NCBI GenBank assembly: GCA_950295325.1
Contig: OX485803.1
Coordinates: 1,054,001 to 1,118,000 of the forward strand
Direction: 5' to 3'
Source: Polytrichum commune
Taxonomy: Eukaryota > Streptophyta > Polytrichopsida > Polytrichales > Polytrichaceae
DNA length: 64,000 bases
Positions 1 to 64,000 of the stretch are shown here, one piece after another. The notes under the pieces are model-generated. The model was not told where the DNA came from, searched no databases, and saw only the letters and a list, made by a program, of their open reading frames with translations. The position numbers and the translations under genes are program-made. Every line of letters starts with the position of its first letter. Position 1 is the stretch's first letter.

Positions 1-703
1 ATGTACAAACAGGCAATTGTCCTGAACAGTCTGAGGAAAGCACGAAGGTGCTGCAAAAATTATACTTTTGGAAAGACCATAGTTTTAACATTGACAAATA
101 CATCTAAGCTTTTTGTTTTTTACTCTGGGAATCTTAACTCAGACATCTTGTCACATGTTCATAGGTGTGACATCTTCAGCTCATAAAAATTGTAAATATC
201 ACAAAGAGATAGTCAATCAGTGGTAGTTGAAATTCTCATGGAATTTGCGATTGACTATTGGATGGTTCAGCAATTTGTGATTGACTTTATAGTTTTTGGT
301 TATTCTCTTAGTCTACAGTTTGAACAACTATGGGTGCAACTAAAAGTTGTTCTATTTGTAGTTGCATATATTTGTGAACCTAATTCTGTATCTAACAACA
401 GTAGACTCACAGCTGCTGAGAGCGGACCTAAGAAACCATAACCTTTGCTATTCCGGGTGTGCATGATATAATGTGACTTAGTACTTTGGTGGCTTCTGGC
501 ATGGAGGCTTGTTGGGAAATAGTGTGGTCATATTTAGGTTACCCTGTTGATACCCCAAGCAAATGTGCATTTATCCCCTGTGAATCTCTAACACGCTTGG
601 AATCTTCTCATCTCTACATCTGCTTATCTGCATTTCTGCCTTAAGTTCTTGTGAAAATTCAGTGAGTATTTTGTGTTACTTACACATAGTCTCTCTTGCA
701 CAG
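1..703. other. Upstream region of the PP2C gene
   Basis: No coding exon is supported here. The stretch is AT-rich and its short open frames have no recognisable motifs. The last bases before the PP2C start codon (cttgcacag, ending at 703) look like a splice acceptor, so part of this region is probably a 5' UTR exon followed by a 5' UTR intron. I could not place the matching donor with confidence. Confidence 0.4.
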
Positions 704-2436
704 ATGGCTTCAGGCCTAGAAGATCAACCTGTGTTTGGTTACTACTTGGTGAAAGGGAAATCAAGGCATGCTATGGAGGACTATTTTGTTGCTGAGATGA
801 AGAAGGTGAATAATCACGATCTTGGTCTATTTGCAATCTATGATGGGCACTTGGGGCACCATGTGGCTGATTATTTGCAGCGCAATCTCCTCAACAACAT
901 TCTCAAGGAGGTATGTGTTGTTGACTTAAGTCTGTAGGTTTCTTGAGGACCATGCATCAAATTTTTATTTCTATAATTGGGTGCAAGATGTGCTCATGCT
1001 TTGTCAGCTAAATGACCCGCCTACGTGCCCTGTACGCCTAGTCATTCCGAATTGTACCCTTCCTTGTTAGAATTCTGATTACAGTACTTTCATGCAACAG
1101 TGTCTGTTCTCACCTATCTCTGTTTGATTTACCAGAGTGGATTCTGGAAAGATCCTGCAGTAGCCATCAGAGAAGCTTACTTAAGTACAGATGGCACCAT
1201 TCTTGCAAAAGCGCCTGATTTGGGACCAGGAGGTTCAACTGCAGTGACAGCAATTCTTATTGACAAAAGGCGGTTGCTAGTGGCCAATGTTGGAGATTCC
1301 AGGGCTGTGCTTTCCAAAGATGGGGTTGCTATGCAACTGTCTATTGATCATGAACCTGGTAATCCTACAGAGAAGGGGAACATTGAAACTAGAGGTGGCT
1401 TTGTATCAAATATGCCAGGTATACCTCCAATTACATGCGCAACGGACTTAATGAAAAGTGTGTTTTATCTACGGACAATGTTTTTTGGTTTTGTTTAGGC
1501 ATCTAAGATCCTCAAGTCTTGAGATGAACATACCTGCAACCTCCTTTGAAAGTTCTATTAGCATTTCTAGAATAGCATGGAGATTCCAAGTAAAGTGCTG
1601 TATTTTGTGGAAGTATTCTAAGTTCTAGTTTATATTACACAATCAATATGCCACATCCTGGTTTAATTTTTATGTTTCCTGTAGCATTTGATTTGTGCTT
1701 TGATCCTGCAACAGTTCTCTAACACATGAGTTGAATTAGCCTTGCCCTGTACTGACCTGCATGCGGTACTCTCTTTCTTAGTGACAGAGTGATTGTCTTT
1801 GGCTAGATTCTCCCCTCACCATGGTTTCCCTTTGTCATGTGACAGGGGATGTTCCAAGAGTGGATGGACAACTAGCTGTAGCTCGGGCCTTTGGTGACAA
1901 GAGTCTGAAGGTTCACTTAAGTGCGCAACCTGATATCAAAGACATAGAAATCGATGATAGGACTGAGCTCCTCATATTGGCCAGTGATGGTCTTTGGAAG
2001 GTTAGTTTCTCCTAAGTTTTATCTTCATAATCAATAAAGAATCGGATGACTTTGTTGGAGGTTCTGGATTGTGATGAGACTATATTTTAAAGTGAGCTGT
2101 TGTCAACAAGGGTTGTAGCTCATGGGAGTTTCTTTGCACAGAAGTGAATGCTTTTGTGTGCCATGTAAATTTAGCCAATTAGCGTGCATCTTTTTTCCAC
2201 CTTGTCAATCTGTGAGGCAAAAGTCAAATCTCAGTTAGCTCATTCCTGCTACAATTGTGGAATTTCTGGTTGAGAATCAGCTCCTTGTCTGATGACAGGT
2301 GATGCAAAACCAAGAGGCAGTTGACTTGGTGAAGAAAGTGAGAGATCCTACTTCTGCTGCTAAGCACCTTGTTACTGAGGCTCTCCACCGAAAGAGCAAG
2401 GATGACATTTCATGCATTGTCGTGAGATTCAGATAA
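704..2436 (+). CDS. Protein phosphatase 2C, plant clade-F type (PIA1/PAPP2C-like)
   Basis: A Mg/Mn-dependent Ser/Thr phosphatase of 260 aa from four coding exons: 704-910, 1136-1418, 1846-2000 and 2299-2436. All introns are GT-AG and the phases agree (0, 1, 0). Recognised motifs in order are a KGKS..MEDY segment with the first metal-binding Asp, YDGHLG (DGH metal site), [43 protein letters not shown] and a C-terminal [11 protein letters not shown]. The domain is complete and the metal-binding acidic residues look intact. The protein begins only about ten residues before the catalytic fold, shorter than family members that carry an N-terminal leader of 20 or more residues, so an extra upstream exon cannot be excluded. 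Related Arabidopsis proteins act in pathogen and phytochrome signalling, but that function is not shown here. The chosen ATG at 704 directly follows an acceptor-like site. Confidence 0.93.
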
Positions 2437-3166
2437 TTGGTCTGTGACTGTATAGGAGACAAAAGCCTCTCCTTTATAGTCTTCTTGTGTACAGTTCTTG
2501 TTGCATTTAGTTTCAACCTTGGCAGCTTCTCCTCTTTTGCTTACCCAAATGGTTCAGTCATCGCTGTGATATAAGGCACTGAGGGGGCTCTTTATTGCAC
2601 AACTTCCTAAGCCATTATTTGCACTGTGGAGAGAGAGTTTATGTGTGTTTAAGCCAAATTGCAACCACAATTGCCTGAGAGCTTGCCAGAGAGCTTTGAG
2701 CAGTGTTTAGTGGAGACAGAGAGGAGAGCATAACTCATTCCTTGTTTGTTTTCTCTCCCATGTTGTGAAGGCTCTTACCCACTTGCTACACACACAACCA
2801 ATTTACAGTGTACCTACTTATGTGACATGTATTACATACCGTGACTTCCAGGTTGATGGAAAGAATAACTATTTTACTTTATCCTGTTTTCAAAATCTAT
2901 AGGCATTATCCATTCACCTAGTCTATGGGAAGTAGTTTGGGAGGATCCTTCTTAACCAAGATATATTTGTGTACTTTGCAGTTTGCATGTGAATGTGGAC
3001 TGTAATGTACTAGAATTAGGTTTGCCATGTTCTAGGATGAGTTCTGTTAGCTGATGATTTTCAATAGATGTTCTCCTGCTTTGCTCTCTCGTAAATGCAA
3101 AGATGTACCATCAGGAAGTTTCCTTTGTGTAGGGAGAGAGCTCTTGCACCTGCTTGTCAGTGAGTT
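2437..3166. other. PP2C 3' UTR and intergenic sequence
   Basis: The first few hundred bases after the PP2C stop codon are presumably 3' UTR. Beyond that I see no gene, repeat or element. The next exon-like sequence is on the other strand. Confidence 0.4.
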
Positions 3167-4431
3167 TCATGAGGTGTGCCTGCTCATGGTAGTCCTTGAA
3201 GCCAATGAATTGAAGAGGCGCAGTTTGGGGTAAGGATGAGGAGCGATTTGAAACAGTATCTCTGGATTACCCAGTCGAGACTTGAGGCTGATCTCATTTA
3301 ATGGTGGGTTCTCCAAGTTGATCTCCTCCAGCAATCTCTCCATCATCTGCAGCAAAGAAGAAAGCATCCACCTTGGACTCTTCATGTTTCTTCCAGATTA
3401 ACAGGTGCTAGGAGGGAGGAAGTTGATTGCAACAGTGATGACAGTTCAATGTATCTTGAAGTATGAATTTTTCTGAGCAATGGTACCTTGGCCTTCATAG
3501 CTTCAGGGTTCCATCCCCTCCCATCCCAAATTCAGCTGACTTTTGAAGCAGCACATTTCCATTTTTCTCATAGTACTGTTCCATCAGGTTCTTGGGCTAG
3601 AGCTGACCGAATTTATATGGCACACCCTCCATGACATCGCCAACGTGGGCTCTGATGTTGAGGATCAACATGAAGGAGTGCAGTTTGGTGCGGCAAGTCT
3701 GCACCTCCACTGTCAGCTTCTTCAAGTGCAGTTGCAACTATTTTCCTCTACCTCTCCTTTATGACCAACTAAATACCTGCAGGCATGATTTGATGCCCTC
3801 CATGACGTTGCCAACATAGGCTGTGGTGTTGTGGAGCATTTTGTATATGGCAACATGAAGGAATGCGATCTGGTGTGGCGAAAACTGCACCGCCTTTTTC
3901 AGCTTCCCCAACAACTTTCATTACTTTGTTTCCTCTTCCTCTCCTTTATACGAACTGAAAACCTGCAGGCACGATTTCATGTTAGAAACTGGCCACTGAT
4001 GGAAAAGAACTTAGAAGTTTGTAGTCCGCTCTCATAATCAGGGGCACATGATCAAAGACCGATAGTGGAGCTCAGTGTTCAAGCAACAGACTGTCATTAC
4101 ATTCTGGGAGTGAAGTTTATGTATATTCATTTGGTTATAGAAGATTTATGGTGCTCTTTATTTGTTGGGATGCTCTTTAGTGAACTATCCCATTTTCAAG
4201 GCTTGTGCTCAGGCTCAGGCTCATCTTCTTTGGAATGGAGTTGGTGAGAACAGGAATTGATTTACTAGGCGGTATCTTCCCTTTTGCTACTGGATTTGCA
4301 GGTGGTGGTTCCAAATGCTTCATTAAGGCTTGGGAGTTCATGTAGTCTGTGTTGCAGATCTCCTTGGTTAGTCGGGAGGCCCTTGTTGCTTGCTTCAATG
4401 CATCTACAAAGTAAACATCGATTGTGCTCAT
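3167..4431 (-). other. Candidate multi-exon gene or pseudogene, unrecognised
   Basis: Several minus-strand segments look like exons but I do not recognise the protein. A first frame starts at 4431 (begins MSTIDVYFVDALKQATRASR) and stays open to 4177. Two related segments of about 40 codons, near 3780-3925 and 3610-3735, both carry a VG-x-VMEG motif. A last segment, 3346-3167, follows a good acceptor (TTTGCTGCAG) and ends in a stop after 59 codons (starts MMERLLEEIN). No single splice path through all of them convinced me, and stops follow both middle segments. It could be a decayed gene with a tandemly duplicated exon, or a real gene whose splicing I have misread. Confidence 0.3.
3625..3985 (-). 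repeat. Imperfect tandem duplication, unit about 171-186 bp
   Basis: Two adjacent copies share 'ccctccatgac' (3625 and 3796, 171 bp apart) and 'acctgcaggca' (3775 and 3961, 186 bp apart), with similar sequence between. Read on the minus strand, both copies give a similar peptide ending VG-(D/N)-VMEG, preceded by a KL-rich stretch. The second copy has a CTGCAG|GT junction that could be a donor. This looks like a duplicated exon plus flanking intron. Confidence 0.6.
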
Positions 4432-5112
4432 TTCAATATACCCCTTTTTGAATCACGGTATATCACATGTTATCTTGGCTCTTAAAGTGATTGATAAAAG
4501 CTCAACAATGCGCTTGAGATCGCATGGTTTATGGCATTCTCCAATTGGTGATTTCGATGAAGATGGCTTTTTCTGGTAACTTTCTGTTAATATTGAAGAC
4601 TTAACTTGTCCTGAATTCTCCTGCAAGTACAGGGCTCGACATTTCTGATGTGCTTATGTACACCAAAGACCACCAAGCTTTTGGGGCACAACATTGCTTG
4701 ATCGAGTGTATGCCTTGTGACATGCTTTGGAAGACGACAAGAAATAACACTGTGAATAGTTTGGTGATTGCTTGCGTCCATCATTGTTCTCTTAAGTGTA
4801 ACAATAGAGTCTTACCCAGGTTTTCCACCATCAGTCTTTGCTTTTTGATCTCCTCTTGTGTCAATGCAGGCAATGACATTTGAAGGAAAAAGGCTTGGTC
4901 ATTTTCATGCCTGTATTCTAGGAAGGGAGCTTGGTCTAAAGTCTTTAAATTAGTAACTTAGATGGATTTCTTGCAAGAACAGTTAGGTAATTATTTGTAT
5001 GATTCTGGAATCTTGAACAAGTTTCATTCAATAATCCCAAAAATATGAGATTCTTATTATGCCTATATCCTACACAAGTAGGAAAGTGGGGATTATGCAA
5101 CCCCTCCATTTG
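4432..5112. other. Intergenic, nothing recognised
   Basis: Short open frames occur on both strands at 4587-4883 but overlap each other and lack motifs or splice support. I see no repeat or RNA gene. Confidence 0.3.
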
Positions 5113-5150
5113 ACAGAGTCCCCAACCATGTCATACTTCTGACCAATAAA

Positions 5151-6006
5151 CAGGGAGAACTGACCGCTAAGTACATATAAACCTGTTGAGTTTGAGAAAT
5201 AACTGGTCGAAGTTTAAGACTTCACGAAAATTACCAACCGTTTTAGAGGAATCTAGAGAATATACCTCAAATTCATGAAGAAAACCCAAAAGATGTCAAC
5301 ATGTACAGTAATCTCCCGTTTAAGTACGCACTTTGAACTAGAGCTGTTGGTGCGAACTTAGTTGGTAGGTGCGTACTTTAATCATATCGCTTTCTAGACC
5401 CTCTAATTCGATGAATCGCAATTGGAAACGGATGAAACCTCAGGCAACCCGCTTGACCGAAGCCTAGCGATGTGAAATCATTGCAAAGTTGAGCAAGTTG
5501 AACATGCCGAGCAAGCGGGCGCTGGGGCGGGAGTATGAAGTTAGTGAAAGTGCCATCCAGAAAGTAACATATTGCAACGAATCATTTGTTGCGAGAGCCT
5601 ATCAAGACATTTGTTGAATTTGGAAGTGCTACAGACTTCATAGGCTTTGAAGCTTTACACAACATTATTCTCGACATCAACGACCAATTGCTTTGATCCG
5701 ATGTTCAAATGAAAGCTAAACAGATGTATGATGAAATGCGACGATCGTTTGAGACGTTTCAACAAAACGTTAGCAAACTAACATTGAATGTGAAGCATAA
5801 AAAATTCATGCATTCGCGGAAAATAACTATGCATGATATGTTCAAACAATAAAGTATGAACCCTGATTTTTGTCAAAAAAATTGCGCAATTAACCGGGAT
5901 GCGTACTTAAATGGGTGCGTACTTAAGCGGGAGATTACTGTAACTGGTTGGACTGGGAAACACTAGGATCTCAACCGTTTATGCCCAAAAATTTCCCCGG
6001 ACTCTG
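5151..6006. mobile_element. hAT-like MITE, family B copy 1, interrupted
   Basis: About 220 bp of family B sequence, split by a pogo-like element at 5306-5940. The left end reads cagggagaactgaccg and the right end ttccccggactctg. The body matches the intact copies at 44993-45217 and 48766-48991 (in reverse orientation to the first). The exact TSD of this copy was not resolved; its ends are degraded, so the left boundary could lie slightly further out. Confidence 0.7.
5306..5940 (+). mobile_element. Pogo/Tigger-like deletion derivative, copy 1
   Basis: A 635-bp non-autonomous element with terminal inverted repeats CAGTAATCTCCCGTTTAAGT and its complement, flanked by TA on both sides (5304-5305 and 5941-5942). 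Inside, the plus strand from about 5410 encodes a recognisable CENP-B/Tigger N-terminal helix-turn-helix segment (EIIAKLSKLN followed by a YEVSESAIQKV-type helix). After an internal junction comes a C-terminal stretch ending near 5852. The DDE catalytic core is absent and stops interrupt the frame, so it cannot encode a working transposase. It is inserted in family B copy 1: removing it and one TA restores atgtcaacatgtaactgg, as in intact B copies. Confidence 0.85.
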
Positions 6007-6776
6007 CTATTGACACTGAATTTGGCAAGATGGGTAGGCGGTCCGATTTACTGAGGTTTTAGTAGCTACTGCATGAGGTTGGGTGGCTACTGCTGAGGAT
6101 TGGTAATTGCTATGACACAACTCAATTACTGAAATTTTTTCATCCGGTAAGGAGTTGCAAGTCTCAAGGATTGTTGTTTCAAGTTTAGCCTCGAAGTTAA
6201 GATGTTGATGAGTAGGTCCTAATCAATTTTAGGGGTTTGAAACTTTGTTGAGATTGATGATCGCTACACTAACTATGCAGTTGCAAAATGAGGACTCCAG
6301 AAATGTGTTTTAACCCAAATCATCATTTACTTCAGGCAATTCAATTGAGTGGAAAGATGTGACACTTAATGAGCGAGTTCATTTAATATAGGGCCATTTT
6401 TGACATAACTATATTGTGTCAAAAGACACCAAATTCAAAAGTGAACACATTCTTCAAGTGCAATATTCGAATTAGTTGAATATTTAAAACTTATTGGAGA
6501 GCTAGTGTGAGGGTCTTTGGATGCTCATACATACATATTATTATAATCAACAATGCCACATATGAATATATATAGACATAGGATAATGCTTTAAACCTTT
6601 AAATATATACAAAAAGTACGGTTGGTTCATGACTCATAGAAATTATAAGTTAGAAATTGGAAACTAGTGTTACCTACATGCCTTACCATATGCCACTAGA
6701 ATATAGATATTTGCAAGCCTTGTTATATACACAGATCCCAAATTCTAACTAGATAAGGCTCTCATTTCTTATGGGC
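6007..6776. other. Intergenic, nothing recognised
   Basis: AT-rich sequence without a supported frame, inverted repeat or recognised element. It ends at the TAA target duplication of the next element. Confidence 0.3.
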
Positions 6777-6779
6777 TAA

Positions 6780-7641
6780 TGGGGCATTCCCACCTGACAT
6801 TAGTTAGAAGTAGTTTTAGTCTAAAAGCGGTTTTAGTTATCTAGGGTTCACACATACGGCTCTTTTTAGTGCCGAGCCTAGGTGGCAAATGATGTGGCAT
6901 GGCTTAAAAGTGGAGGTTTTAAGCCTCGACGACCGACCCTCCCATCGGTACCTAAACATGAGGCAAGAATATAGGAACTTTAAAAGTGTCGCCTCCCACC
7001 CTTGTGATTGGTTGCTTTTTAGTCTTAGCTATGAGGGCACGAGGAGCTTCATTAACAAAAACCGATGGCAAGATAGGTGAGTAGTAAGGCATTTGGGGAT
7101 GGGACAAAAACTACCCAACATTCATTGCTTGGTAGATAAAACCATGAACATGTGTGAAAGCTACCGTAACACCATAGCAGGTTCGTTCTTAAATAATTCC
7201 AAAAAAAAAAAACGAAAAAAATCAGAAATTCCAGGCCATGAAGAACTAAATTATGGAAAATTATATTATGAAAAGAACGAAAATCCAGAAGGTTGGGTGA
7301 AGCAGACTCTGTTGAAAAAATCAATTTAAGTTGTCATCCCGGTACATCTACTCTGTTCCAGGACGAATTATTTTTTTTCCTCAAAATAGAAGAACGAATT
7401 TCAAAAAAATCTATTTTTAGCAAACGAACCTTTTTTTTTCAAAAAAAATAAATATTCGTTCGCCAGGTGATGAACCTGCTATGGTGTTACGGTACTTAAC
7501 TAAAACCTACTTGAAAATCTCCGGAGCAAGTTCTTGTAGGTGCATTGGGATAGTTGGATGCCTCCGCTATAACCGAGGGAGCTTTACCCGGTTTTTAGGA
7601 AATACTTTGGGTCTTAACTAAAGTCAGGTGGGAATGCCCCA
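6780..7641. mobile_element. PIF/Harbinger-like MITE, family A copy 1
   Basis: TIRs TGGGGCATTCCCACCTGAC and its complement, with a perfect 3-bp TAA duplication on each side (6777-6779 and 7642-7644). Subterminal sequence and body match copies at 7861, 8824 and 39463. Without the nested insertion the element is about 530 bp. It has no transposase frame: the open frame at 6889-7080 is shared with the other copies only as repeat sequence. Confidence 0.8.
7164..7492. mobile_element. 329-bp MITE with TA target, nested in family A copy 1
   Basis: Perfect TIRs CCGTAACACCATAGCAGGTT and complement, flanked by TA (7162-7163 and 7493-7494). The interior is rich in A and T runs and is non-coding. The sister copy of the host element (7861-8371) has the uninterrupted site gctacttaac, so the insertion point and TSD are directly confirmed. 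The superfamily is not certain; the TA target fits Tc1/mariner-type MITEs. Confidence 0.85.
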
Positions 7642-7860
7642 TAAGTGAGTTAATGAGCAAGTTGTAAACAATTCGACTCAATGTGGGGGCTTGGTTAAAG
7701 CAATCATTAATGTTGGAGGTGGATTCTAAGTTTGAATCCATGAGCCTCTAACAATGTCCGTGTTAATATAAACTTTGAGATTTGACACTCGGATTGGATT
7801 CAATAGCTAGATCCAGCACATTAGGTCATCCTTGTCTAAGGCTTCTAAAGGAATCCAATA

Positions 7861-8371
7861 TGCCCCCTCCCCACTTGACATTAGCTAAGCCTAAAAGTGG
7901 GTTCTTAAAAATGAGCCTCCACACCATCGACATTATCTAGTGCCGAGCCTAGTTGGCAAATGATGTGGCATGGCTTAAAAGTGGAGGTTTTAAGCTAAAA
8001 CTACCGACCCTCCCATCGGTACCTAGACATGAGGCAAGAATGTAGGACCTATAAAAGTGTTGCCTCCCGCTCTTGTGATTGGTTGCTTTTAGTCTTAGCT
8101 ATGAGGGCACGAGGAGCTTCATTAACAAAAACCGATGGTAAGTATTAAGGCATTTGGGGATGGGACAAAAACTATCCAACATTCATTGGTTGGTAGATTA
8201 AACAATGAACATGTGTGAAAGCTACTTAACTAAAACCTACTTGGAAATCTCCGGAGCAAGTTCTTGTAGGTGCATTGGGATAGCCGGACGTGTCCGCTAT
8301 AACCGAGGGAGCTTTACCTGGGTTTTAGGGAAGTCTTTGGTTATTTGCTAATGTCAAGTGGGGAGGGGGCA
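7861..8371. mobile_element. PIF/Harbinger-like MITE, family A copy 2
   Basis: TIRs TGCCCCCTCCCCACTTGAC and complement, 511 bp, same orientation as copy 1. Flanking triplets are ATA and TTA, a slightly decayed TWA duplication. This copy preserves the empty site for the nested element of copy 1. Confidence 0.75.
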
Positions 8372-8823
8372 TTAGCCTAGTACCTCATACAAAGACCCTC
8401 TCCATGTTCGGATTATTCTTTGTTACCAAGCCTAGCCAAAGCTCTTTGATACACATACCTACCTCTACCCCTACGATTAGACCCCTCCCCGTCCACAATG
8501 ACTGCATTTTGACAACCCCTAGGCCCTCCTCCCACATCGAACCTAACATGTGTGAAATTCTCAACAATGCAGTTATGTTGGAGTCATTTGGAATTCAAAT
8601 TTCACCCCAACTCCTACTAGTGTAACTAGAACGGCCTAGGTTTCCATTCCATGATAGATAACTAAAATGAAATAATTCTCGCAACAACAATCTATTGTGT
8701 AAACATTTTTTTTGGGGGATGAAATGGCTACATGTTTACTACTCCCTCCGACACCTAGCGTCCAACGGACATTTTACATGGTTCTCTAGGCTAATTTGGT
8801 CCTCATAAAAAGAAATACAATAA
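8372..8823. other. Intergenic between two family A copies
   Basis: A 60-73 codon frame on each strand (8385-8625) overlaps its antisense partner and has no motif. I see no gene or element here. Confidence 0.3.
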
Positions 8824-9346
8824 TGCCACCTTCCCACTTGACTTTAGCAAATAACCATTGTTTTCCCTAAAAACCGAGTAAAGCTCTCTCAGTTATGGCG
8901 GAGGCATCTAGCTATACCGGTGGACCTACCAAAACTTGCTTTGGAAAAAATTTAGAAGGTTTTAATAAAATAGCTTTCACACATGTTCATTGTTTTATCT
9001 ACCGAGCAATGAAAAGTTAGAGACTTTTCATCCCATCCCCAAATACCCTACCACTCATCTACCTTACCATCGATTTTTGCTAACGAAGCTCCTCACGCCC
9101 TCACAACTAAGACGAAAAGCAACCAACCACAAGAACTGGAGGCGACACTTTTAAAGATCCTACATTCCTACCTCATCTCTAGTAGGTACCGCTGGGAGGG
9201 TCACAACTCGAGACTTCAAACCTCCGCTTTCAAACAATACCATGTCCTTCGCCAACTAGGATCATGAGTAGATAGCACCAATGGTGTGAAGCCGTATGTT
9301 TAGAACGAACTTTTAGGCTACGCTAAAGTCATGTGGGGAGGGGGCA
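8824..9346. mobile_element. PIF/Harbinger-like MITE, family A copy 3 (inverted)
   Basis: Left end TGCCACCTTCCCACTTGAC, right end complement of TGCCCCCTCCCCACATGAC, 523 bp, inverted relative to copies 1 and 2. Flanking triplets are TAA and TAT, close to a TWA duplication. Three copies thus lie within 2.6 kb. Confidence 0.7.
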
Positions 9347-9629
9347 TATATATAAATAAATATATATATACTACGGGTTTTGCTCGAAAGTCGTAAGGTC
9401 GATGCTCGATTGCTCGTAAGGTAGATCCTGGTTAGATCTACCCATTTTACGTCTTCTTTTTCATTTTATTGACCCACGTATAGTATGGCCCGAGACTTTG
9501 GAGTGGCTAAAAGTCTACACACCCCCTCCTAGCGATTCTAGTTACCATCTACACCAGTTGGCCCTCCATGGCATTCGTTGGCTATAATTACACGATGACC
9601 GCCGCATAACCCCCGGATGCACCCTTCTC
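9347..9629. other. Short AT-rich spacer
   Basis: Begins with a TA-rich tract (9347-9370). The following ctcgaaagtcgtaaggtcga stretch contains small inverted motifs but I could not define an element. Confidence 0.25.
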
Positions 9630-10292
9630 CTCGATCCCCGGGGAGATTTTTGGGGGTATAAGGAAGAGGGTGCTAAAGCCAACACCCCATCCGAAACCAA
9701 CACCTATAAACGCCTTCCAATTGTCCACATTCTACGACCTGGAGCCGTACCCAGCGGTGCAGGAGTGCCTGAGCCCACGGAGTGACGGTTTTAGGTGTCA
9801 TTAGTGGTGTCACCTCATAGCGGCCTGCACTACGTTCGTGTAAGGGTAGGTAACGGGATCCACTCTATCTCGGGTTGGTGCAAGGTGGGTTTAGGGTGGC
9901 TTGTCGATGCCTATTCTAGCCATTCTATTCACAATGCCAAGGATGTAGGCCCACAAAGCACACAAGGGTCATTTCCCGGGATGCAAGGGGGTTGGTTCCC
10001 GGGATGCAAGGGGATGGTTTTGCAAGCGAACTGGGTGGGATCATGGAGGTAGCCCTGTGGCTTTGCGTACTAGTACTACTTGGGCGTTGATGTAGTTTAG
10101 GTCTAGTACCCAACTATGTTGTGTTGGTTCTAGGCAATGAAGGTGGGGTCCTCATCATATGCGAAGATGCCATACACGGGGCCTACGGATTGGTTTAAGG
10201 AAGCTAGTAGTTTTGACTTTGAATATTCATCAAATATTCAATTGAGACTAAAAACATTTTTTCTTTCTTGATACCTATATTTAGCCCAAAGA

Positions 10293-10326
<34 letters not shown>

Positions 10327-10571
10327 CCACATAGCCATATGTATGTGCAATAGCTTAAAGTGTTGGTTTAAGCACCCTCTACCTTAGTCGATCGAGATCC
10401 TAGTGTTTCCAAGTCCAACCACCCGCATGTTGACATCTTTCGGGTCTCCTTCGTTAATTTGAGGCATATTCCCTAAGATCCTCTAAAATGGTCAGTAATT
10501 CTCCTGAGGTCTTCAACGTCAACTGCTTATTCCTCAAACTCAACTGATTCATGTGTAACTAAGCCTGTCCC
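9630..10571. mobile_element. hAT-like MITE, family B copy 2, interrupted
   Basis: The left fragment (ccccggggagatttttggg, to 9660) and right fragment (from 10385, tagtcgatcgagatcctagt) rejoin to match family B copy 3 at 44993-45217. The outer boundaries are approximate. It is interrupted by the 724-bp element at 9661-10384. Confidence 0.65.
9661..10384. mobile_element. 724-bp TIR element, family K copy 1
   Basis: Terminal inverted repeats begin AGG(T/A)AGAGGGTGCT and are flanked by TA (9659-9660 and 10385-10386). A sister copy of nearly the same length lies at 24386-25107. It contains an (AT)n run near 10294-10323. The open frame 9795-10052 has a diverged counterpart in the sister, but with no recognised domain; I treat both as non-coding. 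Confidence 0.75.
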
Positions 10572-13275
10572 CTAAATTTAATCCGCACATGCGTTCTTCC
10601 GTTCTGCTCCAGGTCCTACAACAACTACATGCATGAAAACAATCATTCATACTTGTAAACCAGACACAACTTCCATGGCAAAACGGGCCAACTTCTGGCT
10701 TCCAGTTATTGTAGGCCTCATAAAACCAGGCGTTTGCATGAATTAAATATACCAGCTTAATTTATGAGCGCCATGTCCCTCGGGTGCCTAAAATAGGCAT
10801 TTTCAAAGAAATGGCTGGAAAATGCTCATAATTGGACAATTGGAGTGTGTTTCATAAGGCGTTGTGTGGTGTGTTTTATTGTGTTGATGGTGAGAAGGCT
10901 CTAATCAGCGAAGACGACCGTCAGGAGCGCAAACTGCGCAGACTTGTCGTTGAGACACGTCTTGGACGTTTTTGGAATGTTTTTTTCCCTTAATTTATGC
11001 ACGCCGCTATAATTATTTTATGCGTTTATGCGTCTATTTATCGAACGGCTAATTCAATGAGGCTTGAGGTAATGTTCCAAAGCTGAAGAGATTGAGAGAA
11101 AGAACTTGTTATTCTTAACGGATCTAATCCTAGAGAGAGAGATCTCCTGCTTTCCACCTGCTCCTTGCACTTGCTCTGTACTCTTAACTAATTACTGACA
11201 ACACATTTGTCTCAGCCTATTTTTCCAAAGTTTTTCCAAACCCTACATCTACTGTTTTACCCAACTGTTGTTGTTGTTGTTGTTACCATTCGTACCACAA
11301 AACCAATTCTACCTTGCTAGCTCCAATGTGCTCCAAAAATAACACCCCTTTCAGTATGAGATCATGCCCCTGTGATCGTCGTGGTGCCTACTTCATGATC
11401 CTCGGGCGTAACTGCAGATGTTCTACGAACAAACATTCTATTCACTCTGGCTCGATGGGCAGAGAGTGTTTGTTGAGAGCCGGAATTCTTCTTCTTCTTC
11501 TTCAAATTTTTAAATTCACTTACTGCAATGACAAATTCCCTATGGAAGTCACTGCAAAGGAAATACATAAATACGTTAAACTCCAACCCCAAATGAACCA
11601 ACAAGGTTGGTAGGTCCTTCCACCCATAATCATTACGGCTAGCATCCAAGGGAGCATCCACACCCCGACCACCCAAAATCTTGTGAATCTAAAAGTTCCA
11701 ACAAAAAAAATCCACAAACTTATGGAAATCTTCTCACAAATGTCCACTAGATATGTAAACGCATCGTTCTAAACAAAAGGAAACTACAAAAAGAAAGAAG
11801 CCCCAGTTCCATTTGATTAAAAAATCCCAACCCAACACGATGAAAGGTCATCAAAAATTAAAGTGACCATGGGTGAGCATGTTAGAAAATGGATGAGAAA
11901 GTGACATGTCCAAAATGTGCAGTGTGTAATGAATTGGGACCATCTCTAACTTCTCGACCAATCACATAATTTGTATATCACAGGACAAGGACCCTAAAGC
12001 TCTAGTGTGAAGTGGTTCTAAGATCATCATATTCTGTGCATTTTCGTGCCAATTATTGAAGGTGACATGTTGCAAACAACATTTATTGGTATTAATATAG
12101 TCATTGTTCATTTTGATTACCAACCTCCCCCTCTTTCTACAATGTCATCATTACGAACGTTACAAGAGATTGGGGTCCCACATGCTGCCAAAGGTCAATG
12201 CTACACCATACATGAAATACTATTGTTTCAATATATTTCAGAGATCCAAATGAATAGAGACATATTCAACCTAAATGCAATACCATTAATTGGGAGGTTT
12301 TTGCAAGCATATAAGAATATCATTGAATTAGGGTCTAAGTATATTTGGATTTATGCATGAATTCAGACAATTCCAACCTCCAATATGATGTACATTAGAT
12401 CACAAAACTACACAAATATGATGGTTGGTGAACATGAAATACAAACAGTTGAAATTGTGGTTGTTGCTCGTGTTATTGTCGTTTGATGTTTATGTCCCCA
12501 CAAGTGTACATCCCTTATTATATTTTGGACAAATGGTTTGTCCAAATAAAATTAAATACCAGTTATTATAGAGTTGAAATAAGTTATGAAAATTTGGACC
12601 ACTTCATTTGCACAAAGAAACAACTTCAACAAAAAAGAAAGATGAAATAATTAAACAAAAATATTGGCAATATAAATGACTATGATTAGATAAATTATAG
12701 TGTAATGTTATTGCATGATTAGGTGACTAGTGTTTTATGATTTCTTTAAGTATATGTTCACATACTATATATATATATATATATATAATTTAGGTTTTAT
12801 GACAACACATGAGAATCATAAATATGGTATCCATATTTGAATTATTTATAACCTACTGTAGTTTTTATTATGACAATATGACATAAGAGTTGAAATTTTA
12901 TGCTCTAATTAAATAAGATTTCACAAGTACAACGTTAAATATGATATTTTAAAAAAGTTACACTTTCAAACCATGTTAGTTCTGTACAATATTTCAATGT
13001 GTTGATAAGGTAAGCAAGTGCTATTTGGTTATTTTTTTTAATTGAACACCCATATATTGGATGATGTGTGGTTAGGTTTGGATCCGAAAACATACAACAT
13101 AATAATCCTTTGGTAAGATGAATTCACAAAAGTATAAATTGAATTTCATGATTTACAATCCAATTTAACAATAGGTTCTACCAATTTCACTAGAATCATG
13201 AACCAACTTCACTATATAGATAACCAATTTAACTTGAACTTTCAACCAATTTCATTACGTGTTGTGAAAAAAAGT
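10572..13275. other. Gene-free AT-rich interval
   Basis: No gene is supported. Visible features are a (GTT)n run near 11267-11285, a short (CTT)n run near 11487, an (AT)n tract at 12766-12787, and a fragment at 13013-13105 of the dispersed family G repeat (ttaattgaacacccatatat). The 104-codon frames near 11362 and 12046 have no motif and no splice context. Confidence 0.4.
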
Positions 13276-13891
13276 ATGATTTGGTGCCCATATTCATAAC
13301 TTCACAAAATCAATTTCATGAATTATATAACTTTATTTCACAAAAAACGGTAGATCGTGTACAAGATTTTCCTAATTGCTCCCGACGACTATCTCTACAT
13401 CAAGCTAGAGGCTTCCAAGTAAACACATACTCCTTTGCTAAGATAACTTCACAAAAGTGCAAACTCCATTTTCTGAAGGGTCCAAGCTAGTTCACGAACC
13501 TTCCAACCAATGTTAACAAAAATGTTCTACCAGCTTCATGAACATTCCAAATTAGTTCATGATTCTTCTAAACAGACTTGACATGTGACACACCTCAATG
13601 TCATGATAGTGGACCTTTACCTCTAGCTACTTCATGAATTTCACAAGATCTTGGTTTACTATTCTCAAATTGTCAACTTCTCGCCTCCTTGTTTCACATT
13701 CTTTGCCTTCTCATTGTTCATTGGTTGTGCTTTGTTATGTGTTTACTTGGAAGCCTCTAGACTTGATGTAGAGCTAATCGTGGGGAGCAATTAGGAGAAT
13801 CTTTATACATGATGTACTATTATTTGTGAAAGAAAGTTATACATTTCATGAAATTGAGTTTGTGAAGTTATGAATATGGGTACCAAATCAT
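13276..13891. mobile_element. Fold-back element with about 160-bp arms
   Basis: The left arm (13276 to about 13435) and right arm (about 13738 to 13891) are imperfect inverted copies, starting ATGATTTGGTGCCCATATTC and ending with its near complement. The spacer is about 300 bp and non-coding. No TSD was resolved. A transcript would fold into a long hairpin. Confidence 0.75.
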
Positions 13892-15339
13892 GAATCTAAG
13901 GGCAGATTAAATCCAGGCTTCCTGTGCATGGGGGTCTTGAGGTGAATATTGCCACATCTTCTGAATTGGCCTCTTGGGTCTAACCATTGCAAGAATTGGC
14001 TTAAAACTATCAAAGCTGTGTGTACATTCGGCTGGTATCCCAGCATGGCACTTCGGCAACATTTGTCATGTTTGAGATCCAAGGGATTTCTATGTGCTTA
14101 TATAAACAATCTTGCTTCCCAATTAGGAAAATTACATAGAATAAGAACTAGCAAACTTCTAACTCCCTGCTCCTTTTACATAAAAACACCAACCAATTTC
14201 AGAATTCTAACCACATTCAAGTTGCCTTGAGACTACTTAATTACCTGTTATGATCTAAAAAGTGGACATTTTGAAGCTTGAAAAAGAAATTGCACACATG
14301 GCACTGTCCATCATAACTTCCCATTGTGATGACTAGATAACTTCAGAACTCATGTTTCAAAACTGTCCAATTTCCTGACTATACGAACTGGTACATGAAT
14401 CAAAACAACATACACTAGTTTAACAACTCGGAGTGCAGTGCATCAGACACCAATACTTCGTCACTGCAACTTACCTGATTTCTCAGAGATCAAGTGTACA
14501 CCATCACTTGCACTGCACTTACAAGTGAATAAAGACCATGCACAACTCTAACCTAACTACAACATTCCATAAAGCTGAGCATCCAAACAACCAGTCTCTC
14601 TGATTGATAGTTCATCCATTGCTCTGGTCCGACATGGTCATCTTAGAGCAATTCATTGTGGTAGTCCTGAGCAATGCAACACCAAGCCAAGAAATATTCA
14701 TTTCTAACCAATGAAATTCAGATCCACTATGAGCAACCAAGTCCAGCAAATACAGTCTGAAACAAGGAGAAACTTACTCACAAGACTGTCCACTTTTCTT
14801 TACAAAAAACATGGAAGTATGATGTCATAATTTCTTTAAACAATATCTTTGTAATTATTATGTTGTAGACAACACTAAGATACAGATAAATAGGAAACAC
14901 CAGATTTTTGCTTTCCTCTTCAAAATAGATCAGTATGGACCACTCTGGAAAAACAGCTCGCAGGAGGTAAAACGCACACCATTTGACAAGTACTGAACCG
15001 AACAAAATCATCTATGAATTCCAATATTCTTCACAAATATGTTTCCAAACAATTGATTGACTTCTCCAAAAAGAAATTTCCTGTGCAGTTGACATTGCCA
15101 AGCAAAAGATTACCTATAAGAAGGAAATGAAATTCAGAATGCTCTAACCTTGAATGCCACAATAATACCTTGTGATGGTTCACCACAAGTATTGGACCAT
15201 ACAATGAGGTAGAGTGGTCTAAGGAATATGAGGAATGGTAAACTGGTTGTCAATCCCTCAAACATACATTACACGGGGACGGGACATCATGAAGTCTGTA
15301 TAATGAATACAATATAGACCCGACATATGCAAGCCACCT
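13892..15339. other. Intergenic, downstream of the bL9 gene
   Basis: The bL9 3' UTR should lie just below 15340. Further left, overlapping sense and antisense frames at 13888-14230 have no motif. No element is recognised. Confidence 0.3.
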
Positions 15340-18085
15340 TTATTTCCTTCGAATACGAATTTTAAGGAACAACTTTGCCTTGTCACCAGGTAGTTTCAAG
15401 CCTTCAGGTAAACGGAGTTGCACATCAAAATCTCCAAGTTGAGAAAAGTCACTAGTCATCAATAAGTTCTCTTCATGCAACTGCACACCCAGTTGTCTCT
15501 GGACCTGAGCTCAAGTAGCACAACCATCAGTAGCTTATCATCTAAATAAATAAAAAATCAATCAACGAGGCCAAGCAACAAACATATATTGCATGTACTA
15601 AGCCAAAAAACCACATTCCACATCACAAAAGTATACCTCATGAAGGACATCAGGCTTTGTGACAAGCTTTAGAAGAGTAGTCTTCATTCCCACATCTCGC
15701 CTTAAAACCTGCAGACAAAATGGCCAATATTTCACATTGACTGCATCCAAATGAGAGTGAAAAATATTCTCTTAAAGGAAAATTGTGTTTTCCCGGATAC
15801 AAAGCTGGAAAGCAGGAAATGCCTACTCCTGAGATACGAAGATTTTTTCCTTTTCAGAAGAAGTAACAGCTTCAAAAGGGAAACATATTCCTAAGAATGA
15901 GCTAAAATATGAGAAACTTATGATTAGGCAATTGAGAGTTAAAAAATGGATGGTGGAATTTGATGCGAAGTGGGGGAATATGAGGCCCATGAGAGAGAGA
16001 GAGAGAACAAAGTACAAAGTCAAAAAAGGGTAATAATCACATGCCAAGACAGAATTTGTCTACATCAGCAAAAGTTTGTCATAAGTGAGTACCACACGCC
16101 CTTTCGCTAAGCGACGTAGAACAGCATCAATCGCTTTCATCTTCTCTTCCTCTATTTCTTGGTCAGTTTTGGGTGCCTCAATGACCTCTTCGACATGTAC
16201 AGTGCCCATTTGCTGCAAGCATCACAAACAACAACCTCACTATAATAGCTTAAACACTAACCACTTCATAGCACTGCTTTGTGACCTGTGCTTTGTGTAG
16301 AAAAAATGCCATCCCATGGCATATTAACTTTCAGAAAGAAACATATGAAAGTAGAGCACATTTCCCTGTTAAATTATGTTCATTAGGAGGCACTATATTG
16401 TGTGGCTGATGTATGAATTGGACCTCAAAGCCTTCATAGACCCAATTTCAAGTTTGAGTTTACAAAGCCTAAACTTGATGCATATAACTTATCATTGATG
16501 GAAACACTGAATGCATGTATCCCTGGATGCTCAGATCTAAAAATCCTTCGCCATACTATTTGAATGAAGTTTGAGGATGAAACCACAATTCTTAGAAGGT
16601 AGATTTCTAGTCCTCTATTTGCAGTTTGCTGCTTATTGCACAATCGATCTCAAGAGCCAGTACACTATAGTATGACGTGAACTTTGTATATCTTCTCATG
16701 AAAATTGAAAATTCAGAAGTTAAGCAGGTTAAAAACAAGCAAGCAGGTCCAGATACTGTTATACAAAATTCAGTCCTACATGTCACTATTCTAGAGATTT
16801 TTGTCTGAGCTATAAAACTGGGAAATTCAGCTGGATAAGGGAGGTTACCTTGAGTTGATTTTGCACCAAAAGAACAAATTTCTCAATTGCTGGCAAAGCC
16901 AACTTGTTTGGCATCAAGCAGTTACGAGCAAAACCAGGTGCAACTTTCACAATCTGTCCTGCCTGCCCGAGTCTCTCAATAGGCTGCAGAATAATCGTAC
17001 AGACAACCACATTAGAAACACTCTAAGATAATGAAGATTATTACTTATTATCATGCTTGCCTTTTCATTACCACTTAATCCTTCAACTACTCCCATATTC
17101 CCCTAACAAGAACTAGACTGTGATTTCACCAACAGCATCACTACACTCTTGCAAGACTATGTAACAACCCAGCAAAAACCTATAACCATGCAGAAGTCCG
17201 TATTCTGGAAAATACATTGGATGAAATAGACGGGAAAAGGCAGAAACAGTGACAATTCTTACAGTGGTCAGAATAACTTTATGTTTTGTATGTTGACGAA
17301 TGTGTCGAACGCCTCCCAGCCATGGTACACTTCCCTGTTGCCCTACCTGTCAGCACAGCAGAACACACAAGAAATTCACACTTTGAGGGAATTGATCACA
17401 ATCTACAACATGCTGACAATGGATACAATAAATCACTATGCTGGTTTTGTTTTTTAGAAGCCCTAGAGGAATCGGTTGAAAAATATCAGTATGGACTGTT
17501 GATCGAGCTTAACCCATGCTTCCTGTGCCCAGGCTTGCCATTGAACTCCCATGACCAACAGGAGAAACATTATCGAGTTTCAAGGAGGAACTACTGGTTT
17601 CAGGCTATATTAGCTGACTTGTAACATCAAGAATTATAATCAAAACTTTAGAATTTTCTCTTAGCTCCATTCACACATTCATGTTGTAGGGTAGATTGTC
17701 ACATCCTACGGTTGCAAAGAGCCTTTATCCGGATCACACGGCGAATTGATCACATCAAACGATATGTGGTCGTAAACCCTAATTCTTAAACCCTGCAAGA
17801 CATTATTAAAATTAAATTATTAAAATTAAAAAAAATTAAAAACGCATTTCCCACTGCACCAGAGCCCTGGGTTAGGAATTTGAACACAGCCTGTGCATCC
17901 ATAAATTTCACCAGAGGATCGCCTTTCCATCAAAGAAAAAAGAGAAAAATATTGAGGAGAACCACACTGCGTAGAAAATATTTCTACATTAAGGTGCAAA
18001 TTTCTACCTCACCAACAAGGCGAGACAAAATGGGGGCGTTTCGCAGGTACAACGCACTCCTCTGCGCAAGCTGCAAACGTCCCAT
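15340..18085 (-). CDS. Ribosomal protein bL9, mitochondrial type
   Basis: A 217-aa protein from six coding exons on the minus strand: 18085-18008, 17346-17263, 16983-16849, 16212-16093, 15708-15637 and 15504-15340. All junctions are GT-AG and in phase 0. The N-terminus (MGRLQLAQRS...) is rich in Arg, Leu and Ser and lacks acidic residues until its end, as expected of a mitochondrial presequence. A GGVRHIR segment leads into the bL9 core: KVILTT-PIERLG-AGQIVKVAPGFARN-LMPNKLALPA. A helical linker and a C-terminal domain follow, ending LKIRIRRK. The layout resembles the plant mitochondrial L9 (Arabidopsis At5g53070 type), not the plastid L9. bL9 binds 23S rRNA near the base of the L1 stalk. Exons 1 and 2 are the least certain because they rest on phase and presequence character. 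Confidence 0.9.
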
Positions 18086-18473
18086 TCTATTTTATTCTAC
18101 TCTCCTCCGCCTTCTCTTCTCCTTTCCTCACAAACACATCGCGAATGTGAACCCGGCACTTCCAGCTCTATTTCGATGGTAGATCCTACCACCAGAATGT
18201 GTTTCCAAAATGCGGCAACTCTTCCAGTGGAAATCAATGCAATGACATAGATGCCGGAATGCTACGATTACACAGCAGGATTGGAATTACGAGCATCGTT
18301 GGGATTTGGAATTAGGGCTTGGCAGCTGTGGCGAAGAGCTTTGGAAATGGCTGCGAATGGAGGAACCCTTCGGTCATAGAAACAGAGGAGTGGACGACGA
18401 CGGACGTTCCATTGTCGTTCGTCAAATTATGGACGATTCTATGTGTGATGATGGGTTAGTTTCTTATTAATAA
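18086..18473. promoter_or_regulatory. Likely promoter region of the bL9 gene
   Basis: This is the only sequence between the bL9 start codon and a Tourist-like MITE at 18474. I see no unambiguous TATA box. The call rests on position alone. Confidence 0.3.
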
Positions 18474-18970
18474 GGGCCACTTCACGCACGAGCCAAGAGC
18501 CGTGACCATGAAATTGTGAAAGCCCAAAAGAAAGTGTCCAAAGGCCGTCCCAACACACCTCCAAAATCATGTAGTGTGCTCACGGACCCTCAAGTGTACT
18601 GTGAAGTCATATGTGACCGGGCCTCAACCAAATGTTATTTCAATGAATTGTTATACAGGGGGCTCCCACACATGATAAAATAGAATAAATCAACGGTTGT
18701 GAGCGTTCGAGTGCCATTGTCTCCCGGTTTTGTGTTAGGCCTACCTCCAAGAGGCGGTTTTTGAAAATAATCCAAGTGATCATGAAACATGATCCATTTG
18801 ATGCCATGTAAGAATTCATGTAGACTTCACATCCATCTACCATTCACATACTATATATGTCCCTCAAGTGTAGTGTGAAGTGAACTTGGACAAGGCCCCA
18901 CCTTTTCCACCAATGAGAGTGCTTGAAGTGTAATGGTCGTGGGCTCTCAGTCTCGTGTGTGAAGTGGCCC
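18474..18970. mobile_element. Tourist-like (PIF/Harbinger) MITE, family D copy 2
   Basis: TIRs GGGCCACTTCAC and complement, 497 bp, with a perfect TAA duplication (18471-18473 and 18971-18973). The body matches copy 1 at 22639-23138 throughout. It lies about 390 bp upstream of the bL9 start codon. Confidence 0.85.
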
Positions 18971-19098
18971 TAAGATATGCGGGTATTAAGTGGTCCATTT
19001 TGATATTCAACTAGCTATATATGGGCTCAATGTTGTTTCCATTGAGCCCTTAAAGGCTGCCCTCTACACCAACTGAGATGCTGACATAATGGCTACTA

Positions 19099-19740
19099 CA
19101 GTAATCTCCCGTTTAAGTACGCACCCATTTAAGTACGCATCCCGGTTATGTGCGCAAATTTTTTGACAAAAATTAGGTTTCATATTTTATTGTTTGAACA
19201 TGTCACGCATAGTCATTTGCCGCGAATGCATGAATTTTTTATGCTTGACATTAAATGTCAGTTTGTTAACGTTTCGTTGAAACGTCTCAAACGATCGTCG
19301 CAATTCATCATACATTTGTCCACCTCCCGTTTGAACATCGAAGCAAAGCAATCGGTCGTCGATGTCAAGGACAGTGTTGTGCAGAGCTTCAAAGCCTTTG
19401 AAGTCGGTAGCACTTTCAAATTCAACAAATGTCTCGATAAGTTGGATTTCGTTGCAGTGTGTTCTCCCGATTGTCCCAAACTTTCCGGATGGCGCCTTCA
19501 CTGACTTCTTACTCCAGCCCTAACGCCTACTTGCTTGGCACGTTCGGCTTGCTCAACTTTGGACCGATTTCACATCGTCAGGCTTCGGTCGAGCGGGTTG
19601 CCTCAAGTTTCATCCGTTTCCCATTGCGATTCATCGAATCAGAGGCTCTAGAAAAACGATATGAGTAAAGTACGCACCTACCAACTAAGTGCGCACCAAC
19701 AGCTCCAGTTCAAAGTGAGTACTTAAGCGGGAGATTACTG
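19099..19740 (-). mobile_element. Pogo/Tigger-like deletion derivative, copy 2
   Basis: A 642-bp element with the same TIRs as 5306-5940, flanked by TA (19097-19098 and 19741-19742), in the opposite orientation. Minus-strand relics of the N-terminal helix-turn-helix region lie around 19640-19500, and a C-terminal segment of about 104 codons is open from 19501 to 19187. The catalytic core is deleted, as in copy 1. The plus-strand frame 19148-19504 is its antisense shadow. Confidence 0.85.
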
Positions 19741-22520
19741 TACATAAAGCCGCCTATCTAACCCAGGAAATCGTCTGAGTAACCTATTAAACACAAGCAG
19801 CAAGCCTGTATCCACTTTGGCATCTGCTAACAAACCAAGTGTTCACTTCAAACTTTGGTTGCGCTGATTTTGCACAATGGGCGACCAATTCTGCCATTCC
19901 AACCAACTGATCACTAACATTCAAGGTTCGTGTACAAGCTAAATGGCAACTCCCTTAAATGGAAATTCGATCATTGCATGTCTAACCACATTGTGAAGTT
20001 GCTGGATCCAAAAGGCAGCGATGCCAACAACTGCATTCCAGGCGAGTTACAATAAAAACTGGTTTGCATCAACACTTCAATATGGCAGCAGCTTGAATTT
20101 GAATCGATTTAGCATTTGACACAAAAAGAGCAGCTACCATTGACAAGAAATTGGATGGTTTAGGGTTGATTTGAGGTCAACAGCTGAGCATATAAGTTGC
20201 AGCCCAAAACCATGAATTCATCTCATTCCAAGCTGCTCATCTACACTTGGCCAACATGTAGGATTCACGTGAAGGGAAACGAGAAACCATGAAGGTGGGG
20301 GTGGTTGGTGGCTTTGATTTCTCGAAGGCCTTCTTCCGACTCTTTGCCGGATTCATAACATGTGCAAAAGATCTCCGACTCTAAGGGGCTTATCACACTG
20401 GCCAGTTCAGACACCTTCCGTCGGCATGTCCGGCTGTAACAGTGTGAAAAGTGGTAGGCCAACATCTATTTTTGAACATCATTCCCAACAATTTCATGGT
20501 TGGAACTGGACGGAAAGTTTGGTGTGATCCAGGCATGAGCATGAATGCATGGTCAAGCCTGAGTTGGAGTGTTCTTTTTCGGAGTCTGAGGGTGGGAGAA
20601 CCTCATAATTGTGTCAAAATTGTTTAAGGAAGTGCCTGATGTTTATGCCACCTGCCTTTATTTCTATAGAATCTTATTTTTGTGGGATCGATATGCTACA
20701 TATTATTAAATGCAAGATATAGGATACATGTAGAGGTACTATGTGCAAGCACGTTGATTTTTTTGTACCGAAATGGTCGATTATATGCAGTTTTATATTG
20801 TGAGTGAGGAGGTGTTGGAGCCAACTTCGGCTACTCATCCTCTGACGGTAGAATGGAGTACATAGGTAGATAGGTGGTTGGGTAGCCGAATGAGGCTTAG
20901 GGGATTGCCCTATCCTACCAAATAAGGAATCATGGTGGCTGCACTTGCAAACATTGTTGTAAATTCGATTGTGGCCCAATTTCATATTGGTTTTGGCCCA
21001 ACACATCCTCAATAATTTGCTAATTAATGCACATTGTGCTACATTAATCTAGGAAGTTTAAGTAAGTCAAATAACAAAACTAACCACTTAATACCCACAT
21101 ACCTTAATGTTTTGGCTGTAGAGTCTTTTCACATGTAAGGAAGTAATTCCCGAGGCTAGGAGCCGGATTTTGTTTCACAGGTTCTATAAGAATGGCAGTT
21201 AAAAATATGTCCCTTATTGGTTTGTTGCCAATTCATCTCACTTTAACCTCATTGGACTACACCATTTATGGTATTTTGGTTGGTAATGTCCATGTATGTA
21301 ACTCATTAAGTTTGAAACGGATTGTAGAGTATGGAATTACAATATACTACCACAAGTTATTATTTAATAATATTCTAGCATGTGTATGTTTTGCAAAGTA
21401 CTATGAGAGGCAAAAAGAAGAAATCATTGCATACGAGTTTACCTCTCATTTCTCCAACATGAGAGCCTTTAATAATTATAATTATATATATATACATATG
21501 GGCATCAAAATTAGTTTAAAAGACCCCAAACTAGTCTAGTCCAAGCCATTTGAGATGAATAAGCCACAACTCTATAGGGGGTCAAGTTTTTATGTTGGAT
21601 GAATTGGAGGTACGCTTGTGCCTTCGCCTCAAGGACTTTCTCAACTATAAATGTGAAACATACTTGAAGCAATCATTGACACCACCCAATGCAAAATAAT
21701 TGTTGAGCTTACCACACCTCAAATCATAGACTCACTGTTGAAATTGGCCGGTGGATGACTATCCCATCCCTTAAAGATAACAAACTATGTCATTTTATTT
21801 TTCTCTTGCAACGTAGTTGAAAACATGACACACTTTGTGTTGGAGTGCCCCTTCTACAACTTTAATAGAGAAAATACCAAGTTTCCTTGCTTAATTATGA
21901 ATGTAATATTGGGCAATCTCAAGTCTCTCTTCCATTTGGACCATTAAATTGATAGTACTTAGCCACTATCTCATGGAAGCCACACACTATGTTACTCTAA
22001 GGAGATTACCTAGCCTTTTTGACACCATCATGATGTACTCTTAGTCCGGTTTGGTTTCCTAACACCTATTGAGGGGGTAATAGCAAAAACTAACCCCCTA
22101 TAAGTTGGTTACTAATTCATCCCAATTTAATCTCACTAAAACGATTCGAGGTCTTTGAACCCAATATAAGAATTAGTGCAGACAAAAATAACAATCCATG
22201 GGATCTTCGATAATAATCAATGTATCCACCCTCCCCTCCCCTTGAGTAGGTGTTGTGAACATGCACTTGCTCTTAAGGTTAGTTTCCATGTGAAATGTAC
22301 ATTTCCACTAGAATTCGGTCTACATGAGCAGCCTACATGAAAACTAATCCTTATTAATCCCACAAGCCTTTTGGTTATCCGGAATTTAAATTCAATCACA
22401 TGTCATTGCAAGAGACAATTATAAAATTTTGACATTTTATAACATTCATAACTATAAAGTGCATTTTGTAACATTTTATGAGACTGCTCTATCTGCCCGG
22501 AGCCAAAACAGGCAGCTTGT
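19741..22520. other. Gene-free interval
   Basis: No exon chain is supported. A stretch around 21495-21620 (agtccaagccatttgagatgaataagcc) is similar to 55260-55375, indicating a dispersed repeat with uncertain ends. 22050-22250 also resembles parts of it. The 112- and 115-codon frames at 20674 and 21192 have no motif. Confidence 0.35.
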
Positions 22521-22638
22521 CTCTCTCCTCGGCATTAAAGTGCAATTAGTGAGTGGGCTCTCTCCCTGTGCTGCCCGCTGCCCGACCACCCGCCTTCCCA
22601 CCACCTTCCTCCCAACCTTGTGCTTCTCACTTAACTTA

Positions 22639-23138
22639 GGGCCACTTCACACACGAGTCAAGAGTCGTGACCATGAAATTGTGAGAGCCCTAAAGAAAGT
22701 GTCCAAAGGCCGTCCCAAGACACCTCTAAAAACATGCAGTGCGGCCATGGACCCTCAAGTGTAGTGTGAAGTCATATGTGACCGGGCCTTCAATCAAATG
22801 TTATTTCAATGAATTTCTATTCATGCGGGTCCTCACACATCACAAAATAGAACAAATCAATGGTTGTGAGCATTTGGAGTACCATGATCTCCCAGTTTTG
22901 TGTTAGGCCTATCTTCAAGAGGTGGTTTTAAAAAATAATCCAAGTGACCATGAAACATGATTCATTTGATGCCATCTAAGAATCCATGTAGACTTTACAT
23001 CCATCTTGCATTCACATACTCCGTTCGTCCCTCAAGCATAAGTGTGAAGCAAACTTGGACCGGCTCCGCTTTTTCCACCAATGAAAGTGCTTGAAGTGTA
23101 ATGGTCACGGGCTCTCAGTCTCATGTGTGAAGTGGCCC
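22639..23138. mobile_element. Tourist-like MITE, family D copy 1
   Basis: TIRs GGGCCACTTCACAC and complement, 500 bp, with a perfect TTA duplication (22636-22638 and 23139-23141). It is inserted in the left arm of the palindrome. Removing it joins cacttaactta to cttcttcatcc, the sequence expected from the right arm. Confidence 0.88.
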
Positions 23139-23440
23139 TTACTTCTTCATCCTCCATATCCAACAAAAGCAGCAACAACATGCTCACTTTCACAAACACG
23201 TGCACAAAAACCTGATCCTAATTGCACCAAGACTCACTCCAGCTCAAGAAAGTTAACGTCCCAAGCGCATTCCTGGTGGTTGGGGGAGCTCAAAATGTGA
23301 GCTTGTTTTCAAAGCACAGCCAAATCCCACAAACCAAGTCTCCCCAACTGTGATGCACACACACTTGTAGATTTCCCCGAATACTCGAAAATCAATGTGA
23401 CAATTAAATCCTTGTGTATGTGTGTAATAGATGTGGAATA

Positions 23441-23815
23441 CTAGTTACCAAAGTAGAAGAATTTATTTTGAAATCGTCGTCTGCAAGCTTGTTCCATCAG
23501 TTTCGCTATGATGGGATCCATCTTCAAAAATAGTGTGCAAAAATTGATATGGAGTTCTATTTCGTTTGGAATTGTAATGTTGTGCAAGAGATATTGAGTG
23601 AAATTAATGCCAAAGCAGTAGTAATTTCGGAAATCCTCGTTTGCAAGAGTTTCAACAACCAAAGTTTGCCCTAGAAGAGTTTGGAGAGATATTGGAAGAT
23701 TGAAGGTGAAGCATCTCCCTAGAAGTTGCAAAGCATAAAGTCGGGGTCTAAATTTGGATACTATTTTGTTGCAACCCAACATGTTTAACAACCAAGATTG
23801 AGATTCTAGAGGCAC
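23441..23815 (-). other. Unrecognised 124-codon open frame in the palindrome spacer
   Basis: One of the longer open frames outside known genes, lying in the 650-bp spacer. It encodes a Leu/Phe-rich peptide (starts MPLESQSWLL) with no motif that I know. There is no clear promoter or splice context. It could be chance, or a captured gene fragment. Confidence 0.2.
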
Positions 23816-24226
23816 CTCTGTTTGCCTCTTGGTTGTCTCATAAAATGTGCAACTTTTAGGATTGTGTGTACGATTGTGCAGTTGTGTGATTGAGATGATT
23901 GAATTTGAGACAAGTTTTATTTGTTTCTTGATATTATGATACGTGGAACCGTATCTTCTTCATGGGACACGAGCACTAAGGATTCTCAACATCAAGGCTA
24001 TGAGGCAATCTTTAAGTGTGTGCGTGCATTGCAGTTGGGGAGATTTGGTTCATGGGATTTAAATGTGCATCGAAAACAAGCTCACATTTCGAGCTCCCCC
24101 AACTGCCGGAATGCATTTGGGACATTAATTTTCTTGAGCTTGATTAAGTTTTGCCGCAATTAGATTCATGTTAATGTGCAAGTGGTTGGGAGTTTGCTGC
24201 TTTGAACATGAAGGACGAAGAAGTAA

Positions 24227-24383
24227 TAGTCCACACACACTTATTGGTGTGGACCATCAAAGAACGGTTTCTACCAACACTGGTTACATCCAATGGCTAT
24301 CACTGACCAAATCAGAACTAAAGTGCACCATATTGGTAGGAGCCGTTCGCTAGTGGCCCACACCAGTAAGTGTGGGTGGGCCA
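24227..24383. mobile_element. Small 157-bp element in the right palindrome arm
   Basis: Ends TAGTCCACACACACTTATTGG and the near complement ...AGTGTGGGTGGGCCA. After removing the neighbouring 722-bp element it is flanked by TAA on both sides (24224-24226 and the reconstituted site at 24384). Each end can also form its own small hairpin (cacttattggtgtgg). The 3-bp TAA target is consistent with a PIF/Harbinger MITE. Confidence 0.5.
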
Positions 24384-24385
24384 TA

Positions 24386-25107
24386 AGGTAGAGGGGGCTA
24401 AAACCAACACCTATAAACGCCTCCCAGTCACCAACACTCTACTACCTTGAAGCGTTCCCCATGGTGTAGGAGTGTATGGGCCCACAAAATGACGCTTTTA
24501 GGTGCCATTAGTGGTGCCACCTCATACGACCTTCACTACCTCAATGTAAGGGTAAGTAACGGGCTTCTGCCTATCTCGGTTTGGTTCAAGGTGGGTTTAA
24601 AGTGGCTTGTCAATGCCCATTCTAGCCATTCTATACACTGTAGGGGGAAGAGGGGGGGGGGGTTATAGCCTTTCTATTCACAAAGGCACAGAGGTAGGCC
24701 CACATAGCACATAGGGGGTTGGTACCCAAGATGCAAGGTGATGGTTTTGCAAGCGAAGTAGGTGGGATCATGGAGGTGTCCATGTGGCTTTGCGCACCGT
24801 TATTAGTTGGTCTTTGATCTAGGTTGGGTCTAGTACCCAACTATGTTGTGTTGATTATAGGCAATGAAGGTGGGGGTCCTCATCATATCCAAGGTTGTCA
24901 TATACGGGATCTATATATTGATTCAAGGAAGCTAGTGGTTTTGACTTTCAATATTCGTCAAATATCTAATTGAGGCTAAAAATGTTTTTTCTTTCTTTAT
25001 ACCTCTGTTTAGAACAAAGGCTAATATGAATATATAAATTTCATATCAACCATGTAGTCATAGGTATGTGCAATAGCTTAAAGTGTTGGTTTAAGCACCC
25101 TCTACCT
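24386..25107. mobile_element. 722-bp TIR element, family K copy 2
   Basis: TIRs AGGTAGAGGG...CCCTCTACCT with TA on both sides (24384-24385 and 25108-25109). Sequence is similar to 9661-10384 end to end. It ends 240 bp before the RPN7 start codon and so lies in or next to its promoter. It contains a run of G at about 24651-24661. Confidence 0.8.
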
Positions 25108-25347
25108 TAAGTTCAAGTGAAAACCGCGAGGGTGGGGGAAGCCGGGCGACGGGCAGCGGGCAGCGGGCAGTGGGGGAGAGCCCACTACCTCAGTGCACTG
25201 TAAGGTTAGTGGCTCTCCTCTCTTTTCCTCTGCTCTTCACTTCAATGTAGCAAGCCCTAAGTTGTTCTGCTCACCCTCGTTTGAAACCCTAGCTCCAACT
25301 CCCTGTGGGATTTTCCTCTCGAATTTTTCAATTTGTAGTGCGCAGCA

Positions 25348-26517
25348 ATGGTGGAGATGGAGGAGCAAGAGGCAACACAGGATCCGAAGCTTCTGCTAGC
25401 ACACAAGCTCTTTCTACTGCGCTCACCCGATGTGGAGGACATCGAGAAGTCGACCCTAAAGGATGAGGTGCTATTGCTCATCAAGGCGGACGACATGGCG
25501 GGGTTGTATCAGAGTTCCGCACAGGAGCTGGGATGGGAGATTGACCAGGGAGTGCTGGACGGGATGAACGGAAGAATCGCAGAGGAGCTGAAGAAGTTGG
25601 ACGAGAAGATCACTGATGCGGAGGAAAATCTCGGCGAGAGCGAGGTTCGGGAAGCACTTTTGGCTAAGGCGTTGTTTTACATTCGTGTTGGGGATAAGGA
25701 GAAATCATTGGAGCAGCTGAAAGTGACGGAGGCTAAGACCGTAGCTGTAGGGCAGAAGATGGACTTGGTATTTCATACCCTACGGTTAGGGTTTTTCTAT
25801 CTTGATTTCAATCTCATATCGTTGAATATTGATAAGGCGAAGTCGCTGTTCGATGAGGGAGGTGATTGGGAGAGGAAGAATCGGTTGAAGGTGTATGAGG
25901 GGCTGTACTGCATGGCAACGAGGAATTTCAAGCAAGCGGCAACTCTGTTTTTGGACTCTATCTCTACGTTTACGACTTATGAGCTTTTCTCGTATGATAC
26001 TTTCATTTTTTACTCTGTATTGACCAGCATCATCTCCCTGGACCGTGTTTCCTTGAAGCAGAAAGTGGTGGATGCACCGGAGATTTTGACTGTGATTGGA
26101 AAAATTCCTCATCTCTCCGACTTCATGAATGCCTTGTATGGGTGCCAGTACAAGACATTTTTTGTGGCTTTTGCTGGGTTGACCGACCAGATTAGGTTAG
26201 ACCGCTACTTGCATGCCCATTTCAGATATTACATGCGTGAGGTTCGATCGGTGGCGTATTCTCAGTTCCTTGAATCGTACAAGAGTGTGACTATGGATGC
26301 CATGGCGAAAGCATTCGGAGTGAGTGTCAACTTTTTGGACATCGAGCTCTCGCGCTTTATTGCTGCCGGAAGGCTTAACTGTAAGATTGACAAAGTGGCT
26401 GGAGTGTTGGAGACCAATCGACCTGATGCCAAGAATGCGCTCTACCAGGCTACTATCAAGCAGGGAGACTTCTTACTTAATCGCATACAGAAGCTGTCTA
26501 GAGTTATTGACTTGTAA
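25348..26517 (+). CDS. RPN7: 26S proteasome regulatory subunit RPN7 (PSMD6)
   Basis: An uninterrupted 389-aa frame, matching the usual length of plant RPN7. RPN7 is a PCI-domain subunit of the lid of the 19S regulatory particle, which assembles around RPN3, RPN5, RPN6 and RPN11 and deubiquitinates substrates. Visible segments are an N-terminal helical region with the KLDEKI..AEENLGESEVREA stretch (about residues 75-105), a TPR-like helical array (about 100-230, including YEGLYCMATRNFKQAA and FTTYELFSYDTFIFYSVL), and a C-terminal PCI domain (about 240-350) with AKAFGVSVNFLDIELSRFIAAGRLNCKID and the closing LNRIQKLSRVIDL. The gene has no intron in its coding region. Its upstream region is unusual: a 722-bp transposon ends 240 bp before the ATG, inside a palindrome arm. 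Confidence 0.97.
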   Translation: MVEMEEQEATQDPKLLLAHKLFLLRSPDVEDIEKSTLKDEVLLLIKADDMAGLYQSSAQELGWEIDQGVLDGMNGRIAEELKKLDEKITDAEENLGESEVREALLAKALFYIRVGDKEKSLEQLKVTEAKTVAVGQKMDLVFHTLRLGFFYLDFNLISLNIDKAKSLFDEGGDWERKNRLKVYEGLYCMATRNFKQAATLFLDSISTFTTYELFSYDTFIFYSVLTSIISLDRVSLKQKVVDAPEILTVIGKIPHLSDFMNALYGCQYKTFFVAFAGLTDQIRLDRYLHAHFRYYMREVRSVAYSQFLESYKSVTMDAMAKAFGVSVNFLDIELSRFIAAGRLNCKIDKVAGVLETNRPDAKNALYQATIKQGDFLLNRIQKLSRVIDL

Positions 26518-27750
26518 GGTCATCTTGAGATGATGTTTGTAGGTTTCCAGGCAAGACATCATAACCACAGGGTCCGTCCTCTAGAGAAAAGCCTCCTTAC
26601 TTTGTACAGGCAGCAGCCGATTATAAACTCACGATGGTTGTCAGACCCTCAGTGATAAAGTTTCAATCATATCTTGTGAAATATAAAGTCGACACTTTCG
26701 AATTCTGAGTTTTGTCCTCTGCTCAAGCCCTGTACTGAAGAGCTTATTTGAGGACTTCTTGTGACCCACAAACTTGATTTGATTTCTTCTGCAGGAGACT
26801 TTGAATATATTCAGAGGTTACAGACACTTTGTGTTCTATTTCCGAAACATTGTCATGGGTTACCTTGCCAATGTGTGTAAAGAGTTATCTCAGTGTGTAT
26901 GCATATACTGAATCATCGTAAGTCTCTACTTCATGCTGCAAACTCAACGTTGTGTGACCAGTACATCATCATAAGAATGCTACTTCTGGTTGCGCAAGGT
27001 TACCGCACAAGTGTCGGAAGATCAGCACCCCAGTTCAAGAAAATAAACTTGAACATCAACACATACACAGGAATGGATTTGGCTATGTTTTGAACAGCAT
27101 AAGATAACCTTTAAGCCTAATTGTTACACCTTGGGACCTGACTGGGTGTCCCCTAATTTGCGTGGTGCTTACATGATGTGATCGGTCATGTATTACTTTT
27201 TAAGGTGAGGTTTTCTTAATGTTTTTAGGGCATGCATATCAGGTGTCGTATGCTTGGGTGAAGTGCCGATCCTTCTCTCTCAAGTCCATTGCAATCCAGA
27301 GTACTAAGTTCTCTAGGGTTAAACACAGAGCTGCCAGTGGTGCCAAAAGCTGAAGACATAACATTATTGTACCTACACTGCCAATTTGGAGCTATGAATC
27401 GAGCAGAAATGCACAAGTTAACAATTAGTGAGAGGGGATTCTAAAGGGATACTGGATAATATATGTAAATAATCAACTAGTGAATAAATTGCAGAAATAT
27501 GACATGGACTTACATCCCACACATGTCCCTTGTTGTCAAAATTGTTGTAACTGCTGCCACCGCCATCACACTGGGTGAACCAGCTGTTTCCAAACTAAAC
27601 ATGAGTGTGTGGGGGCAGTGGTGTCCCTATTTAAATCTCTACCCCATTTGCAATCTTAAAACGCCTTACATCCTCATCTGTTTGCTCTGGTGCCCTGTAC
27701 CATTCTCTCCAAACTGTAAAACCTCCGGCCCTTTAAGTTTGTGCTTCGAA
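26518..27750. other. RPN7 3' UTR and intergenic sequence
   Basis: The first few hundred bases after RPN7 are probably its 3' UTR. The remainder has no supported exon. The last few hundred bases before 27751 should include the promoter and 5' UTR of the next gene; an in-frame upstream ATG exists at 27499 but gives an implausible leader. Confidence 0.35.
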
Positions 27751-28876
27751 ATGGAAGGCCTACTCACAAATGTTAGTTCAAGAGTCAAGGTGTTGAGGAG
27801 GTTGCATGCGGGAGCTTCCACCAGCCTGCTATTGAAGCTTGTTGCTGCTGGTGAGTGATTTGAAAACCTTCTTGTTGTGGCCATATCTGGAATGTGTAGG
27901 CATGGTATTGTACTAGAGTCAGTAAAAGTGGTGTTCCATATGAAGGTCAGGCTTTAACATAACCTACGGATGTCTTCCTGATGCAACAGCATTGTGATGT
28001 CCTTTTGGTGTTCTAAAGTATTGGATCGATGTGCAGCCTATTTGTTACCAATGGTTGTGGCAGATTCTCTTCCTATAAGCACCTTTGCCATGGTAAGTAC
28101 TCGATGATCTGACTTTTTCCTTGAGGTGCTTCAAGTTGTTGTATACAATGTGAGAGATTCTTATATTGCTTCTTTTCCTGGTATAATGTGTCTAGGAATA
28201 CATAAATCACTCTGCATCCACAAGGTTCGTTGCATAACTATTTTGTGTGGGGCTTCAAAGCTCAATTCTATTTCATGTTGCCCCTTCTTTTAATGTCTGA
28301 TTCAAACCTCTCATATTCAAATTTTTGGTTGTGTATTCTCTCTCCCAACAATCAGCTGCTTCTAAAATTCTATTCTACAGGCATATCAGCCTGGAGCCAC
28401 TCGAATGGGCTTGAATCGGAGGTTTTTGCAGGCTGAACCTACACTACCACCTTATGACCCAATCAATGGTGAAGTGGAAGTTACTCCTTGCAATTAAATA
28501 CCAATACCTCAGCATCTTTTGCCAAAATTGTCGTTGAGTAGAATTGTATTGCCAAGTAACTTGGCATCTATGGACATTAAGTCAAGCACCAGCTAGCATT
28601 TCATGAATCAACCCATTGCTTTTGATTTAGATTCTGGTGTGCTGCAATTTCTTCCACTAAGCTTTTGTAAACTTGGTAATCAAATGACTTTTAGCTGATT
28701 TGGCACTGTGAGCAGAATGCACAGGAATTGGACCTGTCTGTGAAGGGGGCATATATGTGGAGTGTGCAGTAGGTGGAGTTGTGGGCTGCATGTGCTCCTT
28801 CATCCGAGCATGTGAGCCAGATATCTCTGGGTGCTTCCTGAAGGATGGGAAATCCTCCACCTACTGCGGCTTCTAA
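27751..28876 (+). CDS. Predicted secreted eight-cysteine protein A (novel family)
   Basis: A 134-aa model from four exons: 27751-27850, 28037-28092, 28381-28468 and 28716-28876 (phases 1, 0, 1; all GT-AG). The first two exons encode a basic start followed by a hydrophobic stretch (STSLLLKLVAAAYLLPMVVA), a likely signal peptide with a possible cut after VVA. A short linker with LPISTF and NRRFLQ follows. The last exon is an eight-Cys domain with spacing C-x6-C-x7-C-x7-C-x-C-x5-C-x6-C-x10-C, ending CGF-stop. The gene at 30282-31552 has the same domain, the same (S/L)PI(A/S)T and R-x-(L/F)LQ linker motifs, and the same phase-1 intron before the domain. I know no family with this pattern. The weakest point is the GTGAAG donor at 28469; if it is unused, translation stops at 28497 and lacks the domain. 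Confidence 0.6.
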
Positions 28877-30281
28877 AACTCTTCAGGAAAAGGGAAAGGC
28901 AACAAGAAACAATTTCAGTGAGCCCATTTTCAGTGACCTGTGCCCCTTGCAGTGACCTTGAAAGAACATCCTAGCTATATGCCAGCTATAGCAAATTTCA
29001 CTTTGACCGAAGAGCAGCTATATGTTATTTCTATTTAGAACTATGTTCTTGACAAATGGCAAATACTCCTGTGAGTCCTCCTTGCTCACAGGAAATAGTT
29101 TCCTTTAACAACCTGTAGATACTTGTGTAAATATATGAAAACAAAACATGATTACAAATGCAAGTGATCAAAGACTTCTTGTGACAGCACAGACTGGCTT
29201 GATTGCAGTAATTGGGAAGCTTTCTTTACCTTCTTCTGGTGTATGGGTTGATTGAAACCAAATACCAAGGGGTTAGGACTTGATTGCGAGATTTGACTGC
29301 CCCTAAAATTCTTATATTTAGTGGACATGACCAAGTTCTCCTGCCAACTGGACTGCAAGGGTGGCACTGTACATCATGTTTTCCACAAGAAGGTTTGAGG
29401 TCTCAGACTCTAGTAATGTTTTAAATTGAGCAAGAATCTTTTTGACTAGTGAGAGTGCCTTGTATCCCAACGTTCATAGATGAACAATTTTGTTACATCT
29501 CAAAATGGTAGTACGCGAGATGATTGCCTCCACCAACCCCAAGGTATGATTCCACCCAAAGTACAGATGTGTGGCATTTGAGATATGATACAGTAGCAGC
29601 TCAACTATATAATTCCGTCCTACCCCACCGGATAGTAAAAGTACAAGATAGTGAGGAGTCTGATGGATCAGGTGGTACTGTGGATCTTACAAGTGGCAGG
29701 AATCATCTCATAATCTAAATAAAGTGTAAATCTTCACAATCAAAGTAGGACATGCTGGATCGAATGCATTGCATGCAAATATGGCTGCAATGCCAACGCC
29801 ATTATGAAGCATTGACTTTGCTTCCACTTCGATTGCAATCAAGAATTCCTTCAAAACATACTTTCAAAAACTCAGAGTAGATACGGTTATCACTCACAAT
29901 GGCTAAGTATGTGCAAGTAAATCAAGCAGCTAATCAATTTACAAGGTGAGAAGTAAAATAGTAGTAGATGCAATCTGGTAGTTATATGTACAATCAAGTG
30001 TGAAGTACCACACCAGTTTTTAGGTACAATCTCTGGTGCGATCCTCAGCAGTTACGAGTTCCTTGAGCTCTGCACCTTCCCCTCCAAATTTTTAATCAAG
30101 TGGAGAAGTACGTGTGGCAGCCATGCGTACACTGTGAACTCACTATGAAACTTGAATCTGCAACCTGTCTCACCACCATGCAATCCCCCCCAGGGGTCAG
30201 TAATATTTCAGGGAAGCTTTTTCCTTTTCTTTACTGATCTGTAGTTCTGCCCATTGAGGAGTCTCCGGACTCTTGAGGACC
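28877..30281. other. Interval between the two eight-Cys genes
   Basis: No exon with the eight-Cys signature is present. Frames at 29152-29367 (-) and 29524-29718 (+) have no motif. The right end should hold the promoter of gene B. Confidence 0.35.
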
Positions 30282-31552
30282 ATGAATATGGCTACTAGAG
30301 GTTATACTGTGAAATGGATGCTTGCAGTCGTGGCGATTTGGTTCCTGGTTTTTACTCGTATGTTTTTCCAAGTAAACCCATTTTTGTGAAATGGTATGAA
30401 AATTTGTCCTCACAGAATTTACATTCATTAGAGTGGAATAGAATTAATCAACTGTGGGTTTGTTGGACAGAGGAAGCAGTGGTGAGCTCCAGATTGCTTG
30501 AAGAGGAGTCACCCATTGCTACTTCAGAGTACACAGGTCGCTCGCTGTTGCAGAGTAAGTGCTCCAGTAGCCCTTGACCTATATTTTCTGATGAGTTTGC
30601 TTCAGTCTTCGTATGAATGCAGTTTGCTGTTATTCAAAATCCTAGATGACACCTGCATGGAGCTTTGTCTAGGTCCCGGGGTGGCAACTCTCCCCTTTGG
30701 AACAACTGGTGTGTCAAGAACTGAGTAGGAGCAGTGTTTCTAAAGCAGGGGTCACCATGATCCAGACCCCTATTTGTTTAATTTTATTTCTTACTTTCAA
30801 GAGAATTTCATAAAATTTCATGGATTTTAGAGCCAAGTTAAAAATGCTTATGTTACGAAAGCAACTTCAAAACAGTGCTTCTTACAAAAATGTTTTAGCA
30901 GCTCCTAGTCAAGTTTTGTAGACGCCAGTGCCTGCAGGTGCTACATATTGTTGCCACCCTGACCTTGTCTGTAATCATGTGTTTGCTATCACTCAAATGC
31001 AATTTGCTGTCCCTTGAGTATTTAGATTGCAGCTGCATGGAGACTTTCTCTTCACTTCTGTGTTTGCTTTCACTCGGATGAATTTTTATGAGGAATGCAA
31101 CTTCCATTTTCACTTGGATGCAATCTTCTGCAACTTGGTATCTTGGATTGTAGCCGCATGGAGCCTTTCTCTTTGATCTTGTGTTTGCTATCACTTGGAT
31201 GCAAATTGCTATCGATTGGATGCAACTTCATGTCACTTGGAACCTTAGATTGCAGCTGCATGGAGACTTTCTTTTCAATCATGTGGTTGCTATCACTTGG
31301 ATGCAATTTGCTGTCGCTTTGAATCTCAAATTACAGCTGCATGGAGCCCTTGTGTTGAATGATGTGTTTGATGTGGGACTGGCAGCGTGCTGGCCAGGAA
31401 TGCGTGTGAACTGCCCCCCGGACATGCAGGTGGAATGCGAGGTTGGAGGTGTGGGAGGGTGTGACTGCCTGGCTATGGCGTCATGCGTGCCACATGTCTC
31501 TGGCTGCTTCGTGGTTGTTGATGGCATGGCCATCCGGTCCTGTGGCTTTTGA
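30282..31552 (+). CDS. Predicted secreted eight-cysteine protein B (novel family)
   Basis: A 108-aa model from three exons: 30282-30357, 30471-30554 and 31386-31552, both introns in phase 1 with good sites (GTATGT, GTAAGT). Exon 1 is a textbook signal peptide: MNMATRGYTVKWM, then a hydrophobic core LAVVAIWFLVF. Exon 2 is an acidic pro-region containing SPIATSE and GRSLLQ. Exon 3 is the eight-Cys domain, C-x7-C-x7-C-x7-C-x-C-x5-C-x6-C-x11-C, with conserved VEC-x-VGGV-x-GC-x-C and SGCF motifs and a final CGF-stop. It aligns with protein A along the domain and at the linker motifs. It lacks the CC pair of lipid-transfer proteins and the pattern of snakins, EPF and RALF peptides as I know them. 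It was found only by joining short exons. Intron 2 (831 bp) contains a minisatellite. Confidence 0.65.
30960..31350. repeat. Degenerate minisatellite in intron 2 of gene B
   Basis: At least four imperfect units sharing gcagctgcatggag (about 31031, 31152, 31254, 31335; spacings 121, 102 and 81 bp), each followed by tgtttgctatcacttggatgcaa-type sequence. On the minus strand the units read as a repeated peptide, SMQLQSK and HPSDSKH, over two overlapping frames. I interpret it as intronic repeat DNA, because it lies inside a well-supported intron on the other strand. Confidence 0.7.
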
Positions 31553-32731
31553 TCGACTGCAACCATAAAAAACTGTGCTGCCGTCTGAACTTGATGATCA
31601 GTCCTTTGAACCCATTCCCAGGAATGTGACTCTGTAATACAGATTGACTACTGGGTAGCTATGGAAGTTGACAAGCGGGTTGAGCTTTTCTTCCATGTGC
31701 ATCATGTGAATGAGTGTTTTGGCCAGAAATGTGTAATGAAATTGTTCAGACTTCAAAGTTTTTGAACTGTGCAAGCTTAAATATGGTAAATTTCTGTATG
31801 TATGTCACTCAATGGATGCGGATTCATGTTGGGCATGACGAGCACATTCTTGATTCGAGCTCACCTATTGAACATGAATAACATTGAATAGTTTAATCCT
31901 CAAGTATGATCATAAAATGGGATATCAAGTAACTTGTGCAACTTTACTCTTTGTTTTGATGATACGATTTCACAATTCTTGTCCAATAATCATGCCTTAA
32001 AAATATTATTCCAATGTCAAGTCCATGGTTGATGCTCAATGTCCGTTCCTTGAATTGGCAGTTTGGTATCCTAACACCTACAGCCCACTCTTGATAAGCG
32101 TTACCCCGATAAGTGTGAAAATTGCATATGGTGTTAGAGGAAAATTGTGCTCCCCAAAAAAAGTTCAAAAAATACATTAGTAAGTGTTAATTGTTAATTT
32201 TTAAGAGAATTTATAAAAATCATTCTCCCTCTTCAATGAATTCACCTCAATGAGTGTTATTATGGGTGAAAGTGAGGCTATAAAATTTATAACGTGGATA
32301 TAAATTGGTATTTGTAGAGTGTGAAATCGGACCCACTGTGAATGCACATGAGTTCATCAATTTTGCATTGAAATTTGATCCAAATAATCCCTACATATTT
32401 ATTTAGGACGAAATTATAGGTATGCTTGATGAAAGAGAGGATGCAATTAACAATGAACCCATTGAAGAAGTTAACAATGTGCACATTGGTGATGTGGTAG
32501 TAGATAGAATAAGATTCAAGGACATTGAAATAGCACTAGTCACCTTGAAACAATTTTTGGCACAAAGACCTACTGATGTTGCATCTCCCATCCAGAGCAT
32601 TTGTACACTTCAAAAGGAAATAGGATCTTGGTGTGCATAAGAATCTCATTAGACTACTCTAGATTTGTTCTTCCATTACACTTGGATGTATGATGATATT
32701 CATATCTTATGTAAATTCATCCTTTATTTAT
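31553..32731. other. Intergenic
   Basis: Includes the 3' UTR of gene B near 31553. The frames at 32403-32640 on both strands overlap and have no motif. No element was defined. Confidence 0.3.
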
Positions 32732-33950
32732 AGGGGATCGCTATTTCCACACCTTTTTTGGCTACATTCACACCTTTTTGCCGGTTCGGTTGCCGTGTCA
32801 CTGAGGCGCTATACATAAGATTCTTCATGGTGCATCCGGACCGTTGATCCACCAAGGCCCATCCAAGGGCCTCAATGATCCTAGGTGGCGGTGGGGTGGG
32901 GCCGTGGGCCTCATGTCTTTTTTAGGGAGGCCGGATTTAGGGTGGTGTCGGGCCTAGTGGCTAGGCGGGCCCAGTGGCTAGGCCTACTTATTATATAACT
33001 AGTTGGTTACCCTTACTCTACTTACTAAATGACTAGTTGGTTACCCTTACTCTACTTACTAAATAACTAATTGGTTAGCCTTATTCTACTTATGGTCACT
33101 CTTCTTAATTGGACATGTATATTTGAGTGGTATATGTGCAAGTCTTGAAGTTAAGCTTTGATGCGTTAAAGTATTGGAGAGGCTTACCAACTAGTTATTT
33201 AGTAAGTAGAGTAAGGGTAACCAACTAGTCATTTAGTAAGTAGTGGAAGGGTAACCAACTAATCATTTAGTAAGTAGAGTAAGGGTAACCAACTACACTA
33301 AATAGGTAGATTAGTGTTGGAAACACTAATAGTCGACGAAAACGCTAAATGTAAATTGTCTCTATAGTGTTAGAACACTAAATGTCAACTTTAACACTAT
33401 TTGTACCAAGTAGTAACTTTAAATATTTACATGAGCGCATTTAGTGTTAGATGATATTTTGTAAATCTTGGAATGAAGAATTGAAGGAAGAAGAATATGA
33501 GAACCTCGTAGAAGATATAATTTGTTCAAACCCTATTCAAACACTAATTGTAATATCAGTTGAAAATTAGTGTTTTAGGTAACTATTGCATCTAACACTA
33601 ATCTTCATCTAACACTAATCTACCTATTTAGTGTAGTTATTTAGTAAGTAGAGTAAAGGTAACCAACTAGTTATATAATAAGTAGGCCTAGCCACTGGGC
33701 CCGCCTAGCCACTAGGCCCGACACCACCCTAAATCCGGCCTCCCCAAAAAAGACATGAGGCCCACGGCCCCACCCCCGCCCCCCACCCCACTGCCACCTA
33801 GGATCATTGAGGCCCTTGGATGGGCCTTGGTGGATCAACGGTCCGGATGCACCATGAAGAATCTCATGTATAGCGCCTCAGTGACACGGCAACCGAACCG
33901 GCAAAAAGGTGTGAATCTAGCCAAAAAAGGTGTGGAAATAGCGATCCCCT
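32732..33950. mobile_element. Fold-back / long-TIR element, 1219 bp
   Basis: Ends AGGGGATCGCTATTTCCACA and its near-perfect complement. The arms extend inward for about 330 bp with few mismatches, including a GC-rich block (ggcctagtggctaggcgggc). The inner ends carry tandem copies of a roughly 43-bp unit (actagttggttacccttact), three on the left (32998-33090), three inverted at 33186-33290, and one near 33640. The middle has repeated 'acactaaatg' motifs and no transposase. Long arms suggest a fold-back or Mutator-like non-autonomous element; the TSD could not be resolved. Confidence 0.8.
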
Positions 33951-36939
33951 GTTTATATAAGTGTTATTATTTTAAATTCCAAATTCACATAATTGATATT
34001 CATGTAAGTGTTACAAATTGTCTATGCTACCCCTAGTAAGTGTTAAAGTATGAACACCACATAAGTGTTAACTAATATCAAGGGTAGAATGTACCGAGGG
34101 TTTAATATTTAAAAAAAGCCCCCCTATGTATAGATTTATTGTTGCTTCATATTAATTTAAGCTCATTTCACTAATTCGGTGTTTGCGATGTTGATTTAGG
34201 GGTTTATTTATTTTTAAATAACAATCCTTTGGTTCTGAACCGATACTTAGCATTTCAATCTGACCTCACCCTCCTCCTCAATAGGTGTTGTGAACATTTT
34301 TGGGGTGATCACACCCCCTTACATTTCATAACCACGTGCGATAATGGGGTATTGAATAAGGGGATATTTATGCACATCTCAGTATTTTCCCTCCCTATTT
34401 GTAAATAAAAAGCTACTTTGACATATTTTTTAGCGCCCTAAATTTATTTGTAATTATTTAGAGAGGCAAATTTTTGGCACAATTTATTTTATTTTATAAC
34501 TCGTACAAGTATCAAATAGTGGACAAAATACTATAGCGTTGCAAAACCATTTATGTGAGCAACAAACATTCCATATCATTTAAATTATCATTAATTTGGT
34601 TTCAATTAGTAACACCAATCCAAAACCATTCAAAGTACCATTCAAAACATAACCACTAACACTTGGATACTAATTAAAGGGTTACCAATAAACATCGAGA
34701 TAACAAAATATACAATTTGAAATAAACAATTTGTAAACACGGATAGAACAAAACAAGAAATACAATCAGTTGTGTTAAGACATGAAATTTTGCACAACTA
34801 CCTACTCCAGAAAACCAAGGTTGCATTAAAAAAAAAACTAAATACGAAAAATTAAAAACGTTTACTTTAATTATGTTCACAAACACATTCAACTATGGTC
34901 TCATTCAAACCTTATAACAAACAATTACAATGTGAAGGGTTAGGATACAACTCCCTAGACGCACTCTTAGGTCAACTAAGGATTCTCCATCCTGCCCCTT
35001 CATAGTTTCACTGCACTTTGGAGATGCTCCTTCATCAATGAGTGTATACACCTTGATCTTCTTCATTCCCATGCCAAACTATAACCCTGAATTTAGACCT
35101 TGCAAGACCATATCCAAAATCCCAAAATAACTTGTAATCATAAAACCAACAAAGAAGAGACGAACCATGAAAGCTAAACCCTAAACCAAATACATGCGAA
35201 AAAACATTACAAAAGAAGTGGCCACTTTGCACCATCAATCTGCATGAAAGAAGCCCTAGAAAATGCTCAAAAAAGCGTGAGCTTAACGATCGAGGATTGA
35301 GGTTGTGTCAAAACCAAAACCAATCGCAGAAAGCGATTGAGGGTGACAGTAGAGGCTGTCATGTTCTAAGCATCTAGCAAGGTCCCACATGTTCAGCGTC
35401 GTTGCAAAACCCAATGGCTATTGAGGAGTGCCAACACATTCCTTCCCCCCAAAAAAATTCCACAACATTTTCCTCCATAATAATGCGCTTGATTCACATT
35501 TGGATAGAAACTACACTCTTCTTCATCCAAGTAGTCAAACCCATAATTATTCTATTGATCCTACTACACACTTTTAGGGGGATCCTATGTCTATGACCTT
35601 TTTTTATAAATTTTATAAATTTTTTTACTGAATACTAAAATGGAGGGATTATACACCACCTTCTTTTACACATAGTTATGTAGGGGACATATTTCCAATG
35701 CTATGGTGGACCTAACAAAATTATAAAATTTACCCTAAACAAATTATATTGACCCTATTTTTTTTTTTATCTCTCGTGGTTTTCTAAATTTCCGATACTC
35801 ACCTCCCCAAGAAATGGCTAAGAGTTAATATATGATCTTGATATGGAAAATCATGAGAAACATTACAAGTCAGATTGTTTGTTTGTGGAATATGAGCAAG
35901 TTTGGAGGAAGCAATCAGTGGAGGTGTTTCTAGGGTGTTCCTTAAAGGTAGGTTTTGGTAATGAGCACCACCTTTACTAGGCATGCGTTCACTTCATAAA
36001 GGAACCCACTTGTTCAATAGATAGCAATACATTACACACTACATTCAATTTGATCACAATACTACAATCTACAAAGTCGATCTTTGATGTCCTATGTTAT
36101 GGATTGGTGATTGGTGTGTCAATACTATCCCCAATTTATTAATGTGGAAATAAGCTCAAGAATGTGACCCACATCAATAATCACAAATGATCGCTCATCC
36201 ATGAGCTATTGATTATGACTAATAACTAACTCAAGTAGGTGAATGACTCAATGCTTTCATGGCTTATCATCCACTCCATAACATTATTCAGCCATGTGGA
36301 TCATTTCCCACATGCCCATGAATTAAAGAAATTATATTATGTGACCCCCCCAAATAAAAGTAGTAATTATATTCGATTACTGTGCATACATTCACGCTAA
36401 CACTTAAAAATTTGGGTGGAGTTATATTCCCAACACTATTTACAGGAAGCATTATTCATCGCAACAATATTCACCAAAAATATGACTCATAACGACATTA
36501 TCCATTGAAAGTACCCGCTTTATTCACAATATTCATACCATTAATGCCGGCATCAATTTCTTCGGATGAAGATAAGACAATGAAGGCCCATGTCATGTGC
36601 TAAATATAGAAAAAACATAGCCGTAGGGCTAAATAATGTTATGTCTCCTCTCATTGGTTACAGTGCCCATAATCTATTTAGCTTATGGACAAACAATTGA
36701 CGGATGTGGGACCCACAAACTTGGGAAGGGCACTTTTGCTATAATAACCCTTGGCTCATATAATGTGTAGGGGTGACTAACACATTTACATCCTTGGATG
36801 TTTATCATGGATGAACATATACATATAGTAATCCAAAATATGGAAGTCTCCTCTATTGTGAGCAAATGAGACAATGTCATCCACAAACAATTCAAGAATG
36901 TGCTATCAAAAGTATGGGCTACTTTTGGCCAAGCAAACT
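33951..36939. other. Gene-free AT-rich interval
   Basis: No gene is supported. Frames of 60-72 codons are scattered and without motifs. The sequence around 34240-34300 (aataggtgttgtgaacat) shares a short stretch with 22240-22260, pointing to a dispersed repeat. Confidence 0.35.
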
Positions 36940-37671
36940 AAAGTCTAACCTCGTTAATGCGACACCCTCGATATTAGGACACATTCTTGTGAGACCAAAC
37001 CTTTTAGTTCAAAACTCCCTCTTTTATACGACCACAACACTCGATAATGCAACATTTTAGAATCCCCTTTTTGTCATATTGAAGAGGTAATTAATGCTAA
37101 GCTTCCTTTCATCTATGTTATGAACTTCTAAGATACATCCATTTTCACTTGGGAACTTCTCTTATCGTTGGGAACTTAATGAGAATTAGGGTTACTAGTG
37201 TAGACCTTCATCTTGATGTTGATCTAGATTCAATAAATGTGGATGATGTTGCTCCACCTACACTATAGCTTAGTGATGCTAAACATCATGCATTATTGTT
37301 GTCTAGTTTCTAAACTCTTTATATTTTGGTGTTAATGAAATTATTAATTTTCAAAAGTTAGTAGAGAATTTATAAAAGATGACAATTGCTAACTTGGGTA
37401 GGCAACACTAGAGATCTTTGGACTCTTATTTCAAGAGTTCTTGAGAATAATTATATTTGTTTAAGGTTCTAAGTTTTTATTTCATACCGTATATATTGCT
37501 TAAACTTGTTGTATATATTTTTAAGTTCATATTACTTATGTTTCACATTTCCTCAATAATACGACAACTTTACGCCATTTGTCATATTAATGAGAAGATG
37601 ACACCTCCATAATACGCCTTTTTTTTTGTGTGTGTTTCCCAAACGTGTCATACTAAAGAGGGAGAATAGTA
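36940..37671 (+). mobile_element. Pogo-like element relic, short derivative
   Basis: The left end (taaagtctaacctcgttaat, repeating acctcgataatacgac-like motifs) and right end (complement of tactattctccctctttag) match those of the larger relic at 56475-58363. Within it, at about 37170-37430, the plus strand retains a broken transposase C-terminus, ending in a recognisable IANLGRQ-type motif followed by SLDSYF-like coding. The core domain is missing. Boundaries are approximate. Confidence 0.65.
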
Positions 37672-39462
37672 CACCAATACCAAACAACAAGTTCAAACTT
37701 CAGCTCACCCCAAAATCTTTCCGGGGCAATTTCTTCCATGCTTCCACAAAGGCTCCGTTGACTTTTACCATCAAAGTTGAGTTTGTAAGCAAAGATTCTC
37801 TTCCAATTCGATACCGTCAATAATTTGGACCAGCCCTTATTATTGGTTTTTATTTTTACTTTTATTTTTATTTTTTTGGGAAAGTAGTAGGTTGGCTACA
37901 CGTTGAATTATGAAGCAATCAAGGTGGCAAGCTTGAGATTTTTTTGTACAGTTTAGGGTGGCTACATTTAGATGAATTGAAGGGCATGAAGGCAAAACGC
38001 CTTTTATTGCATCACGGAACACTGTGATCATCATAAGGTTAATGGGCTCACATTCATGCTGGTACCGAGATACGGGCGTTATTTTTTCTTTCTTTTCTTT
38101 TCTTTTCTGAATTGAAGGGAGTATTTGGCAATTGCACAGAATCTATGTGTCCATGTGGGTGGCGACTTCTAATTGGCTACATAAAAGAATCACACTAGCC
38201 CCTTAAACCTCTAGAGGTTTCCAAGTTCAACTAGTTTGCAAATGTACGAGTGAATCAAGATGCACATATCATGCATTTCAAGCACTTAGCAACATCTTAG
38301 GCCTCCAACCCTTTAAAACATCAATGTGCACCCAAATTGAACCAATTTGCACACATATAAGATGATAAGTGTATGATAACATCATACACTTGAAGTACCT
38401 AATGCATTCCTACATTTAAAAAGATTCAATTAACCTTCTTAAATAAGAGAACACATTTACAATGAACATCATTGCTTAAAAAGACCACTCATGTAATCAT
38501 ACATACAAGTACCAATAGGTAGGGAGGGAGGTTGGCCTTTGCATTGACATAATTGCATCCAAAGGTGTAATTGTGGTTCCAAAATATCATGCTACTAGCA
38601 TGTATCAAAATGTCCTACTATTCAAATTCAACTCCCAATTCCACACTATTGGATCACCACTCCCTTCCATGAATAAAAAACCTCGTCATAAGAGGAATTG
38701 ACAAGGTTGAATTGCCTTTGGGAATATATACCCACTACAAGTCCCAAATGGGGATCTCTGTAAGCCACCTTCAAGCATCACCAATATGCTCCACTCTGAA
38801 ACTTGAAATTTGATTCACAAGATTCTTAAACTCCACTACAATCAAAAGGTGGCGCCATTAATCGGCACTACATGACCAAAGAGTCTACAAGGTACAAGCT
38901 AAGAGAGCAAGAGGTTGGTGACCAAAAGGGTGAAGAATGAGGGAGAAAAACTTGGATATGTTTGAAACTTAGTGTACCCACTTACATGACTTGAGTGGAA
39001 GCTAAGTGGGATGCCAAGTGTACACTTAGAGGAAGGTCTCTCCAAAGTTGACCTACCACAAATAGAATGTAAAGACATGTCCAAATTTCAATGTGTTATT
39101 TAAGATAATCCCCCACCCCCACCCCCACATCCTTTTATGTTTTAGGTTTTATGGTAGGGCATCATGAAATTTGATAGTGCATTTACGAAATCTAATTAAT
39201 CACAATCATCGATTCTAGAGAAGGCATGGAATGCGGCCTTTGTCTTTGCCTTGGTTCCATGTCTGCCACCTCCGTGATCACCTTTTTGCACTTGTTTGGT
39301 TCTTCGGTCCCTCTTTTGTCACATGTTTATTTTGAGAAAGAATCTTTGGCATGTGGTTTTTTTTTGAATCTCTTGAGTTGTTTTTATGGCAAGAACGGCT
39401 CGGAATAGTGGGGTGACACCCTCACCACCACCACCACCACACCTTTTATTGTATATAGATTA
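37672..39462. other. Intergenic with a partial duplicated segment
   Basis: No gene is seen. 38975-39065 (gtacccacttacatgacttg...gggatgccaagtg) is repeated in diverged form at 40006-40098, on the far side of family A copy 4. A (CACCAC)n run lies near 39420-39440. Confidence 0.35.
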
Positions 39463-39999
39463 AGGCCCACCTCCATCCGGATTTACCAAATAACCAAAGG
39501 TGTTCCTAAAAACCAGGTAAAACTCTCTCTCATTTATGGTGGAGGCACCTTGACTATCGCAGTGAACCTACAAGACCCTGCTCCAAAGATTTTCGAGTAG
39601 GTTGTAGTTAAGTAAGTAGCTTTAACACATGTTCATTGTTTTATTTACCAAGCAATGACATGTTGGATAAATTTTAAAGCAATGCCAAATGCCTTACCAC
39701 TCATCTACTTTACCACTGGTTTTTGTTAATGGAGCTCCTCGCGCCCTCATAGCTAAAACTAAGAGAAACCAATCACAAGGGCTAGAGGTGACACTTTTAA
39801 AGGTCCTACATTCTTGCCTTATTTCTAGGTGCTGATGGGAGGGCCAGTGCTTGAGGTTTAAAACCTTTGCTTTTAAACCATGGCACGTTCTTTGCCAACC
39901 ATGCTCGGGGCTAGATAGGATTGATGGTGTGGAGGCCATGTTCTAAAATGATCTTTTGGGCTAAGTTTGTTTATGTTGAAGTCAGGTGGGAAGGGGGCA
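39463..39999. mobile_element. PIF/Harbinger-like MITE, family A copy 4
   Basis: Body matches copy 3 (same orientation). The left end is diverged (AGGCCCACCTCCATCC); the right end is the complement of TGCCCCCTTCCCACCTGAC. A perfect TTA duplication flanks it (39460-39462 and 40000-40002). The 81-codon minus-strand frame inside resembles a frame in copy 1 only because the repeat DNA is conserved. Confidence 0.75.
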
Positions 40000-40229
40000 T
40001 TAATGTACCCACTTATAACATGAGTCTAGTGGAACCCATGTGGTATGCCAAGTGAGCACTTGGAGTCCAAAGTCTCCCAAGAGTTGACCTCCCCACAAAA
40101 AGAACACACAAACACACGCACAAGAATTAAGAAAGAAGAAAAGAGAACCCAAGAGCACAATGGTGGTTGGCCTCCCTTCCATGCACTTGCCTTCCATTCC
40201 TTGCTCCAAAATACAAAAAAGTCAAGTTA

Positions 40230-40528
40230 GGGCCGGTTCACATGGGGTCCCAAGTCCCAAGTCCCAAGTCCCACTCATGGTAGTAGGTCCCAACATGGAG
40301 GCAAAGCCCCAACTTTTGAGCCCCAAGAGACCATTAAAATACGTTAATTATCACTAAAGTTGGATCTTCATTTTATTTTAAAATATTCACATGACTTGTG
40401 TTGAGAGTTGGGTCTGGATGTTTCCTAGACCCAACTCTCAACACAAGTCCCGAGCCTCACCTCCAAAAAGTGTTGCCATGTGGACATTCATGTCATACTT
40501 GGGACTTAGGACCCGTGTGAACCGGCCC
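40230..40528. mobile_element. Tourist-like MITE, family C copy 1
   Basis: TIRs GGGCCGGTTCACA and complement, 299 bp, with a perfect TTA duplication (40227-40229 and 40529-40531). Subterminal repeats of gtcccaa. The centre is a hairpin with arms of about 24 bp (gacttgtgttgagagttggg and complement, 40393-40450). Confidence 0.85.
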
Positions 40529-41280
40529 TTATTAGACTACTTGAGAAATGAGACTTCTGGAGAAAGAGAAGAAGACTCACAGCTTGTCGACCACGCTATG
40601 CATGATGGTCATTACGTATGTAACTTAGCCTATCTCATCAATGCACATGGCTGCTTCCCTCTCCCTTTCCCTCGCTTGCTTCCTCCGAACTTCCATTTAT
40701 ACCTTTTCATCTCGAGCCAGCATCCTCACGCACGGCTTTACAACAACTTCGAAGTCAAAACCCTCTCTCCAATCAATCATTCCCATCGATCATCTTGCTG
40801 CGCAAAACTTTGGGTTGGGTGCAGTGGTGGTTCCCAATTTGCAGGATCGTTGATGTCCTTTTCCTTGTTGTCACATCCATACAACATCCTCACACATCGG
40901 CCTGTGATTGCAAACCTTGGGCTGCAATCCTGTTTTGACGAGTTGGGCGCGACGCCTTCGTAGGGATCGGCGGGCTGTGAACGATTTTTTTGGAGATTTT
41001 GGGAGGATTTGGGATTTTTTGCATATTTTTGCGGAGGTGAGGGGTGTTTTTGGTGTTGGAAACTTTGTGGGTTTTTTAATTTCGTGCGGTGTCTAGGTAG
41101 TCTTGAGGTGGAGGAATTTTTTGGGGAAATTTCAGCAGACATTGGGCTTGTGAGGATGGGAATCTGAGGCGATGATATTTTTGCTCTGTAACGTTGCGCT
41201 TTGAATTGCACTGTTACAATGGTTCAGTTTTTGTTTTTTTAAGAAAAATGTTTCTCCTCCTCGATCCCAGGCGCCTCTAG

Positions 41281-41324
<44 letters not shown>

Positions 41325-41700
41325 TGATTGATTGATTGCGGTTCGTGAATTTTCTGCTCATCGATTTCCACTTGAATTTAATATCGCTATCTCTGCCTCT
41401 GTTTTACCGACACAAATTGATGAGGTACTGGGACTTGGGCATGGTTGATTTCATGTAGAGCCCATCTGAAATTTAGTGCTCATGTTGAGATTTCAAGCAA
41501 TGAACTGGCTAATGAGCTACACCAAGGTGTCGAATCCCAGGCATCAACAAATGATTATGCAAACCTTCTCTTCTTTTCATGACCGATTTGTGTGGTTGTA
41601 ATTTGCAGTCGAAGAAGAAGAAGAAGAAGAAGAAGAGCATATAACGAAATCGACCCAGCGGTGAACGTTGCAGCAGCAAGCGCATGAGTGGGTGAAGAAG
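40529..41700. other. Upstream region of the ARF gene
   Basis: Contains a 70-codon frame at 40641-40853 whose start (MHMAASLSLSLACFLRTS) looks like a transit or signal peptide, but no downstream exon was found. The long frames 40391-40963 and 40777-41211 overlap the MITE or each other. A (GATA)n/(GATT)n run lies at 41280-41338. An acceptor-like tttgcag at about 41609, followed by (AAG)n to 41637, suggests a 5' UTR intron of the ARF gene. Confidence 0.35.
41280..41338. repeat. (GATA)n-(GATT)n microsatellite
   Basis: About eleven GATA units followed by three or four GATT units. Located about 360 bp upstream of the ARF start codon. Confidence 0.95.
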
Positions 41701-43873
41701 ATGGGGCAATTCTTTGGAAAATTGTTGTCGAGTATTTCGTGGGGTACAAAGAACTATGGCATTCTCATGGTCGGCCTTGATAACGCAGGTGCCACCTATT
41801 TCTGGACACATCCAACTTGTTTAGTAGGATGCTTTGTGAAAACATTGTGATATTCATTCTTATGTGGAGTAATCTTTTGATGATCTCATTCCAGATTAAT
41901 TGCACTCAAGGCAGAAACTCTAGATTGCTGGAAAGGGGACAGCATAATTTGCTTGTCTCATTTTAGGGTTTTCTGTGTCTCCCCATGAAATCTTGTCCAT
42001 GGACCACATGGATAAGTTTCGATCTATATTTTGGCAAGTCGGTTGTATGTTGGTGCTGGACATTTATATTGCAGTCCTCAGAAATATCTCATGGGGAAGT
42101 CGGTAAATCTGTGCTACTGTCCTGTGGGATATGTTTCCTCAGGCACTTTGACACAGGAGAAAATTAGGCAGCAATTTGTTACAGGAGAAATGACATGAAC
42201 CAGAAGTATGAAGTTAGTGCACTGCAATCTAAGGCAGGGAATTAAACTTGCAAATCTTGTCAACAAAGTTGAGTGAACAGGAGCTGTCGTGAATATCCAT
42301 AACTTTTTTTCCTGATGAATTTTGTGTTATCCTGCTTAGGTAAGACAACAATCCTGTATAAAATGAAAATGGGAGAGCTGGTCACCACGATACCAACAAT
42401 TGGATTCAACGTGGAGTCAATTCAGTACCAGAACGTGAGCTTCACTGTGTGGGATGTGGGAGGCCAGGATAAGATTCGACCACTCTGGCGCCATTATTTT
42501 GACAACACACAGGTCTGTCACTCTGTCAAGCCTGCTTTGGTTTTCTTGTTGGCCTTACCTCTTCTCTTGATCTACGCCTTTGGTCACTCATCACCTTTCT
42601 GTGGCAAGGGTTATTATAATTTCATTGATCTGGCTGTCATTGAACAATTAGTATAATGCTAAATTTGCAACTTTTTTGCAGTTCCCTGAGAGTTGTGCTT
42701 TTTTAGAACTGTCATAACAAGTGTAGCTGTATTGGGGCCGTTATACAATATGAGGGGTAAGATTTTGTATTGTTGGGTTCTTCAATTTGAGGGTGAAGAG
42801 GGTTGCAGCCTACAGTTATGGGCTCAAAGAGTATGAACTAGGTAAAAGGGTGGCTTAAACCCAAGGCCTTAACAGGGATCCCATGGGAACTCCAAGGTTA
42901 AGCTGCGTAAGGCCGATATAAGACTTCCGCTGCACCCTACCACCTATGGTCCACCCAATCATAGTGGGAGTAGCCGGGTGAATTGGATGATTTCAACCAT
43001 GTGGGAACATAGGGGTTTGCTGTTGGGGGAGATAGGTGTTGGTTGGCTAGTTTGGGCCCGTTCAAGGTGTTCATCTTTGAAAGGAGGCAATGGGTCTTCG
43101 TGGGCCCTCTTATTCTTATAATGCATGTTTTGGGATGACATATAGACTTGGACCAACTCAAAATGAAGCAACACCATAATTCATGGCAGTGGCAATATTG
43201 GAGTCGTCTTTTTGTTGGAAACGAATTAGGTAATTGATGCAAGTAGCCTTGCCATGTGCTGTAGTAGGCCCTACCTTGCTGTAACCACACGTGTCCATTA
43301 CCGAACATAGTGGTTAGGCCATGGTAGGGTCATCTATTATAGGTGATTATGTACCTCGTATCCAAACAAGTCAGCAAAAGTTGCTTGGCCTCACTATTAC
43401 GGAACCCCAATTTTCAGGGCTTACCTAGCATCTGACATATTTTCGTCTTTGAAGACACAGATATTCACACATTTTAGGATTGAAAGTGCACAGGCCAACC
43501 TAGAAGTACTGTCAAGGCAAGTCTTTACATCCACCACTAACTTTATCCTGGTTTACTTGTTTCCTCACATGTGCAGGGTTTAATTTTTGTGGTAGACAGC
43601 AATGACAAGGATAGAATTGCAGAAGCAAGAGACGAGCTTCACAAGCTTCTACAGAATTCTGAACTGAGTAAAGCCAAAGTACTGGTGTTTGCTAACAAAC
43701 AGGACCTGTCGAATGTGCTGAGCCCCACAGAGGTGACTGAGAAACTCTACCTTGGACGATTGGCACAGAAGGTGTGGTATGTGCAAGCTTGCAGTGCCAC
43801 GACTGGTGAGGGCCTTCATGAAGGGCTGGACTGGCTCGCCGCTGCACTTAAGGAAAAGAATGGAGCCAAATGA
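41701..43873 (+). CDS. ARF-family small GTPase
   Basis: A 185-aa protein from exons 41701-41788, 42340-42512 and 43577-43873 (phases 1 and 0). ARF GTPases recruit coat proteins and lipid-modifying enzymes to Golgi and endosomal membranes. Visible features are Gly2 for myristoylation in [10 protein letters not shown]-loop GLDNAGKT, split by intron 1; switch I with TTIPTIGFN; switch [29 protein letters not shown]; guanine specificity motif NKQD; and SATTGEGL near the C-terminus. It is close to ARF1 in the switch regions but diverged in the C-terminal half ([15 protein letters not shown]) and has an unusual N-terminal helix ([11 protein letters not shown]) where ARF1 is basic. I therefore do not assign a subclass. 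The first donor, GTGCCA, is weak but is required for the P-loop. Confidence 0.93.
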
Positions 43874-44992
43874 ATTCACCTAATTGACCCAACCGAATCG
43901 GATTGCCTCAATTTATCATGAAGATTATTAATTGGCAATGCTCCCACAGGGTACTGAGAAGACCACAAAATTATCTGGCTGCAAGCAGGGTTCAGTACTC
44001 TTCTCAGAACATCTGAAGGATCATGATATACCTATTCTCGGAGTTCTCTCAACAATAATACCTCAGCATTGACATACATACCTGGTGTTAAACTTCTGCC
44101 ACAAGTGTGGGGTCGTGCAAGCTGAGAGGTTAAGAGGTTAACTCTTGGGGCAGGGTGAGTTGTTGTCATTTCAAACCCACAATTTCGGTATTTATTGATC
44201 AAAGATGGAAGGAACACCCTGATCCATTGCTGTTGTAGAATGGTATCGATTGCGCTCATAATCATGAGTGGATGCAATTTGCTAAAGCGGGCATTTTGCA
44301 TGTAGCAGGAAACTAGATATTAGTCTGCACAAAGATGAGGCTGCCTGTTAGACTGGAACATTCTTCTCTGCAGTTGTATGAATTTCAATGGTGCAGCTCA
44401 AACCAATAGAACACTAGATGGGCAGGTAAAAGTGTGGGCACTCCGGATGCTTTGAAGTATGCAAGAGGTCCTTTTTTGGCATGCCAAATTCCTGATTTAG
44501 AGAAACACTGGTTCCCTTGAAGAGTTGCATGGACTTATCCTATGTTTTGCAGAACGAGTGAACGGCCTGTGAGAGCTCTGGACATAAGTGAACTTTTGTC
44601 ACTGGATAGGATATCACATGTACATTATGAAGATTATGTGTCTGGAGAATCTGAACATTGGCAGTTTTGCTTAGTCAATAAAGCTTCTATATTGATATAG
44701 TTTCCTTGTCTACTTCTATATTTGGGCATTAGGTCTTTGGAGGGAGGGATTACTTCAGTTTGGCTACTACGTTCTTATTTGAGAAAAGTCCTTGAGTGCT
44801 TGTTTTCTTTATTCAATCAATCCTATCTGGAATGGCTTCACCTTTTGATTGAAAACACCTTGTCAAGAACTTAGCATTTTGTTTTGAATTATATTTAGAT
44901 TCTTCTCTAAATGGGTCAGAAGCCAGCATCTTGTCTCAAAAGAGTCAAGTGAGGTACACATTATGCTGATCACATTGATTGTATGTTTCATC
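43874..44992. other. ARF 3' UTR and intergenic sequence
   Basis: The first several hundred bases, up to about 44700, have mixed composition compatible with a long 3' UTR. The 89-codon antisense frame 44032-44301 has no motif. Nothing else is recognised. Confidence 0.35.
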
Positions 44993-45217
44993 TAGTGCCC
45001 GGGAAGTTTTTGGGCATAGTCGGTGAAGATCCTAGTGATTCTAAATCCAACCGGTTACATGTTGACATCCTCTGGTTTTGCTTCATTCATTTGAGGTATA
45101 TTCTATAGATTCCTCTAAAATGATTGGTAATTCTCCTGAAGTCTCCAACCTCAACCAGTTATTTCTCAAACTCAACCAGTTCATCTGTAACTAACTGCCA
45201 GTTCTCCCTGAGCCCTG
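44993..45217. mobile_element. hAT-like MITE, family B copy 3
   Basis: A 225-bp uninterrupted copy beginning tagtgcccgggaagtttttg and ending ccctgagccctg. It serves as the reference for the interrupted copies. The flanking octamers GTTTCATC and GTTCAATT agree at five of eight positions, so its TSD is decayed. Confidence 0.75.
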
Positions 45218-46742
45218 GTTCAATTATTGCGGCTCACACTCTTAGTGGTATGAAGCAATGTCTATATGTACACATCAATTCATGTGACAATCTTTCTTGC
45301 ATCTGTCCACAAATCCTCCCTTTTATATTGAATAGGTGCGTGGTCTACTTTGAGAAATTTTGCAGCATATGATGTAACATTCACCATTCATTGAAAGTTG
45401 ATTTGAGCTCGTTGTTTGCAAAAGCTTGTGACGATTTCCATCTAAGTATTGGTGGCCATGAATATTGCAAATACTCCCTAGATGAGAAAATCAAGCCCAG
45501 ATTTTTCCTCATCAGGTTGAGTGATGCAGATATTCAATTTTCATAATTAATAAGCTAAATTTCTTTGTTCTGATCTAACAAATGTGGTATGTACTCAAGT
45601 ATGTCTAGGGATGTGCTAATAATTCGCATTACATGAGCTGCAAAACATTTTGATGTACAGTAGCGTTGCACAGAAGAGTCTACAAGGCAGGGGCGTGTTG
45701 AAAGGAGAGAAGATATAAAAACAAAAGATATGTCCCAAATTTAGTGTATTTGATTCACCTTAATGGTACACTAAACAACTAATTTAGTGTCATTCAAATT
45801 GGCGTGTCATGTTAATTAAGTGAGGCTTCGTGACTTATCATGTAAGTTAGCATCAAGTGTCACATGGCACCGGGCTCTCTAGTTGCCATTTGATAGTGTG
45901 GACCACACTACATCAGATGTTTAGTGTAGTCTCTTGCTAAACTGCGGCAAATTAGTATGATGTTTAACATCATCAACATCATTAATGAGGTGGTAATTTT
46001 ATAAGTGACTAATTTCCCTTTCGGTTGTTGATATTTGCTTAGAAGTAATTCTGAGCAATTCTGTATCTTGTCGGTGAAAACCAGAACATTGAAGAATGTG
46101 GCTCCAAAGATTTTGTTCTCTGAACTACGGATGTCAGGTCATACGAACACAATGTAGGTAGCAGTTTGACATACTGCTAGAGGGGATTAAGTGCTAGTTC
46201 CCTCAATAGCTACTTGGGAAAACGGTTAATGTCACCTTGTCTGACAATATTAACAAAACTTAAAGAAATTTAGAAATTGATGTGCATCATCACCACAAAA
46301 AAACAGAAACTTAGAACTTCCAAGAAAACGAAACGCATAGATGCTTCGCAAGCCTGTCTGGACGCCTTTCAGGCATCTCCAATAAATAGACACACAATTA
46401 TATTACTTGTTATATAACATATTACCGATTAGAGTACACTGACTTGGCACTTCTCCGGTCAACACAAACGCTTCTGATCATGTGGAGTCGCCTCTCAGGT
46501 ATGATGCATCCATCACGGTGAAAATTCCGGAGGCTCTCAGCCACAATCCCAGAGGTGGTCTATTGGAGACAACCTTCACCTAACGATTATTCTATGGTAC
46601 AGAGACTAATTATTGTCAAGTAACAAGATACACCGACCCACGTTACACATAACCTCAGCTTGGCCACAGATCAGAATCATCACATCCTCTCGGGCAAGCA
46701 TGCTTCTGACTTGATTGTCACTTTGATCGAAACACCCTAACC
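45218..46742. other. Intergenic and 3' flank of expansin 1
   Basis: Includes repeated 'tttagtgta/tacactaaa' motifs at 45740-45930 that resemble the ends of family F. The 3' UTR of the expansin should lie just below 46743. No gene is seen. Confidence 0.35.
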
Positions 46743-48123
46743 CTAATACATCATCTGCACATTGGAGTTGTAAAGAGCCCCAGGCTGGAAGTACTCCGGG
46801 ATGGCTCTCCTTGCAACAGCCGTGTGGCCATTCAACTTGGCAGTGATTTGGATGTCATAGGGCCCCTTGAATGGCTGCCCGGAGTAACAGATCAACATCC
46901 AACTTGCTCCCCAGTTGTGTTGCATCGGCTGCCAGTAATTGCTACCGGCCATTCGAACAGACACACTTGCCAAATCCCCAGGTCCTCCTTGGTACTTGAC
47001 GGTGATGGAGAGCCAGTAAGCGGACGATCCCGGGTCCACCTTGAAGGCGATGTTCTGCCTGGGGTACTGACATGGCACCCTCTTGTACAGGATGTTGTAC
47101 AATCCAATGTTCCGAAGCTCCCCATCCCTCCCGGGGAGAGCCATGTTGGTGATGGCGGCCCCACTCAGGTCGAAGGCAGGCTGGTTGGTGCTGCAGTAGG
47201 TTCCCCCTGGGCACTGATCTGTGATCACAATTCGGGTGGGCTGGGCTTTGCAGCTTGGGTAAGTGCACTTCACATCGTAGCATTGGCCGCATCCCTTACC
47301 GCCTTGGAAGATAGGAGTGTTAGCAGCAGCCACTTTGGCTGTGTACGGTGTGCCTGTGAGCTCAGTGTAACCACATGCTCCACCTGAACATCATCAAAAC
47401 AACACCGAAATTAGATCTGGACCAAGAGGTTCTGGGCCCTGAAGATCTAAGATCACCTCTCTTTAGAATCAAAGTATGTTTGTAGATGGTGCCAGATAAA
47501 ATATAATCGAAGTGCTTTTATTATTAAGCGAGACATCGGGATAAGGTGTGCGGGTGTTAATTGGTTACTTTTCTCAATCGGACACCTATATTTGATGTAT
47601 GTGTGATTCGGTCACGATCAAAGAACAAAACACCATAAATACACATGTTTAAAACAGATTGAACTACGTCTTTGTATTTTCTTTTAAGTACTCCACACTC
47701 AATTTGAGTAAACACAATTGAGAGGACCTACTATTCAGGTGATAAATCAACAAACATGCACTGCCAACATCCAGAACTGATTTCTAATCTGGATTTTGCT
47801 GATGTCTCATGGAGAACATGCAAAACGAACTGATTAATACCCACAGAAAAGTAGTACACCTACCACAACTCTACACATTGGGCTAGAGGTGATGAACTCT
47901 AGGCCCTTGTGATGGGGCACACAGTGAGACGATGGCAAACACAGTGTAAAGTGAATTGGAGGTTACCGCTTGAGCCTTCTCCGTAAGGGTCACCATACCA
48001 GGTGGCATGTCCTGCAATCCACCCGGCATTGTAGCCATACATAACTAGAAAGTTTCTGGCCAGGGCACCAGGTAGACCCGCAAGGCCCAGGAGTAGCAAC
48101 ACCATCAAGAGTGCCATCGCCAT
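46743..48123 (-). CDS. Beta-expansin 1
   Basis: A 265-aa secreted cell-wall loosening protein from two exons, 48123-47967 and 47383-46743 (phase 1 intron). The signal peptide (MAMALLMVLLLLGLAGLPGALA) precedes a GH45-like domain starting GHATWYGDP, then GGACGY, GKGCGQCYDVKC and an ITDQCPGG-x-C segment. Domain 2 is CBM63-like and starts near VPCQYP, with conserved YW, HNWGASW and the closing GPYDIQITAKLNG. The PCQYP motif and length fit beta-expansins. The motif usually written HFD reads AFD here (QPAFDLSG); the Asp is kept. Expansins bind cellulose and matrix polymers and loosen walls without hydrolysis. It shares a nearly identical exon tract with expansin 2 but lacks that gene's second intron. 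Confidence 0.95.
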
Positions 48124-48590
48124 TGACCACCACTACTTACAGTTGATTCAGGCAAAACAAACCAAACAAGCAAACACCCAGCTTCACTCCAGAAACCCAA
48201 CTCTTCCACTCCAACACAGAGTATATTAATTGCTCCTGGAGCCTGGCACTGCGTGAAAAACAAGAAGGGCAGTTGCTGATCATAAAGCGAGATGATGAGT
48301 AAGAGATCAATGCTGAAAGTGTAGTGTGAGAATGAGATGATTGGAGCAACACCAGGACGGTGGACTATGTACTGGGGCACATGTGATTGTTGAGGATGCC
48401 AAGGAAGTGGGAGTTGGCGCCATATCAGAGCCTGGTTTGAGGCCGCCGAGCCGTGTCCGAATCCGGAATAGGGAATGAGAGCCGAAGTCACTGGAGGGAA
48501 ACCTGGGCTTTGGATTTCTTCTGCTGGCTATGTGTGTATGATTCTGGTTCTCCTCCGTTCATGAAGTCAACTGTATGTACATCTGATTTA
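48124..48590. promoter_or_regulatory. Promoter region of expansin 1
   Basis: Sequence between the start codon and a Tourist-like MITE. The short block gaggccgccgagc at about 48440 recurs upstream of expansin 2 near 61576, indicating shared ancestry of the two promoters. The 128-codon frame across 48105-48491 is antisense-like, without motifs. Confidence 0.4.
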
Positions 48591-49221
48591 GGGCCGCTTC
48601 ACATTGGGTCCCAAGTCCCAAGTCCCACTCATGTTAGCAAGTACCAACATGGAGGCAAAGTCCCAACTTTTGAGCCTCATGACACCATTGGAATATGGTT
48701 ATTTATCGTTAAAGTTGGATCTTGACTATTTTATGCAGAAATATTCGTGGGGCTTGCGTTGAGAGCTATGATCGAGGAGAACCGGCAGTTAGTTATAGAT
48801 GAACCGGTTGAGTTTGAGAGATAACCAGTTGAAGTTCAAGACTACAGGAAAATCAACGATCATTCTAAAGGAATTTATAGAATATACCCCGATTTAATAA
48901 AGGAAAACTGAAGGATGTCGACATGTAACTAGTTGGACTTGCAAACACTAGGATCTCAACCGATTGTGCCCAAAAATCTCCTTGATCACTGGTTGAGAGT
49001 TGGGTCTCGTTGTTTGCTCGATCCAACTCTCAACACAAGTCCTGAGTCTCACCTCCAAAAATGGTTGCCATGTAAGCATCCATGTCATACTTGGGACCTA
49101 GAACTTGGGACCCCATGTGAAGTGGTAAGTCCCAACTTCCATGCTCTCAACGGTTGAGATTACACGGATTGACATCAAGTGACTTGGGACTTGGGACTTG
49201 GGACCCCGTGTGAATTGGCCC
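48591..49221. mobile_element. Tourist-like MITE, family C copy 2, interrupted
   Basis: TIRs GGGCCGCTTCACA and complement of GGGCCAATTCACA, with perfect TTA duplication (48588-48590 and 49222-49224). It is about 397 bp without the hAT-like insertion at 48766-48991, which sits in its central hairpin. It matches 40230-40528 in order and orientation. Confidence 0.82.
48766..48991. mobile_element. hAT-like MITE, family B copy 4, nested in family C copy 2
   Basis: A 226-bp element with ends CTATGATCGAGGAGA and complement of CAGTGATCAAGGAGA, bounded by a perfect 8-bp duplication GTTGAGAG (48758-48765 and 48992-48999). The uninterrupted site gttgagagttggg exists in family C copy 1. This fixes the family's ends and its hAT-like target size. 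Confidence 0.9.
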
Positions 49222-49763
49222 TTAGTGTGGCATTGAAATCATGCATATTGCCATGTTAAACTAGGGTGGCATGTAGTAGCAAGTGTCCCATGCCACCTTC
49301 TCTAAGCTTAGTTGCAAGATCACTTATGTTTAACAATGATGATGTTATTGAATTATTGCATATGAATGTACGACCTATTTTTATCCAAGATATTTTTTGG
49401 AAATAGTATGTGACCTAGAGGTTACTTTCAAATTGGTTTACTTGACATTAAAATTGATGTCAAAGACCCGGAATTAGTCTAGTAGTGAGGTGTGTTTTAG
49501 GTAAATTAACCACGTTTCAAGGTATGATTCGGTTTTTCCTTTTGATCTTAGGTGGTTACTTACTATATTTGACAATTGGTGGGGTGCCCATGCGATTATG
49601 CGCCAAATACTTGGTCCCCACATCCCTCACTTCATGAAGGAGTGCGATATACTATTGAACATTGAAACTACACTATTTTATCTAATTAGCGTGGATTACC
49701 ACGTGGAGTTACGCATTGCTATAACATTTGACTGAGAGTATATTTTTACCCAAACAACATAAG

Positions 49764-50138
49764 TACACTAAATATGATCTTTAGTGTCACCAATTCTAAT
49801 TGTCTTGCTCAATAATAATTGTAAACCGCAATATAGTGTCACCAACACTAAATGTAAACCCAACATTATTTGTCATTCCTTGTAGAATTCTGGGGGGATT
49901 ATAGATTTACAGTGTTGCAATGACTGTCATTTACCAAGGGATTTTCCATCCAAATTTCAATCTTCCATGACAATATTCCATCACAAGTTGCTGACAAGAG
50001 AAGGTAGGGTTTTAGCCAATGGATGAACTCATCCATCATCCATGACAATATTTGTTCACTTATTCGTAAGAAGTTCATCCAAAAAGCTACCATAGTGACA
50101 TGAATTACCATATGACACCAAATATCATATTTAGTGTA
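49764..50138. mobile_element. TIR element, family F copy 1
   Basis: Inverted ends TACACTAAATATGAT with subterminal TTTAGTGTCACCAA. The 375-bp body is similar to 61971-62342. No coding capacity beyond a chance 129-codon antisense frame that begins just outside. The superfamily is uncertain. Confidence 0.7.
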
Positions 50139-52933
50139 GTTAGTATACACACCAAAGAATATGACACAACATAGTTGGTAAAAAAAACAAGAAAATGTCG
50201 ATGAGAAGTTATAGCAACACATAACACTAATTAGACAAAACAATGTTACAGTACTACTATAGTCTTTTAGAGTCACTACCAAAGTCAATTCATTCGTGCC
50301 TCCAGTTGTGTTGCAAGGGAGATGAACTACATAGTTTTAGCTCTTGCCATTGTAGTGTGTGATCTTTAGTTCATCAATTATTTTTGGTTATTTGGTTGCT
50401 ACCTTGATTCCAAAGTTGTGTGTACATAGCCTTCTCCATGCCTCTCTCCTAAGCCCAACTTGGGGTAGAAGAATATTGTGTGAGGTGTATTTATACTCTC
50501 TCAATGGAAACGGCCATTTAATGTGAGGGTGAGGAAGAACAATGACTTCCTATGGAAACATGAGATATTTTGGTGAAGGTATCATCGTGATGGCATGTAC
50601 CAATTGGAAGGAAGTTTGGCATTCCCTTTGTGGGATCACCCACACATGGCTCATCACAATTGAGAGAAATGTCGAGATTTTCAACCTCAAACAATGACAC
50701 GCCTCCAAGGTCAAGTGAGGTAAGTAGGTTTGATTCGGTTAATAGTGTTTACAACACACCTATGTTTGAGTGGTGTGTATTTAGATGTGCATCCAAGAAC
50801 GAACACCAAAAATACATGTGTTTAAAAGATATTGGAGTGCATGCACAAAAGAATTTTAATTTTTCTAGGTCCAGTAGTCCATATGATCATTATAGGAAAA
50901 TTAAAAAAAAAAAAAAAAAAAAATCTTCACTTTGATTATAGGTAAGATTCTTATGAGAGCTCCAAAATCAATTAGGCGAGAGCTGTCCACCTTTACCTTA
51001 TATGGGATGAGTGTATCATGCACAAAAGAAATGGAGTGGAAGAGTGTCCCCAAGCATTTCAAAACCAAGATTCCATTCTTAGAAGACTCAAGCTTTCCTT
51101 TAGCAATCTAACCAAAGTTGGGGTGCTACATAGATTATGCTTCCCAAAGACAAACTAAGGTGTGTGGGTGTTTGTTAGTTATTTTTCTTAATTGGACCCT
51201 TGTATTTATTGGTGTGTGGTTAGGTGAAGATAAAAGAGCAACAACATAAAGACACATCTTTGAATAAGATTGGATTACGACTTTAAATGTTATTAACTAA
51301 TCCTCGCTTGATAGTGAACACAATTGGGGGGGGGGGGTGCAAGCACGCACAAGTACTTTGAGTGCACGCTCAAGTGCAGCTCATGTACCTTGCACAAGTT
51401 TAAGTGGAAGTGATTCAAAACTATATACTTAATTTAAACTTTGTGAAGGAAATAGTCATAAACATTTTTAAAACACATGGATCTACAAAGCCAAGCAATT
51501 TATGTTGACAATCTTTTTTCAAGAATAGTATGCACACTCTAGAAGATGGTGAAAGTGGTGTACAAGTAGGTGAAATTGAACAAGTAATTATTTTTTAATT
51601 TGTCTAAAATATGATAAAATAACATGAAATTGATGTGTTTCTACAAAATTTTGTAATGCTTCCCTCAAGCTTATAATGAATTCAAGGAATATGAAAAAAA
51701 ATCCAACCTCAAAATATTTAAGGCCATAAATCAAAGTTCAATACAATTTTTAGCCATTACCTTTTGAGCATCACTTTTAATGATAATTTTTAAAGATCTC
51801 ATCTTGATGTTTTATTTTTGAGTATCTAACACAACAATAGAGGTCGCCATGAAAAAAGTATAATTTAAACAACACTTTGCTACTAGTTTTAGGCATTTGA
51901 CCAAAAAAATTATGATTTTAGTATACCGGAGCACTTTTTTGGTACACTTGACCGTGCTTGCTTCTTAGGAATACTTGTATATTCAGGTAAAGAAGCAACA
52001 AACCATGTGCTTCCAATTATCATTTTAACTAAATTAGGGGAGGTCCAATTTTGAATCCGTTTTTTTTGTTGATGTGTTGATGTAGATTTTATAGGGCAAC
52101 ACAAGTTTCATTATAGAAATCTTAGTTGTGGAAGTTGGAGAACATGAGTAAAGAAACCGAATGACATCCACACACCTAATGAGGTGAAATTGGAGCATCA
52201 TTATGTAGTTGTGGGTGGCACATAGATTTTGTGTGATTTGTGGGTTGTGGGTTGTCCTCGGTTGGTAGTGGGTCGCTTTGGGTGGTCCTTGGTAGTGGAC
52301 CGCTTTGGTTTGGTTCGATATTTCTTTCATGACATTGTAACACGCTTGAGAGGCCCCAACCCCCTTCAATTGGGCATGTCTTCAGTTTTGTCGAATTTAT
52401 TCTTAGCGTTCGCCTCATCATTTGAATTTTGGCCTTCTATCTCCAACCAAAACCATAAAAAAATAAATTGCAATTCACAATGCAAAATGATGGAGCCGAC
52501 ATATCTTCATAGTGAGCTACTACGCTTGTTATCCCATTTCGTGTGTGTGGTACTAATTCCTGAACACTCACTATTTTGCCAAACCTCAAAATTAGTGAGA
52601 GCTGAAATTTTATTGCATGGTACTAAATTCATGAATACATGCCCATTTACCATACATATTAAGAAAACTAGTGCGTGCTTTAAGCTGTTTGTAAGAAGCT
52701 TCTTCTTCTTATTTTCAATCGCTGCCACTCACTCCCAACGCATCTCCTAACACCAAAAATTTGAATTACATTGACAATAAACAACTTGCATTGAGAATTT
52801 CCCAACAGTTTAACACTTTGGACTCTTGAAACTCTAGATGTACTAATTTCATAGTGTCAAGAAATGCACATAAGATCGCCTTCACTAGTCTCCCACACGC
52901 GCTTTGAACCACCCTCACTAAATGGGATAATCA
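50139..52933. other. Intergenic upstream of expansin 1, with repeats
   Basis: Contains a poly-A run at about 50899-50922, a poly-G run near 51328-51338, and a copy of the dispersed family G repeat at 51158-51283 (related to 47548-47660, 54385-54505 and 13013-13105). A segment at about 52020-52170 (aactaaattaggggaggtcc) is repeated upstream of expansin 2 at 62928-63060. The 173-codon frame at 52229 has no motif. Confidence 0.4.
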
Positions 52934-53466
52934 GGGCCGCTTTACACTTAGAGGCCGGGCCAATTCGTTGTGTAAGAGGCTTGAAATCCTCATTTGTGAT
53001 TGGTCAAAAGGCTCAAATCGGCCCCAACCCCTTTACATCTAGAGGCCGGGCCGATTTGGTGGTATGATTTTTTAAATTAAAAAATGTATGTTATGACACG
53101 GCCCGAGCTCGTTGAATTGGGTGCACCCAAAATGGAAGGCCAATTCTTGGCCTAGAGGCCAATGTCATATTCCACTAAAAAAATCTTGTTAAATAAAGTA
53201 TAATTTTTTAAAGTGAACTAGATCCATTGGATTATGTGGAATCTAAAGGCTCTATCTTAGATTATGCTACATCCGTTGGATTAGGCTAATTTTTTTGAAT
53301 CAGCTTGGCTTCTTGGCCCGAGGGCCTTTACATATGGGAAAATTGGCCCCCGGTATAATCTTATTATAATGTGTAGTAGAGGCCGGCCTCCAACCCAAAA
53401 AAGGCTGAAATTTTGTGCAATCGGCCTCAAGGGAAATTGGCCCGGCCTCTAGGTGTAAAGCGGCCC
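52934..53466. mobile_element. Tourist-like MITE, family E
   Basis: TIRs GGGCCGCTTTACAC and complement, 533 bp, with a perfect TCA duplication (52931-52933 and 53467-53469). The subterminal motif agaggccgggcc recurs three times near the ends. The TIR core is the same as in families C and D but the body is unrelated. Confidence 0.82.
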
Positions 53467-55570
53467 TCAGTGTAGTGGTAGCTAGGATCTCTTTAAACGA
53501 CTGCAGCAGATGACTTGTCCCGGTGCTGTTCCTGCAAATGCCAATTAATTAAGCAAGTATTTGCAAGGCGGCCGTGTATTAATGGATGGAGCTAATATTG
53601 GACCTGCCCTCCTTTTTGTTAGCTGCAAATTAAAGATTCTTGAGTTTATTTGAAGCCAAATGAGGAGAATCAAACGCTCGCGTTCTGTTTATGGACTTTG
53701 AACTTTCCCAAGTTGGTGAGTTGACTATGTTATGTATCGTGGGATCCCATGCTGCTCGTTTTCCACCACATTTGGAATGCACTTGTAGACCCTGTTTCCT
53801 CAAGTACTGCATCGTTTATGCTATTTAGTGTCATTTATTATTTGGAATTACGCAGTGCTATGACTATTTATTATAGATCTCATTTTTGTTAACAAGGGTA
53901 AACTTGGTTGTTTGGACATTACGGAATATTGACATTTTTCTTGGTAAAAACTCACATCATCGATAAAAAGTTATAGTATTGTGTATCTCTGAATAGCAAG
54001 TGATGCTAAATATTAAAATCAATGTAATTCCCCTGGTTTGGTGCCATGGTCAGATGCTCATCTCTTTGAGGCAGGCCCCTACCACTATTACCAAGGTAAA
54101 TGAGGTTTAGTATAAACATGAACTCCATAGGTTTGTGGTTTAATCATCTCAAGTGGGTGTTTATGGCTTTGGATGTTAAATTTGAGGTCAATTCTTTCAA
54201 GAAAATTAAATTTATATGTTGTAATCGATTTTTTTGCGTTTTCACCTTGGGTACTAGTGGTCCAAGGGGCCCAACTCAAAGCGGTGGGCGTCTAGCCTTG
54301 GCCCCTGGTTTGCAAATGTGGTAATGTGTCTATTGGAGAGAGAGAGAGAGAGCTCAACTGTGTAATAATCTTCCCTATGTAATAGATATGTGCATTATGT
54401 GGCCACTTCTTCATCGGACACCTATGCTGAGGTAATATATGACAAGCTTATAAATTTGAACAAAAACCACAAATACATGTTTTACAATGAGATTGGACTA
54501 TGATGAGAGGGAGTTGTTGCATGACTATACTTCTCATTGATTCATGCTACATACATGCCCCGTGTAAGTTTGTGATCAATTCATATTCAATGTCTCATTA
54601 GACTAATTTAGAACCTTTGAAACTAATTTTAATGTTCAATTATCATAGAAAGTGAATTTCCAACATACATGCTATTCAACTTGACATTGCAGTTGGATGA
54701 ATGAGAGGTACATTAGAATGCATAATAATATCTTGTTTTGGACAACATGCTCATAACATTTTGTTCGTCATTATAGGTTCACATTAAACACTTTTCAGAT
54801 AACCCCTTGTATGGTCACTTAATAAAGCCATTTTGGTTTTACAAGATTGACTTTCTTACAATTTTTGTATCTCAACTCGATTCTTGATTCAGCGATCTTC
54901 ATGATTAAAAATGCTGACTGAATGAGGCAATCTCGTCTGATCCAATCCAAGGGCCAAAATTCAATTTGGAGTTGAAATGGCTGTGATAGTAGATGCCTTA
55001 CACGAAATCCACACATGGTGGAACACACAAGAACTTCATCAGCCAAAAAGTCATCGTTGCACATTAAGTGAGTTACATGCCATGTTCATACTTGGTCATG
55101 TGCATGTTCACGATCGAGCGCATTTTATTGTATATATATATATATATATATATATAGATTAGTATTCTAGGAGCAATCTGTAGGTACCTCTCATTCATCC
55201 AACATAAAGGCCCTGAAATAGTACTATGCACCTCGGAGGATACTAGTTTTTTTTTGCCGTTTTGACACCAGAATTAGTTTTAAAAATCCCGCATGAGTTT
55301 AGTCCAAGTTACTGTATTGGAGATGAATCAGCCACAAGACCTATAAGGGGGTTAAATTCTAATGTTGGAGAGATGATATATATATATGTATGCTCGTATG
55401 CAATAATTCCCTCTCTCTTAGTTGAGGAGGTCAACTGTGCATGAGCGAGCAGTGCAGGAGATGATGAAGGCAAAGTTGACTGGGTCGGTGATTTAAAGTG
55501 ATTCAAAATGTGTGGAAAAGTTGGGTGCAGATACCAGTATAACTTAAATATTTTAAGAGTGAGTCAGAAT
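53467..55570. other. Gene-free interval
   Basis: No gene seen. A (TA)n tract lies at 55131-55156, a (GA)n run near 54335-54350, and a family G fragment at 54385-54505. 55150-55375 is partly similar to 21495-21620. Confidence 0.35.
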
Positions 55571-56179
55571 CAGTGCCCGGGAAGGTTTTGGGCATAGTCG
55601 GTCTAGATCTATGTCCGGGAAGAGAACCGGCAGTTAGTTACAGATGAATGGGTTGAGTTTGAGAAATAACCGGTTGACGTTGGAGACTGCAGGAGAATTA
55701 CCGATCATTTTAGAGGAATGTATAGAATATACCTCAAATGAATCATGCAAAACCGGAAGATGTCAACATGTAACCGGTTGGATTTAGAATCACTAGGATC
55801 TTGACTGACTATGTCCAAAAAATTTCTGAACGTTGTTCAGGACAATTACCGATCATTTTAGATAAATTTATAGAATGTAACTCAAATGAATAAAGCAAAA
55901 CTGGAAGATGTCAACATGTAACCGGCTGGATTTAGAATCACTCGGATCTTGACCAACTATGCCCAAAAACTTCCCAAGCACTGGTCTAGATCCTAGTGAT
56001 TCTAAATCCAGCTGGTTATATGTTGACATCTTCCGGTTTTGCTTTATTCATTTGAGGTATATTCTATAGATTCCTCTAAAATGATCGGTATTTCTCCTGA
56101 AGTTTCGAACTTAAACTGGTTATTTCTCAAAACTCAACCGGCTCATCTGTAACTAACTGACAGTTCTCTCCAGACAGTG
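55571..56179. mobile_element. hAT-like MITE, family B copy 5 (outer)
   Basis: Starts CAGTGCCCGGGAAGG and ends ...CAGACAGTG, flanked by octamers GTCAGAAT and ATCAGAAT (seven of eight identical). About 225 bp without the family B copy inserted at 55609-55983. Confidence 0.8.
55609..55983. mobile_element. hAT-like MITE, family B copy 6, nested in copy 5
   Basis: A 375-bp insertion flanked by a perfect 8-bp duplication GTCTAGAT (55601-55608 and 55984-55991). It carries one nearly complete unit and a second partial unit (both contain aattaccgatcattttaga), so it was internally duplicated before or after insertion. Confidence 0.85.
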
Positions 56180-56474
56180 ATCAGAATGTAATTCTTGAAA
56201 CCTAGAAGTTAGTCAATGTTGCAACGAACATCACTTGAATGAAGCTCTTATACTAACATTTATTTGAAAAAGTCCTAATAAGGTGTAGCAATAATGCACC
56301 CAAACTACTGTTATCACTAAGGTCTATAAAGGCTATTCACATTTCACAATTGGTGGATCTCTGATCCAAATTAAAGTCTGCGATTAAAAATCAAAAAAAT
56401 CAACCTAAAAGAAACATAGGTCAGTTTTTCCTTCTAACTTAACTTAAGCTGATTATCTACAACATGATTGAACT

Positions 56475-58060
56475 ATAGTCTCACCTCGATAATATGGCAT
56501 CTCGATTATACGACTCATTTCCCGTCGACCAAACTTTCTAGTTTTAATTTATCTCAATATTACAACTACTACGATCGTAATGTGACTTTTTAAGGCCCAA
56601 TTTATCATAATAGAGGTAATTAATGTGCACAAGTGGTGGGACTCACATTACCTTGGGATTGGGGAGTTGTTCCAAGTACAAAATGAATTCATTTGTGGGT
56701 TAACTTAACTTGACTGAAGTTAATTGTTTTCAACCTTGGTTCTAGAACACACGTTGTACTTTTGAATCTCGAGTTTGGATGGAGGTTGAAGGGTATAGGG
56801 ATTGCAGTTGTTGAGATCAATCTCTAGATTTGGGATGCAGTGAGCATAGTAATTGAGTGAATCAATCTAAGGTGAGAGAGATGCAAGTTGTTGATGAGTG
56901 TTGTTGCCACCCTTGCCTCCTCATGAAGTAGGGAGGAGGAAGCAAATTATGTAATGTTTAAGGTTCAATGTTGCGCTAGTGGTGCGACTGACATACTCAA
57001 AAGTGGCAACTATTTAGGGAGGTATTTTGAGGATCTGGGGAAGGGCCAAATCATATGAAAAAGTTGTTCTAGAAATGGCACATGGGAGCTTTCAATAATG
57101 CATCACATGTGAAGTTTTTGTTTAACTTGGCATAACTTGGCATAACTTGGCAGCATTGTGATTGAGTGAATGATTTGAGAGTTGGATGATGAGTCTCAAT
57201 GTACACTTCAAATCTCAAAAACAAAAGGTGCTTTCTATTATGGACAATCTTGCTACTCATTCCCTTAAGCGTGTCGGTAGTGGTAGATCAATTGGTTTTC
57301 AGCCTTATAGTTGAGCAATACTATCCTTACTTACCACATAATGTTACAAGTGTGGTACAACCCTTGGATCAAGGAATAATTGCTTCATTCAAAGTTTGGA
57401 ATAGGAAGAAGCTTTTAGAATGGGTTCTCCCTCAATTCGATTCTTCTAATACTCAGGGTCCAAGACTTGAGGAAAATAATGCCTAACGTAAGGCATCCTA
57501 TTATGTGGAGCTTTCAAGTGTGGAGATAGATTAATCCTCAAATTGTATGAAACAACCGGAGGTTGTCCAAGATTTTACCTACATATTAGATTGTTGATTT
57601 TGCCATGATGATGAACGTGAGAAACCGAGAATGAACAAGCAGTAAATGAATTGGGCCAAGTCTGATTTCAACTTTGAATCTTGGAAATCAAGAAATGCCT
57701 ATTGAAAAATATGTGTAATTGGCAGGGGGGGAAAATTGTTGATGCAGAGTACATCATGGTTGAGTTGGCGGACTTAGCATGGGGCAAAGAAGTCCATTTG
57801 GGTTTAGATTTGAATGAAGAGCCAATGGAGGGGAATGATGTGGATGACCAACAAACACAAATAATCAGCTTCCTCAAGCCCATGAGTATGCCCAATTATT
57901 ATTAAATTCTATAATGGAACATACTTCAAAGTTTTCAAGTTGTAGATGTGATGAACATGTGATCTTTTATGATATATTGAACATGTCAATTTCCAACATC
58001 AACCAACATCAGTGGATGACAACAAATTCTTACTTTTGTAGTGTGTGATATGGTGAAGAC

Positions 58061-58094
<34 letters not shown>

Positions 58095-58363
58095 ATCTAT
58101 ATATCTATAATTCAAAAAAATTAAACTTCTTATTGTGTGACGTTGTGAGCAAACTTCTTCGATAAAAATGTTCTTTCATACTTATGTATCTTCATCGTGT
58201 ATGCAAAATGACATTTTACGTTGAAATAGGCCATTTTCTTGAACAACCTTGATAGTACGACTATTTGAGGCCAAAATGTCGTATTATCAAGAAAACGACA
58301 TTCATGTAATTATATAACATTTTCTTGTGCAACTAAACGCGTCATATTAAACAGGGATACCAG
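56475..58363 (+). mobile_element. Pogo/Tigger-like transposon relic with DDE fragments
   Basis: The left end (agtctcacctcgataatatg, then ctcgattatacgac) and right end (gtcatattaaacagggatac...) are typical of plant pogo-like elements. Between them the plus strand keeps transposase pieces in broken frames: an IMDNLATHS motif near 57240 (second catalytic Asp), HNVTSVVQPLDQGIIASFK at about 57341-57397, and a C-terminal VELADLAW stretch near 57763. Stops and shifts separate these parts, and the N-terminal DNA-binding region was not found, so it is inactive. An (ATCT)n run lies at 58061-58095. Ends are approximate. Confidence 0.8.
58061..58095. repeat. (ATCT)n microsatellite
   Basis: About eight ATCT units in the 3' part of the pogo-like relic. 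Confidence 0.95.
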
Positions 58364-59420
58364 TACACTGTTTACTTGTGTTTACTCTGGTTTACTCTGT
58401 AAGTACAGCACTCATTTATGCCTGAGTTTCTAATTTGGACACTCGTGCTGGATGTGTAGGAAGTATAAACTTTGTGCATTCGAAGAGGAATGATTTAAGC
58501 TCTGTCGTGAAGTTACTCAGTCATCTCATGCAGCCTAGCTAGGACTACCCAGAATTACATTAATCCACGTGCTTAAAAGAGATTGGACTACAATTGTTGA
58601 GTCATGGTTGTGATTGTCATCAATACACTCTTACCCTCCTTATCCCTCAGAAATAGAACCAAGAAAGTAAAATTCAAATCGGCAATTATGTGTAAGTATA
58701 TATACACACATGGAATCACACCTCACTCCATTAAAGAGAGGGTTAACATTTTCCTATTCAAAGATTTAATGCCAGATTGTCTCAAGTCTTCCCACCAATT
58801 TGATCATGATGTTTATATTAGCCATTAGCCATTATCTCACAGAGGCCATTTAAAGGATTCGCCTTCTTGGCTCCACCTTGATGTATTTCTCTTCATCATA
58901 TACTTTTGGCTACCTGAACATTATAATCAATCTCAATTTATTTCATTCCAGGAACAAGAGTTTATGGAATTTAATCTTGAGAAGAAGGCTTGAGAATAAA
59001 TTTCAGCAAAGCATGTGCGCGTCCTCCGAGAGCATTGATAATAAAGTCATCAACACAGAGGACAATATGGTACATAGGCTGATGATGTGGTGAAGCCTGC
59101 TGTACTCTGGACGCAATTCTGCGCGTCACTAAAGAGCAGGAACCATTCAGTTATAAATGAAACATGAGACTAGGTAAAGTACAATCTCTACATCTTCGGT
59201 GCAGACAGTTTCCCAGACTTGCCAAATTGGCCCAAAAAACTGTACAAAACTCTCCAACCTCTGAGATCATTTGGACCAAAACCTCCATAAACCTATGATC
59301 ATCACCATGTATATCTAAATCTGACCCACCGCAGCTCCGCCACAGTCCAGGTGGTCCACAGATTCCTGCCGGGCACGCTCAGGGGCACAGAGCGAAGTCT
59401 CTAACTCAATTACTCGTTGA
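58364..59420. other. Intergenic and 3' flank of expansin 2
   Basis: Frames of 71-74 codons at 58604 and 58878 have no motif. The region just below 59421 should be the expansin 2 3' UTR. Confidence 0.3.
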
Positions 59421-61337
59421 TTAATACCGCAATTGCACATTGGAATTGTATTGTGCACCCGGCTGGAAGTACTGGGGAATGGCTCGCCTGGCAACCACCG
59501 TGTGGCCATTTAACCTGGCAGTGACCCTGATGTCATACGGCCCCTTGAATGGCTTCCCGGAGTAGCTGATGAGCATCCAATTGGCCCCCCAGTTGTGTTG
59601 CATCGGCTGCCAGTATCTGTTACCGGCCATTCGAACAGACACACTTCCCACATCCCCAGGTCCTCCTTGGTACTTGACAGTGATGGAGAGCCAGTAAGCG
59701 GACGACCCCGGGTCCACCTTGAAGGCGATGTTCTGCCTGGGGTACTGACATGGCACCCTCTTGTACAGGATGTTGTACAATCCAATGTTCCGAAGCTCCC
59801 CATCCCTCCCGGGGAGAGCCATGCTGGTGATGGCGGCCCCACTCAGGTCGAAGGCAGGCTGGTTGGAGCTGCAGAAAGTTCCCCCGGGGCAGAAATCTGT
59901 AATCACCACTCGGGTGGGTTGCCATCTGCAGCTGGGGTATGTGCACTTCACCTGCACGTGAGTCAGATGTTAGAGCTTAGAGCATGACCACACATTGGAC
60001 ACCAAACCCTAACACAAAGGTTTGCTGAAATAGTCCCTCTATATGTCCCACACATTCAATCCATATGAGCGCTGTAAATTGTGAGTCCCATGATCAACAC
60101 TAGTATCTTACAGTACATAAGGTGTTACGTAAGTATAGTTGAAGCTAAAGTCCTAGTTGGTGTTATGTTGTGAGATATGAGTGTTGATGTCCTTTAACGA
60201 GAGGAGTTGAAATTCACTCCTCTAAAGTTACATATTTGAAAGAGCGGAAGGCGTTAGAAGGGAGAGAGTACCTCTAAATTGGTGATTAACGAAAACGTGT
60301 GAAAGCCTATTTTGTTAAAAGTTCACCTTTTTAATTGGTGGTATGGGTTCAGAGGCGTCCGTGTTGAGATTGTGTGGTTATGCTCGTAGCAACTAGAAAC
60401 CAAAGGAAAATCTGGGCCTGTCTTGCTTCGGGGTCACTGAGGAGTTTCTGTGTGAGTAAAGTATATCCTTATTCTTGTCATTGGAAAATCGCCCATTGAT
60501 TTCAAAACAATGAAAAACAAATTGGGAATAAGTGTTTGTAGGGGGATCCCATCCCTCTCCGCCCACTTTTTCATTGGACCTCCGCAGTTCGATATTCACT
60601 GCTCACCCTCTACCCTACCTGATTAGTTGTCAGTGAAAATAATCCAAACAATGGGGGTTACCTCTTTTAAGATCTCTGCAAGAATGTTAGAGTGCGACAT
60701 GATAGAGGTTCAGCCTTTTTAATCTCTACTCACTCTACTCCGTAGGGTTCGCATGGTAGAAGTGACCTACCCCAAGAAACTAAGGACAGAGAGATGGGTT
60801 CCTCTGCAGCACTCTACCCAAGCGAATTACATTTATATTTGCATTCACAGAGAGTTGGTAGAAGTGGGAGCTAGAACTTACTGCATAGCATTGGCCGCAT
60901 CCCTTTCCGTTCTGGAAGATGGCCCTACTCCCAGCTGCAATTCTGGGACCATAGGGAGTACCTGTGAGCTCCTTGTACCCACATGCTCCACCTGCACAAT
61001 TACATCAATTCGATGTGTTCACATGATGCATCCCACCACTTGAACATTCAGGATTCATTTTGCACCAATTTGAGCCTGGAATTGAAACTTTGCAGAAATC
61101 TTGCTGGGGTGATACAACATGAGATACAACATTTGCCTCATCAAGGAATTGCAAGAAGATTTGAATGATTAGATTACCGCTTGAGCCTTCGCCGTGGGGG
61201 TCGCCATACCAAGTTGCATGCCCAGCAATCCAGCCAGCATTGTAACCCATAGCGGCCAAGCTACCAACGGCCAGGGCACCAGGTAGCCCCGCAAAGAGAA
61301 GAACTAGCAACACTGTGACCACCACGTATCCCACCAT
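59421..61337 (-). CDS. Beta-expansin 2
   Basis: A 266-aa secreted wall-loosening protein from three exons: 61337-61178, 60991-60882 and 59951-59421 (phases 1 and 0). Signal peptide MVGYVVVTVLLVLLFAGLPG, then GHATWYGDPHGEGSSG, GGACGY, GKGCGQCYAVKC, ITDFCPGGTFC, QPAFDLSG (AFD in place of the usual HFD), VPCQYP, and a complete domain 2 ending FQPGAQYNSNVQLRY. The second intron (59952-60881, 930 bp) falls between GQCYA and VKC, where expansin 1 has continuous coding sequence. The bases around 59659-59867 are almost identical to 46980-47188. The paralogues share promoter-side repeats, so they arose by local duplication. Confidence 0.95.
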
Positions 61338-61970
61338 GTTGCAAATTTTTCACGCAAAGGAGCTCCACAAAATTATTCAACCTCACTTTCCCGAATTCTG
61401 TGAGCAGCTTCCACAGTTGCAGAGTTCAATCGAACTACAATATTCTACACATGCTTCCAGCTGATGATGCGAGACAAATGATAATTTAACAGTTGATGAA
61501 ATCCAAATGGTTGTGAGAACTATTTATCTAAAGAGAGGAATGTTGAACCATTCATTGTGATTGAACTGAATTGTAGAGGCCGCCGAGCTGGTTTTCGATC
61601 AAGTGGGAAGACCTAATTAAGGAACCGCCCAATGTGCTACGGCTTCTTTTGTTGTATGCTCCGATTTGGTCTTTAGGGTAGGTATGTGACTCGAAGCGTT
61701 TTGTCAGGGCTCGTATTCAACTGGTCCCGACTCCCGTGAAATTGAATGAGGAGAGTGATTTTGGGGAAAGCGCCATTTGTTTTAGGAATCACTACCTATT
61801 GATGAGCTCTTAATTGCTCGGACGGTGTCGGTGAGTAGATGAAAAAGCTGGAAACTTTGATGAATCAGCCTGTGATGGATGCTGTGACAATGTTTCACCT
61901 TGCGGGAGGATTGGTTGGGAATCCAACATATATTATACACTGATATGTGCAATTAGGTTGCCTCGCACTA
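61338..61970. promoter_or_regulatory. Promoter region of expansin 2
   Basis: Sequence between the start codon and a family F element. It shares the gaggccgccgagc block with the expansin 1 upstream region. No clear TATA box was assigned. Confidence 0.35.
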
Positions 61971-62342
61971 CTACACTAAATATGATATCTAAGGTCACCA
62001 ATTCTAATTATCTTGCTCAATACTAATTGTAAACCACTGTATACTGTCACCAACACTAACTGTTACACCCGCATTATTTGTCATTCCTTGTAAACTTTTT
62101 GGGGTTACAGATTTACAGTGTTGCAATTACTGTCATATACCAAGTGATTTGTCATCCAAATTTCAATCATCCATGACAATTTTCATCACATGTTGCTGAC
62201 AAGAGCAGGTAGGGTTTTGGTCATTTGATAAATTCATTTATCCACGACAGTATTTGTAAACTTATTCATAAGAAGTGTCATCCAAGAAATTTCTATAGTG
62301 ACATAAAATACCATATGACACTAAGTATCATGTTTAGTGTAG
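61971..62342. mobile_element. TIR element, family F copy 2
   Basis: Inverted ends CTACACTAAATATGAT and near complement, 372 bp, flanked by TA on both sides. Collinear with copy 1 at 49764-50138, in the same orientation and also upstream of an expansin. Confidence 0.72.
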
Positions 62343-63402
62343 TAATATATCGACATTCTACACTATTTAATTGTGTCCTCCCACGGTGAAAAAAATACAA
62401 TAATTATGTTTCTATGGTGCTCGCTATCTGGATCAATAAACAATTCAAAGCTTTTGCAATGTAATTTTGACCCAAGGTAATTTGCATGGGTGAAGAGGCA
62501 ACTTATTCTCGAAGACAACCTATTCTCTAAGGACAAGGCTACTCACCTTGCATTTGTACTTTTACATTTGCAATGCACATGCGGATGCAAGGAAGTGACA
62601 GCTGGGGTGAATCAACCCGTGCACTGGTTCCTTGGAGGCAAGGGTTTACACATCCAACAAGGAACGAGTGTATGGGTTGGTTCCCCAAATCGGGAAGTGG
62701 CCCACTCAAGGCAACCTAATTGAAGATACCGGTGTACTTGATCTGGTGAGTATGTTAGACTCCCTGCCTCTGATTCCCGACAAAATTTACCTAGTGAAAA
62801 TCCTTCGTAAAAAATTCGTCTTATTTCGGTCCCCACTTCTTGATGCAATTTCAAGTGCCGGGGAAGAGAATACCACAATCCTGGAAACTGGAGTTAAGGA
62901 ACTTATCAACATGTACTTCCTATGAACATAACTAAATTAGGGGAGATCCATTTTTCCAATCCGTTTGCTTGCTGATGCTTCATCGTAGACTTGCTAATGC
63001 AACACAAGTCTTTGTCGTATAATTCTAATTGGACGAAGTTGGAGAACATGAAAAACGAACCGAATAACACAGAGTAAGAAACACAACGCCGGGATTTGAA
63101 ATTACGGGCATCTCCCACCAAAAAGCAAATGATGATACAGATTTACTACGAAGCCGGATCTCCACTTCACACATGATGATGCTTGAATGCATGCCATGCG
63201 GAGTAGGATACAACTCAACCTCCGTAAATAATCCCCTAATTAATACTAACCTTTACAAAACATGTCTGCCAACTGAGAAATCCAAGCTCTAAGAAGCTCA
63301 ACTAGCTAGCCTCCGCCACAGATCAGGTCCTGCAATCGGCTGCCTGTCGGGCATGGCCGATTTTGAAGAAACTTAAAGCCTTCACCAAAATTCTTGCCAA
63401 AG
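62343..63402. other. Intergenic between expansin 2 and expansin 3
   Basis: Includes the segment 62928-63060 that is repeated at about 52020-52170. Overlapping frames on opposite strands at 62490-62925 are unrecognised. The 3' flank of expansin 3 lies just below 63403. Confidence 0.35.
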
Positions 63403-63609
63403 CTAGTATGCAAACTGCACAGAGGAGGTGTACTCGGCCCCAGGTTGAAAATTCTGGGGAATGGCTTGAGGAGCCGTGACAGTGTGGCCGTTCAGCTTGG
63501 CGGTGATTTGCACGTCGAAGGGGCCCTTGAATGGTTGTCCGCCGTAGTTGATGAGCATCCAGTTTGCACCCCAGTTGTGCTGCATGTGCTGGAACGAGGA
63601 GCTACCAGA
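63403..63609 (-). CDS. Beta-expansin 3, last exon only (gene runs off the window)
   Basis: A 68-codon terminal exon behind a good acceptor (AATTTCAG, then TCTGGTAGC) encoding the end of domain 2: HMQHNWGANWMLINYG, QPFKGPFDVQITAKLNG and FQPGAEYTSSVQFAY. It matches residues from about 198 onward of expansins 1 and 2. An intron at this position is absent from both of them. The rest of the gene lies beyond 64000. Confidence 0.92.
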   Translation of the reverse strand, partial: SGSSSFQHMQHNWGANWMLINYGGQPFKGPFDVQITAKLNGHTVTAPQAIPQNFQPGAEYTSSVQFAY

Positions 63610-64000
63610 CTGAAATTATCACATGCACGAAGTCACAATACTGTTAGCAAACAGGAATATATGTCTTTATAAACTACAACTCGAGAACAGCTGTACTATG
63701 GCTTCCACCACACCAGTTCTGAAAGCAAAACTTCACTTTGAACATGTGATGATCCTCATAAATTCTCTCATTCTCTTGGCAGAATTTCAGAGATTCATGA
63801 TAGTCTAGGTCGCCATTACCATGCCAGTACAAAACTACACACATGCTCGTATATAATATCCATGACATGGTGATGAACTTTATTTATTGGCGAAAGTTCA
63901 AAGATTGCGACCTGCCGACGGACGTAAAGCATGTTCGTGTGTTATCAACACGGAGACCTCTCAACCCATTCCGCCAATTTTACGGTGAATTTAACAAAAT
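63610..64000 (-). other. Intron of expansin 3
   Basis: No expansin coding sequence is visible between 63610 and the window end, so this is probably intron. The 64-codon frame at 63674-63868 has no expansin motif. Confidence 0.6.

Follow-up and report, generated by a model that had tools for sequence, protein, structure and literature searches.

The nsLTPs are secreted proteins of land plants with an eight-Cys motif in the order C..C..CC..CxC..C..C, and Snakin/GASA proteins carry a twelve-Cys C-terminal domain. Besides signalling, the roles of apoplastic Cys-rich proteins include defence, inhibition and functions in the wall. The five RALF precursors over the Pfam cut-off in the moss Polytrichum commune consist of a leader, a pro-region and a Cys-rich C-terminal peptide, with R-R-x-L or G-R-M-L in front of that peptide: four have RRML and the fifth GRML, before the first Cys. 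The EPF/EPFL precursors likewise have a Cys-rich C-terminal part, preceded at the three P. commune loci read by RLLV (two loci) or RRWL (one), placed within a few residues of the first Cys. RALF23 is described as being cut by AtS1P/SBT6.1 after RRIL, the motif of the enzyme being given as RxxL/RxLx (PMC13082318). The two genes described here, A and B, encode probably secreted peptides with eight Cys and form part of a small family, scattered over the genome and seemingly without a name; each product carries what looks like the type of cleavage signal by which plants free peptide hormones from longer precursors.

The window, that is, the whole stretch of DNA scanned, comprises 64,000 nt of P. 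commune contig OX485803.1 (positions 1,054,001 to 1,118,000). Gene A (27751-28876, plus strand) has four exons, intron phases 1-0-1 and a product of 134 aa, and gene B (30282-31552, plus strand) has three exons, intron phases 1-1 and a product of 108 aa. These coordinates, exon borders and lengths agree with a preliminary description, and GT is found at all five donors and AG at every acceptor. In gene A, exon 1 (27751..27850) begins with the ATG and the start of the leader and ends in phase 1 at the donor CTG/gtgagt. Exon 2 (28037..28092; acceptor gtgcag/CCT, donor ATG/gtaagt, ending in phase 0) contains the remaining hydrophobic leader (LVAAAYLLPMVV) and LPIST, and exon 3 (28381..28468; acceptor ctacag/GCA, donor ATG/gtgaag, ending in phase 1) contains the linker with NRRFLQ. 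The eight-Cys domain, followed by CGF and the stop, is encoded in exon 4 (28716..28876; acceptor gagcag/AAT), which resembles four other loci. In gene B, exon 1 (30282..30357) runs from the ATG through the hydrophobic leader (MLAVVAIWFLVF) to the donor CTC/gtatgt, exon 2 (30471..30554; acceptor ggacag/AGG, donor AGA/gtaagt, ending in phase 1) holds the linker with SPIAT and GRSLLQ, and exon 3 (31386..31552; acceptor tggcag/CGT) encodes the eight-Cys domain with CGF-stop and resembles the A, C1 and C6 loci. Intron 2 of gene B (30555..31385, 831 bp) contains diverged tandem repeats. Since the two domains are 45% identical and blastn at E up to 10 reports no match between the genes, A and B are, judged by this divergence, an old pair. 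Expansin-domain reading frames are also present in the 64-kb window, where proximity alone means little.

The spacing between the Cys residues is 6-7-7-1-5-6-10 in gene A and 7-7-7-1-5-6-11 in gene B, and a six-frame scan of the window with relaxed spacing returned exactly two matches, A and B. When the 408-Mb genome (seven large contigs) was searched with single domains, giving copy counts that are lower bounds, three further intact loci were found, on C1, C3 and C6; all three end in CGF-stop, and their spacing is identical or close to that of A and B. The C6 gene, with 5-7-7-1-4-7-10, has its first and sixth Cys displaced, and its model requires one GC-AG intron. The family framework is C-x(5-7)-C-x7-C-x7-C-x-C-x(4-5)-C-x(6-7)-C-x(10-11)-C-G-F-stop, with eight Cys in each of the five domains, in proteins of 99-134 aa. 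The last exon and the Gly-Phe-stop ending reported earlier for A and B are thus confirmed and extended to three more loci. As short proteins whose C-terminal domain holds Cys in even number, all five agree in this respect with the broad class of secreted plant Cys-rich peptides. AlphaFold2 gave no usable fold for the two window domains (pLDDT 38, pTM 0.20).

Some pairwise matches among the five are weak: E 0.05-0.06 for A-C1, 0.64-0.70 for C3-C6 and 0.76-1.43 for B-C6, and the single-domain genome searches reported no match for B-C3. The membership of such pairs is based on links through other members, on spacing and on intron phase. The leaders and linkers of the C1 and C3 relatives are similar by eye. 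A decayed copy with two stops lies at C1:922429, and blastn at E up to 1e-3 found no match between it and its intact C1 neighbour. Two loci, C3:35478512 and C5:28531459, retain only part of the domain; they are possible relics and were left out of membership. We dropped C1:74439163 (E 0.51), which has only C-x-C-x5-C and no full Cys pattern, and C5:51044911 (E 0.99), which contains stops and also lacks the full pattern. Outside the moss, domain A as sole query gave one match at E 3 in phage sequences, and domain B as sole query found no relative in a collection of genome contigs. The sole viral-contig locus, L027, also from domain B only, is a Gly/Val-rich stretch of a GC-rich contig; it lacks the Cys pattern and was taken as chance. 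The family is dispersed genome-wide (C1, C3, C6). The local tandem family proposed at first therefore survives as a family in which A and B are neighbours, but not as a merely local tandem.

Signal peptides were assessed by Kyte-Doolittle hydropathy alone. The N-terminus is hydrophobic in all five proteins, the best 12-residue mean (2.37-3.37) exceeding the best downstream stretch in every case; the leaders claimed for A and B were both seen, with a narrow margin in A, where 2.37 is only slightly above the 2.07 reached inside the domain itself. By a crude in-house score that rewards hydropathy, the leader exons 1-2 of gene A rank first among 31 enumerated models, while the leader chosen for C3 ranks only fifth among 45. 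Each linker contains R-[RS]-[LF]-L, as RRFL (A and C1), RRLL (C6 and C3) or RSLL (B), 2-27 residues ahead of the domain. R.[LF]L, a short motif picked after the linkers had been seen, arose in a fraction of 0.010-0.043 of 20,000 shuffles per linker. LPIST/SPIAT, the other linker motif of the preliminary description, is absent from the C1, C3 and C6 linkers and was rejected as a family mark. The common motif resembles a pro-peptide site of the subtilase (SBT6.1/S1P) type. Because its layout matches sites in the plant's own RALF and EPF precursors, we favour, at a probability of roughly 0.45, the reading that the five intact loci, A and B among them, are pre-pro-peptide genes whose products would be released by a subtilase as apoplastic peptides, most likely signals.

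Searches with the five domains and five full proteins against Pfam, with the five domains against NCBIfam, and with single domains B, C3 and C6 and a five-row profile against PDB sequences gave nothing significant, under HMMER filters that discard most matches above E 0.1. Within these three collections the earlier suggestion that the spacing belongs to no familiar plant family stands, and among the papers listed in literature searches no title or abstract beginning describes the eight-Cys motif. Sub-threshold names were taken as chance: Sublancin for A (E 0.8), Pkip-1 for C1 (0.16) and zf-HC3 for C3 (0.085) among the families, and among PDB sequences 1b8w, a defensin-like peptide (0.13), and 8cxo (0.88) for C3, 1hpi (0.68) and 5yn5 (0.69) for C6, and 8r0d (6.6) for B. 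The same view was taken of the RALF score (PF05498) of C6, 13.7-13.9 bits (E 0.12-0.13) against a Pfam cut-off of 22; A, B, C1 and C3 have no RALF score in Pfam. A, C6, C1 and C3 share R-R-x-L with RALF, a processing motif that is not family-specific, whereas the five P. commune RALFs over the cut-off carry four Cys after the motif instead of eight. For EPF (PF17181, cut-off 27 bits) no member scored, and the P. commune EPFs are spaced differently, with C-K-C or C-Q-C close to the C-terminal end. Whole-genome searches with PF05498 and PF17181 recovered these families' own members, and none of the five loci appears in the lists of matches (10 for PF05498, 7 for PF17181). Like nsLTP the domains have eight Cys and one C-x-C, but in the order C..C..C..CxC..C..C..C, with three Cys rather than two after C-x-C and no CC pair in any of the five; no LTP match was found for them in Pfam. 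No defensin profile in Pfam matched the five members, and Snakin/GASA was set aside on its Cys number, with no GASA match in Pfam.

Could the reading frames be accidental or dead? The two stops at C1:922429 mean that some family copies are dead, but for the intact loci this explanation is very improbable. When first-order Markov surrogates took the place of the window, none of 60 contained the relaxed spacing, and splice borders and phases are consistent across the five loci. The intron ahead of the domain is in phase 1 in all five genes, as first noticed in A and B, and four share phases 1-0-1. Over 450 aligned codons, summed over 10 pairs, differences at the three codon positions number 204/190/293, the third position having the most in nine pairs; 107 of 177 same-residue aligned codons differ synonymously, and each of the 11 invariant domain columns uses more than one codon for its residue. 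The genes thus look real and constrained at the protein level. That they are highly diverged members of a named Cys-rich family (nsLTP, EPF, RALF or defensin-like), missed by profiles, is quite unlikely: the C6 score for RALF and the C3 match to 1b8w are what speak for it, while the other four members have no RALF score, the matches listed by the RALF and EPF searches include none of the five loci, and the disposition of Cys around C-x-C departs from nsLTP.

An apoplastic defence protein, either an antimicrobial peptide or a protease/hydrolase inhibitor, secreted and processed likewise, is a possible if somewhat doubtful alternative. Many plant defence peptides are small, secreted, Cys-rich and multi-copy, and this family is small, probably secreted, Cys-rich and present in several copies, one duplicate having decayed; moreover, its linkers and loops diverge while the Cys are kept. 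Antimicrobial peptides are usually cationic, though. With a pI of 4.4-5.4 and a net charge of -2 to -3, these domains are acidic and do not resemble a cationic peptide that lyses membranes. No inhibitor or defensin family in Pfam matched significantly, and there is no large expansion, five intact copies (a lower bound) having been found. A small structural protein of the cell wall or surface, held by disulfides and sugars, is unlikely. Potential N-glycosylation sites in the last loop of three of the five domains would suit it, as would the expansin-domain frames nearby, with the reservation made above, but by eye the five sequences lack the Pro-, Tyr- or Gly-rich repeats that typify wall proteins, and a pro-peptide-like site precedes every domain.

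For the favoured subtilase-released peptides, the N-terminal ~20-45 residues, given their hydropathy, would act as a signal peptide for entry into the secretory pathway. Cleavage after R-[RS]-[LF]-L by a subtilase of the SBT6.1/S1P type might then free a C-terminal peptide of ~56-79 residues, of which the last 51-54, to judge from Cys conservation, would be folded by four disulfides. The least certain step is that the acidic folded peptide may carry signals between cells in the apoplast, perceived by a receptor at the cell surface. The initial view of an extracellular, small Cys-rich family of unfamiliar type is thus supported, in the graded form of probable secretion. More tentatively, these genes may represent a family of peptide hormones, so far unnamed and belonging to non-flowering land plants, that has a novel eight-Cys framework, is released by SBT6.1-type cleavage and acts through a cell-surface receptor.

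Most known plant peptide signals have been worked out in flowering plants. A constrained five-gene family with its own Cys framework in a non-flowering plant would be a tangible candidate for an extracellular signal that has gone unrecognised, and it is small enough for complete knockout. Because the exons are short (34-167 bp in the five genes), gene finders easily miss them, and the family may therefore be under-annotated elsewhere.

The preliminary description had proposed two genes for secreted eight-Cys proteins, gene A (window 27751-28876, four exons) and gene B (window 30282-31552, three exons). Both were found at these positions, and the proposed splicing, with GT/AG borders, yields 134 and 108 residues, respectively. 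In six frames, the relaxed eight-Cys spacing occurs in the window only in these two genes, and 60 first-order Markov surrogates of the window yielded no instance of it. The two leader exons proposed for gene A ranked first of 31 enumerated leader models, under our own crude score, in which splice consensus and hydropathy count in a model's favour. The original interpretation, a local tandem family, is supported overall but needs corrections, with three further intact loci on contigs C6, C1 and C3 of the same genome.

Several other features of the window were observed. Gene A may have a TATA box, judged from sequence only, ~115 bp before its start codon (TATTTAAAT, 27628-27636). Intron 2 of gene B contains diverged tandem repeats (31114-31370; units of 81-102 bp, matches of 78-83%), and a frame open across part of these repeats into the domain exon gives an unspliced frame of 132 residues. 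On the same strand, 1.2 kb upstream of gene A, an open frame (25339-26514, +) carries RPN7, PCI and RPN7/PSMD6 C-terminal domains of a 26S proteasome subunit. Two frames matching ADP-ribosylation factor (Arf; 42303-43870, +) are probably exons of a single gene, and two expansin-type frames (Expansin_C, DPBB_1; 46746-47390 and 59424-59969, both -), ~12 kb apart, are perhaps a duplicated pair. A frame at 1079-1495 (+) matches part of protein phosphatase 2C.

The window corresponds to C1:1054001-1118000. The whole genome (407.8 Mb, 64 contigs) was searched at the protein level with each of the five eight-Cys domains as query. Seven contigs exceed 42 Mb (C1 to C7: 77.9, 70.3, 59.2, 59.1, 52.9, 44.7 and 42.1 Mb); the small contig C8 (146.6 kb) carries a frame above the TIGR01281 cut-off (light-independent protochlorophyllide reductase, chlL/bchL). 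A chlL gene, if plastid-borne, would indicate a land plant outside the flowering plants, and a set of seven chromosomes would be in keeping with a polytrichoid moss. The intact relatives are at C6:24977916-24978074 (+), C1:898174-898332 (+) and C3:2650235-2650393 (-). Member counts are lower bounds because the search scores the best candidates only. The strongest match between loci was C1 with C3 (E = 5e-10), followed by A with C6 (1.5e-5), A with B (3.5e-5), A with C3 (9e-5), C1 with C6 (1.2e-4) and B with C1 (4.5e-4 to 6.6e-4); A with C1 (~0.06), C3 with C6 (~0.7) and B with C6 (~0.8-1.4) were weak, and no match of B with C3 was reported in these searches. A decayed copy at C1:922429-922569, about positions 2929-3083 of C1:919501-923500 and ~24 kb from the intact C1 gene, is 64% identical to that gene over 47 residues. 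It contains two stops, one TGA and one TAG, and in one frame Tyr stands in place of Cys 1, 2 and 8, with a stop in place of Cys 3. Two partial matches are possible relics of the family, one at C3:35478512 (E = 0.004) and one, with two stops, at C5:28531459 (E = 0.09).

The predicted models comprise four exons and intron phases 1-0-1 in A, C6, C1 and C3, and three exons and phases 1-1 in B; the intron preceding the domain is in phase 1 in all five. An enumeration of leaders on shorter upstream sequence put that of C1 at rank 1 of 7 and produced no good candidate for C3 or C6. On longer sequence, the leader adopted for C6 shared the top rank among 32 models (two start codons). For C3 we adopted the model at rank 5 of 45, on the strength of the match between its exon 2 and exon 2 of C1. 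The C6 model needs one GC-AG intron. By eye, the C1 and C3 genes are alike outside the domain too (MHARDVMGVLLLLLVATEATRKY... and MARWQSRDVFGCLLLLLVITEAGRKW...; ARRFLTP and ARRLLTP), which supports both models.

Domain identities of 28 to 47% between genes indicate that the duplicates are old; blastn detected no DNA similarity between A and B. Codons were compared in the 10 gene pairs, which are non-independent, over the part of the aligned domain that begins with the second Cys. Among 450 codons, 204 differ at the first, 190 at the second and 293 at the third position, and 107 of the 177 same-residue codons differ synonymously. In nine pairs, all except B with C3 (26, 21, 23), the third position differs most. 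Eleven columns are invariant (six Cys, two Gly, Pro, Ser and Phe), each with more than one codon among the five genes; the columns of Cys 1 and 6 would join them but for the displacement of these two Cys of C6 in the alignment.

The best 12-residue hydrophobic stretch starting in the first 40 positions has a mean hydropathy of 2.37-3.37 and exceeds the best downstream stretch in every protein, narrowly in A (2.37 vs 2.07). The domains are acidic (net charge -2 to -3, pI 4.4-5.4). C6, C1 and C3 each carry one or two N-x-S/T sequons, and in each of the three the last loop contains one. We put the probability that the family is real, secreted and Cys-rich at about 0.93.

No significant family match was found in Pfam, NCBIfam or PDB, and the only recurring name, below threshold, was RALF for C6 (E = 0.12 to 0.13). 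RALF and EPF genes above their cut-offs are also present in this genome by profile search, and none of the five loci was among the matches listed in either whole-genome search. With three Cys on either side of a C-x-C, the family departs from the nsLTP motif. Domain B as query found no convincing relative among prokaryote genomes or viral contigs, nor did domain A among phages, and the literature searched yielded no description of this family. We therefore call it unnamed with respect to Pfam, NCBIfam, PDB and that literature.

Each linker between leader and domain contains one R-x-[LF]-L (RRFL in A and C1, RRLL in C6 and C3, RSLL in B), 2 to 27 residues from the domain. The motif occurs in 1-4% of shuffles of each linker, the linkers being hand-bounded and the motif picked after viewing them. 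According to a review of plant subtilases (PMC13082318), AtS1P/SBT6.1, with motif RxxL/RxLx, cuts RALF23 immediately after RRIL. The five RALF loci above cut-off in this genome have RRML (4) or GRML (1) before the Cys-rich part, and the three read of the four EPF loci above cut-off have HRLLVG (2) or RRWLVG (1) shortly ahead of the first Cys. These precursors share the layout of the eight-Cys family, by analogy rather than homology. By this analogy, processing by a subtilase is likely. That the peptide is freed by a cut at R-x-[LF]-L seems more probable than not; such a cut would yield peptides of 56-79 residues.

A signalling role for these peptides can be proposed only tentatively. New Cys-rich peptide families come to light in many plant lineages, so the present one is a good find and not a startling one unless a role is shown.
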